Part shown: positions 1 through 45,342 of the stretch, one piece after another
Layout: the number at the start of each line of letters is the position of its first letter
Position numbering within the stretch: position 1 is the first letter of the stretch
IMG/VR virus record: IMGVR_UViG_3300048833_000056
Location: 1-45,342 of that record
Direction: 5' to 3' (one strand)
Source: a virus
Length of the DNA: 45,342 nucleotides
Notes under the pieces: generated by a model
The model's database searches: none
Told to the model about the DNA's origin: nothing
Seen by the model: the letters and a program-made list of their open reading frames with translations, nothing else
Program-made: the position numbers and the translations under genes

Positions 1-70
1 GGCCTGTGGCCCACCATTTGCTGCGCGCTAGCGGCGCTGAGTACCGCCCACCTCAAGGCTGGCAGGGGCT
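1..70. other. Left host chromosomal flank
   Basis: Chromosomal sequence downstream of the broken tRNA-Leu gene. I see no gene, terminator or repeat in these 70 bases; too short to identify. Confidence 0.6.
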
Positions 71-127
71 TGGTGCGAAAGGCGGGACTCGAACCCGCAC
101 GGGGGTTACCCGTCAGAACCTAAATCT
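71..127 (-). pseudogene. 3' half of host tRNA-Leu(UAG), split by prophage
   Basis: Read on the minus strand this is the 3' part of a class II tRNA-Leu: anticodon loop with UAG, long variable arm, a perfect T-arm (GCGGG/CCCGC around TTCGAGT), acceptor strand CTTTCGC and an encoded ACCA (plus-strand 71-74). Its acceptor strand pairs perfectly with GCGAAAG at the start of the 5' half at the other prophage end (45256-45250), so both halves come from one gene. No tRNA 5' half precedes it here: beyond position 127 the sequence is phage. This half therefore has no promoter or 5' partner and cannot give a tRNA. When the halves are joined, pair 27-43 would be C-A, so the anticodon stem may have four pairs. 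Confidence 0.92.
116..127. other. attL: attL core
   Basis: GAACCTAAATCT, identical to 45216-45227. It is the anticodon-loop segment of tRNA-Leu(UAG) and the only stretch common to both prophage ends at the expected tRNA position. The integrase gene ends 17 bp away, as is usual for tyrosine-recombinase phages. Confidence 0.9.
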
Positions 128-144
128 CCACGGTACTGACGTAA

Positions 145-1293
145 CTACTTGATTGCATAGAGGATTGGACGGTTTTCTGTGCCAATACCTGTCGGTTGTG
201 CCGTCGGTATCGGATGACTACTCTGTACCGGAGGCACATCCGATGCAACGAAGGCATCCAGCACGCTCGATGCGTTGTCCAGGTGACCGGGCATGTACTT
301 CACGTAACGCTTCGTCACCTCGGCAGAACTGTGCCCAAGCCAGATGCGGATCTCGTCCAGGGACACCTTGCCGGACATCGCCAGCCTGGTTGCACAGGTA
401 TGGCGCAGCGTGTGCAGCGTGACCCCCTGGATGCCCGTCACCTTCATCAGCGCGACGAACGGGTCATGGGCATTGCGCGACGTCCAGGTGCCATGCAGCG
501 GGTTGTCCAGCATCGCCAGCAGGGCCACTTCAGCACGCGCCGTCAGGGGCACCACGCGGCCCTTGTTGGACTTCGTCTGGCCCGCCTTGAGGTGTACCCG
601 GTAGCGGCCATTGATGCCCTTGTGGAGGTGGTCACGGGTCACCTGTTCCAGTGCCTCACCGCAGCGCATGCCGGTGTCGATCAAGACGATGAAGAGGTTG
701 TGCATGTACTGCCGGCGGGTGTTGCCCGGGGCGGTGTTGGCCGTGAACCAGTCCAGGCACAGCTTCTCCTCCTCCAGGGTTACGTACCGATCCTTCTCGT
801 TGTGTTCGTCCCACTGCGGCATGTCCGGCATGACGAACCCGGGTTCCTTGCAGAACGTCAGGGCGACGTGGATGCAGGAGACGTAGCGGTTCTTCGTGGC
901 CGGCTGCAAGTCCTTCGCGTTGACCGTGCCGACCTGGAGCGAGTCCAGGTGCTTCTTCAGGCGATCCTTGGTGATCGTATGCACGGGCCAGTGCCCAATC
1001 TCGCGGACGATCTTGCCGACGCGGGTGCGGTACTCGTGAGCCGACTTCGAAGTCGACCACTGCTCCGCCCATGCGTGACGCAGGCAGGCACCCAAGGTGT
1101 CCAGCCGGAGACCTTCAAGCTGCTGCGCGTCCTTCGGGAGGATGTCCACCAGGTGGGAGCGCATGATCTCCAACGCCCGTACCTGCGCCCTGGCGTGATC
1201 AGTCTCGTCGGTGGAGAGCCGCTGGCGGTCGCCGTTGGCGTCCTTGAAGTGGACGTATAGGACGCCCCCTGGCTTGCGTGGTTTCAGTTCCAT
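145..1293 (-). CDS. int: Phage tyrosine integrase
   Basis: A 382-residue tyrosine recombinase that would catalyse integration into, and with help excision from, the tRNA-Leu site. The N-terminal part (about 60-150) resembles a SAM-like core-binding domain. The catalytic domain shows the first Arg in DTGMRCGEAL (about residue 210), the HxxR box in TLHTLRHTC (about 294) and the nucleophile Tyr in LGHSSAEVTKRYVKY (about 329). The start ATG follows GAGAGACC. It lies last in an operon with the repressor-like gene (1773-1447) and a small membrane protein (1450-1307), and its stop is 17 bp from attL. In the excised phage it would sit directly upstream of attP and the RNA polymerase gene, the position known for integrase in temperate T7-like phages. 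Confidence 0.95.
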   Translation of the reverse strand: MELKPRKPGGVLYVHFKDANGDRQRLSTDETDHARAQVRALEIMRSHLVDILPKDAQQLEGLRLDTLGACLRHAWAEQWSTSKSAHEYRTRVGKIVREIGHWPVHTITKDRLKKHLDSLQVGTVNAKDLQPATKNRYVSCIHVALTFCKEPGFVMPDMPQWDEHNEKDRYVTLEEEKLCLDWFTANTAPGNTRRQYMHNLFIVLIDTGMRCGEALEQVTRDHLHKGINGRYRVHLKAGQTKSNKGRVVPLTARAEVALLAMLDNPLHGTWTSRNAHDPFVALMKVTGIQGVTLHTLRHTCATRLAMSGKVSLDEIRIWLGHSSAEVTKRYVKYMPGHLDNASSVLDAFVASDVPPVQSSHPIPTAQPTGIGTENRPILYAIK

Positions 1294-1306
1294 GGTGATT
1301 GGTCTC

Positions 1307-1450
1307 TCACATGAGGCGGAAGATGCCGTAGCAGAAGATCGCTACGCCGATGACGCTGATGATGCCGACGTGGCCGGTTACGACCCCGAGGATGATGCCG
1401 CCGACGATGCATCCGTAGGCGAGGTAGTCAGGTGGTGATGTTGTGTTCAC
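1307..1450 (-). CDS. Small two-helix membrane protein
   Basis: A 47-residue ORF with a GTG start that overlaps the stop of the upstream repressor-like gene (GTGA), suggesting coupled translation. The product has two hydrophobic stretches (about 14-26 and 28-43) separated by a His-Val-Gly turn, so it is probably an inner-membrane hairpin. It stands between the repressor-like gene and integrase and would be expressed in the lysogen. I do not recognise the family. A role in superinfection exclusion is conceivable only from its location. Confidence 0.6.
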   Translation of the reverse strand: MNTTSPPDYLAYGCIVGGIILGVVTGHVGIISVIGVAIFCYGIFRLM

Positions 1451-1773
1451 TGTGCGTATAGAGCCTTGAGGAAGCGCTTGACCAGGGCCGCGCCTTTCGG
1501 CTGCAGGCGGGCGGCTCGATGTGCGCCGTCCTTGGTCAGAAAAAACTCGGTGAGGTCGTGGGTTACGGTGAGGAGCTTGAGGGTGCGGCTGACTCCAGCT
1601 TGCGACGCTTCCATGCGCCGCTGGAGGGTGGTTGAATCAACCCCGTCTGGCCCCGCCTGCGCGACGCGGAGCAGCGCGATTATCTGCCGGAGCGATGCGT
1701 CGTCGCCGAACTGGCTGACCAGCACCTGGAGGGCGTTCAAGGTCTTGTTGATTTCGGTCATCTGCGTTTGCAT
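1447..1773 (-). CDS. MarR-like winged-helix protein, candidate lysogeny repressor
   Basis: 108 residues. Residues 25-70 look like a MarR/winged-helix DNA-binding domain: helices in DASLRQIIALLRVAQ, a recognition helix in SQAGVSRTLKLL, then a wing and a closing C-terminal helix (LQPKGAALVKRFLKAL). RBS AAGGAAGG precedes the ATG. The upstream promoter (1846-1873) contains one exact copy of the 14-bp palindrome that recurs at all suspected control points of this phage. No CI/Cro-type repressor is present elsewhere, so this is the best candidate for the protein that binds the palindrome; that link is inference. First gene of an operon with a membrane peptide and integrase. Confidence 0.75.
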   Translation of the reverse strand: MQTQMTEINKTLNALQVLVSQFGDDASLRQIIALLRVAQAGPDGVDSTTLQRRMEASQAGVSRTLKLLTVTHDLTEFFLTKDGAHRAARLQPKGAALVKRFLKALYAQ

Positions 1774-1811
1774 TGACTTCCTTCCTTGTTGGTGAACGGA
1801 CGGATAGGATA

Positions 1812-1825
1812 ATCCGCCGCCGGAA
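1812..1825. promoter_or_regulatory. Degenerate operator copy
   Basis: ATCCG-CCGC-CGGAA matches the ATCCG-N4-CGGAT palindrome except for the last base. It lies about 25 bp downstream of the proposed -10 of the repressor promoter, with an extra half-site at 1801-1805. It could be an auxiliary operator. Confidence 0.45.
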
Positions 1826-1845
1826 CACTACCACACTGATGTTCA

Positions 1846-1873
1846 AGTATCCGCCAACGGATTGACGGGTAAA
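1846..1873 (-). promoter_or_regulatory. Candidate promoter of repressor-integrase operon
   Basis: Minus-strand TTTACC (-35, 1873-1868), 16-bp spacer, GATACT (-10, 1851-1846). Both boxes are four of six to the sigma-70 consensus. The palindromic operator 1849-1862 fills the spacer and -10, so a bound repressor would block its own promoter. Confidence 0.5.
1849..1862. promoter_or_regulatory. Operator palindrome ATCCG-CCAA-CGGAT
   Basis: Exact 5+4+5 palindrome, one of seven in the prophage. It overlaps the proposed -10 and spacer of the repressor-integrase operon and suggests autoregulation. Confidence 0.7.
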
Positions 1874-1984
1874 GCGTGTTGCCTTCTCGTTGTGTACCAA
1901 TGGTTCGACAGTAAGCACTTCGGTCTCCGTGGCGGTTGAGATTCTGATTTTCTGCGTGCCACGTCGCAGGAATCGAGATTGTCG

Positions 1985-2013
1985 GCTGTTCATAAAACTT
2001 GGTTCTGAACAGC
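1985..2013. repeat. Inverted repeat in repressor-upstream region
   Basis: Perfect 8-bp arms GCTGTTCA and TGAACAGC with a 13-bp spacer. It lies in the 392-bp gene-free stretch 1774-2165, which is visibly richer in A/T than the genes. Could be a regulator site or a hairpin at the end of the transcript from gene 2672-2166; there is no U-tract. Confidence 0.5.
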
Positions 2014-2165
2014 GCGATACGGACGTCACATTTTCATCACCCCTGTCCGTGTTAGGGCTTTTGCTGACCTTACGCGTCACTTCCTGCCTGTGACTTTCTT
2101 CCTGTGTAAATAATTCACATATAGCCGCTGTGTTCCCCTTCCCTGGGAATCGATAGGCCGCACCT

Positions 2166-2672
2166 TCAGCTGGCAGGTGTTTCCTTGGAGGCCCAGGCCG
2201 TGAGCTGCTCCATGAAGCGCTGCGCCCTGCCCTCCTCCGCTGCAAGCGTCTCCATGCGGACAACGTGGTTGTCCTTGCCGTAGTAATCGCGCATGCCGTC
2301 GCACTCGCGGTACAGGATCGACAGGCCCGCCTTACCCGCGCACCACTCGCTGACCTGCACGTACACCTTGTTGCCGTGTAGGGTCACCTGACCGCTCACC
2401 GCCGGCCCGCCCTGGTTGCTCCGCACGTCGAACTTGGACAGGCCCAGCTCCTTGGCGAGCTTGTTCAGCCAGATGGTCGCCGAACGGTGGAACGTCTGCT
2501 TCTGGTTGGTGTCGCCGTAGGTGTAACCGCAGATGTGCTTGAGGTTGACCAGGGTGCGCGTGACGGGCGGCATTTTGGGTGCAGCCTTGGCCGGCTTGCG
2601 GTCGCCGATGGTGATGACCTGGAGTTGACCGCGGAGGTTCAACGCCTGGATCAGTGTGCGGGTGGTTGTCAT
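2166..2672 (-). CDS. Hypothetical early protein, 168 aa
   Basis: Early-region gene preceded by a good RBS (AGGAGACCACC then ATG), a leader motif shared with other early genes here. The product is basic and mixed alpha/beta in look, with HICGYTYGDTNQ near residue 47 and YRECDGMRDYYGKDN near 120; no signal or membrane segment. I do not recognise a family. It is the last gene before the repressor region and lies next to, but convergent in strand with, the phage tRNA. Host-takeover or anti-defence proteins are common at this place in T7-like phages, but nothing here proves that. Confidence 0.75.
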   Translation of the reverse strand: MTTTRTLIQALNLRGQLQVITIGDRKPAKAAPKMPPVTRTLVNLKHICGYTYGDTNQKQTFHRSATIWLNKLAKELGLSKFDVRSNQGGPAVSGQVTLHGNKVYVQVSEWCAGKAGLSILYRECDGMRDYYGKDNHVVRMETLAAEEGRAQRFMEQLTAWASKETPAS

Positions 2673-2688
2673 GGTGGTCTCCTAGTGG

Positions 2689-2697
2689 TGGTAAAGT
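2689..2697 (+). promoter_or_regulatory. Candidate extended -10 promoter of tRNA-Leu
   Basis: Plus-strand TGGTAAAGT: a TG dinucleotide, one base, then TAAAGT (four of six to TATAAT), ending 9 bp before the mature tRNA 5' end. A weak -35 (TTGTCA, 2666-2671) is 20 bp upstream, too far for standard spacing, so the extended -10 is the better reading. Confidence 0.45.
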
Positions 2698-2706
2698 CCG
2701 CGACGT

Positions 2707-2791
2707 GCGCGGGTGGCGGAATTGGTAGACGTGCAGGATTTAGGTTCCTGTGCAGCAATGCGTGCGGGTTCGATTCCCGCCCCGCGCACCA
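2707..2791 (+). tRNA. Phage tRNA-Leu(UAG)
   Basis: Complete class II tRNA with encoded CCA. Acceptor stem GCGCGGG/CCCGCGC (2707-2713 with 2781-2787), discriminator A, D-arm with GG, five-pair anticodon stem CAGGA/TCCTG around the loop TTTAGGT (anticodon TAG), a variable arm closed by GCA-GCAA-TGC, and T-arm GCGGG-TTCGATT-CCCGC. The anticodon is the same as that of the host tRNA gene split by this prophage. It is the only plus-strand gene and sits between two early minus-strand genes, so lytic early transcription runs antisense to it. It would supply CUA (and, with modification, other CUN) decoding in the lysogen. Confidence 0.96.
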
Positions 2792-2792
2792 C

Positions 2793-3002
2793 TCACTGCT
2801 TGAGGGCGAACCGGTGCGCGTGGCAGTGAACCTTGCGCCCCGCGTCGTCGATGACTTCGACGTATGCAGGCCACACGAAGGGGCTTACGCCGTCGCTGCC
2901 CGCTTCCTCGTACCCGACCACGGTGTAGTCCTTGCCCAGGGTGAAGTCGTATCCGCGGGGGCCGCGACAGGTCACGACGTCGCCGGTGTTGAAGGTTTGC
3001 AT
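2793..3002 (-). CDS. Hypothetical early protein, 69 aa
   Basis: Small protein starting after AGGAGACCACC. The pattern NTGDVVTCRGPRG...LGKDYTVVGYEE, then YVEVIDDAGRKV, suggests a small SH3-like beta barrel of the kind seen in phage KOW-like proteins; similar openings (KVGDxVVR) occur in the genes at 41990 and 41499. Its stop lies 1 bp from the end of the oppositely oriented tRNA. Function unknown. Confidence 0.7.
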   Translation of the reverse strand: MQTFNTGDVVTCRGPRGYDFTLGKDYTVVGYEEAGSDGVSPFVWPAYVEVIDDAGRKVHCHAHRFALKQ

Positions 3003-3045
3003 GGTGGTCTCCTAGTGTGTTGGGGCGTGTTTGAGGTGTTCCGAA

Positions 3046-3071
3046 GGAATGCCCGCCTTGACAGGCATTCC
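3046..3071 (-). other. RNA hairpin between early genes
   Basis: Perfect 8-bp arms GGAATGCC/GGCATTCC with a 10-base loop, no U-tract. It lies between two early cistrons, the place where T7 early mRNA carries RNase III processing hairpins. Role inferred. Confidence 0.45.
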
Positions 3072-3082
3072 GGCAGACAGCC

Positions 3083-3262
3083 TCAGGCGTGTTCGCGTAC
3101 CAGCTTACGGAGGGCCGCTTCGCTGGAGCCTTGGAACGTCGAATAGTTGATGCCGCGAGAGCGCAGCCAACGCTTCATGCGCCGCCGCCGCGTTGCATCC
3201 TTGCGTGTCCGTTCGACCACGGCCCTATCGGGCGTCATGCCGAACCCATAGACGGGCTTCAT
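3083..3262 (-). CDS. Hypothetical early protein, 59 aa
   Basis: Very basic small protein; residues 14-35 are rich in Arg/Lys (RTRKDATRRRRMKRWLRSRG), followed by a short helix with LRKLVREHA. The chosen ATG at 3262 overlaps the stop of the upstream gene (ATGA); an in-frame GTG two codons earlier is possible. Probably a nucleic-acid or host-factor binding peptide, judged only from charge. Confidence 0.65.
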   Translation of the reverse strand: MKPVYGFGMTPDRAVVERTRKDATRRRRMKRWLRSRGINYSTFQGSSEAALRKLVREHA

Positions 3263-3480
3263 GCCCACACCTTCGCCAACTGCTTAACGCACGCCTGGAA
3301 GGTCTCGTCGTCGTTCGCCCATTGCGTGCTGGAGATGATCGACAGGGCGAGCCGTGCATAACCTTCCGGCGTGTCTGGCGTATTCGGGTACATGCCGGAG
3401 TTCCGCATGTGTCGCGCCAGGTTGACCACGACGGTGGCCGTGTGGATGGTCTTGGGGAGTGACGTCCGGTGTTTGATCAT
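3259..3480 (-). CDS. Hypothetical early protein, 73 aa
   Basis: Small protein with a helical C-terminal half (YARLALSIISSTQW, then FQACVKQLAKVWA). Its start codon overlaps the stop of a 20-codon ORF upstream and its stop overlaps the next gene, so the three form a tightly coupled group. No family recognised. Confidence 0.65.
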   Translation of the reverse strand: MIKHRTSLPKTIHTATVVVNLARHMRNSGMYPNTPDTPEGYARLALSIISSTQWANDDETFQACVKQLAKVWA

Positions 3481-3539
3481 TTCGTTCCCCAGTGGGTGGC
3501 CCGTTCGGTGGAGTCTAGGTGCTGCAGCATGCTTTCCAT
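3477..3539 (-). CDS. Possible 20-residue leader peptide
   Basis: ATG-initiated 20-codon ORF (begins MESMLQHLDS, ends HWGTK) after the early-gene style leader AAGAGACCAACATC. Its TGA overlaps the ATG of the next gene (AATGA), typical of translational coupling. Too short to judge by composition. Confidence 0.4.
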   Translation of the reverse strand: MESMLQHLDSTERATHWGTK

Positions 3540-3567
3540 GATGTTGGTCTCTTATGTGAGAGGCGGC

Positions 3568-3603
3568 GCGTAGCCGAATCGGACAAGGTGTCCGGCACTA
3601 CGC
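3568..3603 (-). other. Nested RNA hairpin in early region
   Basis: Outer arms GCGTAG/CTACGC and inner arms CGGACA/TGTCCG with a 3-base loop, between the 123-aa gene and the next group. No U-tract; a processing site is more likely than a terminator. Confidence 0.4.
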
Positions 3604-3631
3604 CCGCACGGCAGGCGTAGAACCTGAAGCC

Positions 3632-4003
3632 TTACAGCTCGTGACGTTCCCAGCGGCCAAACTGGTGGACGTAGAGATATTCCGCATCCGCATTACGCGC
3701 CGCATCGATCAGCGACACGATGCCCGTGAACGTTTCCGCCGGGTGCCTGTCGTCGCCGCGGTCGCGGTGATAGGCCACGCAGTAGCCCTTGACGGGAGTG
3801 TCGAAGGAGTGGCCCTCAGGCTTTCCCGTGGACTCCCCAAGGCGCGACAGGTCGCCCAGCTTCAGCAGCGCCGCACGCGCCTGCGGTGTGGCGTAATGCG
3901 TTTCCAGCGTGGGCAAATGCATGTCGCCGTCCTGGTGGCAATAGATGGAGGAGAACTTCAGCGAGGTGCGGTTCTGTACCGCGATATATGCACGGGTTGC
4001 CAT
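3632..4003 (-). CDS. Hypothetical early protein, 123 aa
   Basis: Start at ATG 4003 behind AAGGAACCACC. The sequence (MATRAYIAVQNR...SIYCHQDGDMHLPTLETHY, later GYCVAYHRDRGDD and AEYLYVHQFGRWERHEL) resembles a phage protein family with a conserved IYCHxDG motif whose function is not known to me. Soluble, no membrane segment. Lies in the early operon behind the Cys-motif protein. Confidence 0.75.
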   Translation of the reverse strand: MATRAYIAVQNRTSLKFSSIYCHQDGDMHLPTLETHYATPQARAALLKLGDLSRLGESTGKPEGHSFDTPVKGYCVAYHRDRGDDRHPAETFTGIVSLIDAARNADAEYLYVHQFGRWERHEL

Positions 4004-4085
4004 GGTGGTTCCTTTGGGTGTGTTTGAGGTGATCGGAGGATGTCCGCCAGTGCCCACGCCTACGCATGGGCACCAGCTGAAACCC

Positions 4086-4859
4086 TCACGCCGCGGTGTC
4101 GACTACAAAGCCGCTGAAGTCTTTCCGTGCCTTGCCCTTCGCATACAGGCCGACCACCACGCCCGCCGGGTCTGTGAATCGGAGGTCTGTTTCATCGCCG
4201 CAAATGACCGCACGTCCCAGGAACGTTTCCGGCAGGTTTTTGGTGCGGAAGACCGCGGCGATGTTCATGCCCGCCGCCAGTGCCTTTTCAACGTGCGCCG
4301 TATACTCCGCCGTCGCCGCGCTATAACTGAAGGTCAACGCGTAATTGCCCAGGTGCGAAACCTTCCGGTTGCTTATTTTCGTGTAGTCATAAAACTGCAC
4401 ACCGCCAAAGCATTCGAAAATGCTCGGATACCATTCACCGGCAGGCGACTGGACAGGAATCAATTCCCACCGGATATCACTTGTACCGTTCAACCGCACG
4501 ACGGGCACCAGGCCACGACGTGCCGCTTTCCGGATAAAGGCCGCAATCTCGGTGACCAACTGCGCCATAAACCCGGCCCGATCCCGGGCATAAAACTGCG
4601 TGCGGCGGATGCGGCAACGCTGGATTGCATTGTCCGGCAGCAGTTGCCCATCCTCCGCCGTGAAGGTCGCGTTGCCTGGAGCCATGCCGCCCCGCCCCGC
4701 CGTGTTAAGGCATCCCGCGATGCATCCGGCAATCTCCGCCATCGGGCACACATTCAGGCCGGAAGCTTTCCATGGGGCGAGATATAGCACCGCCGTCATG
4801 TAACCCTGTTTTTGTCCTTTGACCGTCTTGGCATTCGAATCGATGTTTAGCAGTTTCAT
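4086..4859 (-). CDS. Gp88-like early phage protein with Cys cluster
   Basis: 257 residues from ATG 4859. Residues 22-55 carry TAVLYLAPWKASGLN followed by CPMAEIAGCIAGC, a spaced Cys cluster (C-x7-C-x3-C), and then AGRGGM; further on MAQLVTEIAAFIRKAAR and VRLNGTSDIRWE. This pattern resembles the phage family named after mycobacteriophage Gp88 (DUF7227-like), whose activity is unknown; the Cys residues could hold a metal. An operator palindrome lies 13 bp upstream of the ATG, between this gene and the first early gene, so it may be controlled separately. Confidence 0.8.
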   Translation of the reverse strand: MKLLNIDSNAKTVKGQKQGYMTAVLYLAPWKASGLNVCPMAEIAGCIAGCLNTAGRGGMAPGNATFTAEDGQLLPDNAIQRCRIRRTQFYARDRAGFMAQLVTEIAAFIRKAARRGLVPVVRLNGTSDIRWELIPVQSPAGEWYPSIFECFGGVQFYDYTKISNRKVSHLGNYALTFSYSAATAEYTAHVEKALAAGMNIAAVFRTKNLPETFLGRAVICGDETDLRFTDPAGVVVGLYAKGKARKDFSGFVVDTAA

Positions 4860-4871
4860 GATTGGATTCCT

Positions 4872-4885
4872 ATCCGATACCGGAT
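4872..4885. promoter_or_regulatory. Operator palindrome ATCCG-ATAC-CGGAT
   Basis: One of seven exact copies; it lies in the 25-bp gap between the first early gene (stop 4885-4887) and the Gp88-like gene start (4859), just before its RBS AGGAATCC. I see no strong promoter, so it may act as a roadblock or cover a weak promoter. Confidence 0.65.
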
Positions 4886-5079
4886 TACGCGAAGATGCGG
4901 AGAGAGACGACGGCAGCTGCAACGCTTGCCGCGGCGGTCAATACGTGGCGGATATCGCCCCGGCGCTTGCGCTTCACTGCGCGGCGTGCGGCTTCCATTA
5001 CCAGGGCATCCGGCACCGGCATCGATTCAACCGGGCGCACGTTGTGGAATGGATAGGCGTTGCGTGTAAAGTTGGTCAT
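4885..5079 (-). CDS. First early gene, 64 aa hypothetical
   Basis: First ORF after the early promoter; RBS GAGAGG upstream of ATG. The N-terminal half is polar (HNVRPVESMPVPDALVMEAARR), then a basic patch KRKRRGD, then a hydrophobic C-terminus (VLTAAASVAAAVVSLRIFA) that could be one membrane helix with the basic patch inside. In T7 this place holds the anti-restriction gene 0.3; there is no visible similarity to Ocr. Confidence 0.6.
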   Translation of the reverse strand: MTNFTRNAYPFHNVRPVESMPVPDALVMEAARRAVKRKRRGDIRHVLTAAASVAAAVVSLRIFA

Positions 5080-5131
5080 GTTGTTGGCCTCTCAGGTTGC
5101 CGGCGGCGGATTGCGTTCCGGCTTGGGAACA

Positions 5132-5160
5132 ATCATCGCGACTGGATCGCCATCCGTCAA
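5132..5160 (-). promoter_or_regulatory. Host-type early promoter
   Basis: Minus-strand TTGACG (-35, 5160-5155; five of six), exact 17-bp spacer, GATGAT (-10, 5137-5132; four of six). It points into the early genes (5079 onwards). The operator 5152-5165 covers the -35. The best sigma-70 promoter seen in the prophage, at the place of the T7 A promoters. Confidence 0.75.
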
Positions 5161-5165
5161 CGGAT
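5152..5165. promoter_or_regulatory. Early-promoter operator ATCCG-TCAA-CGGAT
   Basis: Exact palindrome overlapping the -35 box of the early promoter; a repressor bound here would exclude sigma-70 polymerase. Same four-base centre as the copy at 6215-6228. Confidence 0.75.
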
Positions 5166-5177
5166 ATCACGCCGTAG

Positions 5178-5211
5178 CCGACGAACGGTAGTTTGAGACC
5201 GACGAACGGTC
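5178..5211. repeat. 12-bp direct repeat upstream of early promoter
   Basis: CCGACGAACGGT at 5178-5189 and again at 5199-5210, 21 bp apart (two helical turns). The second copy lies in a 5+5+5 palindrome GACCG-ACGAA-CGGTC (5197-5211). Phasing and location upstream of -35 fit an activator or second-regulator site. Confidence 0.6.
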
Positions 5212-5241
5212 ATTACCGGATGCGCTTCCCCTAACGGATAG

Positions 5242-5610
5242 CCTGCGGCGTGTCCTGCGGCGTCCCCTGGCGTCTTCCTAAGGCGTGACGCTGCGCGCCT
5301 CTACAGTGTCCCCATGCCCAGGCCTGCGGCTTGTCCAGGTATCGCCCTGCGGCGTCCTGGAGTCTTCCTATGGTGTCCCCTGCGGCGTGTCCTATGCCCA
5401 GGCCTGCGGCGTGCCCATGGTGTAGCGCGTGGCGTTGCCTATGGTGTCCCGTGAGGTGTCCCGGCTGGCATGCGTGACCAGGAAAAAAACAGATAGGGGA
5501 ACAAAGGCGCGCAAACGGGCGAACATGCCCAGGTGCCTTGCCCATGCCCTACACGGTGTCCTGCGGCTTCCCTAAGGCGTCCTAAGGCGTCCTAAGGTGC
5601 CCTAAGGTCA
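5242..5610. repeat. Degenerate short repeats, SRL-like
   Basis: About fifteen copies of a 10-mer near CCTRHGGYGT (for example at 5242, 5254, 5277, 5346, 5378, 5403, 5571, 5581), ending in four tandem 10-bp units at 5571-5610 (CCTAAGGCGT twice, then two variants). T7 has arrays of CCTAAAG-type short repeats on each side of its terminal repeat (SRL, SRR). The open frame crossing this array is repeat translation, not a gene. Confidence 0.75.
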
Positions 5611-5870
5611 CCCAACATGCGCCCATATTGGCATGCAATCGGACTGTGATACTGATACGAACGCCTTATTAATCAATGACATGCACGCGAATGTGTGCCA
5701 GCGTGTGCCCTGCGGTGCCCAGGTGTGCGGGTTAAGGCGTGCCCTGCTGTGTCCTGGCGGTGCGATTGAGGTGCGGCGTGAGGTGCGACTGCGGGGCCGG
5801 GGCCATGGGGGTAATGGGTCGGTCACGATCTATCGACCCCCTTCGGAAAATTCTGCGGAAACCGCGGCCC
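5611..5870. other. Probable terminal-repeat/packaging region
   Basis: Gene-free sequence between the two short-repeat arrays. By position it corresponds to the T7 direct terminal repeat where concatemers are cut. In the integrated form only one copy remains, so the ends cannot be read from the sequence. It includes an A/T-rich patch at about 5640-5690. Confidence 0.5.
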
Positions 5871-5883
5871 ACCTCAACTCCAC

Positions 5884-6150
5884 CTCAGGTCATCCCCAGG
5901 CTCCGCACACAGGACAGCCCGAGGATCACTTCAGGATCCCCTGAGGCTGCAGGAGCGGCGATCCTAGCCCCGTCTGGCTACAGGCACGATAGACGGTGGC
6001 GCACAGGGGGCTTACACGGCTTCCTGTGCGTTCTATGCGGTTGTGGATATTGAGGCGGGAACGGATGGGGATCCTGAGGTGATCCTAAGGGGAAGGTAGG
6101 AGTAATGAATACCTAATACCTCACTACACCTCATAGGAAGACTGAGGTTT
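5884..6150. repeat. Second short-repeat array, SRR-like
   Basis: Scattered CCTNAGG units, often followed by T (CCTCAGG 5884, CCTGAGG 5940 and 6073, CCTAAGG 6084, and half-units around 6117-6150 such as ACCTCA and TGAGGT). Together with 5242-5610 it brackets the likely terminal repeat, as SRR does on the terminase side in T7. Looser than the first array. Confidence 0.5.
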
Positions 6151-6214
6151 ACCTCAGACCAGCATTGAGGGATACAGCATGCGCGCGTCATGCGCGAGTA
6201 GCACGAGAATGGTG

Positions 6215-6228
6215 ATCCGTCAACGGAT
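6215..6228. promoter_or_regulatory. Operator palindrome ATCCG-TCAA-CGGAT, with promoter-like TTGACG
   Basis: Identical 14-mer to the early operator. On the minus strand it contains TTGACG (6223-6218); 17 bp on lies TACTCG preceded by TG, a poor -10. A second host promoter reading across the packaging region is possible. It lies about 85 bp beyond the terminase stop. Confidence 0.6.
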
Positions 6229-6310
6229 TGTTGATCAGCAGTGAGGAGCAGAGGTCGAATGGTCTAAGAGACCAATCCGCCACCACCCGACGTACTCCTC
6301 AGGATCTATT

Positions 6311-8041
6311 CTACCTACGTCGACCGACACCGCCAGCGACCCTGGCGAAGCTGTTGCCATGCTTCTTGACCAGGTGGCCCATGCCGAACCGCTCGTGGAA
6401 CTTGTCGATCATGTCGGACAGCTCCTTGTCGCGATGCTCGGCCTCTGCCTTGTGACTGTCACGGGCCAGGGCATCCCTGAACCAGCGCACCGCGTGGGCC
6501 AAGGCATCGAGACGGTCGTCGTGACGTAGACAGTTGCGATCCTTGGTGATGCGGGTGAGCTGGTACAGCAGGGAGTACTTCTGTTCCTTCTCGTCACCGC
6601 CGGCTGCGGAGGTGTCCTGGCGGACTGCCGTCGCGTCGATCACCAGGCGATGCTGGTTCAGCACCGGCTCCAGGTCTTCGATGATGCGGCGTTCCTTCTG
6701 GCCGGTGGCTCGGATCTCTTCCATGGTGACCGGGTAGGTCTTCGCCATGACGGGTTCCAGGAGCTTCATGAACATGCCGTCGCCGAAGTTGGATTCGATC
6801 AGGACGTTGCTCACCTTGTACTTCTTCGCCACCTCGGCGAGGCCGTCGAGCGTCGCGTCGTCGTAGCCGGTGCGGAATCCGCCCCAGGCCTTGAGGAAGA
6901 GCGTGCCTTCCAACTGGAACACGACCACCCACGCGGTCTCGTCACCACCGCGGCCTGATGGATCCACGACCAGGAGTCGACCTTCGTAGTCCTTGAAGAT
7001 CTCCGAGGTGTGCATCGGGCGGTACATGCGGTCGCCGCTGAAGCCCAGGTTGACGATGTCTTCCAGGCGCATGCGTGCGTCGCTTGACCAGACGTGCTTG
7101 ATCGGCGCGGTGTCGTTGTCGACGTCGGTGACGATGAGGTCGGACTGCTTGAGCGGATACCGGTCGCTGTCGCTCAGGCTCGTGTCGAGCATGAACTGCA
7201 ATGCGAAGCCGGAGCGCCCGTAGGAACCCTCACGCTCCGCCAGGTCGAGATCGCTGAAGCGCGTCGGCTCGGTGGACTTGCCGACCAGCGAGGGGTCAGC
7301 CTCAAGTTCCCTGAGGATGTCCGGGGCCAGGGCACCGTCGTACTTGTTGACGTCCTTGGGATACCTCACGGGCCACACGCGGCACTCGTAACCACGCTCG
7401 CGGACTTTCTTGTAGATCGACTGCTCGGTCTGTGGGGTGCCCAGGTAGATGATGTCGAAGCCTTCGGGCACGACGAGCGCGTCGTATTCCTTGATCAGCT
7501 CCGCCAAGCGTTCCCGCATGGTTTCCGTGAGGGAGTTCTTGGGCACCTCGACGTCGTCGGAGATCAGGATGGTGGCGCGACCGCCGGTCAGCTGGCCGGT
7601 GATACCGACACAGGACACAGACGGCGTGGGGTGAGCGTCAGCGGGGCCGACATCGAACGCCGTGGTGGCGTCACGCTGGCCTGACCTGGAGCGCAGGAAC
7701 TTCAGCTCCTCGATCTCGCTGATCAATCGCTTGATGAAGACGGCGTTTTCGAGCGCCTTGTCCTCATTCGCGGAGACGATCTTCACTCGTTCGTTGGGGT
7801 TGCGGTACAGACGCCACAGCGCATAGGCGCAAGTGATCCACGTCTTGGCCGCGCCGCGCCATGCCTGCACCATGCGGCGTCGATTACCGGTCGCCACGAA
7901 GTGGGCGATGGCGAGCTGGCGCTTGGTCGGGCTGGGCAGCTTCAGGTGCCGCCAGATGAACCACAGGAAATACCTGAAGTCGTCATGGAGCTTCTTTTCG
8001 GATTCCGTGCGGATCCATTCGGGGTAGGTCTTGTCGGTCAC
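6311..8041 (-). CDS. Large terminase subunit (T7 gp19-like)
   Basis: 576 residues (T7 gp19 has 586). The ATPase/nuclease motor that packages DNA through the portal and cuts concatemers. N-terminal ATPase: RGAAKTWIT at about residue 60 replaces the classic Walker A as in gp19, and ILISDDVEV gives Walker B. The nuclease domain begins near 365 with VVDPSGRGGDETAW and has NVLIESNFGDGMF and HDDRLDALAHAVRW at the C-terminal end. GTG start at 8041; an operator palindrome lies 8 bp upstream of it. The RBS is weak. Last structural gene before the packaging region, as in T7. Confidence 0.95.
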   Translation of the reverse strand: MTDKTYPEWIRTESEKKLHDDFRYFLWFIWRHLKLPSPTKRQLAIAHFVATGNRRRMVQAWRGAAKTWITCAYALWRLYRNPNERVKIVSANEDKALENAVFIKRLISEIEELKFLRSRSGQRDATTAFDVGPADAHPTPSVSCVGITGQLTGGRATILISDDVEVPKNSLTETMRERLAELIKEYDALVVPEGFDIIYLGTPQTEQSIYKKVRERGYECRVWPVRYPKDVNKYDGALAPDILRELEADPSLVGKSTEPTRFSDLDLAEREGSYGRSGFALQFMLDTSLSDSDRYPLKQSDLIVTDVDNDTAPIKHVWSSDARMRLEDIVNLGFSGDRMYRPMHTSEIFKDYEGRLLVVDPSGRGGDETAWVVVFQLEGTLFLKAWGGFRTGYDDATLDGLAEVAKKYKVSNVLIESNFGDGMFMKLLEPVMAKTYPVTMEEIRATGQKERRIIEDLEPVLNQHRLVIDATAVRQDTSAAGGDEKEQKYSLLYQLTRITKDRNCLRHDDRLDALAHAVRWFRDALARDSHKAEAEHRDKELSDMIDKFHERFGMGHLVKKHGNSFARVAGGVGRRR

Positions 8042-8049
8042 GTATAGGT

Positions 8050-8063
8050 ATCCGGAAACGGAT
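8050..8063. promoter_or_regulatory. Operator palindrome ATCCG-GAAA-CGGAT
   Basis: Exact copy immediately upstream of the terminase GTG. A weak minus-strand -10 (TATACG) follows, so either a host promoter for terminase or its translation start region would be masked. Confidence 0.6.
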
Positions 8064-8152
8064 TGTGCGGCCCAGGACGGGCCACGCAGAGAGGGGGTCG
8101 CTACGGTGGTAGCGGAGGAGGCCTTCCGTGGCCTCTAGGGGCGTTCCTTGCG
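8064..8152 (-). other. Three consecutive RNA hairpins before terminase
   Basis: In minus-strand order: GAGGCC/GGCCTC with a 6-base loop, CGCTAC/GTAGCG with a 4-base loop, and GGCCC/GGGCC with a 5-base loop. No U-tract. They occupy most of the gap between the Ntn-hydrolase-like gene and terminase and could process the mRNA or tune terminase expression. Confidence 0.5.
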
Positions 8153-8620
8153 TTAGCGCTTCTTGCGCTTCACGGGCACTTTGGGTGTCCGTAGGGAGAA
8201 CGTGCGGTACTCCGCTCGGGAGAACCAGTCGTACTTGGCCGCGGCCTTGAAGGCGTCCTTGACGGTGCCTCCTGCAGACAGCGCGCCCAGGGCGTACTTC
8301 GCGCCGGAGCCGACTGCGAAGAAGGGTTCGGTGAACGGGCCGGCAAGCGGCTTGTCATCGACCCAGTAGAAGTAGCCGGGGACACCAGGCTTGACCACCA
8401 GGCCGTAGAAGTCACCGCCGTCGACGCACTGCTCGCCCGCGTTGTACGCGTTGAGTGCTTCCACGCCGGCACCTAAGGTGGCCGAGGTGGCTCCGATCAT
8501 CGATCCATCGTTGGCGTACAGCACCTTGTTCTTCGCACCAGGAGTCGGACTTCCGCCCTCGCCTCCCCATGCGCGAGTGTCTGCGTACAGATTGCCGTCC
8601 TTGAAGATCACCAGGCTCAT
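8153..8620 (-). CDS. Ntn-hydrolase-like (proteasome/HslV-fold) protein
   Basis: 155 residues from ATG 8620, which overlaps the stop of the zinc-ribbon gene. The C-terminal half has the stretch FFAVGSGAKYALGALSAGG followed by helices (VKDAFKAAAKYD), close to the GSG...A-L-GA..AG signature of proteasome beta/HslV subunits; the tail is basic (VKRKKR). There is no early Thr/Ser nucleophile at residue 2 (the start is MSLVIFKDG; the Ser at position 2 could serve if Met is removed). Similar genes occur in other phages as peptidase T1-like proteins. Activity and target are unknown; next to terminase it may act in maturation. Confidence 0.65.
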   Translation of the reverse strand: MSLVIFKDGNLYADTRAWGGEGGSPTPGAKNKVLYANDGSMIGATSATLGAGVEALNAYNAGEQCVDGGDFYGLVVKPGVPGYFYWVDDKPLAGPFTEPFFAVGSGAKYALGALSAGGTVKDAFKAAAKYDWFSRAEYRTFSLRTPKVPVKRKKR

Positions 8621-8808
8621 GTCGAACCTGCCGATCCGCGACCGCGGTTGCAGAACCCGGTGCCCGTGAGGACGAACCCGGGTGCGCCGATCTGCTGCTC
8701 GACAGCGCCACCGCATTTACTGCAAGCGGGCTGCGGGGGATTCGACAGCTTGTAGAGGATCTCGCGAACGTCGCCACATTGGATGCACTTGAAGTCAGCG
8801 ATGGGCAT
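8617..8808 (-). CDS. FmdB-type zinc-ribbon protein, 63 aa
   Basis: Two CxxC knuckles: CIQCGD at residues 8-13 and CSKCGG at 29-34, starting MPIADFKC, as in the FmdB-like zinc-ribbon family. Small cytoplasmic protein, probably binds zinc and a partner protein or nucleic acid. Part of a run of small genes between the terminase subunits with overlapping starts and stops. Confidence 0.75.
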   Translation of the reverse strand: MPIADFKCIQCGDVREILYKLSNPPQPACSKCGGAVEQQIGAPGFVLTGTGFCNRGRGSAGST

Positions 8809-8809
8809 G

Positions 8810-9109
8810 TCAGTTACCTGCAGCCCAGGCGTTGAACGTCGAGCCGGTGTTCGCGCTCACGTTGAGGCGCACCAACGGAGCCGCGGGGATGAGTTCGACG
8901 AACTGACCGATAGCGGTGCGGGAGGTGCCGACGTTGAACCACGGCCCATTCTGGTCGAACGCGATCTGGAACTGGCAAGTGCGCGCCGTACCGCCGGCGA
9001 TATCCACGCCGACTGTGATCTGGGTGCCGCGGCAGTCGTCCCGCGGGACGGTAACGTACTGCGTCGCGGTCGCCGTGGCATGGGCGTTCGCGATTTTGCT
9101 GATGAACAT
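8810..9109 (-). CDS. Hypothetical virion-type protein, 99 aa
   Basis: Beta-rich sequence with YVTVPRDDCRGTQITVGVDIAGG, FQIAFDQNGPWFNVGTS and VRLNVSANTG. Such patterns occur in small head-decoration or tail-associated proteins; no specific family seen. Its start is coupled to the small terminase stop (TAATG). Confidence 0.6.
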   Translation of the reverse strand: MFISKIANAHATATATQYVTVPRDDCRGTQITVGVDIAGGTARTCQFQIAFDQNGPWFNVGTSRTAIGQFVELIPAAPLVRLNVSANTGSTFNAWAAGN

Positions 9110-9357
9110 TAGTGGGGTACTCCAGTGGTCATGTCTTCGGGGCCGAAGTCGGGCATGTGTGCAGCCAGGGTGTCTTTGACTTCCCTGCTGCGTGCGGGGG
9201 AATCGATGCCGTTCTCTTTCAGCATCTTGATGGCCTGAGCCAGGAGCGCCGGAGGAACCGGCAGCTTCTGATCGCGGTAGGACTTGATCTCCTCCTTCAA
9301 CGTTTCGACGGCCAGGAGATGCAGCTCGTCGAAGAGGTCTTCACTTGCGCGGCTCAC
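9109..9357 (-). CDS. Small terminase subunit (T7 gp18-like)
   Basis: 82 residues (gp18 has 89), helical, with LLAVETLKEEIKSY and LLAQAIKMLKENGIDS, matching the T7-like DNA maturase A pattern. It recognises concatemer DNA and loads the large subunit. Start overlaps the stop of the upstream gene (ATGA). Separated from terL by three small genes, whereas T7 has the spanins there. Confidence 0.8.
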   Translation of the reverse strand: MSRASEDLFDELHLLAVETLKEEIKSYRDQKLPVPPALLAQAIKMLKENGIDSPARSREVKDTLAAHMPDFGPEDMTTGVPH

Positions 9358-9596
9358 TTGTCCACCTCACGATCCAGACGGTCTTGCAAGACGGTCATCT
9401 TGGTGTTGGCTTCGGTGAGCTGGTCGGAGAGCTTGTCGATCTTCTGCAAGCTCGTCTCGACCTGTTCCAGGCGTTGATCCTGGACGGCGTTGGTGCTGGT
9501 GGACTTGATGATCGCGCCGGATCCAGCGAGCGTCGCCGCAGTTACGATTCCGATCATCAGCTTGGTGCCGATGGCGGCGATGGCTTCGGTTTTCAT
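9354..9596 (-). CDS. Membrane-anchored coiled-coil protein, 80 aa
   Basis: N-terminal hydrophobic stretch (IGTKLMIGIVTAATLAGSGA, about residues 9-28) and then a heptad-rich coiled coil (LEQVETSLQKIDKLSDQLTEANTKM). This is the shape of a small phage inner-membrane protein. The spanin pair is elsewhere (31083-30058), so this may be a pinholin/antiholin-like or lysis-timing factor at the T7 gene 17.5 position; the family is not certain. Confidence 0.6.
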   Translation of the reverse strand: MKTEAIAAIGTKLMIGIVTAATLAGSGAIIKSTSTNAVQDQRLEQVETSLQKIDKLSDQLTEANTKMTVLQDRLDREVDK

Positions 9597-9602
9597 GGAG
9601 TG

Positions 9603-9692
9603 TTATTTCTCAGTGTCCCGGTCACGCAGGCGAACCCACGCCACGAAGGCAGCGACCAGCGCTGCGACGGCGAATACGATGACGTCCATCAT
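9603..9692 (-). CDS. Single-helix membrane peptide, 29 aa
   Basis: Begins MMDVIVFAVAALVAAFVAW and ends with a charged tail (RLRDRDTEK): one membrane helix with a basic-acidic cytosolic end. Its ATG overlaps the upstream stop (ATGA). Next to the membrane coiled-coil gene, so possibly part of a holin set. Confidence 0.5.
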   Translation of the reverse strand: MMDVIVFAVAALVAAFVAWVRLRDRDTEK

Positions 9693-9898
9693 TCGACGGA
9701 CAACGAGATGTCGTAGATCGTGCCGAGGATGTACTCAGCGGCCTCGGCTTTCGTGAGCAGCAGGGTCAGCTGCGAGGTGCCCAGGAGGGACGGTGAGGTG
9801 CCTCCGGCAACATCGTTGAATACCAGGCGCTGCGTGCGGTCGGTCGGGAGGTCGTTGAGGGACTCGTTGGACTGCAGTGAGGTGTACTTGAGTTGCAT
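9689..9898 (-). CDS. Hypothetical structural protein, 69 aa
   Basis: Short protein (MQLKYTSLQSNESLNDLPTD ... QLTLLLTKAEAAEYILGTIYDISLSVE) lying directly behind the fibre-associated gene. No motif recognised. Start and stop are both coupled to neighbours. Confidence 0.6.
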   Translation of the reverse strand: MQLKYTSLQSNESLNDLPTDRTQRLVFNDVAGGTSPSLLGTSQLTLLLTKAEAAEYILGTIYDISLSVE

Positions 9899-10317
9899 CA
9901 GGTTTCCTTGGAGATGGTGACCGGGATGTCGATGGTCGAAGTGAAGGTTCCATCAGACACCGTGCAGCGGGCGGTGCCCGTGCGTTCGGTGCCGGTGGTG
10001 ATGCGGAACGTGGTGGTGGCGCTTGAGGCCGCGTCGATGGTTATGTCGGTGCCTCCTGAGGCCCACGTCCATGCATAGGTCTTCGTTGCGCCGGAGCCGC
10101 CTGTCGCTGTGCAAGTGACAGAAGGTGTGACCACGGGGTAGCTCGTGCTGACCCCTGAAACCACGCTTCGATTGAGCGACAACACCATCGCCAGCTTCTG
10201 CACCCACGTTCCGCCGGAGCGCACGAGGAGAGAAGTGGCGTCAACCATTGAGGCACCCACACGTTTCTTCGGCGTCGCGGAGACCCACGCGCCGGATACT
10301 CGTTTGTAGAAGGCCAT
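9898..10317 (-). CDS. Ig-like fold virion protein, 139 aa
   Basis: Start at ATG 10317. The opening MAFYKRVSGAWVSATPKKRV resembles short tail-tip proteins; residues 50-139 look like an immunoglobulin/PKD-type domain (YPVVTPSVTCTATGGSGATK ... ARCTVSDGTFTSTIDIPVTIS). Such domains decorate phage particles and may touch cell-surface sugars. Follows the second fibre gene by one base. Confidence 0.65.
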   Translation of the reverse strand: MAFYKRVSGAWVSATPKKRVGASMVDATSLLVRSGGTWVQKLAMVLSLNRSVVSGVSTSYPVVTPSVTCTATGGSGATKTYAWTWASGGTDITIDAASSATTTFRITTGTERTGTARCTVSDGTFTSTIDIPVTISKET

Positions 10318-10318
10318 G

Positions 10319-11911
10319 TCATGGAATCCAGATGTCGCCGTCCGCAGCCTTCGCGCCGGGATCGGAGCCGCCCACGAAGATGCGCGGTGCGCGTACCCAA
10401 GCGGCACTGTCTGCGGTCAACTGTTGGTGACCGGAGGTGGTGTAGAAGAACCCGTTGGCTTGGATGCCCCCATAGTTGCCGGTGAGAGTTGCGCCGTTGG
10501 CGTTCGTAGGCGTGAGACTGGTGCCTCGTACCTGACCGTCAACAGCCAGATCGGCTCCCGGGAGGACGTACTTGGTGTTATCGAAGTACAGGTACTTGTT
10601 CTGTGCGGCATTGAGGAATATCACGCCGGTTCCGTCACCGCGTGATGCAGTGATGTCCCGGCCAACGATGTTGCCGGCGTTGATGGCACCCACGATTATG
10701 TCGGCAGTCCATGCGCCCCACGTTCCACCGGTCTTGTGGCGTCGCCACCGAGCGCCATCGGCGTTCCCGGTGAACACCCACACTTCCTGTTGCAGCCAGT
10801 CAGCGTTGTGTCTGGTGACCTTTCCCATCACCCAGCTGCCGGCAAAAGCTGCTGGAGCGTTAAGACCACCGGAAGCCATGTACCAGCCATTGTTCACCGC
10901 GTTGTTCCAGTCGGTGATTGTTTCCGCGACCTCGCGGACTTCCGGGCGATAAGGCTGATAGTTCGCGGGATTGAAGTTGCCGCTCGTCCAGATACCACCA
11001 GCCGCGTTCAAGTACGACGTGCCGGCAGCGTGGTTGAACTCAAAGACACCGGAGGGGTTGTACCAGATATAGCCGGAGCCACTGCCGAGGCGCAGGACGC
11101 CAGAGGCCGCGTTACCTGCGTACCCTTGAATCCGAATCTCGCCACCCGTGAACTGCGGTGCCGCCGTGGTCAGAACGACAGGATCAGTAATCCCGTATCC
11201 ACCCAACGTCGTCGGCTTGCCGCTCGTGATGTCGGCCCATGCATGCGTATGCGCGGACGGAGTGAACGTCGTCGGCTTCCCCGAAAGTTCACCCCAAGTC
11301 ACCGTAGTGGACTGCAGTCGATACCGCGCATCCGCCGCGGTCTTCGTGTAGAAGTTCGCAGGATCGAACGTAGCAGCGGCAGCAGCGGCGGTCTGAGCAG
11401 CAACACGCGCAGCATCAGCAGCGACGCGGTCGGCTTCGACCTCAATCGCCGCCGCAAGTACCGCAGCTTCCTTTGTGGTGACACTCGACGCGGCAGCTTC
11501 CGCCTGGTTCTTGTAGACCAGAGCGTTCGCCGCATGCGTGCCGGCGGTGGAAGCGTAGGTGGACGCGAGGTCGCGAGCTGCAATCGCAGCATCACGGTAG
11601 CTCAGGGTCACCGCCTGTGCAGCCAAGGCGTCCACACGGGCACCTGAGGCCACCAGAGACGCTGCAAGAGCGTCCGCGGCGTGCGCTTCAGCGCTGCCCA
11701 CGGTGCCCGCGACGGTGCCTTCCATGGCTGCAGGGCAAGCGACGTAGTAGGTGGTGCCTGAGGAGTCCGTGAGGGGGTACTTCCCGTCGCCGTTGGGGCC
11801 ACCGGTGGGCGAACCCGCGAGCCAATCTTTCAACTGGCCCATGTAGATTCGCCAGTTGTCGATGAGACTCGACATCTGGTTCGCCAAGGCGGCGGGAGTT
11901 GGTGCAGTCAC
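10319..11911 (-). CDS. Distal tail fibre with pyocin-knob region
   Basis: 530 residues. Residues about 70-190 are alanine-rich and helical (trimeric coiled-coil type). They are followed by fibre repeats (WGELSGKPTTF, then SGKPTTLGGYGITDP) and a segment near 330-410 like the pyocin-knob fold (DWNNAVNNGWYMASGG, WVFTGNADGARWRRHK). The C-terminus is short and ends DGDIWIP. No chaperone domain is visible. Together with the preceding gene it probably forms a two-part receptor-binding fibre; the C-terminal half should set host range. Confidence 0.8.
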   Translation of the reverse strand: MTAPTPAALANQMSSLIDNWRIYMGQLKDWLAGSPTGGPNGDGKYPLTDSSGTTYYVACPAAMEGTVAGTVGSAEAHAADALAASLVASGARVDALAAQAVTLSYRDAAIAARDLASTYASTAGTHAANALVYKNQAEAAASSVTTKEAAVLAAAIEVEADRVAADAARVAAQTAAAAAATFDPANFYTKTAADARYRLQSTTVTWGELSGKPTTFTPSAHTHAWADITSGKPTTLGGYGITDPVVLTTAAPQFTGGEIRIQGYAGNAASGVLRLGSGSGYIWYNPSGVFEFNHAAGTSYLNAAGGIWTSGNFNPANYQPYRPEVREVAETITDWNNAVNNGWYMASGGLNAPAAFAGSWVMGKVTRHNADWLQQEVWVFTGNADGARWRRHKTGGTWGAWTADIIVGAINAGNIVGRDITASRGDGTGVIFLNAAQNKYLYFDNTKYVLPGADLAVDGQVRGTSLTPTNANGATLTGNYGGIQANGFFYTTSGHQQLTADSAAWVRAPRIFVGGSDPGAKAADGDIWIP

Positions 11912-11913
11912 GG

Positions 11914-13848
11914 TTATTCCTCAGTGATGACGGCCCCTGCTTCTTGATTCGGGGTGCCAGTGATGGTTGACATGCCGGTGCGGCTCGACACTTCCACTCG
12001 ATAGGTGAACTCGTTGGTGCCGGCGAGCGTGTCGGTGTACGTCCACGACCCCGTGGCAATCTCGTTGACCGCCCACGCGCCACCCTCAAACGAACTTTCC
12101 TTCACCGCAGTGGCCGTGTAGGTCGCGAGCAGTGTTTCGGTGCCGTTGTAGGTGCGATAGAGCTTCACCGTGGCGGTGCCGCCGGTGCCGTTGCCGATAG
12201 ACGTCGGGTTGTTCGGGCGAGCGTGTCGATAGACGTACGAGACGACGATGACTTTGGTGTTGCCGTTGGTGGCGAAAGGTCCGATGACGGCGCTCGTGGG
12301 GACCGTTGAGGTGGTCGTGCGGGCGGCGTTGTAAAGCGTGCCGGCGCGGAGCGAGCCTCCGAAGTACGCGCTGCCGTTCGTACCGACGTAGGTGATTGCA
12401 TTCGCCTTCGTGCAGGAAGAGATGGGCATCTTCAGGCCGAACCACTCGATGAGGTCGGAGTTGGCACCGAAGCCGACGCCAAGCACCTTCATGTGCGTGC
12501 CGGTGTCCAACACGATGCGTCCGTTCGTGTCGTTGATGTTCCACTGCGACTGGATTGCACCGCCGGTGATTTTGTCGACCACCAGATTGCGGATGTACGC
12601 GGTGTTCATGTAGACGCCGCCGGCATCAGCAGCGAACGGGACAGTCGGCGCTTGGCCGGGAGTCACGAGCGCGAACTTGTTGGCGAGGATGATGAACTCG
12701 GAGGAACCGCCTGAGTTGTAGAGGCCATAGCCCGAGACGTATCCGTTGACGTCCGTCTTCACGACGTAGGACGCCTTCAGTCCGTCGACCACGGAACCTA
12801 CGGTACTCAGCGATGCCTGGTTATTGTTGACTTGCGTCTGCAGCGTGGTGCGTGCAGTTGCCTCGGCGCTGTCAGCAGCGGCGCGTACCGTCTGCTCCGT
12901 CAGGATGAGGGCGCGTGCTTCGTTCACCTGTGCGAGCAAGCCGTCGATGCGGGTGCCCAGAGCGGTGTCGGCGGTGGCGCGTGCAGTCTGCTCGCTGGTG
13001 ATGAGGCCTTCAGCGGTTCCCACGCGGGCCGTGACGTTGCTCAGGTTCGTGGCGACAGCGGAGATGGCGGTCGTGCGTGCCGTCTGCTCATTCGCGATGG
13101 CCGCAGCGTTGTTGCCGAGGCTCGTGCTGATGGCAGCGAGACGCGACCCCAAGGACTCCGTGGGTGACACCTTGACCTTCGCGAGGTCGATGATGAAGGA
13201 CAGCGCGTCGCCACTCTTCGCACCAATCAGGTTGATGCTGGAGGCAAGCGCGTTGTCGCCCTCGATGCGTGCGGCCTGCTCGTTCTGCAGGAACGTGGTG
13301 ATGGACTCACCGTCCACGCTCGCCAGTGCGTCGATGATTTCCTCGACGGTGTCCAGACGGATGCGTTGAGCGTTGACCGTGGCGGCGTTGAGGTCGATGT
13401 CGGTGATGCGCTGCTGCAGGATTGCCAGCAACTCGCTGCTCAGGATTTCCTGAGTGACTTTGTCGAGGACTGAGCCGGCGCTGTCGCCACCACCAGACCA
13501 CAGCCTGTCGAGAGAACCGTCGACGAGCGCTTCGTAGTAGTCGCGCATCTCCTGAGAGATGTAGAGGTTCTGCAGGACGGCGAGGTTGAGTTCGTCTTCG
13601 GTGAGACGCGAGCCGTTGTTGAAGCGGACCAGAGGTTCGTCGACAGGAGTCCTGCGGAAAATCTCAAGGGTTCCTGAGGGCGCTTCGTTGAACTCAATCT
13701 GGGTGTCGTTGACCCAAGTGTAGTTGAGTGGATTCAGCTGCAGCGTGTTGTTGACCGAAAAGAAAACGTGCGTGCGGCTGATGTAGGGGAAGGGAACAGT
13801 GAACAGACGGGTCGAGCCGTCGAGCGGGATTGCAACTCGGCTGGTCAT
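11914..13848 (-). CDS. Proximal tail fibre, T7 gp17 N-terminus joined to gpJ-like C-terminus
   Basis: 644 residues. Residues 1-110 match the virion-anchoring domain of T7 gp17-type fibres (LDGSTRLFTVPFPYISRTHV, LNYTWVNDTQIEF, LRFN-like SRLTEDELNLAVLQNLY). Residues 190-340 are repeats around EQTARATADTAL, a coiled coil. Residues about 340-500 (GYGLYNSGGSSEFIILANKF, FAADAGGVYMNTAYIRNL) are like the DUF1983 region of lambda gpJ host-specificity proteins of siphoviruses. The end is a beta domain. The join suggests domain exchange between tail types. Confidence 0.85.
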   Translation of the reverse strand: MTSRVAIPLDGSTRLFTVPFPYISRTHVFFSVNNTLQLNPLNYTWVNDTQIEFNEAPSGTLEIFRRTPVDEPLVRFNNGSRLTEDELNLAVLQNLYISQEMRDYYEALVDGSLDRLWSGGGDSAGSVLDKVTQEILSSELLAILQQRITDIDLNAATVNAQRIRLDTVEEIIDALASVDGESITTFLQNEQAARIEGDNALASSINLIGAKSGDALSFIIDLAKVKVSPTESLGSRLAAISTSLGNNAAAIANEQTARTTAISAVATNLSNVTARVGTAEGLITSEQTARATADTALGTRIDGLLAQVNEARALILTEQTVRAAADSAEATARTTLQTQVNNNQASLSTVGSVVDGLKASYVVKTDVNGYVSGYGLYNSGGSSEFIILANKFALVTPGQAPTVPFAADAGGVYMNTAYIRNLVVDKITGGAIQSQWNINDTNGRIVLDTGTHMKVLGVGFGANSDLIEWFGLKMPISSCTKANAITYVGTNGSAYFGGSLRAGTLYNAARTTTSTVPTSAVIGPFATNGNTKVIVVSYVYRHARPNNPTSIGNGTGGTATVKLYRTYNGTETLLATYTATAVKESSFEGGAWAVNEIATGSWTYTDTLAGTNEFTYRVEVSSRTGMSTITGTPNQEAGAVITEE

Positions 13849-13860
13849 TGGTGCCTCAAT

Positions 13861-13893
13861 AGGAGAAAAGGAAAGGGGGCCGAAGCCCCCTTT
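13861..13893 (-). terminator. Terminator between gp16 and fibre genes
   Basis: Nine-pair stem AAAGGGGGC/GCCCCCTTT with a UUCG tetraloop, followed on the minus strand by CCTTTTCTCC. It comes after the gp16-like gene stop (13897) and before the fibre start, so fibre expression is set below that of internal proteins. Confidence 0.75.
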
Positions 13894-13896
13894 GTG

Positions 13897-16800
13897 TCAA
13901 ATACCCAAGTCAATCGAATCGGGGTCTGGGTCGTCGTGCTTGTCTGGCAAGTCGGCGGTGAGCGCTTCAATCGCAGGGGCCACGAGGATGTGGTTGCCGA
14001 ACGGGATGAGCGCCTGCCATGCCTTGGCGGTGCCTTTGGTGAACTGGCGGTCTTCGCGGACCATCGCTTGGATGGTGCCGCCCGCAGCCGTGCCGAACGC
14101 AGCCGTCCACGAGGCCAGAGGGATACCGGCGAGGATGCCGCTGCTGATACCGGAGTTGCGGGTATCGAACATCTTCGTGCCCAGCGTCAGGTTGGTCAGA
14201 GAGTCGGTGACGTCAGGGAGGACGGACGCGATGCCGGCGTTGCGGAGCATTGCTGCGCCGATACGCTTGTTCGTCAACGTACGTTCCCTGTACTCCTCCA
14301 TCTTCTCCGGGTCTGCGCCGGACATTTCCATGCCCTGCAGCACCATCTCGTGACGCAGCTTCCACACACCAGCGGCGAGCGTCATCTGCATGAGGACTCG
14401 ACTGATGGTTTCGGCGTCACGCTCGGCGACGCCACGCAGCGTCTGCTTCGTCCAAGCCGTGAGGCCGAACGTGCGGAACTGCGAGATGACCTTGCCCATG
14501 CCCTTGTGCTGGAACAGGAACGAGTCACCGAGGTCGGTGGCCTGCACGTTCTTCCGCGACTCACGAGTCACCGCGTACAGCAGTGCATCCTTGGCGTCGA
14601 GGTCGTCCCACACCTGGTAATTAGCCAGCTCGATTTTCTTACCGAACTCGCCGTCGACTTCCGTGGTGTGCTTCTTGAACTGTGCAGCGATGCGCTCACG
14701 CATCTCCTTGCTCAGGCCGAGGCTCGCGTAACGCGCCTCACTGAAGCCATCCTTGCCACGCAGCACGTCATTCTTGATGCGGTACAGGACGTTGCGGGTA
14801 GCCATACGCTGTGCAGCCGAGTTGATACCTGCCAAGCCGGAGCCTGCAGTCACACCTCGGGACACCACACGGGCACCATGGCCCACCTTGGCGAAACCTG
14901 CGGACACCTTCTGTCCGAAGCCTTTGCCGCCGGCCAGCTCCTGCGCGTACTCCTCAGCGATGTCGTAGGACGAGAACACCTGATTGCTCAGGAAGTCCGT
15001 GCCTTCGCCGAAGGTCTCTTCAATCTCACGCCAGTCGAGCGATGCCATGCGACCATCGGCACTGCGCTTCCACATTGCGCCGAACACGTCGCCTCCGAAG
15101 AAGGACTTGGCGGTCAACTGGAAGTTACCGTAGGAGACCAAAGTGGCGAGGTCGGGGATGTTGGACAGACCGACGTTCTCCATCTGCGATGCGTAGGTGA
15201 CATCGCGGCCAGTGCGGCCCAGCTCGGTCCAGAGTGAGGAGTCCTCAAGTGGACGTGCGGTGATGATGTCGTACGCGGCGTTCGCCATCTTGCGGACGGA
15301 CTCCAGCTGTGCCGGGTCGTTCTCCAGCTCACGTTCAACACGACGCATGCGGGTGTTGAAGTCAGCGCGTCCCTTGATGCCCACCTTCGCCAGAGCGATG
15401 TGGCCGGACATGGTGCGGGAGTAGCGACCGAACAGTGCCTCGACGTTGTTCTCAAACAGCTGGCTCATCTTCACTTCGATGGTGCTGCCGTCGTTGGCCT
15501 TGATGTCACGCAGGCGCATGCTGAAGTTCTCGTCGAACTGCACACGACGCTTGGCGTGGCGGAAGCCGCCCTCTCCTGCATCAGGACTCTTCAGCTTCTC
15601 AGCCGCGAACTTGGCGACCACCTCTTCGACCTCGTCTGAACCCATCCCGGTCTCGCCCAGGAATTGGCGAAGGAAGGAGGCATCGTCGAATGACATGCCT
15701 TGCATCAGACCGATGTCGTTGCCGACGCGGAGGTTCCGCATGCGGGTGATGTAGCCGTTGCCCATACGCAGGGCCAGCTTGTCGTCCAACTCGGGGTACG
15801 TCTGTTGAATCGCCTTGGACACGAGCTTGCCCAGCTCCTCGTAGCTCACCTTCTCGCTCAGTGAATGCAGCGCGTGGAAGTCGAACACTCGGGGCAGGTA
15901 GTTGTCGTTAATTTGGACGTTGTCGAAGCCGGGAACACCCGACTCCTTCGCGTCCTTCAGGAACTCAGCGAAGACGGTACGCACACGAGCGACTGCGGAG
16001 TTCACCGCTGCGCTGTCGGTAGCCTCACCACGGATGGCGAGACCCAGCTGCCGCATGAATTGCTCACGCGGTGCGCGGCGCTGCAGCCAGCCGTAGCCGA
16101 TGCCGCGTTCCTTCAGCCACGCCTTGTAGGCGGGATTGATGGCGGCGTTGAACTTGCCGGCGGATGCACGCAGCGTGGTCGTCATGATTTCAGACGCACC
16201 GATTGCGGATACACCGTCGCCGACTTGGCCCAGTGGATTGCCCACCATGATGCCCAGCTCGTTGCGAACCACAGCGTTGTCGCTGCCACGCAGCACGCCA
16301 GAGAACGTACCGGTGTTCATCACCTTCAGTGCGCCCGACAGTTTCATCTGGCCCACCTCAGCACCACTTGAAGTCCCCTCCAGTGACGGATGGAGACCAG
16401 CGTCGAAGCCGACCGTGCGCGCAGCGGACAGAGTGTCCTCACCGAATGCCGGAGCGAATCCCTTCGACTCAAGGTCTTGCATGCGGAGGTCTGCAGCGGA
16501 CTGTAGCTTGTCCAGTCCGTCGAGCTTGTCGAGGTCTGCAGCTTTGCCTGCGGTGGACTTGAGGTAGCTCAAGGTGTCCGTGCGGTTTACTGCGGCGTCG
16601 TCGAGCAGCTGCTTGGCTTGCTTACGCAGGCCCAGAGCTTCGGCCAGTTGCTTGCCCTCGGCTTCCAACGCACCGCCCTTGTTGAGGTCGCGGATGCGCT
16701 TCAGCTCGGCACCAGCGATGGTGGCCTTGTCGTTCGCAGCGAGGCGCGGCTGAATCTCACCGAGGCGAGTCTTCGCTTCGTACCGGCGACGACCACGGGC

Positions 16801-18762
16801 ATCCCGCGCTTCGTCGAGTTGACGCTGCAGGTTTGCCTTGTCGATGTCCATCACGCTGTCGACCGAGGACTCGCGCAGCTTCGTGCGGGCCTTCGTGTCT
16901 GCGACTTCCTTGCCCAGCTTGGCGACGTCTTCCTCGTACATGAACTGCAGGCGACGCGCCCGGATGTTCGGGAGGTCGGCGATGCTTGCCTTCAGCGAGT
17001 CCACCAGCTTGGCCGCTTCACCCGCCGGGGTCTTGTGACCACCAGCAAGCTCACGCTCCAAGTCCGCAGCCTCGCGTTGCAGCTTGCGTACCTCACCACT
17101 CTTCAAGGCACCTGAGGCGTCCTTGGACAGGCCTTCCTGCCGTGCGAGTATCTCTTCAATCTCCTTGATGCGGGCTTCAGCAGCTGCGTCGTCAGCGCCT
17201 TCCAGTGCGGCCTGAGCGCGGGTCTCGGCTCGGGATGCGCCGGCAGCGTTCACAGCGCCTTCCACATTCCAGCCGCCCTTCTGGGCACGTCTGGTCCAGT
17301 TGGCGACAGCCTCTGCTTTCGTCTTGCCCCGCAGGTAGGGGTTTGCCTCCAACGCAGCCGGCGACAGGATGTCGTCCATCTTCGTGTCGGCGGATGCGAG
17401 CGCGAACACCCTGCCCCTTTTAGGGCCGAAGTGGTGCATCGCGTACATCGTGTAAACGTTGACCGGAGCGTTTGCCTTACGCAGTATCGCTTCGTTGTCT
17501 CGGTTGAGGGCTGCGACCATCTCGCCCGACTTCTGCGGGTCTTTGCGTAGCTCCAGCAGCTGTTCTTCGGACAGCCCCTTGGCCCATGCGGGCTTCTCTT
17601 TGGCAACGATGCCTAGCCACGTCTCGCGAATGAACTGGTCGACGCCAGTTGCAGACGAGGTCGTCGCCTTCGCGTCGGCGCGGCCCCCCGATTCCAGGAT
17701 GTGGCGCATCTGCTGGTAGCCGGCCAAGTCACCATCGCGTTCTACGATGAAACCTGCGGCGCGACCCACGGCGTTGTCCACGTCTGCGCGTGCAGCGTTG
17801 ACGTCGGCCAGTGCGGAGACAATCTCGGTGCGCTTCGCGTCCACCTGTGCGGCGAACTCAGCGGTCTCCAGCTTGCCGCGTTCAACAGCAGCCATGCGGC
17901 CAACCTGCGCGGCTTCACCACGGGTCATGACCTTGGTGATGCCTGCGCCCAGCGCGGTGCCGGCGACAGCGGCGATTGCCACGTCGTATTCGTCGCGGGT
18001 CACGTCGCCCTGCACCAGCACGGTTTCGATTGCAGCAGACTCAGCGCCGGTCAGTAGGCCGGTCCTCACGGCACCAGAGGATTTACTGGCGGCGGTCGCG
18101 AGGTCGGTCAGTGCGGTGACTGAGGTGCGTTGCTCGGCGAGCGTGGTTGCACGCCTCATGGTCGAGACGATGCGGTCAGCTTTGGTTGCGACGCTGGAAC
18201 CGCCGGAGACGACAGCCAAGCCGATGTTGAGCGGGTCAGCCATTTCGACGACCAGCTTAGGAGCCAGACCCCAACCAGCCTCTCCCGTCTCCCTTTCCTT
18301 TGCCAGCCTTTCCTGCGCGTCATTCGCGAGGTAGAACAGATGGGTCTTCGACTTGGCTGCGTCCGCAATCCGTTCGCGGGTGTCCTCGTCGAGGCCTTCC
18401 ATCAAGTATTCGTACTCCTCTTCGGAGACGTCGTCGCCCAAGGTCCAGTCCGGCTTAAACTCGATGCCCCCCTGAGCCATGATGTTGGCAACGGCATACG
18501 GCGTCCACGTCAATTCAGCGACGGTCTTCGCGTGGCCGAATTGCTTTGCACCTTCTTCAACATAGGCGGAGGCTGCGGAGGCCACGGCGTCGAGGATGTT
18601 GCCTTCCTTCGCTTTCGCGACGGCGGGGGCAAATGCATCAGCGACGCTCGGGGCTTCCGCAGGTGCAGCACGGGTGGCCGGAAGTGACTCTGGGGTCACC
18701 GCATTGGACTTGCGGAGGCGCAGTGCCTTCAAGTCCTCAAGAGTCAGTTCACGGTCAGCCAT
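13897..18762 (-). CDS. Internal core/ejection protein with lytic transglycosylase (T7 gp16-like)
   Basis: 1621 residues (T7 gp16 has 1318). By position and size this is the large internal core protein that is ejected, digests peptidoglycan and forms the DNA channel. A lytic transglycosylase-like region lies inside, about residues 350-500: HILESGGRADAK holds the probable catalytic Glu, followed by TGVDQFIRETWLG, PVNVYTMYAMHHFGP and NPYLRGKTKAEA. In T7 this domain is at the extreme N-terminus. Residues 540-800 are Lys/Glu-rich coiled coil; the rest is helical. Directly follows the gp15-like gene. Confidence 0.88.
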   Translation of the reverse strand: MADRELTLEDLKALRLRKSNAVTPESLPATRAAPAEAPSVADAFAPAVAKAKEGNILDAVASAASAYVEEGAKQFGHAKTVAELTWTPYAVANIMAQGGIEFKPDWTLGDDVSEEEYEYLMEGLDEDTRERIADAAKSKTHLFYLANDAQERLAKERETGEAGWGLAPKLVVEMADPLNIGLAVVSGGSSVATKADRIVSTMRRATTLAEQRTSVTALTDLATAASKSSGAVRTGLLTGAESAAIETVLVQGDVTRDEYDVAIAAVAGTALGAGITKVMTRGEAAQVGRMAAVERGKLETAEFAAQVDAKRTEIVSALADVNAARADVDNAVGRAAGFIVERDGDLAGYQQMRHILESGGRADAKATTSSATGVDQFIRETWLGIVAKEKPAWAKGLSEEQLLELRKDPQKSGEMVAALNRDNEAILRKANAPVNVYTMYAMHHFGPKRGRVFALASADTKMDDILSPAALEANPYLRGKTKAEAVANWTRRAQKGGWNVEGAVNAAGASRAETRAQAALEGADDAAAEARIKEIEEILARQEGLSKDASGALKSGEVRKLQREAADLERELAGGHKTPAGEAAKLVDSLKASIADLPNIRARRLQFMYEEDVAKLGKEVADTKARTKLRESSVDSVMDIDKANLQRQLDEARDARGRRRYEAKTRLGEIQPRLAANDKATIAGAELKRIRDLNKGGALEAEGKQLAEALGLRKQAKQLLDDAAVNRTDTLSYLKSTAGKAADLDKLDGLDKLQSAADLRMQDLESKGFAPAFGEDTLSAARTVGFDAGLHPSLEGTSSGAEVGQMKLSGALKVMNTGTFSGVLRGSDNAVVRNELGIMVGNPLGQVGDGVSAIGASEIMTTTLRASAGKFNAAINPAYKAWLKERGIGYGWLQRRAPREQFMRQLGLAIRGEATDSAAVNSAVARVRTVFAEFLKDAKESGVPGFDNVQINDNYLPRVFDFHALHSLSEKVSYEELGKLVSKAIQQTYPELDDKLALRMGNGYITRMRNLRVGNDIGLMQGMSFDDASFLRQFLGETGMGSDEVEEVVAKFAAEKLKSPDAGEGGFRHAKRRVQFDENFSMRLRDIKANDGSTIEVKMSQLFENNVEALFGRYSRTMSGHIALAKVGIKGRADFNTRMRRVERELENDPAQLESVRKMANAAYDIITARPLEDSSLWTELGRTGRDVTYASQMENVGLSNIPDLATLVSYGNFQLTAKSFFGGDVFGAMWKRSADGRMASLDWREIEETFGEGTDFLSNQVFSSYDIAEEYAQELAGGKGFGQKVSAGFAKVGHGARVVSRGVTAGSGLAGINSAAQRMATRNVLYRIKNDVLRGKDGFSEARYASLGLSKEMRERIAAQFKKHTTEVDGEFGKKIELANYQVWDDLDAKDALLYAVTRESRKNVQATDLGDSFLFQHKGMGKVISQFRTFGLTAWTKQTLRGVAERDAETISRVLMQMTLAAGVWKLRHEMVLQGMEMSGADPEKMEEYRERTLTNKRIGAAMLRNAGIASVLPDVTDSLTNLTLGTKMFDTRNSGISSGILAGIPLASWTAAFGTAAGGTIQAMVREDRQFTKGTAKAWQALIPFGNHILVAPAIEALTADLPDKHDDPDPDSIDLGI

Positions 18763-18771
18763 GAGGCTCCT

Positions 18772-20892
18772 TTACATTTTCGGTTGGATGGAGATGTCGC
18801 GTCCGAACGCCTTGTCTTCAAGACGACGGTACTGGTAGCGACGGAGGTTCTGAGCTTCGCGGTTCGCTTCAACGTCCCTGCGGTAACCCGAGGGGTCACG
18901 AGCGAGTGCAACGTCAATCAGTTCTTGCATGTTGAAGCGTTCGTCGTTGATGGGCAGGCCATCGGAGCCGGCGTAGTACGCCGTGATGCCGCGACCGTTC
19001 ACACCGAACTCGACCTTCATGGTCGCGTTGCTCGGCGATGGGTCACCAGCCTCCGTCGCTGCCATCTGGGCCAGCTTGGAGAATGATTCAACAGCGACCG
19101 CAGCTGCAGCGGAGTCATACTCAGTCGACTCAGGCAGTGCGTACACCACACCGTCCACCTTCACCGCGTAATGGGTCTCGTTGAAGCGGCGGTTCGCCAT
19201 CTCAGCGGCCTTCTGCGGCGGGATGTCATAGGTGGCGTACAGGTCCGTCAGTTCGGACAGGCGGGTTTTCACCATGCCGACGTTGCCGAGAGCCTTCGTG
19301 TCCGCGTCACGCCACGCATTGAGAACCTCGCGCTCCTGGTTCATGACCAGCTTCTGCGCCTTCTCGCGATTCTCCTGCACGAACTTACGCTGTGCCGGGT
19401 CAGCTGCGCGTTGCAGCGTCGCCATAATCTGCTCAGGCTTCTGTCCTGCACGCTGCGCGGTGAGCGCCAGCTCCATCTGCGCTTCCGACTCAGGCGTCAT
19501 GTACCACGAGGCCTGTCCATGCGCCTTGACGCTTGCGTACAACGGCAGGCGTTCCAGCACGGTCTCGCCCATGGCGGGATTGAACTCGCTGAGGTAGGAC
19601 TTCAGGGCCGTTGAGGGGAGCCTGAAGTGAGCGCCGACGCGCATGATTTCTTCCAACTCACGAGCGTTCGCCGGGTCTGCCAGCGCCTTGCCGTTGAGTG
19701 GAACCTGCTTGCCGGTCTTCTGGCCGAGTCCAATCAGCGCCTGCTCATACGAGAGGTCGGTGTAGTATTGCGCTTCCTTCATGCTGGACACGCCGCCCTT
19801 CACACCATAGGTGTCAAGCCACGAGCGACCGCCGACGGACTTCAGTGCAGCACGCTTCTCAGCTTCATCGCTGCGCTTCTTGTCGACCTTGGCCTTCTCG
19901 GCCAACGCTTTGTTGCGGAAGGCATTCACTTGGGTGTCCGTGAAGCCCCTTGAGGTGACGCCTTCCTGCAGCAAGTCTTCGATAGGGAGACCCTGCGTGA
20001 TGCGGTCTTCAATGCCGAAGATGAACTGCGCGTTGTCCCATTCACGGGCCGGTGCTTCAACTTCGTACTTGTGCTTCTTGATTCGCTCGCGAGCCAGCTC
20101 GATGCGTGCCTTGTTCCGCAGTGAGCGGAAGGGCGAATCGATGGTCTGGCCGTCTTCGGTGATGACCTTGTCCGGCAGCAGCGATAGGATGGACTCGTCG
20201 TTCTCTGCTTCCGCACGTTGGGCAATCATCTCGCCGTACAGCGCAGCAGCTTCGGTGCGACCGAGGACACCGGCGGCGTCATTGATGATGAGCTGCGCGT
20301 CGATGTCACCGCCTTCGACGGCGCGTGCAACCTGCACCTCCATCGCCGAGATGACTTCCTGACGATTCTGCTCGCGATTCTCCACGGTCTTGCGACCGGT
20401 GAAACGCTCAAGCGCGTCGGCGTACATCTCGTGGATGGCGCGGCGTGCCTTGGGGTCCGCAGCAAGCGGGCCAAGTTCCGTCTGCGCCTGCGCGTCAAAC
20501 CACGCAGCAGCTTCTTCGACGGTGGCGTCGAACGGGAGTTCCTTCGCAGCACGCTCGTCAATTTCGCGGAGCGCCGATGCGGCTTCGGTGGTGACCTTCG
20601 CGTTGAAGACGCCATCGGCGTACTTCTCCTGACGGTTCACTCGTTCCTGGTCTACCTTGTTCAAGCGCTGGTCGGCGACGCCCTGAGCCAATGCTTCGGC
20701 ATCGTCCTTCTGCTTCTTCTCCTTCAACAGCGGCGCAGCCGTGCCGAGGAGTGCGTTCTGCAGCTGTGCCCACCCCTGCGATGCAGGAGCAACGCTGACA
20801 TCCATGGGCGCAACTACGTCGAGACCGCCGGTGTTCGTTGGAGTTTCGACCTGCACACGGCGCTTGGTTGCCGTGACTTGTTTGCGTGCCAT
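18772..20892 (-). CDS. Internal core protein (T7 gp15-like)
   Basis: 706 residues (gp15 has 747). Rich in Ala, Glu, Lys and Arg with long helices; near residues 190-240 LIINDAAGVLGRTEAAAL fits the repeated helical type of gp15 ejection proteins. It is placed between gp14-like and gp16-like genes, as in T7, and would enter the periplasm/inner membrane with DNA. Identified by order and composition, not by motif. Confidence 0.82.
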   Translation of the reverse strand: MARKQVTATKRRVQVETPTNTGGLDVVAPMDVSVAPASQGWAQLQNALLGTAAPLLKEKKQKDDAEALAQGVADQRLNKVDQERVNRQEKYADGVFNAKVTTEAASALREIDERAAKELPFDATVEEAAAWFDAQAQTELGPLAADPKARRAIHEMYADALERFTGRKTVENREQNRQEVISAMEVQVARAVEGGDIDAQLIINDAAGVLGRTEAAALYGEMIAQRAEAENDESILSLLPDKVITEDGQTIDSPFRSLRNKARIELARERIKKHKYEVEAPAREWDNAQFIFGIEDRITQGLPIEDLLQEGVTSRGFTDTQVNAFRNKALAEKAKVDKKRSDEAEKRAALKSVGGRSWLDTYGVKGGVSSMKEAQYYTDLSYEQALIGLGQKTGKQVPLNGKALADPANARELEEIMRVGAHFRLPSTALKSYLSEFNPAMGETVLERLPLYASVKAHGQASWYMTPESEAQMELALTAQRAGQKPEQIMATLQRAADPAQRKFVQENREKAQKLVMNQEREVLNAWRDADTKALGNVGMVKTRLSELTDLYATYDIPPQKAAEMANRRFNETHYAVKVDGVVYALPESTEYDSAAAAVAVESFSKLAQMAATEAGDPSPSNATMKVEFGVNGRGITAYYAGSDGLPINDERFNMQELIDVALARDPSGYRRDVEANREAQNLRRYQYRRLEDKAFGRDISIQPKM

Positions 20893-20907
20893 GGATGTTT
20901 CCTTTGG

Positions 20908-21432
20908 TTAGATGGGACCGCCGACGCCTTTGCCGATGGTCGCGGAGCCAGTTACGGGCTTCACGGTCTGCGTGCCCGAGGGCATCGTCCCGCCAGCGCC
21001 GAAGTAACCGGACGCGCCGGCCATCGTTGCGTCGAGTGCAATGCCGAGGCCAGTCTTGTACTGGATACGCGACAGGCTGGACTTGTAGTCGGCCTTCCGC
21101 GCTGCTTGTTTGTTGTGCATGTTCTTGGTGACGATGCCGGCCTGCATGTCTGCCTGCGCGGAGAAGTCGGTCAGCTGTGCGAGGAACGAACCGGAAGCCA
21201 AGTTGATACCGGCCTCGGATGCGGTTGCACGAGCGGACGCACGAGCGCGGCGCACAGCGCGGGCACGTTCGTTCATCTCGGCACTGGCAGCGTCAGAGAT
21301 TTCCTCGGCGCGTACCTTGTTCTGCTCGTTGATGGCGGTCTCTTGCCGCTTCAACGCCTTGTTGTTTTCTACGTTCTGGGCGACCGATACAACGGCCATG
21401 ACGCCCATCACGATGAGTGCGGGATTGCACAT
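20908..21432 (-). CDS. Internal virion protein (T7 gp14-like)
   Basis: 174 residues (gp14 has 196). Opens MCNPALIVMGVMAVVSVAQN, a hydrophobic start like that of gp14 (MCWMAAIPIA-type), followed by helices rich in Arg/Ala/Glu, and a C-terminal Gly-rich part (GASGYFGAGG). gp14 forms the outer-membrane part of the ejection channel. Confidence 0.82.
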   Translation of the reverse strand: MCNPALIVMGVMAVVSVAQNVENNKALKRQETAINEQNKVRAEEISDAASAEMNERARAVRRARASARATASEAGINLASGSFLAQLTDFSAQADMQAGIVTKNMHNKQAARKADYKSSLSRIQYKTGLGIALDATMAGASGYFGAGGTMPSGTQTVKPVTGSATIGKGVGGPI

Positions 21433-21435
21433 GAG

Positions 21436-21891
21436 TTACAGCTCCTTGAAGAAGGGGATGAAGAGTTCCCCCTTCGCACCGTAGGGTTCCGGTTCACAGA
21501 ACTTGAAGCCACACCACTCAAGCCATCGAATGGACAGCGAGTTGTCGGGGTGGACGTAGTTCTCTAGGAGCGGGAATCGTTTGTTGAAGTCGTTGATGAC
21601 ACGACGCGAGTTGCGGAGGAACCACTTGTTCTCTTTCGCCACAAGCTCGCTGCCAATCATCCACGGACAGCCAACGCCTTCGGCGTCAGCATCCGGTGCG
21701 ACACCGAAGACCGCAGCTACCTGCCCATTGCACATCCACGCATAGCACTCCGTGGACAGGCAGTAGGACATGAGCAGTGCGGTCTTCGTGTCCATCAGAA
21801 GCGCAGCTTCCATTTCAATCAGGTCTGCCCCGCGTACGCGGTTGCACAACTCTTCGACGTGTTCAAGCGTCGCGGGGACAATCTGATTCAT
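21436..21891 (-). CDS. gp13-like internal protein with acetyltransferase look
   Basis: 151 residues from ATG 21891, which overlaps the tail-tube B stop (ATGA). The pattern (MNQIVPATLEHVEELCNRVR, CYAWMCNGQVAAVFGVAPD, NYVHPDNSLSIRWLEWCGFK) is the GNAT-like fold of T7 gp13, a protein needed for correct internal-core assembly. Acetyl-CoA binding is not evident, and enzymatic activity is doubtful in this family. Confidence 0.8.
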   Translation of the reverse strand: MNQIVPATLEHVEELCNRVRGADLIEMEAALLMDTKTALLMSYCLSTECYAWMCNGQVAAVFGVAPDADAEGVGCPWMIGSELVAKENKWFLRNSRRVINDFNKRFPLLENYVHPDNSLSIRWLEWCGFKFCEPEPYGAKGELFIPFFKEL

Positions 21892-24065
21892 GCAAACCTT
21901 GACCTCTTTTGCCAGAAGAACTCGACTTCCGCCGAGGTGAACCAAGCTCCCAAGTGGGAGTCGTTGGAGATGGAGATGACAGCGTCGCCGGCATTGCCGT
22001 AAACCTGGAACGAGTACGCACCGTCGGAGAACGCCGGGTCACCTACAAGCAACTCATCGTCACCCAAGGTCTTCCCAGTGAACTCCGCGAGCTTCGCCGG
22101 CACCACGCTCTCAATCTCTGGAGCAGTGCCGTACGGGGCCACCTCAGTCTTGAAGTAGCCGGCTCGCGTGTGGTACAGGGTCACCGTACGAATCTGCAGG
22201 CGTCCCGTGAGGTCAGGCTCGCCGTTGCGGCCAGTCATGAACCACTTGGAGAACGTCCAGCGTTGCGTGTACTTCTCCCCAACGAACACCGGATGTGCCG
22301 TGAGGTTGCCCGGATAGGCCACCCGCAAGACGTCAATCCAGACGGCCTGAGAGGGGTCTAGAAGCCCGCCCTTCCCCGCCGGCCACTCTCCACCACGGAC
22401 AACCTGCAAGCTCTGCCTGCGGTCAGTGGGGATGGAATACGGCAAGTCGAAGTAGGTGCGGTCACCGACGGAGTCGTAGGTGCCCGTGACGGACGCACGA
22501 CGGTCGAGGTAGACCTCAAACGGCAGGCCGGGGGCCACTGCGGTGGAACTGAGGTTGACCCGCTCGATGAACGTGCCGGACGGACGGACGACCACCATGT
22601 AGAGGTAGTCGCCGATGCACTCGATGGCGTTGATGGAGTCCGTGGGGTTCAACTCCCAGTAGCCCCATGCCGACTGCGCCTTCTCCGAATCGCTGGCCCA
22701 GTAGAACTTGTAGTGATAGACCCGATTCTTCGCGCCCTTGGATACCAGGAACACGGCGTCGTGCGTACTCGACGTGGCGACGTCACGAACACCCGCAGGG
22801 ATATAGCGGGGAACGTGTCCGGCAACGTCTGCAGCATCTCGCTCCGACGACTCCTCACGGACGTAGTATTCGTACAGGCGTGCCCAGTCACCTTCCTCGG
22901 ATGCGAAGTAGACATCGCTGCCGAGAGCCGCAGGACGGACCAAGGGGACCGTGGGGTACTGCGTGGTGGGCTTGAGGGAACCTGAGGACGGCGTGAGGAA
23001 GTCGCCAGTGTCGAATCGGAACTGGACTTGGTCGGCGAACAGCATCACGTCGCCGGCCATCGGTACTGCGTACAGCAGCTTGGTGACCTTCGTTTCCGTT
23101 GCGGCCACGTCGACCACGTCGTCATCGAACAGGTCGATGGAGGACATGCGCCAGAAGTTGCCGAAGTCGCCGGCACGGCTCATCACCATGTTCTCGTCTA
23201 CAGTCAGCCCGAGGCGGTTGTTCGCGAAGAAGATGTCGTTGAGGGTGCGGCCAAGGAAGGACGGTCCCGGATTCGTCGTCTCGTCGCCCACGCGGCGTGG
23301 TGCCCACGAGAACGGGCAGAACTCAAACGACCCATCGCCCAGACGCACGAGCGCCCATGGGAGAGTCGTGGCGTCCATGGCGTTGATTGCGCCGGGGCGC
23401 GTCACTTCAATCCAAGTGCCTTCAGTCCTGCGAACGTAGTAGCCGGAGAATCCCGACTCGACCGTCGACTGAATCTTATACGTCGCACCTTCGGACGCCG
23501 TCTCCGGCAAGTCCTGAAACGTCTGCACGACACCGTGGTAGGTGCCGAGGGACGGGTTGGGCGGGTATTGGAACTGCTGCGCCCCGCCGGCACCGGGTGC
23601 GCGATTGAGGTCGTAGTAGTTGACCGGCTGGCCCGTGCGGTCGGAGTTGAGTGGACCCTGCTCGACGACCACGGTCTTGTTCAAGACGAACGTGTAGTCG
23701 GCCACGGTCACGCACGCGAACGTCTCACGCGCAGTGGAACCGTTGGGGACATCGAGGTAACCCTTGCCGTGGGGGAACGTCACCGCGTATGCAGTGCCGT
23801 CCAGACCGTGGACCTTCAGGTCACCGTCGACAATCGTGACGATGTAGCGTTCGGTGATGTCGCGGTTGATGGTGTGCAGGTACGCATCCTCCAACGGCGT
23901 CGGCGCAATCATCGCGACGTGTTCGGAGGGAGGACGCTTGCCGATACCATCGACCACGGTGGACCACGAGTTGACCATCGAGGCCAACTGGATGAGCGAA
24001 CGCATGGTGTCGGGCTGTTGTGATACGCCGCCGTACAGGGCGGGAATCGCCTTGGAGACCAGCAT
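21888..24065 (-). CDS. Tail tubular protein B (T7 gp12-like nozzle)
   Basis: 725 residues (gp12 has 794). The opening MLVSKAIPALYGGVSQQPDT and MRSLIQLASMVNSWSTVVDGIGKRPPSEHV is highly typical of podoviral tail nozzle proteins. Later SFLGRTLNDIFFANNRLGL and RDVATSSTHDAVFLVS repeat the beta-propeller signature. Forms the nozzle below the gp11 ring. Four bases downstream of gp11. Confidence 0.95.
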   Translation of the reverse strand: MLVSKAIPALYGGVSQQPDTMRSLIQLASMVNSWSTVVDGIGKRPPSEHVAMIAPTPLEDAYLHTINRDITERYIVTIVDGDLKVHGLDGTAYAVTFPHGKGYLDVPNGSTARETFACVTVADYTFVLNKTVVVEQGPLNSDRTGQPVNYYDLNRAPGAGGAQQFQYPPNPSLGTYHGVVQTFQDLPETASEGATYKIQSTVESGFSGYYVRRTEGTWIEVTRPGAINAMDATTLPWALVRLGDGSFEFCPFSWAPRRVGDETTNPGPSFLGRTLNDIFFANNRLGLTVDENMVMSRAGDFGNFWRMSSIDLFDDDVVDVAATETKVTKLLYAVPMAGDVMLFADQVQFRFDTGDFLTPSSGSLKPTTQYPTVPLVRPAALGSDVYFASEEGDWARLYEYYVREESSERDAADVAGHVPRYIPAGVRDVATSSTHDAVFLVSKGAKNRVYHYKFYWASDSEKAQSAWGYWELNPTDSINAIECIGDYLYMVVVRPSGTFIERVNLSSTAVAPGLPFEVYLDRRASVTGTYDSVGDRTYFDLPYSIPTDRRQSLQVVRGGEWPAGKGGLLDPSQAVWIDVLRVAYPGNLTAHPVFVGEKYTQRWTFSKWFMTGRNGEPDLTGRLQIRTVTLYHTRAGYFKTEVAPYGTAPEIESVVPAKLAEFTGKTLGDDELLVGDPAFSDGAYSFQVYGNAGDAVISISNDSHLGAWFTSAEVEFFWQKRSRFA

Positions 24066-24068
24066 CGC

Positions 24069-24665
24069 TTACCTCCGGTTGAAAATCTTGTTGGTGGATG
24101 CGCCGGTGGAGAACCAGTTCGGTTTGTCCACGCGCAGTTGGTTCCGTTCCATCTCGACGAACGCTTCCATCTCCAGCTCTTTGGTGAACTGGTAGAGCAG
24201 CTGCGATGCAACGATGTTGGTCTGGAAGATGCGACCGGCACGACGCTCGATGTAGTTGCGTGCGACCTGAGGCAGCTCCTCGTACGGGAAGAACCACTTG
24301 ATGTTCGCTTCGACCTTGGTCCCCTGAGGGAACACCGCAGTTCGGTCGGAGCGGTTGTAGAGTTTGTTGGCGCGTTCCACGATGTCCTTCTCGCCGTCCG
24401 CAGGGACCACTTGAAGTGCGTTGGGGGGAACCGCGATGTGGCCGTTGATGTCAGGCACGAGCGGCCATGCGTCATCCGTGTTGTACCACCAGCCGGTGGA
24501 CTGCACTTCGCGTGAGGTGTTGTGCAGGACCATCTGCGCGAGCGAGACGTCCTTGACGCCGGTGACGACCAGCGAGTTCACAGGGCTTTGACCGATGGAC
24601 AGCAACAGGTTGTTCACTGAGTCCAGCTCGGTGAGCGGCACCAGATTGAGAGCGGGCAAAGCCAT
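24069..24665 (-). CDS. Tail tubular protein A (T7 gp11-like gatekeeper)
   Basis: 198 residues (gp11 has 196). LNLVPLTELDSVNNLLLSIGQSPVNSL at the start and AQMVLHNTSREVQSTGWWYNTDDAWPL are hallmark stretches of the gp11/gp4 gatekeeper family. It connects portal and nozzle and carries the fibre attachment sites. First gene behind the capsid terminator. Confidence 0.95.
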   Translation of the reverse strand: MALPALNLVPLTELDSVNNLLLSIGQSPVNSLVVTGVKDVSLAQMVLHNTSREVQSTGWWYNTDDAWPLVPDINGHIAVPPNALQVVPADGEKDIVERANKLYNRSDRTAVFPQGTKVEANIKWFFPYEELPQVARNYIERRAGRIFQTNIVASQLLYQFTKELEMEAFVEMERNQLRVDKPNWFSTGASTNKIFNRR

Positions 24666-24681
24666 GGGGACTCCTTGGGTG

Positions 24682-24712
24682 TAAAAAAAGCGGCCCCCGT
24701 GTGGGAGCCGCT
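24682..24712 (-). terminator. Terminator downstream of capsid
   Basis: Minus-strand stem AGCGGC/GCCGCT with an inner three-pair extension and a 4-base loop, followed by seven U. Same place as T-phi of T7, between genes 10 and 11, and so expected to make capsid mRNA exceed downstream mRNA. Confidence 0.85.
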
Positions 24713-24741
24713 TGAGGTGTTACTGAGGTGGAACTTGAGGC

Positions 24742-25749
24742 TTAGGTCTTCACCAAGGCGGTGGCGCACTTGGCGCGGAGGACGTCGCCCCCTGCGGCCA
24801 TCTCAGCCACCAAAAGCGTGGCGCGACGACGAGCGTCCCACGTCGCCTCGGTGTTCATGTCGAGGACGTGCAGCATGGCTGCAGCTTCGTCAGTGAATAC
24901 CAGGCCCACGACGTTGGTCATGTCGCGGTGGTACTTCGCAGCCAGCGTGGCAGGCAGGCGACGCACGTCGGTCGGGTGACCCACGAGGCCGTCGGCGTTG
25001 GTGCCGGCGTTGTAAGCAGTCACGTCGCGACCGAACAGGAAGGCGTTCGACTTGTGAATCTTCACACCGCTGATGAGCGACAGGGTCGTGTTCGCCACGC
25101 TGCCCTGACCGCCGAAGTCGCGGTTGATGTTCTTGTCGCTGTTCGCAATCAAGCTCCACTGCAGCGGCTGGAAGATGGCGTTCAAGTTGTCGACGTCAAC
25201 GTCGGCGTTCTCGGCACCCAGCTTGGCGCTGTTGATGGCGTCAATCAGGTCGAGGCCGGACGTGGTGAAGTCCTGTGCGCCGGTCTCGGTCACCTGACGG
25301 CCACCGCCGTCGCCGGTGAAGATTTCCGCACCGTATGCAGCCTTGGCGACCAGCTGCGAGGCCATCACGTCATAGACGCGAGCGATGCCTTCACCCTGAG
25401 CGCGGGCGTACGGGCCACGCAGGTCGTAGTGGGTCAGCATCTCGTCGATGCGGTCCACGTACACGTCGTGAATCAACAGGCCGTCAACCATGATGGTGAC
25501 GTCGGACTTCTGGATGTCCTTGCCGGTCAGTTCAGCACCGGGCGTATGGATACCAGCCCACGCCTTGAAGAAGGCCGGGAACTGCGCCGACTTTGCGCCG
25601 GAGATGGAACGGGTACGTATCAGGTCGCGCATGATGCGCTTCTGCTCAAAGGCCTCCAGCACTTCGCCTGCGTACTGGGTCAGGTTCAGCGCGTCGACGG
25701 AGCCGGTGCCGAGGCGCTGTGCGCCAAAGGACGGGGTTGCGTTGGTCAT
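24742..25749 (-). CDS. Major capsid protein (T7 gp10-like)
   Basis: 335 residues (gp10A has 345). Typical podoviral HK97-fold capsid of this family: MTNATPSFGAQRLGTGSVDALNL opening; FEQKRIMRDLIRTRSISGAKSAQFP; VMVDGLLIHDVYVDRIDEML; and AKYHRDMTNVVGLVFTDEAA near the end. No slippery extension corresponding to gp10B was seen. Lies between scaffold and terminator. Confidence 0.94.
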   Translation of the reverse strand: MTNATPSFGAQRLGTGSVDALNLTQYAGEVLEAFEQKRIMRDLIRTRSISGAKSAQFPAFFKAWAGIHTPGAELTGKDIQKSDVTIMVDGLLIHDVYVDRIDEMLTHYDLRGPYARAQGEGIARVYDVMASQLVAKAAYGAEIFTGDGGGRQVTETGAQDFTTSGLDLIDAINSAKLGAENADVDVDNLNAIFQPLQWSLIANSDKNINRDFGGQGSVANTTLSLISGVKIHKSNAFLFGRDVTAYNAGTNADGLVGHPTDVRRLPATLAAKYHRDMTNVVGLVFTDEAAAMLHVLDMNTEATWDARRRATLLVAEMAAGGDVLRAKCATALVKT

Positions 25750-26022
25750 TTCATTTTCTCGTTGTGGTTGGACAGTTGGTTGTTGCTACTGCCCCTTCCG
25801 ACTTCACGTTCCCCGTCCGTCGAAGTTGTCCACCGTAGCGGGCTTCTCGACAAGTTGGTTCGTCATTCGGGAGCTATCCTTGCGGATGAGGACGCGAGCG
25901 TTATGCGCTTCGTTGAGAGGCGGCTCGCGTATATTCGATGCGGGCGGTGGGTCACCCGACTTGCCGTAGAGCGACGGCTGGCGAATCACAACACGCCCAC
26001 TAACGCCGGAGGAGGACGGCGC
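25750..26022 (-). other. 273-bp gap between scaffold and capsid
   Basis: No phage-promoter copy is visible, although T7 has its strongest promoter here. A GTG-start frame (25989-25804, 61 codons, ending LVEKPATVDNFDGRGT) could be a small gene but has no RBS. A hairpin CGCCG/CGGCG lies just after the scaffold stop. Confidence 0.4.
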
Positions 26023-26802
26023 TTACCCTGCGGACACACCGACACCCATGTCGACGCCGTTCTTCAGAGAAACCTCAAGTTTCTTGCGGACGGCCTCACG
26101 GGCAGCGGGGTCTTTCTTGTACTCAGGCTTGCGGATGTCAGCCAGCCACTCGGCCTTGTTTGCGTATCCACCCGGTGCGCTACTGCCGGTGCCATCGGTG
26201 ATGATTTTTCCTTCGACGCCCATGGTTTCCTCGTAGCGTGCTTTGAGTGAACGTGCGGCCTTGAGCGCTTCATCGCGACTCGGGCCGAACGCGGCGGCGT
26301 TGTAGGCTTCTGCTTCTTCTGCGGTGTAGTTCGCACCGGCCCAAGCCAACAGCGAGGAGTAGACTTCCTCACCACCGAGGTCGCGCTCGATGTGAATCTT
26401 CCGCAGTTCCTGCATCGCAATCTGGCCTTCGACGTAGGTGTCGATTTGCTCTTTGCTGATGCCCTGCTTGGCGAAGTCGGCGTACGTCTCTTCGCTGATA
26501 GCGCCCGTTTCGGACTGCAACTCGGCGTTCGCCTTTTCGACGGCCTTCGCATACGCCTCGCCCACCGGCAGTTCACCGGCGGGGTCATTCGGCTGGTCGT
26601 CTGGATTGGGAACGACAGGCTCACCTTCGACGGCGGGCTTGCTGTTCTTCTTCTCCAGTTCGACGTACGAGGCAAGCAAGGCCTCGGTGTTCACCGCGCC
26701 GGTCTCGGCATTCCAGAACTTCTCGGGAATGTTGTCGGGACGTACGGGCAGCTGATTCTCTACCGGCTGTTCGCCAGTAGGGTTCTGTACTTCATCGGTC
26801 AT
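26023..26802 (-). CDS. Capsid assembly (scaffolding) protein (T7 gp9-like)
   Basis: 259 residues (gp9 has 307), very acidic and helical: PEKFWNAETGAVNTEALLASY resembles the conserved N-terminal part of gp9-type scaffolds, with a long Glu/Lys/Ala middle and a C-terminal AGxxNKAEWLADIRKPEYKKD-like segment that would bind capsid. Between portal and capsid as expected. Confidence 0.9.
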   Translation of the reverse strand: MTDEVQNPTGEQPVENQLPVRPDNIPEKFWNAETGAVNTEALLASYVELEKKNSKPAVEGEPVVPNPDDQPNDPAGELPVGEAYAKAVEKANAELQSETGAISEETYADFAKQGISKEQIDTYVEGQIAMQELRKIHIERDLGGEEVYSSLLAWAGANYTAEEAEAYNAAAFGPSRDEALKAARSLKARYEETMGVEGKIITDGTGSSAPGGYANKAEWLADIRKPEYKKDPAAREAVRKKLEVSLKNGVDMGVGVSAG

Positions 26803-26814
26803 GTGACCTCCTCG

Positions 26815-28341
26815 TCACTGTGCGGGTAGCTCGATGTCACCTTTGGCGACACCTTGAGCAATTGGTCCAGCGGCTTTGTCCATGACCTGTGCGGCCATTG
26901 CCTGCTGCTGTGCGGCTGCGTCTTCGGCTTGAATCTCTTCAACCGTCTTGAGCAGTTCGTCGAGTTCGTCGATGCCCCAGCCCACGCCTAGTCGCTTGGC
27001 GATGTTGGGTGCCTTCAGCACCTTCAATGCACCTTCAGGACCGAACATGTTGAAGAGGTCTTGCACGAACCCGCGCACCTTGTTCAATGCGTGGTTGCGA
27101 CCGAGAGCCTGGAATCCGGTGACGATGACTGGCTTGACCATGCCCTTCGGCAGGACAGCAATCTTGCGTGCCTTCTCCAGAACCAACTCGGTGCGGTTCA
27201 CCCATGGAACCTGCAGCTCTTGCGCTTGCACCGTGTAGACGCCGCCGACCACGTCTTCAAGTTCCTGCGCGATGGCACGAATCTCTTCAGCGGTCACACG
27301 TTCTGCGTCGCGGGTGGCACCGGAGCGCAGCAGGAACGCCTGCGCCAAACGCATCTCGATACCTTCAGCGACTTTCTGCGCGACTTGGAAGTCGGCGTAC
27401 TTGTCCAGCTGCAGGATGTCGATGTCGCGTAGGTCACCCACCACGGTGTCGCCGGACTCGGCGTTGTTGATGTCTTCCATCCGCGTGGTCGCGGACGGGT
27501 GTTTCAGGAATACGATTTTGGCTGCGACTGCGGCGAACTTGACGATGGCCTCACAGAGACCTTCGTACGAGATGAGGTCACCCATCAGTTCTTCGACGTG
27601 ACCACGCCCGTAGTGCGAACCGGGGACGGCCTTCCATCTACCAGGAATCCACGGAGATGCAGCTGCCGGCGCTTTACCACGCGAGCCGGGAACCTCAATC
27701 TCCTTAATCTCGCTCCAGTATTCAACCTTGCCGGCACGCCACTCAATCTTCGTGAAGACTTCGACGTCTTCCTTCTGGTCAGCGGGTACATCGCAGGCGA
27801 TGAGGACGGAAGCCTCAAGCGTCGACGGGTGGACCGTCTCGCGAACCACGGCGTCGATGGGTGCGCCTGAACCGTCCCGGCGAATGCGGTACTTGTCCAG
27901 CGTATACATCCGCATCTTCTGCATGTCTGGGTAGAACAGCAGCGCGTTGCCGCAGACCACGAGGTGTAACAGGAACTCGTTGAGGATTGGCCGCTGGGGC
28001 GAAGCCTCGACTTGATTCATGATGTCCGTCTCGCGTTGCGCGAGTGCCTTCTCGACCTCAGAGGTGTCGCCCTGCCCCGCTGCGGCCAGCGCGTCTTTCG
28101 ACAGCTGGTAGCGGAACGGGCTGGAACCCGGAGGGAACAGCGCAAGCAGGAGCTTGGAGGTGATGTTGTTGACGCCACGAGCGCCCAGCGATTGATACGG
28201 AGGGTCGAACGTGGATGCGTCGTTCGCGCCGGTGGGCGGCATCAGCGACGGAATCGTCAGCTTCGCGCATTCACGGGCACGCTCAAGCGGGGCGTTGTGG
28301 GCCGAAGCCAACTCCTCCCAGAGAGACTTTGCGGTTGCCAT
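26815..28341 (-). CDS. Portal (head-tail connector) protein (T7 gp8-like)
   Basis: 508 residues (gp8 has 536). Recognisable family stretches: LWEELASAHNAPLERARECAKLTIPSLMP, ARGVNNITSKLLLALFPP, FLLHLVVCGNALLFYP, GRGHVEELMGDLISYEGLCEA, and LLRSGATRDAERVTAEEIRAIAQELE. Forms the dodecameric ring through which DNA passes, and docks terminase and gp11. Confidence 0.95.
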   Translation of the reverse strand: MATAKSLWEELASAHNAPLERARECAKLTIPSLMPPTGANDASTFDPPYQSLGARGVNNITSKLLLALFPPGSSPFRYQLSKDALAAAGQGDTSEVEKALAQRETDIMNQVEASPQRPILNEFLLHLVVCGNALLFYPDMQKMRMYTLDKYRIRRDGSGAPIDAVVRETVHPSTLEASVLIACDVPADQKEDVEVFTKIEWRAGKVEYWSEIKEIEVPGSRGKAPAAASPWIPGRWKAVPGSHYGRGHVEELMGDLISYEGLCEAIVKFAAVAAKIVFLKHPSATTRMEDINNAESGDTVVGDLRDIDILQLDKYADFQVAQKVAEGIEMRLAQAFLLRSGATRDAERVTAEEIRAIAQELEDVVGGVYTVQAQELQVPWVNRTELVLEKARKIAVLPKGMVKPVIVTGFQALGRNHALNKVRGFVQDLFNMFGPEGALKVLKAPNIAKRLGVGWGIDELDELLKTVEEIQAEDAAAQQQAMAAQVMDKAAGPIAQGVAKGDIELPAQ

Positions 28342-28356
28342 AGGTGTCCTTGAGGG

Positions 28357-28665
28357 TTACCTCTCCCGCGTCACAATCCGACCGGTGTTGATGCCGGGGG
28401 TCGTGTAGCCGGGACTTGAGGTGCCCGTGCCGACTCCGAAGCCTCCACCGCCGCCGTTGGGTGGGGTGATGACTGGAGGTGCGACTGGAGGAGTTACGGT
28501 GACGGGGCGGCGAGGCGTGCCTCGGTCGATGCGGAGTGAGTTGCGACCACGGGCGTCGGAACCGACGATTCCCAGTCCGTCAACCCAAGGGTTACTGAGG
28601 TACTGGACGGGCTTCTTCTCGTCGCCTGAGACCACCTGAGGCTTGGGTGCCTTGGTCGTACACAT
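28357..28665 (-). CDS. Pro/Gly-rich tail-assembly protein (T7 gp7.3-like)
   Basis: 102 residues; ATG overlaps the upstream stop (TGATG). Middle and C-terminal parts are low complexity (PVTVTPPVAPPVITPP, then GGGGGFGVGTGTSSPGY). In T7-like genomes the small gene before portal codes for gp7.3, a virion protein needed for adsorption and ejected with DNA. Assignment by position and composition only. Confidence 0.6.
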   Translation of the reverse strand: MCTTKAPKPQVVSGDEKKPVQYLSNPWVDGLGIVGSDARGRNSLRIDRGTPRRPVTVTPPVAPPVITPPNGGGGGFGVGTGTSSPGYTTPGINTGRIVTRER

Positions 28666-28865
28666 CAGCCCCTCCGAATCGGCGCATGGCCGCGTAGGGT
28701 CAACAGGTCGCGGACCAGCTCGCGCTTGCCTGCCTTCATCCACACAAGACGCTCAGGGTCACTGAGGTCCGGGGAGCGTTCGGGGTACAGCTCGTCGAGC
28801 ATGTCGATGAGGCTGCTGCAGGACAAGGCAATCGCCGCCTGCGTATCTGCGTCAGGCAGGTGCAT
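28665..28865 (-). CDS. Hypothetical protein, T7 gp6.7 position, 66 aa
   Basis: Small helical protein from ATG 28865 with RBS AGAGGACAG. Contains IALSCSSLIDMLDELYPERSPDLS and a basic end (LTLRGHAPIRRG). First gene after the structured RNA and its terminator; T7 has gp6.7, an ejected virion protein, at this location. Family not proven. Confidence 0.6.
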   Translation of the reverse strand: MHLPDADTQAAIALSCSSLIDMLDELYPERSPDLSDPERLVWMKAGKRELVRDLLTLRGHAPIRRG

Positions 28866-28877
28866 GTCTGTCCTCTG

Positions 28878-28920
28878 AAAAAAATCCCCGCCATGCCGGG
28901 AGAGAGTCGGCATAACGGGG
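28878..28920 (-). terminator. Strong intrinsic terminator before virion genes
   Basis: Stem CCCCG..ATGCCG/CGGCAT..CGGGG (28920-28908 with 28898-28886) with a two-base internal mismatch, a 9-base loop, then A and seven U (28884-28878). It lies only 13 bp before the start codon region of gene 28865. Confidence 0.88.
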
Positions 28921-29087
28921 AACGGGGTGGTGCTGGTCGAAGCAGCTCCCGTGGCTGGAACCCCCTTCAGGGGCCATGCGGGGAGCTGCTTCGGTAGTTG
29001 GTCGGGTGTTCACAGGTCGGGCTGGAAGGCCTCTGGGAACACCCGGTTTTCCACCTAAGGTGGATACTTAGAGGATGTCTGTCCTCC
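28878..29087 (-). ncRNA. Structured phage RNA, about 210 nt
   Basis: The predicted start is the +1 G of the phage promoter at 29104-29087 and the end is the U-run of a strong terminator. In between no gene is found. Minus-strand helices in order: GAGGA/TCCTC right at the 5' end; CCACC/GGTGG; a 9-pair stem GAACACCCG/CGGGTGTTC (29045-29037 with 29011-29003) with a 25-base loop; a perfect 13-pair stem (28993-28981 with 28950-28938) enclosing CCCC-UGAA-GGGG; then the terminator. This density of perfect helices is unlike the rest of the window. It could be a free regulatory or packaging-type RNA or a leader of the virion mRNA. Confidence 0.6.
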
Positions 29088-29104
29088 GATGGTGGCCCCT
29101 AATC
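29087..29104 (-). promoter_or_regulatory. Phage RNA polymerase promoter 1 (late)
   Basis: GATTAGGGGCCACCATCG on the minus strand; one of four near-identical 18-mers. Lined up with the T7 promoter, the block CACCATCG corresponds to CACTATAG, so transcription should start at the last G (29087). It overlaps the end of the exonuclease gene and feeds the structured RNA and the virion genes. Confidence 0.82.
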
Positions 29105-29864
29105 AATACGGGGGACACCACAGACGCACACGCTTGTTGGCGAAGTCCCAGTCCGAGGATCGGAGGATGCGGGCACAGCGTGCCTGGACAAGCGCGTCCT
29201 GTGCTGTGAAACCCTTCTTGGCGTACGCCTGTTTCACGACATCCCACATGCCCTTCAAGGTCTCCTGCTCGTCCAGCATCGGCACGAACCTTGACTTCTT
29301 CCCATGGCCTGGGCATCCCGGGTATCCATCGGTCGGATCGCCAGTGATCGTCTGCTCCATGAAGAAGCGGTCAGCTTCCCATACGGAGATCTTGCGGACG
29401 TCCTTATCCTTGGCCGGGTTGTAGAGCAGGCCCGGGATGGTCTGCATGTCCTTGTCTTCGGAGACGATAATCTTCGTGCCGGTGATGAGCGTCTTGTGCG
29501 TCGACAGGATTCCCATGCAGTCGTCAGCCTCAAGGCCGGGGCGCTGGTAGGTCTCGTATGTCTCGGCGAAGAAGTCCTTCACCTCACGCAGCGTGGACGG
29601 CTTCCGGGTGTCCTTGCGGTTTCCCTTGTAGTCGGGGTAGACGCCGGTGCGGAAGTTGTCCTCGTCGGTCAGGCAGATGATGAGCCGGGTGGCCTTCAGC
29701 TTGGTGGCGACTTCCTCCAGTAGACGCTTGGCGGTGTCGAGGGCGCGGTCGAGGTTGGGTGCGACCGCAGGTTCACCGTCGGTGCCACCGAAGTGGTACA
29801 CGCCCTCGCAAGCTGACGCCGCCTTGAACGCGAAGATGTCGGCGTCGATCAGGAGGGTGGTCAT
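29103..29864 (-). CDS. 5'-3' exonuclease (T7 gp6-like)
   Basis: 253 residues, a FEN/5'-nuclease-type enzyme that degrades host DNA and removes primers. Metal-binding acids: LLIDADIFAF at the start, LEADDCMGIL (about 115-123) and VSEDKDMQTI (about 137-146); then a helix-hairpin-helix-like part with GDPTDGYPGCPGHGKKS. Shorter than T7 gp6 (300). ATG overlaps the upstream stop. Confidence 0.9.
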   Translation of the reverse strand: MTTLLIDADIFAFKAASACEGVYHFGGTDGEPAVAPNLDRALDTAKRLLEEVATKLKATRLIICLTDEDNFRTGVYPDYKGNRKDTRKPSTLREVKDFFAETYETYQRPGLEADDCMGILSTHKTLITGTKIIVSEDKDMQTIPGLLYNPAKDKDVRKISVWEADRFFMEQTITGDPTDGYPGCPGHGKKSRFVPMLDEQETLKGMWDVVKQAYAKKGFTAQDALVQARCARILRSSDWDFANKRVRLWCPPY

Positions 29865-30061
29865 CCTGCGACCCCGATCACCGCGAGGCGGTCTGTGTAT
29901 ATGACAGGCCGGTGCCAGTTATCCAAATACACGCGACCCTCGTCGTCGATCTTGGTGACCACCTTGCGCTCAAGAACTGAACTCCTTCCCGACAAACGCG
30001 CTGCGGCAACGACGTCACCCACCCTCAGGTATGTGCCCGCGAAGTCTCTTGGATGCTTCAC
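29861..30061 (-). CDS. Small protein 66 aa, KOW/SH3-like
   Basis: GTG start overlapping the Rz1 stop (GTGA); stop overlaps the exonuclease ATG. GTYLRVGDVVAAARLSG and DDEGRVYLDNWHRPVIYTD suggest a small beta barrel. The same frame is open upstream into the HNH gene, so it may also be made as the tail of a longer product. Function unknown. Confidence 0.6.
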   Translation of the reverse strand: MKHPRDFAGTYLRVGDVVAAARLSGRSSVLERKVVTKIDDEGRVYLDNWHRPVIYTDRLAVIGVAG

Positions 30062-30754
30062 TTCTCGCTCTCCTTCAGCACGCGCTTGGCGCTGACCTTG
30101 TCGTTGTTGGATTGCTTGACGGTGTCCTCCGCCGCCCTGCAGAACAGCGCAAGGTCGCGTGTGGTGGATGCTGGATCCAACATCACCGCTTCGGTGGACG
30201 GGTACTTCCCCTCGATCACTCGCTCCTGAAGGAACGGGCCAAGGTTTGGTTGTGTCGGAAAGGTTCTCGGGGCGCATGCTGTCAGCATTACGAGCAGCCC
30301 AAGCCCGAAACACTTCATATACGAGACTGTCGTCATATTCGTTCCGCATGAGGTTGAAGGCGGTTATCACCGTGCGTGTGTTGGCCTCGGTGTATCCCAA
30401 CGAGGAGTCAATCCTGTCGAGGGATATTCCGTAAGGATTCGACCGATACGGGCCGGTGTAACTGAGTACGAAGGGAAGCCCCGTGGCGGAGCAGCGTCCT
30501 GAGGAAGCCTTCTCCCTGACCCACTCCTTAGAGATGCTGAACTCCAGCCCCGAAGAAGCGGCCCGATGACGGGCGTTGCTCCACGACTCTCTGGTCCTAT
30601 TCCCGAAGTCACCCAGATGTTTTCTCTTGTTCGCAGCGCTTTGTGTGACGTGACACGGTTTGCATCTGTAGCGAGGACGCCCTGTGCGTGCATCCCCGTA
30701 GAACTCTCCTACGTCCTTAACGAGTCCGCACGATATGCAAGATCTACTTGTCAA
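29861..30754 (-). CDS. HNH homing-type endonuclease, frame open to a 297-aa fusion
   Basis: Residues 1-45 carry a zinc-ribbon-like pattern (CISCGLVKDVGEFY, then YRCKPC), and residues 80-150 the HNH-type core of free-standing phage endonucleases (GRCSATGLPF, then GISLDRIDSSLGYTEANTRTV and NLMRNEY). It starts at ATG 30754, overlapping the Rz stop, and intrudes between Rz and Rz1. After about residue 165 the frame runs without stop through the whole Rz1 region in another frame and ends as the 66-aa small protein. The working endonuclease probably needs only the first 165-175 residues. A mobile intron-type gene that cuts phage DNA at a sister locus. Confidence 0.75.
   Translation of the reverse strand: MTSRSCISCGLVKDVGEFYGDARTGRPRYRCKPCHVTQSAANKRKHLGDFGNRTRESWSNARHRAASSGLEFSISKEWVREKASSGRCSATGLPFVLSYTGPYRSNPYGISLDRIDSSLGYTEANTRTVITAFNLMRNEYDDSLVYEVFRAWAARNADSMRPENLSDTTKPWPVPSGASDRGEVPVHRSGDVGSSIHHTRPCAVLQGGGGHRQAIQQRQGQRQARAEGEREVKHPRDFAGTYLRVGDVVAAARLSGRSSVLERKVVTKIDDEGRVYLDNWHRPVIYTDRLAVIGVAG
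30058..30336 (-). CDS. Outer-membrane spanin lipoprotein (Rz1-like)
   Basis: 92 residues from ATG 30336, or 86 from the ATG at 30318. Lipoprotein signal with lipobox: MKCFGLGLLVMLTAC, Cys as the lipid anchor. Then a Pro/Thr stretch and helices. With Rz it bridges the periplasm and fuses the membranes at lysis. Its signal sequence is encoded in DNA that also codes, in another frame, for the end of the HNH domain; in other phages Rz1 follows or overlaps Rz directly. Confidence 0.75.
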   Translation of the reverse strand: MTTVSYMKCFGLGLLVMLTACAPRTFPTQPNLGPFLQERVIEGKYPSTEAVMLDPASTTRDLALFCRAAEDTVKQSNNDKVSAKRVLKESEK

Positions 30755-31083
30755 GGTATGAAGGCCTCCCTGACCGCGTCGGGGATACGCTCATCAAGGT
30801 ACTCGCGAGCAGCTGGATCTTCATTGGATGCCTTGTCGAGTTTGATGTGGACGGTCTGTGACGAAGCGCGGATGGCTGTGTCGAACTCGTCTCGGCGGAT
30901 GACCTCTTCGGACAGCGTCTTCTGCTGCGCGGCGAGGTCTTCGATCTTCTTCTCCAGCGGAGCGATGGTTGCGACCTTCGCCGCCATCGTCTTGTAGGAG
31001 TGGACGCCGTAAGCGCCCGCCCCGATCAGGAGCAGGCACAGGACACCGGCGACGATGTTGATGTACGCCTTGGGCGTGAGCAT
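30751..31083 (-). CDS. Inner-membrane spanin (Rz-like)
   Basis: 110 residues. N-terminal membrane anchor (INIVAGVLCLLLIGAGAYGV, about residues 7-26) followed by a periplasmic coiled coil (VATIAPLEKKIEDLAAQQKTL) ending in AVREAFIP. Start ATG overlaps the upstream stop (TGATG). Part of a lysis block with a holin-like protein and small membrane peptides; its partner Rz1 lies behind an inserted HNH gene. Confidence 0.85.
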   Translation of the reverse strand: MLTPKAYINIVAGVLCLLLIGAGAYGVHSYKTMAAKVATIAPLEKKIEDLAAQQKTLSEEVIRRDEFDTAIRASSQTVHIKLDKASNEDPAAREYLDERIPDAVREAFIP

Positions 31084-31208
31084 CACAGCACCCCCTTCCA
31101 CAACAGAGGCGTCGCCAAGATGCTCACGCAGATCGCAGCGAGCAGCGTGCCGTACAACTTGAAGAGGAACTTCGCCTCTTCCCATGGATCTTGGTCGGGG
31201 AACATCAT
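31083..31208 (-). CDS. Single-span membrane peptide, 41 aa
   Basis: Starts MMFPDQDPWEEAKFLFKLYG with one membrane helix after it (TLLAAICVSILATPLLW). ATG overlaps the previous stop and its stop overlaps the Rz start. In a lysis block such a peptide may be a pinholin-like or accessory lysis factor; family not recognised. Confidence 0.6.
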   Translation of the reverse strand: MMFPDQDPWEEAKFLFKLYGTLLAAICVSILATPLLWKGVL

Positions 31209-31345
31209 CCGAACCTCCGGGCGAGGTAGTACCAGAAGCTATCCCGGTAGGTGCAGTACGGGGCGTTGTACCAGCGCGTCCACAGGAACGCGGACAGCGA
31301 CGGATCGTGATCGCCAAACAGCTTGAACTTGATTGCGGTCAACAT
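31205..31345 (-). CDS. Small aromatic-rich protein, 46 aa
   Basis: RBS AGGAG six bases before ATG. Sequence rich in Trp/Tyr/Phe (FLWTRWYNAPYC, then SFWYYLARRFG). Related short ORFs occur in lysis or late regions of podoviruses, but I cannot name a function. Tightly coupled to the next gene. Confidence 0.6.
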   Translation of the reverse strand: MLTAIKFKLFGDHDPSLSAFLWTRWYNAPYCTYRDSFWYYLARRFG

Positions 31346-31348
31346 GGA

Positions 31349-31989
31349 TTACTCCTGGTTGTTGAGGACGTGATCGGCCCACTGCTGCGCGGCGGCGGCG
31401 GCGATACCGGGGTAGGTTGCGGAGCGGAGCTTCCAGCGGAGCGGTCCCGGCGGCAGCTTGTGACAGCGGTCCTTCGGTTTGCTCCCCGGCTCCAGACCCA
31501 ACGCTTCGGCGCATGCAGCCTTGGTGGCGTACATAGGCGAGAGCGGTGGGAGGTTCTTCAGCCAGAACCCGGTGGCCTTGGTGTCGAAGTCGCCGAACAT
31601 CCACGACTGCACTACGGTGTCGGCACGACGGCCAAGCAACGCGAGCGCGTGCTTGTGGATACGCGGGTTCTCGACTGCGATGTGCGGGATGTCCACCGCG
31701 AGGATGCGATTGAAGAACTCAGCCGCTTCTTCCATCTGCGCCCAGCGGCCTTCCTTCTCGTACAGCCAGCGAACGCCAGAGTTGCAGAGGTAGGTGCAGG
31801 GTGGATGGAAGATGGCGACGTCCCACCCGTCGTTGACTATGTCGAAGACGTCGCCTTGGTAGTGCGGGCCTTCAACATCAGTAGGGAGGAGATCGCAGCT
31901 GACAGCGTCATGCCCAAGCGCCCGAAAGGCATCACGAACAGCGCCGCTGTATTCACAGCCGACCAGAACGCGAAGTGATTTTTTTTCAC
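31349..31989 (-). CDS. DNA (cytosine-type) methyltransferase, frameshift at an A8 tract
   Basis: A phage methyltransferase of the small C5-like type: SAM motif VLVGCEYSGAVRDAFRALGHD, catalytic-type FHPPCTYLCNSG and VENPRIHKHA (ENP motif), ending in TYPGIAAAAAQQWADH. The frame holding all of this has no start codon: it opens at about 31999 after a stop, and its first in-frame ATG (31735) lies behind the SAM and PPC motifs. A GTG at 31989 with RBS AAGGA sits in the neighbouring frame right before eight A (31986-31979). One extra A would join GTG-Lys-Lys-Lys to the methyltransferase (213 aa). So expression needs slippage, or the gene is a fresh pseudogene or a base is missing in the sequence. 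Confidence 0.78.
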
Positions 31990-32339
31990 GGGGAGATCCT
32001 TACGTTCTGCGACAGCGCATCCCGCAGCCCCGGCTTCCACCACCCGATGACCAGCATCAGGATGTTCCAGAGAGCAGGCGATAGGAGGCCGACGATCAAC
32101 GCAGCGATCAATGCGTCGACGGTGCTTGTGGCCCACAGCAGGTAGGTCGACAGGAACGCGGACACGAAGCCCAGCGCCTGCACGGACACCTCACGGCTAT
32201 GTGCGGACCACTTCGCGGGCACCCAGAACTTGACGCGCAAGGTGATGGCCCACGAGATGAGCAGTCCACCAATCACCGCCCAGACAGGACGCGGCATCGC
32301 TGCAATCTGCGTGAGGTAGTTCAGGACGGAGTTGAGCAT
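31986..32339 (-). CDS. Probable holin, three membrane helices
   Basis: 117 residues with hydrophobic stretches near 18-33 (VWAVIGGLLISWAITL), 53-70 (VQALGFVSAFLSTYLLW) and 74-98 (VDALIAALIVGLLSPALWNILMLV split by Pro), and a charged C-terminus. This is the shape of a class I phage holin. Located just upstream of the spanin genes with the lysis peptides; its stop overlaps the GTG of the methyltransferase. The cell-wall enzyme is at 38837-38394. Confidence 0.7.
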   Translation of the reverse strand: MLNSVLNYLTQIAAMPRPVWAVIGGLLISWAITLRVKFWVPAKWSAHSREVSVQALGFVSAFLSTYLLWATSTVDALIAALIVGLLSPALWNILMLVIGWWKPGLRDALSQNVRISP

Positions 32340-32824
32340 CGGGGTGTCCTATGGTGGTGTGTGGTTTTCTTGAGGAGGCTCAGGGCTTCCTTGAGGTGGA
32401 CGCGGTCTGGCCCCTTCGGTGTTCGCCGATAGAGCAGCCCGATGAACGCCTGCGTGCGTTTCTCCACGAGGTACGGTTCCAGGATTTCCAATGCGGTCTG
32501 TGCGGTGTCGCCGTAGGAGGTCCACACCCACGACAGGCGAGACTTCTCGTCGCCCATTGAGTGGACGCTGATGGTTCCGCCGAAGATTTTCTGGAACCGC
32601 TCCAAGATCGGGCGGTAGGTGTTGGAGATGCGAGCGCAGAGGGAACCACCGGTGATACCGATGGAACCCTCCCCGTCGAAGAACCCAGCGAGGTACGCAA
32701 CCTCAGTGGGTTGAGGCCCAGTTGGGACCGACGTCGTATGCACCGGCGAGCGGGCATCGGAGATTGAAGTACTCTCCGGCTCGCCGAATAGCATCGGCTG
32801 CGAGCTGTCCGAGTGTGTCAGCAT
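32321..32824 (-). CDS. LAGLIDADG homing endonuclease overlapping polA 3' end
   Basis: Contains one LAGLIDADG motif (VAYLAGFFDGEGSIGITGG) and the usual following strands (ISNTYRPILERFQKIFGG) plus TQAFIGLLYRR, typical of single-motif, dimeric enzymes. The only start found (ATG 32824) lies 122 bp inside the DNA polymerase gene in another frame, so the first 40 residues overprint polymerase codons; a shorter product would need a non-standard start. The polymerase end (GPNWASTH) is intact, so this is a free-standing mobile gene placed against polA, not an intein or intron. Confidence 0.8.
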   Translation of the reverse strand: MLTHSDSSQPMLFGEPESTSISDARSPVHTTSVPTGPQPTEVAYLAGFFDGEGSIGITGGSLCARISNTYRPILERFQKIFGGTISVHSMGDEKSRLSWVWTSYGDTAQTALEILEPYLVEKRTQAFIGLLYRRTPKGPDRVHLKEALSLLKKTTHHHRTPRCSTPS

Positions 32825-34610
32825 GGTCTTTGTGGATCTCCATTTGGAACTCGTCGTGGACGTTCGCCACGAAAAGCGTTTCCCGTAGAGCCGGGATTGG
32901 GTGGTTGTCGAGTTCGTCTGCGAGGATCACCAGCGCCTGTTTCATGGCGATAGCACCAGCCGACTGCAGCAGCGTGTTGAGCGCAGCGTGGTCAGAGCGG
33001 ACATGCAGGAGTCGACCGTCGAGACCCTTGAGGTGGCCTGAGGACTTCGCCTTCGCCTTCACGGCGTCGGTGAGTTTTGCCAACGCAGGCAGGCGGTCCA
33101 TCAATCGTTTGCGTCGTGCTTTGCCGAGAGTGGCGAGTGCGCGATCACGATTGTCGGTAGCCTTGGCGTTGAACTTGGCCTTCTGTTCCTCGGTGAAGTC
33201 TTCGTACACGATGCCGCCCAGCTTGAAGTCGCCTGCTCCGTAGATCAGCGCGTAGATGAAGGTCTTCGCGGAGTCGCGGGAGTTGAGGCCAACAGCGAAC
33301 TGGTTGACTGAGTGGACGTCGGTCTTGTCGGACTTCTGCCCGTTGACGACTGCATCGGCGTAGGCACCGCCGTCGTACGCGGCCATGTAGTGGCCCAGAG
33401 CGCGTAGCTCCAGACCCTCTGCATCGCAGCCTACGAGGACGTTGGGGGCCATCGCGATCCACAAGGCACGCATGGGAGGCCACTTGTCGGCCTGCGCCAC
33501 GTTGGGCCTCGAGTGCGTCATGCGGCCCGTCACAGCGCCGTTGGTGTTGACGCTACCGTGGATGCGTCCGTCGCGGACAGCCTTCAGCCACGCTTCCTTT
33601 CCGTCGCCCAGCTGGCCCAGACGTTTCGCTACCACCAGATACTCGGCGATGCGGACGGCTTCGGGGTAGTCGAGGGACGACAGGATTTCTGCGGTGACTT
33701 GAGGCTTGCCTCCCGTCGTGAACTCGCTAGGCTTCCAGCCGCGCACCTTGGTCAGGCGGTCGGCGATGTGGTCGGTAGAACCTGGATTGAAGATCAGCGT
33801 CTTGCGGACTTCGTACGGCTCACCCTTCACGCGGCCCAGCTTCTTGTTGTTCACCTTCGCGATGCCACGCTTGGTGACGATCTGCCACGGCGGGAAGATG
33901 TCGCGCAGTCCTTCCTCCAACACGAGCTTCTGTTTCTGCAGGTCGACGTACAGCGACTCTGCCGCATCCACGTCGAAGCCGAAGCCGTTGCGTTCCTGCT
34001 TCGCGATGATCTCGGCGACACGGAACTCCATGTCGAGACATCTCGGGGAGTAGTTCTTCGACTCGATGCGTTCGATCCACTTCAGCGTGACCTCGCAGTC
34101 CTGCATGCAGTAGTCGTCCATCTCCTTCAGGAACGGCACGGTCTCCCATGTGTGCCCGAAGTCCTTCGGATCGAAGTCGCCCTTGTGCAGACCGAGTCGG
34201 TAGCCCCACGCCTTCAGCGAGTGCATGCCGATGAGGCCCTTCTTCTGGAACTCCTGCGGCAACTTGCCGGCACGGAGCGCAGCGAAGTCGAGGTCCATCA
34301 GGTTCGGCCAGATGATGCGCGACGCTACGAGCGTGTCGACGAGCTTGCCGGCGGGCTTGAAGCCCTGCAGCTTGTCGAACACAGGTACGTCGTACTTGAT
34401 GATGTTCTGCCCAGCGATGACCGGGGCACGCTCAAGCAGCACCAGAGCGTCCTTGATGGAGCCATGGGGCTGCGTGGGCGTGCCGTCGCTGTAGTGCTTG
34501 TGGTCGGTGAAGCGAAGACGCTCGCCGGTCGTACGGTCAATCATGTTGAGACAGTGGGCCTTGGTTACGTTCTCCAAGAACCCGTTTGTCTCGCCGTCGA
34601 AAATCAGCAT
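32703..34610 (-). CDS. DNA polymerase (T7 gp5-like, family A)
   Basis: 635 residues (gp5 has 704). Proofreading exonuclease at the N-terminus: MLIFDGETNGFLE (Exo I) and QNIIKYDVPVFDK (Exo II). Polymerase: motif A GCDAEGLELRALG (about 397), motif B DSAKTFIYALIYGAGD with Lys and Tyr (about 445-460), motif C NVHDEFQMEIH (about 583). Ends VGPNWASTH, like GPNWAICH of gp5. Expected to use host thioredoxin as T7 does, though the binding loop was not checked in detail. Flanked by the nucleotidyltransferase gene and an overlapping homing endonuclease. Confidence 0.96.
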   Translation of the reverse strand: MLIFDGETNGFLENVTKAHCLNMIDRTTGERLRFTDHKHYSDGTPTQPHGSIKDALVLLERAPVIAGQNIIKYDVPVFDKLQGFKPAGKLVDTLVASRIIWPNLMDLDFAALRAGKLPQEFQKKGLIGMHSLKAWGYRLGLHKGDFDPKDFGHTWETVPFLKEMDDYCMQDCEVTLKWIERIESKNYSPRCLDMEFRVAEIIAKQERNGFGFDVDAAESLYVDLQKQKLVLEEGLRDIFPPWQIVTKRGIAKVNNKKLGRVKGEPYEVRKTLIFNPGSTDHIADRLTKVRGWKPSEFTTGGKPQVTAEILSSLDYPEAVRIAEYLVVAKRLGQLGDGKEAWLKAVRDGRIHGSVNTNGAVTGRMTHSRPNVAQADKWPPMRALWIAMAPNVLVGCDAEGLELRALGHYMAAYDGGAYADAVVNGQKSDKTDVHSVNQFAVGLNSRDSAKTFIYALIYGAGDFKLGGIVYEDFTEEQKAKFNAKATDNRDRALATLGKARRKRLMDRLPALAKLTDAVKAKAKSSGHLKGLDGRLLHVRSDHAALNTLLQSAGAIAMKQALVILADELDNHPIPALRETLFVANVHDEFQMEIHKDHADTLGQLAADAIRRAGEYFNLRCPLAGAYDVGPNWASTH

Positions 34611-34630
34611 GCGCTCTCCTGTGCGGAGGC

Positions 34631-35290
34631 TCAGTAGCCGCCGCTGTGTTGTGGAAGGGTTCGGATGTAGCGCCTCACGCGCACCTCACGGTCAGGCTTC
34701 GGCACCGGTGGTTGCGCCGCAGGGACGTAGCGAGGGTCGTCGATGTCCGCGAGGGGGTCGTCGATGTCGAAGTCGTCGCTCGGCACCTCAGGAACCACCA
34801 CGGTGTAGCCGTAGTCGTTCTCGTAGTGTTCGATGCGACGTACAGTGCGGTCTTCGCCGTTGCAGATGAGGACGTTCAACGTCTTCGTCTGGGCGTCTTC
34901 AACCGCTCCTGGTTCTGCAGAGAACGTGGGCATCAGGTTGTCGACATACAGCGCCATGCGGCAGCAGCGGAAGTCGAAACGCGCCATGGTCTCCTCAGGT
35001 GTACCAAAGGCGAACCCCACGAGGTTTATCTGGTAGCCGTTCTCGACGCAGACGAACAGTTTGGTGCGACCAGCGTCGGCACCTTCGGCGTACAGCATGT
35101 GTTGCTGCAGGATGCGTACGGCGAACTGGAAGTGTTCCTCGCTGCGGAAGAACAGGTCGTAGTCTTTGACTTCGGTTCCATCGAACGCAGCGCGGAGTGC
35201 GCCACCGGCGAGAATCGCGTTGTCGCGAATCCACCACGGGAGAGACTTCAGCATGTCGACCGCAGGACGTAGGTTTTGGTGGAGAAACAT
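34631..35290 (-). CDS. Nucleotidyltransferase-fold protein
   Basis: 219 residues. ILAGGALRAAFDGTEVKDYDLFF gives the GG...DxD signature of the Pol-beta/NTase superfamily (about residues 25-47), followed by INLVGFAFGTPEETMARFDF. Similar genes are frequent in podoviruses near polA. It may transfer a nucleotide to RNA or protein; substrate unknown. The C-terminal third is acidic (DDFDIDDPLADIDD) and ends in an Arg-rich tail. Confidence 0.8.
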   Translation of the reverse strand: MFLHQNLRPAVDMLKSLPWWIRDNAILAGGALRAAFDGTEVKDYDLFFRSEEHFQFAVRILQQHMLYAEGADAGRTKLFVCVENGYQINLVGFAFGTPEETMARFDFRCCRMALYVDNLMPTFSAEPGAVEDAQTKTLNVLICNGEDRTVRRIEHYENDYGYTVVVPEVPSDDFDIDDPLADIDDPRYVPAAQPPVPKPDREVRVRRYIRTLPQHSGGY

Positions 35291-35316
35291 GAGGCCTCCT
35301 CAGGCGCAGAAATAGG

Positions 35317-35342
35317 AAACCCCCGGTGTGACCCGGGGGCTT
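35317..35342 (-). terminator. Intrinsic terminator-like hairpin
   Basis: Seven-pair stem CCCCCGG/CCGGGGG with a 6-base loop and flanking A/T; followed on the minus strand by TTTCCTATTTC. It separates the 81-aa gene from the nucleotidyltransferase gene. Confidence 0.6.
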
Positions 35343-35366
35343 GTGGGTGCAGCGGTGTTCCTGGTA

Positions 35367-35612
35367 TTACGCGACCAGCTTCTGCAGCTTCGTCTTCACG
35401 GCGATGGCGCGTTGTGCTTCGTTGCCGGCGTTGCTTGCCTGCACGTCCAGCTTGTCGGCCAGTGCATGCAGACGGGCGCGATTCTTCAGCTGCTTGGCTG
35501 CGGCCTTATCCAGCGCCACAATCTGGCGATTGATGTTGCCGATGATGCCGTCCACGGTGCGCGTGGAGAACAGCGAGAAGATGGTTGCGGCGATGATGGA
35601 GTTCTTGGACAT
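35367..35612 (-). CDS. Helical hypothetical protein, 81 aa
   Basis: Opens MSKNSIIAATIFSLFSTRTV (a short hydrophobic segment) and continues as a Lys/Ala/Arg-rich helix or coiled coil (LDKAAAKQLKNRARLHALAD, QRAIAVKTKLQKLVA). Could be a peripheral membrane or DNA-bound protein. Not recognised. Confidence 0.65.
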   Translation of the reverse strand: MSKNSIIAATIFSLFSTRTVDGIIGNINRQIVALDKAAAKQLKNRARLHALADKLDVQASNAGNEAQRAIAVKTKLQKLVA

Positions 35613-35623
35613 GGTGTGCCTCC

Positions 35624-36154
35624 TCAGGCGAAGTGGTCGTCGGCTGGCGTGGGAATACGCGCAGCGAACATTTCAGGACGGGGTAAATCGTTGCCTTCGG
35701 GATAGCTGGTGTAGAACACACGCAGCATCACGAGGTTGCAGAGGTAGTGACCGACGTGCGGTAGGCCGGACTCGTCGTCGTTGGCCTCGTCTTCGGCGAG
35801 TATCTTCAGTGCGTGTCTACCAGCACACGCCAGAGGCGCGGACCAGACCATGCCCTTGGACCAGTTCCATGCTGCGTATTTGGCACGTCCGTACTCAAAC
35901 ACACGGGCACAGTCGAGCCACTTGTCGTTGACCAGATTGATGGCGCGGTCTAGGTGTTCGATTCTGCCTGTGGTCTGGAAGTAGCCAAGCTGCTGCAGCG
36001 AGTGGATTAGATTCTTGTCGCCGCTATGTAGGAGAGGGTCTTGAAGGAAGCTCAAGGCCACCACGTTCAGGGGAATCAGCGACAGGTCGGGCTTGCCGCT
36101 ATTGAAGCGGGCACCAGACCCACGCTCGTTGGAAGTGACGTCACCGATTGACAT
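35624..36154 (-). CDS. MazZ-like dATP/dGTP diphosphohydrolase domain protein (DUF5664)
   Basis: 176 residues. GARFNSGKPDLSLIPLNVVAL and RVFEYGRAKYAAWNWSKG, then ACAGRHALKILAEDEANDDESGLPHVGHYLCNLVMLRVF match the phage family once called DUF5664; members include MazZ, which hydrolyses dATP/dGTP and takes part in 2-aminoadenine (Z) genome synthesis. The helical MazG-like acids (E-D-E and D/E in the HVGH context) are visible. No PurZ or DpoZ partner is seen here, so it more likely serves nucleotide-pool control. Confidence 0.75.
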   Translation of the reverse strand: MSIGDVTSNERGSGARFNSGKPDLSLIPLNVVALSFLQDPLLHSGDKNLIHSLQQLGYFQTTGRIEHLDRAINLVNDKWLDCARVFEYGRAKYAAWNWSKGMVWSAPLACAGRHALKILAEDEANDDESGLPHVGHYLCNLVMLRVFYTSYPEGNDLPRPEMFAARIPTPADDHFA

Positions 36155-36155
36155 G

Positions 36156-36263
36156 TCAAGCCGCCAGAAACTTCAGCAGGGCGCGGATGACCAGCGATAC
36201 CAGCCACAGGTTGAAGCCGATGACCGTGATGTAGAACACCAACGCTGCGATTACTTTTGCCAT
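36156..36263 (-). CDS. Single-span membrane peptide, 35 aa
   Basis: MAKVIAALVFYITVIGFNLW followed by LVSLVIRALLKFL: one or two short hydrophobic helices with basic ends. RBS GGAGG-type, ATG 12 bp inside the end of the upstream gene. Unrecognised. Confidence 0.55.
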   Translation of the reverse strand: MAKVIAALVFYITVIGFNLWLVSLVIRALLKFLAA

Positions 36264-36412
36264 GAGGCCTCCGTAGGGATTGATGAAGCGAGGAGCCGAA
36301 GCTCCTCCACAGTGAGAACCGCGCTCAACGGAATGTCGGGGCGGTATTGCTTGTCAGCGAACAGCTGCGAGATGCGATTGCGGAGCTGGCCCAAGGTCAC
36401 CTCAGAAGTCAC
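36251..36412 (-). CDS. Small protein behind helicase, 53 aa
   Basis: GTG start at 36412 within the last codons of the primase-helicase gene, with CAGGAGGG as RBS. Sequence VTSEVTLGQLRNRISQLFAD followed by IPLSAVLTVEELRLLASSI, helical and soluble. Similar in place to T7 gp4.3/4.5-type small genes. Function unknown. Confidence 0.55.
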   Translation of the reverse strand: MTSEVTLGQLRNRISQLFADKQYRPDIPLSAVLTVEELRLLASSIPTEASWQK

Positions 36413-38039
36413 CAGAACCCTCCTGCTTGAACCCGTGACTTCCACCCGCGTTGTCATCCACGTCGCACTCGACCATGCGTCCGGTTGCCTTCTCGTACTG
36501 CAGGCCAATCACGAGACCGTTTGCATCGCCCGTGAAGCGGTCCTTGAGGACACGCAACTTGCGGGGCTGCAGCGGTTCTTGTTTGTTGCCTTCCAGTGCG
36601 AAGATGAAGTGTGACCAGTACGCAATGGCCCTAGAGCCGCGTAGGTGACGCTCCAGCACGCGCCCGCCTTCCTCGTGGGACTTACCCTCAGGAGTGGCGA
36701 GGTGGCTGATGTAGTACAGCGTGGAGTCCAGCTCCAGCATCAGCGCGGACAGCTCGGCCATCATGCGGTCGATTGCCTTCCGCTCGTCGTCGCCCATGGT
36801 GGACGCCAGTGCGGTGAGGTGGTCGAGGAAGAAGTCCTGCACACCGAAGGCGTGCCGCATGTACCGCATCTTCTCGACGATGGTCTCGTACGTTGCACCA
36901 CCGAAGTGGTCGTACAGGTAGACACGTCCGTTCATCGCGGTCAGCGTTGCGCGGAGCTTGTCCTCGTCGTAGTCGATACCAGGAACGTGGTAGCGGACAC
37001 CGTCAATCACGCCGGCCAGAGTCTTCGCCGAGTGGTGGACAGGTTCCTCCAGCGCGAAGATGGCGATAGGCACCTTCTCGGTCTCGATGATGTGCGCCTG
37101 CACTTGCTTGAAGACGGTCGTCTTGCCCATGCCGGTGCCACCAGCGAGGCCGTAGACTTCCGCCCGCCGCCGACCATGTGTTGCTTCGTTGAGTGTCGGC
37201 CACGGCCACGAGTGGGGGGACTGGACAATCTTCGCTGCAGCACGGTCGACGACGGACTCGATGTCCACGATGCCGTCAGGGCGGAACTCTTTCGCTGACC
37301 AGATGGCGTCGATGACGCGACCGCCGTTGCCGGCGACCAGCGCTTCGTTCGCATCCTTGTGGCCGTCGATGCGGGCAACCTTGCAGCGCCCCACGGGGAA
37401 CATGGGTGCCACCTCGGCAACTGCATCACGCCCCGGTTCGTCGTCGTCGAACATCAGGACGATTTCGTCGAAGCCCAACAGCCACTCAAGGTTCGCGCCG
37501 ATGGCCTTCTTCGCGCCGCCGGCACCCTTCGCGATGGACACGACGGGCCACTTGTTGGACTGCAGCTGGCTCACGGTCAGCGCGTCAATCTCGCCTTCGG
37601 TGATGACAATCTTCTTGCCGCCGTCGCGCCACAGGTGTTTGCCGTAGAGGTGCGCCTGCTTGCCGTCGCCGCTGAAGGTGAACACCTTGCCCTTGAAGCG
37701 AATCTTCTGGGCGATGAGGGTGCCGTCGTCGGCGCGGTAGTTGGCAATCTGGCAGGGTTCCTCCTGCTTCGTCTCTGGGTTGTATGCGGTGCCCTTGAGG
37801 TAGCCCCACTTGCGGCAGGTTTCGTCAGTGATTCCGCGTGCCGGGAGAGCGCTCACTTCACCGCTCACGAAAGACTGCGCTCCACGCGCCTTCGGAGTTG
37901 GTGCAGAGCCGCTCTCGCCGGCTACATGGGTCTGACAGCTGAAGCAGAACGAGTGACCGTCGCTGTAGTAGGCATTGGCATCGGAACTACCACACGCCTC
38001 GCATGCACCCTTGTGGGTGAGCGTTGATTCTTCGGTCAT
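36402..38039 (-). CDS. Primase-helicase (T7 gp4-like)
   Basis: 545 residues from ATG 38039 (RBS AGGAG); gp4 has 566. N-terminal primase zinc ribbon CEACGSSDANAYYSDGHSFC with a final CFSC, TOPRIM acids in VITEGEIDALTV (about 148) and LMFDDDEPGRDA, then a DnaB-type helicase with Walker A GGTGMGKTT (about 305) and LDHLTALAST. The protein ends GSGDF: a C-terminal Phe after acidic residues, as in T7 gp4, where it contacts the polymerase; the SSB here also ends in DDF. Makes RNA primers and unwinds the fork. Confidence 0.95.
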   Translation of the reverse strand: MTEESTLTHKGACEACGSSDANAYYSDGHSFCFSCQTHVAGESGSAPTPKARGAQSFVSGEVSALPARGITDETCRKWGYLKGTAYNPETKQEEPCQIANYRADDGTLIAQKIRFKGKVFTFSGDGKQAHLYGKHLWRDGGKKIVITEGEIDALTVSQLQSNKWPVVSIAKGAGGAKKAIGANLEWLLGFDEIVLMFDDDEPGRDAVAEVAPMFPVGRCKVARIDGHKDANEALVAGNGGRVIDAIWSAKEFRPDGIVDIESVVDRAAAKIVQSPHSWPWPTLNEATHGRRRAEVYGLAGGTGMGKTTVFKQVQAHIIETEKVPIAIFALEEPVHHSAKTLAGVIDGVRYHVPGIDYDEDKLRATLTAMNGRVYLYDHFGGATYETIVEKMRYMRHAFGVQDFFLDHLTALASTMGDDERKAIDRMMAELSALMLELDSTLYYISHLATPEGKSHEEGGRVLERHLRGSRAIAYWSHFIFALEGNKQEPLQPRKLRVLKDRFTGDANGLVIGLQYEKATGRMVECDVDDNAGGSHGFKQEGSGDF

Positions 38040-38052
38040 GAGTTCTCCTGGT

Positions 38053-38397
38053 TTACTTGGTTGGTGTGCGCTCCGAGTCAACGGGTGCGATGAAGTCGGC
38101 GGTGATGCCGTGGTAGTCGAGGGCACCCGTGCAGCTCAGACAGCCGTAGTGATGTGAGACGGCCATACGTCCGCCTTCCAACGCCTCGTCACCGCTGTCG
38201 CGGCGTGCTTGGAAGATTGCGTCCACCTCGGCATGCCGCTCCTGCTTACAGACGGTCTGGCACTTCTCGTAGCCCTCACCGGGTGCGCGGGGGCACACCG
38301 GCTGGGCGTTGCGGCAGGTGTTCTCGCCGACATAGGAGCGGCCGTTTGGCAGAACGAGCAGCGCGATGGTTCTCCGCTTCGCGCATGGCCCAATCAC
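38053..38397 (-). CDS. Cytidine/deoxycytidylate deaminase-like protein
   Basis: 114 residues from GTG 38397 (overlaps the amidase stop, GTGA). Zinc deaminase motifs: HAEVDAI with His and the proton-shuttle Glu, and GCLSC near the end in place of the usual PCxxC; extra Cys residues (NTCRNAQPVCPR, KCQTVC) recall phage dCMP deaminases. It would feed dUMP to thymidylate synthesis. Confidence 0.75.
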   Translation of the reverse strand: MIGPCAKRRTIALLVLPNGRSYVGENTCRNAQPVCPRAPGEGYEKCQTVCKQERHAEVDAIFQARRDSGDEALEGGRMAVSHHYGCLSCTGALDYHGITADFIAPVDSERTPTK

Positions 38398-38837
38398 AGT
38401 GGGTTGTCCTTCAGCCACTGCTGCACGTCGAACGACGGGCATGCCTTCTTCGCGACTTCGCCGTGGCCCAGAATCTTGGCCTGCGGATACTTCGCGTGGA
38501 GGTCGGACACCAACGTGTGCAGCGACTTGAACTGCGCCGGCGTGAAGTTGTTCTCAACCTTGTTCACGTCCTTCTCGGTCACGCCGCCAATCATGCAGAT
38601 GCCCAACGACTTGCCGTTGTAGCCGGAGACGTGTGCGCCGGGTTGGTCATCGGGCCTACCCTTCTGCACTTCGCCGTCGCGCTTGATGACGTAGTGGTAG
38701 CCCACGTCGAAGAAGCCGCGCTGTAGATGCGAGCGCCGGACGTCGGAGATGTCCCAGTTCATGGAGGGACGGGTGGCGCTACAGTGGATGAACAGGAACA
38801 GGATTTTGGATGCGAGCATTTTCTTGTAGGTCGTCAC
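38394..38837 (-). CDS. N-acetylmuramoyl-L-alanine amidase (T7 lysozyme-like)
   Basis: 147 residues from GTG 38837 (overlaps the RusA stop); an ATG at 38819 is an alternative. T7 gp3.5 features: FLFIHCSATRPS (zinc His), GFFDVGYHYVIKRDGEVQKG (Tyr), GYNGKSLGICMIGG, and ILGHGEVAKKACPSFD (second His, Lys and Cys of the zinc site). Endolysin, and in T7 also an inhibitor of the phage RNA polymerase; the same double role is likely here. Confidence 0.93.
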   Translation of the reverse strand: MTTYKKMLASKILFLFIHCSATRPSMNWDISDVRRSHLQRGFFDVGYHYVIKRDGEVQKGRPDDQPGAHVSGYNGKSLGICMIGGVTEKDVNKVENNFTPAQFKSLHTLVSDLHAKYPQAKILGHGEVAKKACPSFDVQQWLKDNPL

Positions 38838-39232
38838 AGGAGGAAGTCCTCGGAAATGGCGACGCCGATTCCAATCAAGTCTTCTTCGCCCCAACGCTTC
38901 GACACAATCAGGTCGGAGACCAGACTGTCGTCAGTCCACACGCCGGCCTTGGTCATCGCGTCGAGGATGCCTTTGGCGTAGTTGTCGACGTCTGGCTTGG
39001 GGAGGTCGAGCTTGGTGGTCTTCGGGCGTGCGAGGGTGATGTTGATGAGGACGGTGACGGGGCGGTCGAATGGAGCAGCGCCGTTCAACTCGTCTTCAAT
39101 CAGGCCACGCAGCGCATCGGTATACGCAACGTAGTCCTTCGGGTAATAGGTGCTGACAAACTTTCCTCGGGTCACGAAACGCGGACGCGGTGTCGGCTTG
39201 GGAGCAAGGTGCAGGTTGATGCTCAGGGTCAT
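38834..39232 (-). CDS. RusA-type Holliday junction resolvase
   Basis: 132 residues from ATG 39232. Core motif KPDVDNYAKGILDAMTKAGVWTDDSLV with the catalytic Asp set of RusA. It takes the position of T7 gp3 (endonuclease I): resolves junctions in replicating and packaging DNA. RBS is poor, just behind a terminator hairpin. Confidence 0.9.
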   Translation of the reverse strand: MTLSINLHLAPKPTPRPRFVTRGKFVSTYYPKDYVAYTDALRGLIEDELNGAAPFDRPVTVLINITLARPKTTKLDLPKPDVDNYAKGILDAMTKAGVWTDDSLVSDLIVSKRWGEEDLIGIGVAISEDFLL

Positions 39233-39240
39233 GGCATGGT

Positions 39241-39270
39241 CCAAATAGAAATGGCCCCCGTAGGGGCCAT
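39241..39270 (-). terminator. Terminator after SSB gene
   Basis: Perfect 8-pair stem ATGGCCCC/GGGGCCAT with a 4-base loop, followed on the minus strand by TTCTATTTGG. Between the SSB stop (39294) and resolvase start, so it may keep SSB mRNA in excess. Confidence 0.75.
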
Positions 39271-39293
39271 CTCAGGGACGGAAGGGGCGGGAC

Positions 39294-40001
39294 TTAGAAG
39301 TCGTCGCTGTCGTCTGCAGCTTCGGCGGACGTGTCGCTGAACTGCGAGCCGCCCTCCTCCGCAACGAAGCCACCCTCCTCGGTGCCGAAGCCGTAGGCCG
39401 AAGCCGTACGACCGCCGCCGGTCACCAGTTCCAGGACTTGGACTGCTTCCAAATACAAGGCGATGCCCACGAAGTTTTCAGCGGCCATGTAATACGGCAC
39501 TGCCTTCGCTGCGACCTTGATGACGGAGCCGCCGTAGATGGCGGGGCCGTCGATGTCCATCGGCTTGTTGGCCGCGTCGAACAGGTTCGGCTTGCGGGTC
39601 CACGGCTTGCCGTCCTTCGGCGACACGCCAGAGGCCTTCATCTTCGCCTTCACGACGAGGTTGCCGTTCTCCTCGCCGTCGTCGTCGTAGGCGGGTTCGC
39701 CAACGGAACGTGCGGTGATGGACTTGGCCTTGGCCTTCTGCTTCGGGTCTTTGTTCGCTGCCAGCTCAGCCTTCTTCTCGACGAGGAATGCATCGCGCAT
39801 TTCCTCCAGAGCTTCGATGAGCTGGGCCTGCGTGACGGACTTCTTGCCAATCACGGCATCGTCGGACGTCGGTGCAATTTCCACCTTGGTCTCGTACGAG
39901 CCTTCAGGTGCGAACTTGGTGTCCGGCTTGTTGAGTTTCGGGAAGACTGCCACGCCGCGAGGCAGGACAATCATCAGTGACGCACGGTCGTTATTCGCCA
40001 T
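39294..40001 (-). CDS. Single-stranded DNA-binding protein (T7 gp2.5-like)
   Basis: 235 residues (gp2.5 has 232). RGVAVFPKLNKPDTKFAPEGSYETKVEI at the start is typical of gp2.5-type SSBs, and the C-terminal tail is acidic and ends ADDSDDF, with the final Phe used in T7 for contacts with polymerase and helicase. Followed by a strong terminator hairpin. Confidence 0.92.
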   Translation of the reverse strand: MANNDRASLMIVLPRGVAVFPKLNKPDTKFAPEGSYETKVEIAPTSDDAVIGKKSVTQAQLIEALEEMRDAFLVEKKAELAANKDPKQKAKAKSITARSVGEPAYDDDGEENGNLVVKAKMKASGVSPKDGKPWTRKPNLFDAANKPMDIDGPAIYGGSVIKVAAKAVPYYMAAENFVGIALYLEAVQVLELVTGGGRTASAYGFGTEEGGFVAEEGGSQFSDTSAEAADDSDDF

Positions 40002-40365
40002 TCGGCTTTGGCTCCTCGGTTACTACGGTGGTGACGCGGGCCGGCTTGGCAGGCTTCGCGGGTTTGGTCGGCGGAGGTGCTTCCTCCACCACGGGTTCGT
40101 CCAGAACGATTTCGCTGTTCGTGACGTACGCTGCACGGATGCTTTCGTTGTGCAGCTTCAGCAGCGGTGCGTGCTGCGAATAGCCCAGACGCACCTCGCC
40201 CACCACCGTCACGTTCGTCGCGAAGTGCGCCGTCGTGGTGCCGTCTTCGTTCTGCACGATGACGCGGGAGATGGGTTGGGTGCGGCCTTCGGTGCGGGCG
40301 ATGTTGCGTTCGACTGCTTCAGGGTCCAGCAGGAGGAACTTGAGGGGACCGGCGGCGAGCTTCAT
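39991..40365 (-). CDS. Hypothetical protein with Pro/Ala/Lys tail, 124 aa
   Basis: Residues 1-80 form a beta-rich domain (AHFATNVTVVGEVRLGYSQH). Residues 85-124 are a low-complexity tail (EAPPPTKPAKPAKPARV). Start overlaps the upstream stop; overlaps SSB by 11 bp. No family recognised. Confidence 0.7.
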   Translation of the reverse strand: MKLAAGPLKFLLLDPEAVERNIARTEGRTQPISRVIVQNEDGTTTAHFATNVTVVGEVRLGYSQHAPLLKLHNESIRAAYVTNSEIVLDEPVVEEAPPPTKPAKPAKPARVTTVVTEEPKPNGE

Positions 40366-40682
40366 GCGTCACCTCCCGGGCCTTCAAGAATCAGCTGCTT
40401 CTGTAGGGCGCGCAGCTCTCGCAACGCGACCTTCTCTTCACGAGAGCCGTTTGCGGTACGCCAGAACGCATCATTGGCGGGTTCCAAACGACGGCGCTGC
40501 GAGGGCGACAGCTTCATGCGGTTGATGACCCACGACAGTTTTTCGCACTTCGCGATGTAGTCGACGACCTCTTGGGTCACCAGCACTTCGGCTTCGCCGT
40601 ACTTGCGCGTCCACTGGTTCATCCCGCCGGGGCAGGCTTGGTGGACGCGGAGGCGTGCAGCGGAAAGGAAGAAGCGGCTCAT
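40362..40682 (-). CDS. Helical hypothetical protein, 106 aa
   Basis: ATG 40682 overlaps the stop of a 40-aa gene (ATGA). Sequence contains VTQEVVDYIAKCEKLSWVI, KLSPSQRRRLEPA and a terminal helix (KVALRELRALQKQLI). Possibly DNA- or protein-binding; not identified. Confidence 0.65.
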   Translation of the reverse strand: MSRFFLSAARLRVHQACPGGMNQWTRKYGEAEVLVTQEVVDYIAKCEKLSWVINRMKLSPSQRRRLEPANDAFWRTANGSREEKVALRELRALQKQLILEGPGGDA

Positions 40683-40801
40683 GCGATGCCTGCCCGCTCG
40701 GCGATGCGAGCATAGTCTTCGGGGGACAGCTGACTCAGCGTGCGTTCGCTGATGTAGCCGTTCTGGTCCAACTCTTCGATTGCGTCGAGGTAAGTTTTCA
40801 T
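40679..40801 (-). CDS. Small acidic protein, 40 aa
   Basis: MKTYLDAIEELDQNGYISER then TLSQLSPEDYARIAERAG; fully helical prediction, start 3 bp after the upstream stop, end overlapping the next start. Reads like a real small phage protein of unknown role. Confidence 0.6.
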   Translation of the reverse strand: MKTYLDAIEELDQNGYISERTLSQLSPEDYARIAERAGIA

Positions 40802-40804
40802 GGG

Positions 40805-41014
40805 TCACCAGTGGGTGCGGAAGTTGATGAAGACGAACTGCTTCTCTTCAGCAGAGAACAGCGCGGGGGGCAGATGGCGCAGCTTCTTGCGGCGCATCAG
40901 CGAGACGAACGTGCGGCGGGCCTTACGGTTCATTGAGCGAATCCTTTGGAAGAATTGGAGGTAGCGGACGACCGTCGACTTGCCCGCACGACGCGGGCAG
41001 TGGACATAGGTCAC
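40805..41014 (-). CDS. Basic small protein, 69 or 42 aa
   Basis: Two starts are possible: GTG 41014, overlapping the upstream stop (GTGA), gives 69 residues opening VTYVHCPRRAGKSTVV, a P-loop-like stretch; ATG 40933 has a better RBS (AAGGATT) and gives 42 residues from MNRKARRTFVSLMRRKK. Basic and helical; nucleic-acid binding is plausible. Function unknown. Confidence 0.55.
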   Translation of the reverse strand: MTYVHCPRRAGKSTVVRYLQFFQRIRSMNRKARRTFVSLMRRKKLRHLPPALFSAEEKQFVFINFRTHW

Positions 41015-41499
41015 TCAGGAATCGCCACGGGATAGGCGACGAGCAGCGCGTTGGAACCTGCGGCGATGCGCGCTTTTTCTGCGGTGCTGTAGTGGTACGC
41101 CTTGCCTTCGTTGTAGAAATTGGCGTAGACAATGCGCAGCGGTTTGAGCAGGCGTCCCCGTGTGCTGGAAAAGCCCGTCGCGTCGAACCCGGTTAGATGC
41201 GGCGAGTCGCCGAGGATTACGCGGAGTGGTTTGCGGAGACGTTCGTCGACCAACACCACCTCGTAGCTTTCATCCTTCGACGTCTGGCCTTTGTCGCCAA
41301 CGGCGAACACGGGACCAGAAGCCAACAGCTTCATGTTCTCGGGAAACCAACCTTCGTGAGACTGGCCCGGATAGGAGACGTACACCACGCATCCGTTGAA
41401 CGGCGCTACGACCGTCGCTTGCTGTCCTACCCGCGCACAGCCGCCGTTGTCGCTGTTGATGCGGACGACCTTATCGCCGACCTTGAAGTCTTTCTTCAT
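41011..41499 (-). CDS. SH3/KOW-like protein, 162 aa
   Basis: Starts MKKDFKVGDKVVRINSDNGG, closely like the opening of the upstream gene (MSKFKVGDTVVRIDCDNG), so the two are paralogues in their first 45 residues (small beta barrel with ARVGQQATVV). The rest (ESYEVVLVDERLRKPLRVIL) is beta-rich. ATG overlaps the upstream stop. Role unknown. Confidence 0.75.
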   Translation of the reverse strand: MKKDFKVGDKVVRINSDNGGCARVGQQATVVAPFNGCVVYVSYPGQSHEGWFPENMKLLASGPVFAVGDKGQTSKDESYEVVLVDERLRKPLRVILGDSPHLTGFDATGFSSTRGRLLKPLRIVYANFYNEGKAYHYSTAEKARIAAGSNALLVAYPVAIPE

Positions 41500-41990
41500 G
41501 CTTTTGCTCCAGTGGAAGTGGCGATGCGCCAGAGGTGTTCGGGTTTGCCGTAAAGACCAGGCTTCTGCGTTGCTTCGCGCACGAGGCGACCGGTGTCGGT
41601 CAGCTCGGTGATGGCGCGGCGGATTGAGGTCAGCGGCCAGCGATTGCCGCCCCACTGCGTGCGCGTCCAGACGTCGGACGGCGACAGGCTGTCAGGTGCG
41701 TCACGGAAGATTTGCAGGATGACTTCCTGCTGTTTCCCGAGGAGACGTGGGGTGCGCTTGCGGGCCTTGGGTGCCACTGGGGCGACGTAGGGACCGACGA
41801 ACGCTTCCAACCACACCTCACCGCCGTAACTGAAGCCTTCTGCATTGGTACAGGTTCTGTGGCCCGGATACTGCACAACAACGAGCGACCTCGCGAGGCC
41901 GACCACGGTTGCAACTTGGCCTACCTTCGCGTGACGCCCGTTGTCACAGTCGATGCGTACTACGGTGTCGCCTACTTTGAACTTGCTCAT
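41496..41990 (-). CDS. SH3/KOW-like plus winged-helix protein, 164 aa
   Basis: Residues 1-60 repeat the KVGDxVVRIDxDNG...KVGQVATVVG barrel. Residues 85-160 look like a winged helix (QQEVILQIFRDAPDSLSPSD, SIRRAITELTDTGRLVR, LWRIA). Such a domain pair suggests a DNA-binding regulator or an inhibitor of host transcription in the early-middle region; not proven. Confidence 0.75.
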   Translation of the reverse strand: MSKFKVGDTVVRIDCDNGRHAKVGQVATVVGLARSLVVVQYPGHRTCTNAEGFSYGGEVWLEAFVGPYVAPVAPKARKRTPRLLGKQQEVILQIFRDAPDSLSPSDVWTRTQWGGNRWPLTSIRRAITELTDTGRLVREATQKPGLYGKPEHLWRIATSTGAKA

Positions 41991-42016
41991 GCTTCTCTCT
42001 CCAGATGGTTGATGGG

Positions 42017-42298
42017 TTACAGCCGGCCAATCTCAGCCGCCGCGTAATCGCGGATGGCTTGGACTTGATGGGTGAATGGACCTTCGGCGTGCTTCATCAC
42101 GCGCTTGGCGATGGACACGACTTCGTAGGGGTCAGCGCCGCATGCCTCAGACATCGCCACCAGTGCGAGCGCGGTTGCGTTCAACTGGTCAGCGGGTCGT
42201 GTGCCTTGGACGTGATTTATTTGCTTGACTGCCAGCGAACGGATCGCGGTCAGGTCTGGCGAACCGAGCGCCAGTCGTACGGATTCTTGCGATGCCAA
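42017..42298 (-). CDS. Hypothetical protein, 93 aa, TTG start
   Basis: TTG at 42298 with a strong RBS (AGGAGA, six bases spacing) downstream of phage promoter 2 and its hairpin; longer frames would read back through the promoter. Helical, with QLNATALALVAMSEACGADP and VSIAKRVMKHAEGPF. First gene after the RNA polymerase. Confidence 0.65.
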   Translation of the reverse strand: MASQESVRLALGSPDLTAIRSLAVKQINHVQGTRPADQLNATALALVAMSEACGADPYEVVSIAKRVMKHAEGPFTHQVQAIRDYAAAEIGRL

Positions 42299-42319
42299 AG
42301 TGGGTCTCCTGAAATGAGG

Positions 42320-42346
42320 AACGCCCCGGTTGTTAGCCGAGGCGTT
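42320..42346 (-). other. 5'-leader hairpin behind promoter 2
   Basis: Stem AACGCCTCGG/CCGGGGCGTT (nine of ten pairs) with a 7-base loop, starting about 11 nt into the transcript from promoter 2. No U-run (CCTCATTTC follows). A stabilising 5' hairpin or processing site is likely, a partial terminator possible. Confidence 0.55.
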
Positions 42347-42356
42347 TCTGGTCGTG

Positions 42357-42374
42357 CGATGGTGGCCCTTAATC
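42357..42374 (-). promoter_or_regulatory. Phage RNA polymerase promoter 2
   Basis: GATTAAGGGCCACCATCG on the minus strand, start at 42357. The first 15 transcribed bases are identical to those behind promoter 3, so the unit has been duplicated. Confidence 0.82.
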
Positions 42375-42467
42375 GAAAGGCCTTTGGCAGTGGGCTGCAC
42401 TTCGTCGTTGGTTAGTGGGAGCAGAGCGGACTACATAAGGATTCCTCGGTTGTCGTTTCTGGTCGTG

Positions 42468-42485
42468 CGATGGTGGCCCTTAATC
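42468..42485 (-). promoter_or_regulatory. Phage RNA polymerase promoter 3
   Basis: Same 18-mer, start at 42468, in tandem 111 bp upstream of promoter 2. Between the two promoters there is no gene. The leader has GAGGAATCC followed by ATG and immediately TAG, a start-stop pair. Confidence 0.82.
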
Positions 42486-42499
42486 AAATACGGATCGCT

Positions 42500-42513
42500 A
42501 TCCGATATCGGAT
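42500..42513. promoter_or_regulatory. Operator palindrome ATCCG-ATAT-CGGAT
   Basis: The only copy whose centre is also self-complementary, giving a 14-bp perfect palindrome. It lies 3 bp behind the RNA polymerase stop and just upstream of promoter 3, with an extra half-site CGGAT at 42491-42495. Confidence 0.68.
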
Positions 42514-42516
42514 TAC

Positions 42517-44973
42517 TTACGCGAAAAGGAAGTCACTGTTATGGACAGCCTGCAAATCCAGGGAACCGTAGCCGGGAAGCTCCGGCAGTTCGGCCAACAG
42601 CTCCGGCCTCGTTGCCCTCAGCTGCGTCCCGACCTCGTCACGGAAGCGACCCAGGACGTCAGGCGTGTATTGCTCGACGAACGCCGTGCGGATCACCGCG
42701 TGCAGCTTGTCGGTGTCGCAGGCGTGGGTGCCGAAGCTGTCGTGGATGACAGCCAGGGAGCCGATACCGTTGATCGTGCAGAGCTGTGCCGTACGCATCA
42801 GGTGGCTGGAGTCTAGCGAGTGGACGAAGTTGGGAGCGATGCCCGACGACTGACGGCGGGAGTCGATCTCTTCGGTCTCGACCGCCAGCATCAGTTTGGT
42901 CTCGACGCCGTCCACGAACACCTTCACGCGGGTGCCCTCTTCGATACGGTACGCCTGCATCACAGGCAGTCCCATCGGCGTCGTCCAGCGGATAGGCAGC
43001 TTGGCCTTCGACAGCAGCTTGGATGCCGACTGCAGCCAGTCCATCGCACCACGCGCTGCCACCACCACTTCACCCAGGGCATCCCAGATAACAGCCGCGG
43101 CGTACCCAGAAGCTGCGTAGTTCTCCACGTCACCGTGCAACCAGCGACCTTCCTCTGCATCCAGCTTGTCCAGAGCCGCTTCGATCTGCTTGTGCATGCC
43201 GCGCTTGGTTGCGGAGTAGCACAGCGTCATCGTCGGCTGCTTCGCCACCTTGCGGCAGAACTTCCCTTGCCATGTGGAAGCGTATTCGCTATCGGATTCG
43301 TCGGACATGACTTGGGCGCGCTTCGACACTGCGGTGTAGACATCGGCAGGTTTCTCCGAAGGCACGAGGTTCACCGCCGCGCCCCCGATCTCGTCACGCA
43401 GCAGTGCGCTGAAGTGCTGAAGGCCGGAGCAGCTGCCGTCCATGGCAATGCTCAGGTGCGAGACGTGTGCGTCACCGTTGGTCTTGTATCCCATCCACTC
43501 AATGCACGCGGCCAGGGCGCAGAACGGATCATCAGCGGTCTGCCAGAAGCCTTCGCCGTCGATGGGATCCAGGGCGGACTCCAGGATCTGCTCCTCGTGC
43601 TGCATGACCCAGTCGATACGGTCGTCGAAGGACACCTTGTCGACACCGAACAGGTTCGCGATGTGAACCGCCAGCCAGTACGCGCCGGTCTCACCCAAGG
43701 CTTTTCCTTCGGCGAACTGGAGGAGACCCTTGGCGACGTCATCACCCTGGGGGTTCAGGAAGTTGGCGTACGGATACACGCGACCGCGGAAGTCCAGGTA
43801 GTGCGGGAAGTAGATCGCGTCCTCACCCTTGAACTTGTCTGCGACGAACAGCTTCTGCGCCACCTGGGCACGCTCCGACCGCAGCGAGTAGTTCTTCTCG
43901 TGGATCTTTGCGGCCTCCCGCTTCCACTCCTTGAGGGCTTCCTGCTGCTCGATGGCGAGGTCGGCCATCTTGGCGTCCGTGGGGACACCGTGAGGGCGCA
44001 CGGGCAGCGGCTTGTCGTGCCGGCTGGGGAGACCCTTGCTGTTGATCTCGTTGTCCCAGAGCGTACGCAGCACCTCCAGGACGCGGGTGTTGATCCGCCA
44101 GGGCGTCGCCTGCACCGCATTGACCGCCTGCAGCACGTTGGACAGGTCAAGGGAACCCAGTTCGTCCAGGTACTCACGACTCCGGGTGCGAACCAGGCGC
44201 GGCTTGAGGGCGTCCGTGAGGTAGCCACCGGCGTAAGGGTGCTTCCAGTCCCGCGGCGCATGCACCATCGGCAGATGCAGGGGCGACAGCAGGGCGCACT
44301 GCTCGTGAGACTTGGTCAAGACCTTCAGCCATTCGTCCGAGAAGTGGACTTCGATGGGGGTGTCCCGGGTGCCCTTGGTCATGCGAACCAGCTGCACGAT
44401 GTCCGTGGCGTCCATGAACAGCTCCAGGAGCTTGGTGCCCAGGAGAACCTTCTCGGTCTCGTTCCAGCTGACTTCCTTCTCCGAGTACCGGGCGATGACC
44501 GTGTTGTAGACCGCGCTCCGGTGGCGGGCCGAGGTCGAGGTCTTCAGCTGCTCGGCCACCTTGCGGTACAGGCCGGGGTGTTCCTTGGTCAGCCTCACGA
44601 TGTTCAGGTGTTCCTGAATCATGTTGGCGATGTTCAGGGCGACGTGCTGGAGGTTCTTGGCCGAGGACGCGCCGTTGATCGCAGCCCTGGCCGTCAGGTA
44701 AGCAGCCTGCTCCGGGGCCAGCTTGGTGATGTACGGGAGGGCGGCATGCTTGCGCCCCGCCTTGCCCTCAGCAGCCCGCTCGATGAACTTCTCGATCAGC
44801 AGGGCGGTCGGCTCGATGGCCTTCTTCAGGAGTCGCCTGCCGGGGAGCGTATCGGCCTCTGCGCTCTCGTCCTTGGCCTTCTCGTACCTGTCCACACCCA
44901 GGATCAGGCTCTCCTGCTCCAGGGCAATCTGGCGGTCACGCAGGGTGTCACTTGAGGTTTCACTGGTGGTCAT
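42517..44973 (-). CDS. Phage RNA polymerase, single subunit (T7 gp1-like)
   Basis: 818 residues (T7 gp1 has 883). All catalytic motifs are present: AMDGSCSGLQHFSA with the first Asp (about 511), KQPTMTLCYSATKRG with Lys and Tyr (about 583-592), and VIHDSFGTHACD with the second Asp (about 743). RBS GGAGAGACC before ATG. It reads the four phage promoters found here, including one in front of its own gene. In the provirus it is separated from the early promoter by integration at attP and is flanked on both sides by operator copies. Confidence 0.97.
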   Translation of the reverse strand: MTTSETSSDTLRDRQIALEQESLILGVDRYEKAKDESAEADTLPGRRLLKKAIEPTALLIEKFIERAAEGKAGRKHAALPYITKLAPEQAAYLTARAAINGASSAKNLQHVALNIANMIQEHLNIVRLTKEHPGLYRKVAEQLKTSTSARHRSAVYNTVIARYSEKEVSWNETEKVLLGTKLLELFMDATDIVQLVRMTKGTRDTPIEVHFSDEWLKVLTKSHEQCALLSPLHLPMVHAPRDWKHPYAGGYLTDALKPRLVRTRSREYLDELGSLDLSNVLQAVNAVQATPWRINTRVLEVLRTLWDNEINSKGLPSRHDKPLPVRPHGVPTDAKMADLAIEQQEALKEWKREAAKIHEKNYSLRSERAQVAQKLFVADKFKGEDAIYFPHYLDFRGRVYPYANFLNPQGDDVAKGLLQFAEGKALGETGAYWLAVHIANLFGVDKVSFDDRIDWVMQHEEQILESALDPIDGEGFWQTADDPFCALAACIEWMGYKTNGDAHVSHLSIAMDGSCSGLQHFSALLRDEIGGAAVNLVPSEKPADVYTAVSKRAQVMSDESDSEYASTWQGKFCRKVAKQPTMTLCYSATKRGMHKQIEAALDKLDAEEGRWLHGDVENYAASGYAAAVIWDALGEVVVAARGAMDWLQSASKLLSKAKLPIRWTTPMGLPVMQAYRIEEGTRVKVFVDGVETKLMLAVETEEIDSRRQSSGIAPNFVHSLDSSHLMRTAQLCTINGIGSLAVIHDSFGTHACDTDKLHAVIRTAFVEQYTPDVLGRFRDEVGTQLRATRPELLAELPELPGYGSLDLQAVHNSDFLFA

Positions 44974-45005
44974 CTTTAGGTCTCTCCTATGGTGTGGGCT
45001 TCGCC

Positions 45006-45023
45006 CGATGGTGGCCCTTAATC
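45006..45023 (-). promoter_or_regulatory. Phage RNA polymerase promoter 4 (autogenous)
   Basis: GATTAAGGGCCACCATCG, start at 45006 with a GGG initial sequence, 33 bp before the polymerase ATG. Would allow positive feedback once some polymerase is made. Confidence 0.82.
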
Positions 45024-45037
45024 AAACCCGGAAGGCC

Positions 45038-45051
45038 ATCCGGTAGCGGAT
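45038..45051. promoter_or_regulatory. Operator palindrome ATCCG-GTAG-CGGAT
   Basis: Exact copy upstream of the polymerase gene, 15 bp from phage promoter 4 and about 10 bp beyond the terminator. No clear sigma-70 promoter is seen here; a bound protein could block read-through. Confidence 0.68.
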
Positions 45052-45060
45052 AGTGTAGCT

Positions 45061-45085
45061 CAAATGAAAGCCCGCCGGAGCGGGC
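45061..45085 (-). terminator. Insulating terminator between attR and RNA polymerase
   Basis: Six-pair stem GCCCGC/GCGGGC with a 4-base loop, followed on the minus strand by TTTCATTTG. It lies between the host tRNA promoter at the right end and the polymerase gene, so host transcription entering the prophage should stop here. The U-tract is broken by C, so termination may be partial. Confidence 0.65.
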
Positions 45086-45091
45086 CGTGAG

Positions 45092-45172
45092 GTGTGCCAG
45101 GGAGGTGTGCCAGAGGTGGCGCACGGGGCCAGAAATGTGTGCCAGACCGTGTGCAAGTGTGCCGAGTGTGCC
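45092..45172 (+). repeat. Cluster of GTGTGCC repeats, probable integrase arm sites
   Basis: GTGTGCC at 45092, 45105, 45137, 45157 and 45166, with GTGTGCA at 45149, all in one orientation, 44-124 bp from the attR core. Arm-type sites of tyrosine integrases are short direct repeats at such distances. No gene is found in 45062-45215. Confidence 0.6.
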
Positions 45173-45215
45173 GGTGAGCCGCGGCTAAGTCGTTGAATCC
45201 AAAGGGCGCGAACCG

Positions 45216-45256
<41 letters not shown>

Positions 45257-45267
45257 TGGCTGTGGGC

Positions 45268-45296
45268 ATTGTATCCGCCCGGGGTTCCTGCAACAA
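45268..45296 (-). promoter_or_regulatory. Host tRNA-Leu promoter
   Basis: TACAAT (-10, 45273-45268; five of six), 17-bp spacer, TTGTTG (-35, 45296-45291; three of six). Predicted start is about 5 bp before the tRNA 5' end. It now fires into the prophage. Confidence 0.6.
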
Positions 45297-45320
45297 AAAA
45301 CGCCCGGCATGGCCGGGCGT
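45295..45320 (-). terminator. Host gene terminator upstream of tRNA
   Basis: Nine-pair stem ACGCCCGGC/GCCGGGCGT with a 3-base loop and six U on the minus strand (45300-45295). It ends a host transcript coming from the right. Positions beyond 45320 are host flank in which I see nothing. Confidence 0.85.
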
Positions 45321-45342
45321 TCAGGTGTGGTGGGCTGTGAAG

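Follow-up and report, generated by a model that had tools for sequence, protein, structure and literature searches.

tRNA-dependent lysogeny was named and proven genetically in mycobacteriophages in 2024 (PMC10865867). In the actinobacteriophages concerned, Fionnbharth, Gaia and others, a tyrosine integrase is combined with an attB in a host tRNA gene, a short core of about 8–11 bp, a host tRNA that is not rebuilt and a phage tRNA of the same isotype (PMC10865867). The same arrangement has been described for T7-like phages at tRNA-Leu, in Fonsibacter in 2019 (PMC6811365), Rhizobium in 2021 (PMC8631192) and Sinorhizobium in 2024 (PMC11476347); given these four reports, the interpretation of such a gene as a replacement tRNA is not new. 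The uv-Fonsiphage-EPL / HTVC019P group III phages use tRNA-Leu(TAG) as their integration site, and their own tRNA-Leu is said to replace the host gene (PMC6811365). Rhizobium phage vTRX32-1 (Paadamvirus) has a 12-bp attP, CAGATTTAGGTT, that lies in tRNA-Leu, and a whole tRNA-Leu(TAG) opposite to its lytic genes (PMC8631192). In Sinorhizobium meliloti, Lo5R7ANS-like prophages inactivate the host tRNA-Leu(UAG) in its centre and carry a tRNA-Leu(UAG) of their own (PMC11476347). Pseudomonas phage LUZ100 also carries a tRNA-Leu, which its authors read as an excision relic; they obtained no stable lysogens (PMC10134795).

Here we analyse the window, that is, the whole stretch of 45,342 bases of an IMG/VR virus record, which comprises a T7-like prophage and its two junctions with the host. 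It resembles all of these systems. Set against the actinobacteriophages, it concerns other phages and hosts, its core is 12 bp long and its tRNA is Leu(UAG); the evidence there is genetic, and here it comes from sequence. The Fonsibacter phages differ in having a SAR11 host and low GC, and vTRX32-1 in its rhizobial host and in an integrase 22% identical to that of the window (integrase alignment A1). Mesorhizobium phage Lo5R7ANS has a core, AGATTTAGGTTC, identical to that of the window, but its group carries the tRNA on the strand of the lytic genes and has an integrase of 27% identity. LUZ100 shares with the window an integrase gene, an opposite-strand tRNA-Leu and a free anticodon-loop core between the integrase and RNA polymerase genes, and differs in isoacceptor, UAA rather than UAG. 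We consider it highly likely that tRNA-dependent lysogeny in a T7-like phage is the best explanation for the window, which makes a clear case: the two junctions are both present and the empty site is known.

A T7-like prophage in a split host tRNA gene

All recognisable phage genes lie on the minus strand (Table 1). Read in that one direction, they run from the RNA polymerase gene through primase/helicase, DNA polymerase, exonuclease, connector, capsid and tail genes to the terminase gene. The small genes of the early region come next, and after them the regulator-like gene (phrog_9665) and the tyrosine integrase gene. Two traits of the Autographiviridae, a single-subunit RNA polymerase and a T7-like gene order with one coding direction, are present. 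The integrase catalytic residues R210, K241, H294, R297, H321 and Y330 are invariant in alignment A1. A Pfam search of the regulator-like gene gave no match; in LUZ100 a MarR-like gene occupies its position.

Table 1. Features of the window, with positions counted from its first base
Feature	Position	Strand	Evidence
attL: 3′ part of host tRNA-Leu(UAG), with 12-bp core AGATTTAGGTTC at 116–127	71–127	−	sequence; L198 match
Tyrosine integrase, 382 aa, directly inside attL	145–1293	−	Pfam Phage_integrase PF00589, E 1.3e-12; phrog_1, E 2.2e-42
Transcriptional regulator-like gene, adjoining the integrase gene	1447–1773	−	phrog_9665, E 1.2e-5
Possible extended −10, TGgTAAAGT, weak	2689–2697	+	sequence
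Whole phage tRNA-Leu(UAG), CCA encoded	2707–2791	+	ARAGORN; Rfam RF00005, 56.7 bits, E 9.9e-10; stems read from sequence
T7-type single-subunit RNA polymerase, first gene inside attR	42517–44973	−	phrog_414, E 2.4e-256; Pfam RNA_pol, E 2.6e-117
Palindrome ATCCGNNNNCGGAT upstream of RNA polymerase	45038–45051	.	motif search
Terminator-like hairpin between host tRNA stub and RNA polymerase gene	45069–45086	−	terminator scan
attR: 5′ part of host tRNA-Leu(UAG), with core at 45216–45227	45216–45256	−	sequence; L198 match

The two ends of the prophage hold complementary parts of one host tRNA-Leu gene. The longest stretch of the host tRNA kept at the right junction is a 41-nt prefix, and at the left junction a 57-nt suffix; the two overlap by the 12 nt of AGATTTAGGTTC, and the host tRNA is cut at its anticodon loop. 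As an exact string, GATTTAGGTTC occurs three times in the window, once in the phage tRNA and twice on the minus strand, at the two junctions (116–126 and 45216–45226); with up to one mismatch there are four occurrences against 0.32 expected, a number reached in none of 100 shuffles. ARAGORN and Rfam find no rebuilt tRNA at either junction. Phage and host have nothing in common beyond the core, and the host gene is therefore split with neither end a tRNA.

An empty version of the site confirms that the phage breaks a host tRNA-Leu gene, as the earlier note had claimed. When viral contigs were scanned for the centre of the joined gene, one contig came up, L198, which holds an intact 86-nt host tRNA-Leu(UAG) and reproduces the joined host gene letter for letter; the exact joined tRNA had no match in genome contigs. 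The flanks of L198 continue into both flanks of the window, with 100% identity over 95 bp on the left (window 33–127) and 96.9% over 127 bp on the right (window 45216–45342), so the split reflects integration and not an assembly fault. About 80 bp past its tRNA-Leu, L198 (positions 1–8382) has another tRNA-like stretch that adjoins a different prophage with tail genes, and the host locus may attract several elements.

A whole tRNA of the same isoacceptor

ARAGORN and Rfam each find a single tRNA in the whole window, the plus-strand tRNA-Leu. Its anticodon is TAG, within the loop TTTAGGT that the split host gene also has, and its acceptor stem (GCGCGGG/CCCGCGC), A73 and encoded CCA can be read directly. 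Aligned with the host tRNA, it is identical at 66 of 87 positions and differs in acceptor stem, anticodon stem and variable arm; with identity this low, the phage tRNA is neither derived from this host gene nor a fragment of it, which bears out the earlier view that it is no captured piece. Single-strand minimum-energy folds gave no cloverleaf for the phage tRNA, nor for the intact host tRNA, and were given no weight. The gene is flanked by minus-strand genes, one starting at 2672 and one ending at 2793. That it is the sole plus-strand gene, opposite to the lytic genes, also held up: when nine plus-strand open reading frames of the window were tested against phage families, none matched.

The window has four features of tRNA-dependent lysogeny: a tyrosine integrase; an attB overlapping a host tRNA gene; a core of the order of 10 bp, here 12 bp, with no tRNA reconstructed at the junctions; and a phage tRNA of the same isotype.

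The phage tRNA retains 11 of the 12 core letters (window 2737–2747), unlike the tRNA of vTRX32-1, which is without the core. The retained letters might allow self-integration or super-integration at this tRNA.

Close relatives carry a tRNA-Leu with the same anticodon

As a single query against viral and genome contigs, the window integrase returned no relatives; relatives were found through the terminase and through the integrase alignment. Three relatives found through their terminase (76% identity), L003, L004 and L005, all have a tRNA-Leu(TAG) that is encoded in the direction opposite to the integrase gene. At its other end, the record behind L005 has the 5′ half of a host tRNA-Leu(TAG) running into phage sequence, indicating the same kind of break there. 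L115 and L116, at 37–39% identity to the window in integrase and 53–54% in RNA polymerase, have a TAG core about 30 bp after the integrase gene, and their whole tRNA-Leu(TAG) is located in another part of the contig. In the integrase tree, the window, L003, L005, L115 and L116 form one clade with support 100/100, and all of these relatives carry tRNA-Leu(TAG).

We sought relatives that use the same site without carrying the tRNA, which the earlier note had named as evidence against a replacement role, and found none. L115 and L116 were considered as such counterexamples, having a core and no nearby tRNA, and were dropped when their tRNA-Leu(TAG) was found elsewhere on the contigs. In two related loci, L006 and L161, neither a core nor a tRNA-Leu was seen; these phages presumably integrate elsewhere.

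Isoacceptor match among temperate T7-like phages

The integrase alignment added 80 further contigs. Among 103 loci with an integrase and T7-like genes, which are related by descent, include near-copies and come in part from fragmentary contigs where absence proves nothing, 30 have a tRNA-Leu within 7 kb of the integrase gene. Cores were searched with tRNA-Leu anticodon-loop patterns only. Wherever a locus combines a whole tRNA-Leu with a 9-bp anticodon-loop core that stands apart from it near the integrase gene, the two isoacceptors agree, with no discordant case. The concordant loci are LUZ100, YIMV22061, L119, L140, L141, L147, L150, L154, L155, L170 and L171 for UAA; Lo5R7ANS, vTRX32-1, L123, L151, L115, L116 and the window for UAG; and L143 for CAA. 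Shorter CTTAAAA cores of the expected kind are present in six further UAA loci. L131, L139, L152, L162, L174 and Pasto gave only a shorter core match, and the core search gave nothing convincing in L160 and L136. L022, with an intact tRNA-Leu(TAG) beside the integrase gene at the contig end, was left out; that tRNA may be a host or a rebuilt gene. The earlier note had proposed a survey for co-occurrence of a split tRNA and a phage-borne isoacceptor; every resolvable case, whether UAA, UAG or CAA, was concordant.

In four loci (L074, L144, L145 and L186) the core is joined to half a tRNA, and the stretch searched contains no whole tRNA-Leu; this is the pattern to be expected of phages that restore the host gene. 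On the integrase tree, with labels taken from the tRNAs, the isoacceptor changes about six times. An opposite-strand tRNA is common among temperate T7-like phages: it occurs in the window clade, vTRX32-1, LUZ100, Pasto, YIMV22061, L123 and L139, while Lo5R7ANS, L151 and most UAA loci have theirs on the same strand.

In LUZ100 (L110), the tRNA-Leu at 2658–2743 has the anticodon TAA, and a free GACTTAAAA core stands about 87 bp after the integrase gene, before the RNA polymerase gene. Together these predict tRNA-dependent lysogeny at the Pseudomonas aeruginosa tRNA-Leu(UAA), and not a relic. More generally, we lean towards the view that tRNA-dependent lysogeny is a standard, switchable module in a large part of the temperate T7-like phages, such that a change of attP core between UAA, UAG and CAA is accompanied by a change of the carried tRNA; several phages whose tRNA-Leu has been described as a relic or left unexplained, among them LUZ100, Limnohabitans phage YIMV22061 and Pasto, would on this view need it to form lysogens. 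We did not find this isoacceptor rule, or its consequence for LUZ100, stated in the open-licence papers searched; earlier statements may exist elsewhere. The survey indicates that replacement tRNAs are common and isoacceptor-matched in these phages. The rule predicts attB where an integration site is unknown, predicts that the tRNA-Leu is a lysogeny gene, and may bear on the failure to obtain stable lysogens of some such phages.

Alternative explanations

Many phages carry tRNAs for which codon supply is the proposed purpose. A tRNA that boosts translation of phage genes during lytic growth is nevertheless a highly improbable reading of the window: CTA makes up 27 of the 959 leucine codons (2.8%) in the phage genes counted, the tRNA is opposite to the lytic genes, and the link to the attP isoacceptor would be left unexplained. 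We judge it most unlikely that the tRNA is a functionless relic, a host tRNA acquired when the phage excised imprecisely after an earlier integration. tRNA-Leu genes do adjoin integrases in temperate T7-like phages, and this is the reading published for LUZ100 (PMC10134795), but the 66/87 identity excludes this host gene as the source, the tRNA is intact in every close relative examined, and in every locus that shows both, the isoacceptors of the tRNA and of the attP core are the same, a match that a relic would not keep through some six switches.

Other phage tRNAs are known to provide an uncleavable supply against host anticodon nucleases (works cited in PMC11476347). Here phage and host tRNA have one and the same anticodon loop, so there is no sign of escape, which makes this role vanishingly improbable. 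The break would be neutral and the phage tRNA optional if the host had a second tRNA-Leu(UAG) gene; this is very unlikely, as S. meliloti 1021 is single-copy for tRNA-Leu(UAG) (PMC11476347 Table 3) and a tRNA with an optional role would not be expected to be conserved in relatives, as this one is. The reading of the earlier note, a replacement tRNA, is instead supported by the short core, the host tRNA that is not rebuilt, the shared isoacceptor, the tRNA in all close relatives of the integrase clade and the isoacceptor rule. The carried tRNA very probably takes over from the broken host gene.

Proposed mechanism and regulation

In the proposed mechanism, the integrase would recombine attP with the anticodon loop of the host tRNA-Leu(UAG) across the 12-bp core. 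Host RNA polymerase would transcribe the phage tRNA in the lysogen, and the charged tRNA would stand in for the lost gene by reading CUA and probably further codons of the CUN set. With this replacement the lysogens would survive the loss of a host gene that is probably essential. Precise excision would restore that gene, the empty site showing the exact join, whereas losing the prophage in any other way would take the tRNA with it and harm the cell, making the host dependent on the prophage. In the circular or virion order, the tRNA lies among the early genes but on the other strand, which means that transcription of these genes in the lytic cycle would cross it in antisense.

The extended −10 reported in the earlier note does exist as a string of letters, but as a promoter it is weak: the hexamer matches at only four of six positions, there is no −35 at normal spacing and a consensus promoter scan called nothing there. 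No promoter motif common to the tRNAs of relatives was visible in their upstream regions.

The palindrome ATCCGNNNNCGGAT has seven perfect copies, at 1849, 4872, 5152, 6215, 8050, 42500 and 45038, and ten matches with up to one mismatch against 1.62 expected. Most of the perfect copies stand at the start of a gene or within or close to an intergenic region, among them the regions before the regulator and RNA polymerase genes; the copies are candidate operators of a lysogeny regulator. None of the perfect copies is at the tRNA, which, if the palindrome is the operator, would escape repression in the lysogen.

Two further stretches stand out. Positions 5079–6311, about 1.2 kb without a recognisable gene, contain short imprecise repeats (CCTAAGGCGT; TCCTATGGTGTCCCCTGCGGCGTG) and may be the site of virion ends or early promoters. 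At 45069–45256, the 5′ stub of the host tRNA gene is oriented towards the RNA polymerase gene of the phage, its promoter presumably lying further upstream; a terminator-like hairpin stands between stub and polymerase gene, in a region where three such hairpins were found against 0.2 expected.

Follow-up and report, generated by a model that had tools for sequence, protein, structure and literature searches.

Transcription of late genes from a single promoter is known from bacteriophage lambda, where the sole late promoter, pR', is followed by an intrinsic terminator, tR', and by the late operon, and where the leader corresponds to the 6S RNA of about 194 nt. The lambda late leader is transcribed by the host multi-subunit RNA polymerase and depends on the Q antiterminator. 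T7 is the textbook case of another arrangement, in which the late genes are driven simply by strong phage promoters; an RNase III site is found at the phi6.5 position of this phage. A third system is offered by LUZ100, a Pseudomonas phage with an integrase and a MarR protein whose transcript ends were mapped by sequencing and which has the phage promoter phi6 and the terminator T11 before its portal gene; it is a T7-like phage with temperate features (PMC10134795), and its lifestyle is probably similar to that of the phage studied here. The terminator of T7 itself works with an efficiency of 62% in vivo, so that termination by T7 RNA polymerase is partial there; an engineered hairpin stopped 91% of T7 RNA polymerase and 99% of E. 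coli RNA polymerase (PMC9157156).

We analysed a viral stretch of 45,342 nucleotides, hereafter the window, in which a structured RNA had been proposed between a phage promoter and a strong terminator, just ahead of the virion genes. Our results point to a promoter-terminator pair that recurs in many T7-like phages and that probably acts as a leaky gate at the entry of the late operon.

Results

The window phage and its genomic context

The record is that of a T7-like phage of 45.3 kb whose RNA polymerase, primase/helicase, DNA polymerase, exonuclease, portal, scaffold, major capsid and tail genes all lie on the − strand. The T7-type single-subunit RNA polymerase (RNAP) is encoded at positions 42517 to 44973 (PHROG 414, E = 2e-256). 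The last middle gene (29103 to 29864, − strand) encodes an exonuclease of the T7 gp6 type (PHROG 107, E = 2e-67), and its end overlaps the late promoter described below. The first late ORF, of 66 aa (28665 to 28865, − strand), has the RBS AGAGGA at positions 28876 to 28871, and the portal or head-tail adaptor is found at positions 26815 to 28341 of the same strand (PHROG 449, E = 2e-152).

A phage integrase (145 to 1293, Pfam PF00589) and, beside the same end, a weakly MarR-like ORF (1447 to 1773) were also found. A tRNA-Leu(UAG) gene of the host is split into two halves, which lie around the repeated AGATTTAGGTTC at the window ends (1 to 130 and 45200 to 45260). Since these halves occur at both ends and an integrase is present, the sequence indicates that the phage is most likely an integrated prophage. 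The promoter of the host tRNA-Leu gene, which is truncated, is directed into the prophage, toward the phage RNAP gene. We also observed an intact tRNA-Leu(UAG) gene within the prophage (2707 to 2791, + strand), which shares its isotype with the host gene that is interrupted.

A single phage promoter precedes the virion genes

The promoter TTGATTARGGGCCACCATCG is present in exactly four copies in the window, all on the − strand, with first bases at 29106, 42376, 42487 and 45025; none was expected from shuffled sequences, and the next best site had six mismatches. One copy, TTGATTAGGGGCCACCATCG(+1), covers positions 29087 to 29106 and has its +1 at 29087, in agreement with the original prediction of a phage promoter starting at this nucleotide. 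The other three are sequence matches located after the RNAP gene (42352 to 42376, and a second one at 42463 to 42487) and upstream of it (45001 to 45025). The genome-wide search thus placed only one of the four sites at the late genes. As its copies flank the RNAP gene, the late promoter is of the phage type and not one read by the host multi-subunit RNAP, and a sigma70 host promoter sought in the region was not found. Two of the four phage promoters have an upstream palindrome, ATCCGNTANCGGATNGC..TCCG (window 42463-42513 and 45001-45051), that the late promoter does not have; at these RNAP promoters, it is possibly a repressor operator.

The predicted leader RNA is highly structured

From the +1 to the end of the U-run, the predicted leader RNA is 210 nt long (28878 to 29087, − strand). 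Folding of positions 29087 to 28878 gave a minimum free energy (MFE) of −103.7 kcal/mol, compared with −68.7±4.8 kcal/mol for shuffled sequences (z = −7.3), none of 200 shuffles being as good, and the centroid was identical to the MFE structure. When the terminator hairpin was removed, the leader body still gave a z of −5.9. The proposal of a strong structure with five helices, including stems of 9 and 13 pairs, is therefore borne out by the predicted fold, which has hairpins of 6, 6, 9 (plus an inner part), 13 (plus an inner part) and 14 bp, the last being the terminator. The 5'-terminal hairpin, GGAGGA-cagaca-UCCUCU (29070 to 29087), lies in a region common to two related phages, L006 and L007; across 27 leaders, conservation of such a hairpin exceeded that in shuffles no more than modestly (Wilcoxon p = 0.03). 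The core of hairpin 2, CCACCUUAGGUGG (29050 to 29064), CACCU(A)AGGUG, is also present in L007, and L006 has a similar one. For hairpin 3, with a 9-bp outer stem (29003 to 29045), no equivalent was found in the relatives, and at the place of hairpin 4, with a 13-bp outer stem (28938 to 28993), L006 and L007 have tRNA genes.

The leader contains no credible gene, as had been proposed: the longest frame, found by eye, has 41 codons, lacks a Shine-Dalgarno sequence and crosses the terminator. No Rfam family was detected in the region at gathering or permissive thresholds, the best weak match being sX13 (E = 0.25, 17.7 of 50 bits), and no nucleotide match to the leader RNA was found among 50,697 phage records. 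Neither ARAGORN nor Rfam gave a cloverleaf in the window leader, and no tRNA relic was detected. A stretch of 12 nt, GAGGACAGACAT, is found at the leader 5' end (29075 to 29086) and a second time where the first late ORF has its RBS (28864 to 28875); a repeat as long as this one occurred in 3 of 2000 shuffles.

Two terminators of the same build

The intrinsic terminator (28878 to 28921, − strand), seen both in the fold and in the scan, is made of a 14-bp stem (28921 to 28885) with the loop ACUCUCUCC, followed by seven U (28884 to 28878), and has a predicted energy of −26 kcal/mol. Hairpins below −20 kcal/mol followed by at least seven T occurred only twice on the − strand of the window, and 20 shuffles of this strand gave one in total; the strong seven-U terminator proposed before the virion genes is thus one of two. 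The scan placed the second (24683 to 24713, − strand) directly after the major capsid gene, which is the T-phi position, and a hairpin is present at the same place in relatives, including the Caulobacter phage S2B (MN857473). In six of these relatives (L265-L270) the hairpin 3' of the major capsid protein (MCP) gene is followed by T5 to T8, L265 and L266 having T5; in S2B a short spacer separates the hairpin from the T-run, and in L004 the hairpin lacks a long T-run. L004, which is the closest relative by its portal (79% identity), also has a tRNA-like sequence directly upstream of the capsid gene (about 2960 to 3050). As the first terminator has the same build as the second, or a stronger one, the phage polymerase should, by analogy, recognise both.

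The promoter-terminator order recurs in related phages

By a protein-guided search we obtained 80 exonuclease loci, to which further scans added more. In the nearest relatives, whose exonucleases are 50-72% identical to that of the window, the exonuclease stop codon is followed in order by a promoter, an RNA, a terminator, an RBS, a small ORF and the portal gene. We then applied a uniform criterion, a hairpin followed by six or more T and located 30-400 nt past the exonuclease stop. Such a terminator was found in 31 distinct phage loci linked to the exonuclease, most of which have a phage promoter before it. The same scan found none in the group around L026-L046, in LUZ100, in RHEph01 or in T7. 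Promoter sequences vary among phages and, in those checked, recur around the phage's own RNAP gene (L006, L008, L009, L013, L022, L019 and S2B). Over whole records, L006 has four sites, L022 three and S2B three, and in each only one is at the late genes. As the genomes checked have only one late promoter, the phage polymerase has to pass the terminator in order to transcribe the virion genes. A layout repeated in so many relatives is unlikely to be an accident.

These loci bear on the idea that the leader serves only in processing or stabilisation, like T7 R6.5, with RNase III or another RNase cutting the hairpins and the U-run being incidental. Its position between gene 6 and gene 6.5, as in T7 phi6.5/R6.5, its 5'-terminal hairpin and its long perfect helices, long enough for RNase III, would fit this idea; but nearly all element-bearing relatives have T6 to T9 after the stem although the stems differ, which is not given by chance, and we hold this explanation to be quite improbable. 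In L015 and L019, moreover, the terminator is separated from the first ORF by a tRNA gene, so that the U-run is not merely part of an RBS.

Four relatives (L048, L050, L069 and L222) have the terminator upstream of a putative late promoter (GTAAGTNNYTGATT..GGGGGG), a weaker call because it is based on two genomes with two copies each, and in L047 the terminator is absent; the downstream position is thus not universal. The terminator could then be only a boundary insulator, whose hairpin halts the host RNAP and is ignored by the phage polymerase, no discrete RNA being made and the leader protecting the 5' end of the late mRNA. The terminators are indeed exactly at the middle/late boundary, before the promoter in these four loci, and the window is an apparent prophage with a host tRNA-Leu promoter directed inward. 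Such an insulator would, however, serve better upstream of the promoter, and a hairpin and T-run of the same type follow the MCP gene at the T-phi position, a known stop site for T7-type polymerases; we therefore consider it unlikely that insulation is the only role. No link with lysogeny emerged, since integrase genes occurred both with and without the terminator among the phages compared and gave no separation.

What lies between promoter and terminator

The contents of the leader are far more variable. About the first 45 nt of the window leader are common to L006 and L007 and the remainder is replaced; whole-body homology was sought in the relatives and gave only these 5' nucleotides with L006/L007. 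Against L007, none of 200 shuffles was as similar, and against L006 the similarity over the whole body had p = 0.065. The predicted RNAs of L006 and L007 are about 360 nt long and hold tRNA-Asn or tRNA-Asn plus tRNA-Met, located past the late promoter and ahead of the terminator (L006 4972-5047, L007 4923-5078). Elsewhere, the body before the terminator has 125-260 nt with other hairpins (L008-L010, L013-L014) or 12-41 nt (L012, L015-L022). The terminator stem, in contrast, shows compensatory changes, C-G and A-U in L006 versus U-A and G-C in L007, and A-U in S2B versus C-G in D5; we read these from the folds because the MAFFT alignment of type I terminators was poor. The comparison with related phages called for in the original prediction thus yielded compensatory changes in the terminator stem, and no conservation of the 210-nt RNA beyond about 45 nt. 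Judged by sequence, the promoter-terminator pair is conserved in several groups of T7-like phages and the 210-nt RNA as a whole is not. A chance element or local relic, that is a degenerate tRNA or hairpin cassette with no function, would agree with the unconserved body and with the 12-nt repeat at both ends, which hints at an insertion or duplication; as the terminator and promoter are kept across divergent phages, with compensatory changes, this is very improbable.

Two groups of leaders have features of their own. In sphingomonad-type leaders (L051, L111, L230, L237, L240 and L244), a GGUCC-type stretch can pair first with the 5' arm of the terminator, the competing fold having a probability of 0.43-0.66 in the L111/L230/L237 type; according to these folding models, the stretch is possibly an antiterminator. 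A competing fold of the terminator arm was not seen in the window leader (0.13). In leaders of the Caulobacter S2B type (L102, L113, L251, L253 and L257), a GGAGCCGAAAGGC hairpin and an unpaired UC-rich CUGGUUCUCUCC are kept.

The RNA could also act in trans as a regulatory sRNA, for example antisense to the RBSs of the phage RNAP and early middle genes for late shut-off. The window, L006 and L007 all retain the terminator loop CUCUCUCC; GGAGAGA is found twice on the − strand of the window, both times in an RBS, one being that of the RNAP gene; and the S2B leader, whose UC-rich unpaired stretch is kept in its relatives, has an 11-nt complement to the RBS of the S2B RNAP gene. Among the 51 window genes, the RNAP RBS did rank first for the terminator loop. 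Yet duplex energies to RBSs were no better than those of shuffled loops (P = 0.89 for the window and 0.84 for S2B), the match to the RNAP RBS is not kept in S2B relatives, being lost in L262 and L263 though the leader motif remains, and the bulk of the RNA is not conserved. Antisense pairing to RBSs was thus rejected, and the earlier suggestion of translation control gained no support in the form of such pairing; an action in trans is, in our view, improbable. Nothing pointed to the roles in packaging or host-factor capture that had also been suggested.

Discussion

We propose, with somewhat better than even confidence and largely by analogy, that the element is a leaky promoter-proximal intrinsic terminator that yields a short leader RNA and a read-through late mRNA and blocks the host polymerase. 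The phage RNA polymerase would start at 29087, and the 5' end of the leader would be closed by a hairpin. At 28878, some polymerases would stop and release a stable and abundant RNA of about 210 nt, and the remaining ones would continue into the virion genes and meet another valve of this kind past the capsid gene. Any host RNA polymerase that comes in from the early and middle genes, or from the promoter of the host tRNA-Leu gene, would be stopped almost completely, and the virion genes would therefore be silent before the phage polymerase appears. This RNA, once released, would double as a slot, in which sister phages place tRNA genes. We infer termination by the phage polymerase at the U-run, the degree of leakiness and the usefulness of the valve, and, by analogy with T7, a stop that would be partial for the phage polymerase and nearly complete for the host enzyme. 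The discrete RNA with partial read-through put forward in the original prediction gains support from the layout repeated in many relatives. Against a leaky terminator, the loss of output from the sole late promoter looks costly.

No description of this promoter-terminator arrangement in T7-like phages was found in the open-access literature searched, and it is apparently undescribed so far. If our reading is correct, termination would be the gate to virion production in many T7-like phages, temperate ones included, as it is in lambda, and the short RNA would rank among the most abundant transcripts of the phage and offer a natural site for expressing tRNAs or regulatory RNAs. A bolder extension, which we regard as doubtful, is that temperate T7-like phages of a widespread group place their virion genes under regulated termination of the single-subunit RNAP, as an independent counterpart of lambda pR'-tR', the leader RNA (through a competing antiterminator hairpin in some groups) setting the read-through and a very abundant small RNA being produced.

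Among T7-like phages, S2B, whose host in the laboratory is Caulobacter strain CB15, is like the window in its order of promoter, leader, terminator and late gene, with a predicted RNA of 87 nt and a U8; its promoter and leader sequences are different, and its record carries no annotated promoter, terminator or RNA. In LUZ100, T11 is about 0.8 kb past phi6 and inside coding sequence, and there is a local MCP promoter (PMC10134795). The window resembles T7 phi6.5-R6.5 in having a phage promoter after the exonuclease gene, a leader hairpin and then the first late gene, but T7 has no terminator at phi6.5, and its late genes are served by additional promoters such as phi10. The terminator itself, a GC-rich hairpin with a U-run (14 bp, U7), has the class I build of T7 T-phi, and leakiness for a T7-type RNAP would be expected by analogy. 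T-phi follows gene 10, and the window has both its counterpart (24683 to 24713) and an extra terminator 210 nt after the late promoter. The likeness to lambda pR'-tR' lies in the one late promoter that precedes all the virion genes, also found in L006, L022 and S2B, and in the non-coding RNA of about 200 nt, the predicted intrinsic terminator about 200 nt downstream and the late operon. Unlike in lambda, a T7-type single-subunit polymerase is expected to act here, neither Q nor a qut site is known, and folding of the window leader showed no antiterminator. It is on the polymerase that membership in the lambda pR'-tR' type fails, while the order of promoter, short RNA, terminator and late operon is the same in both.
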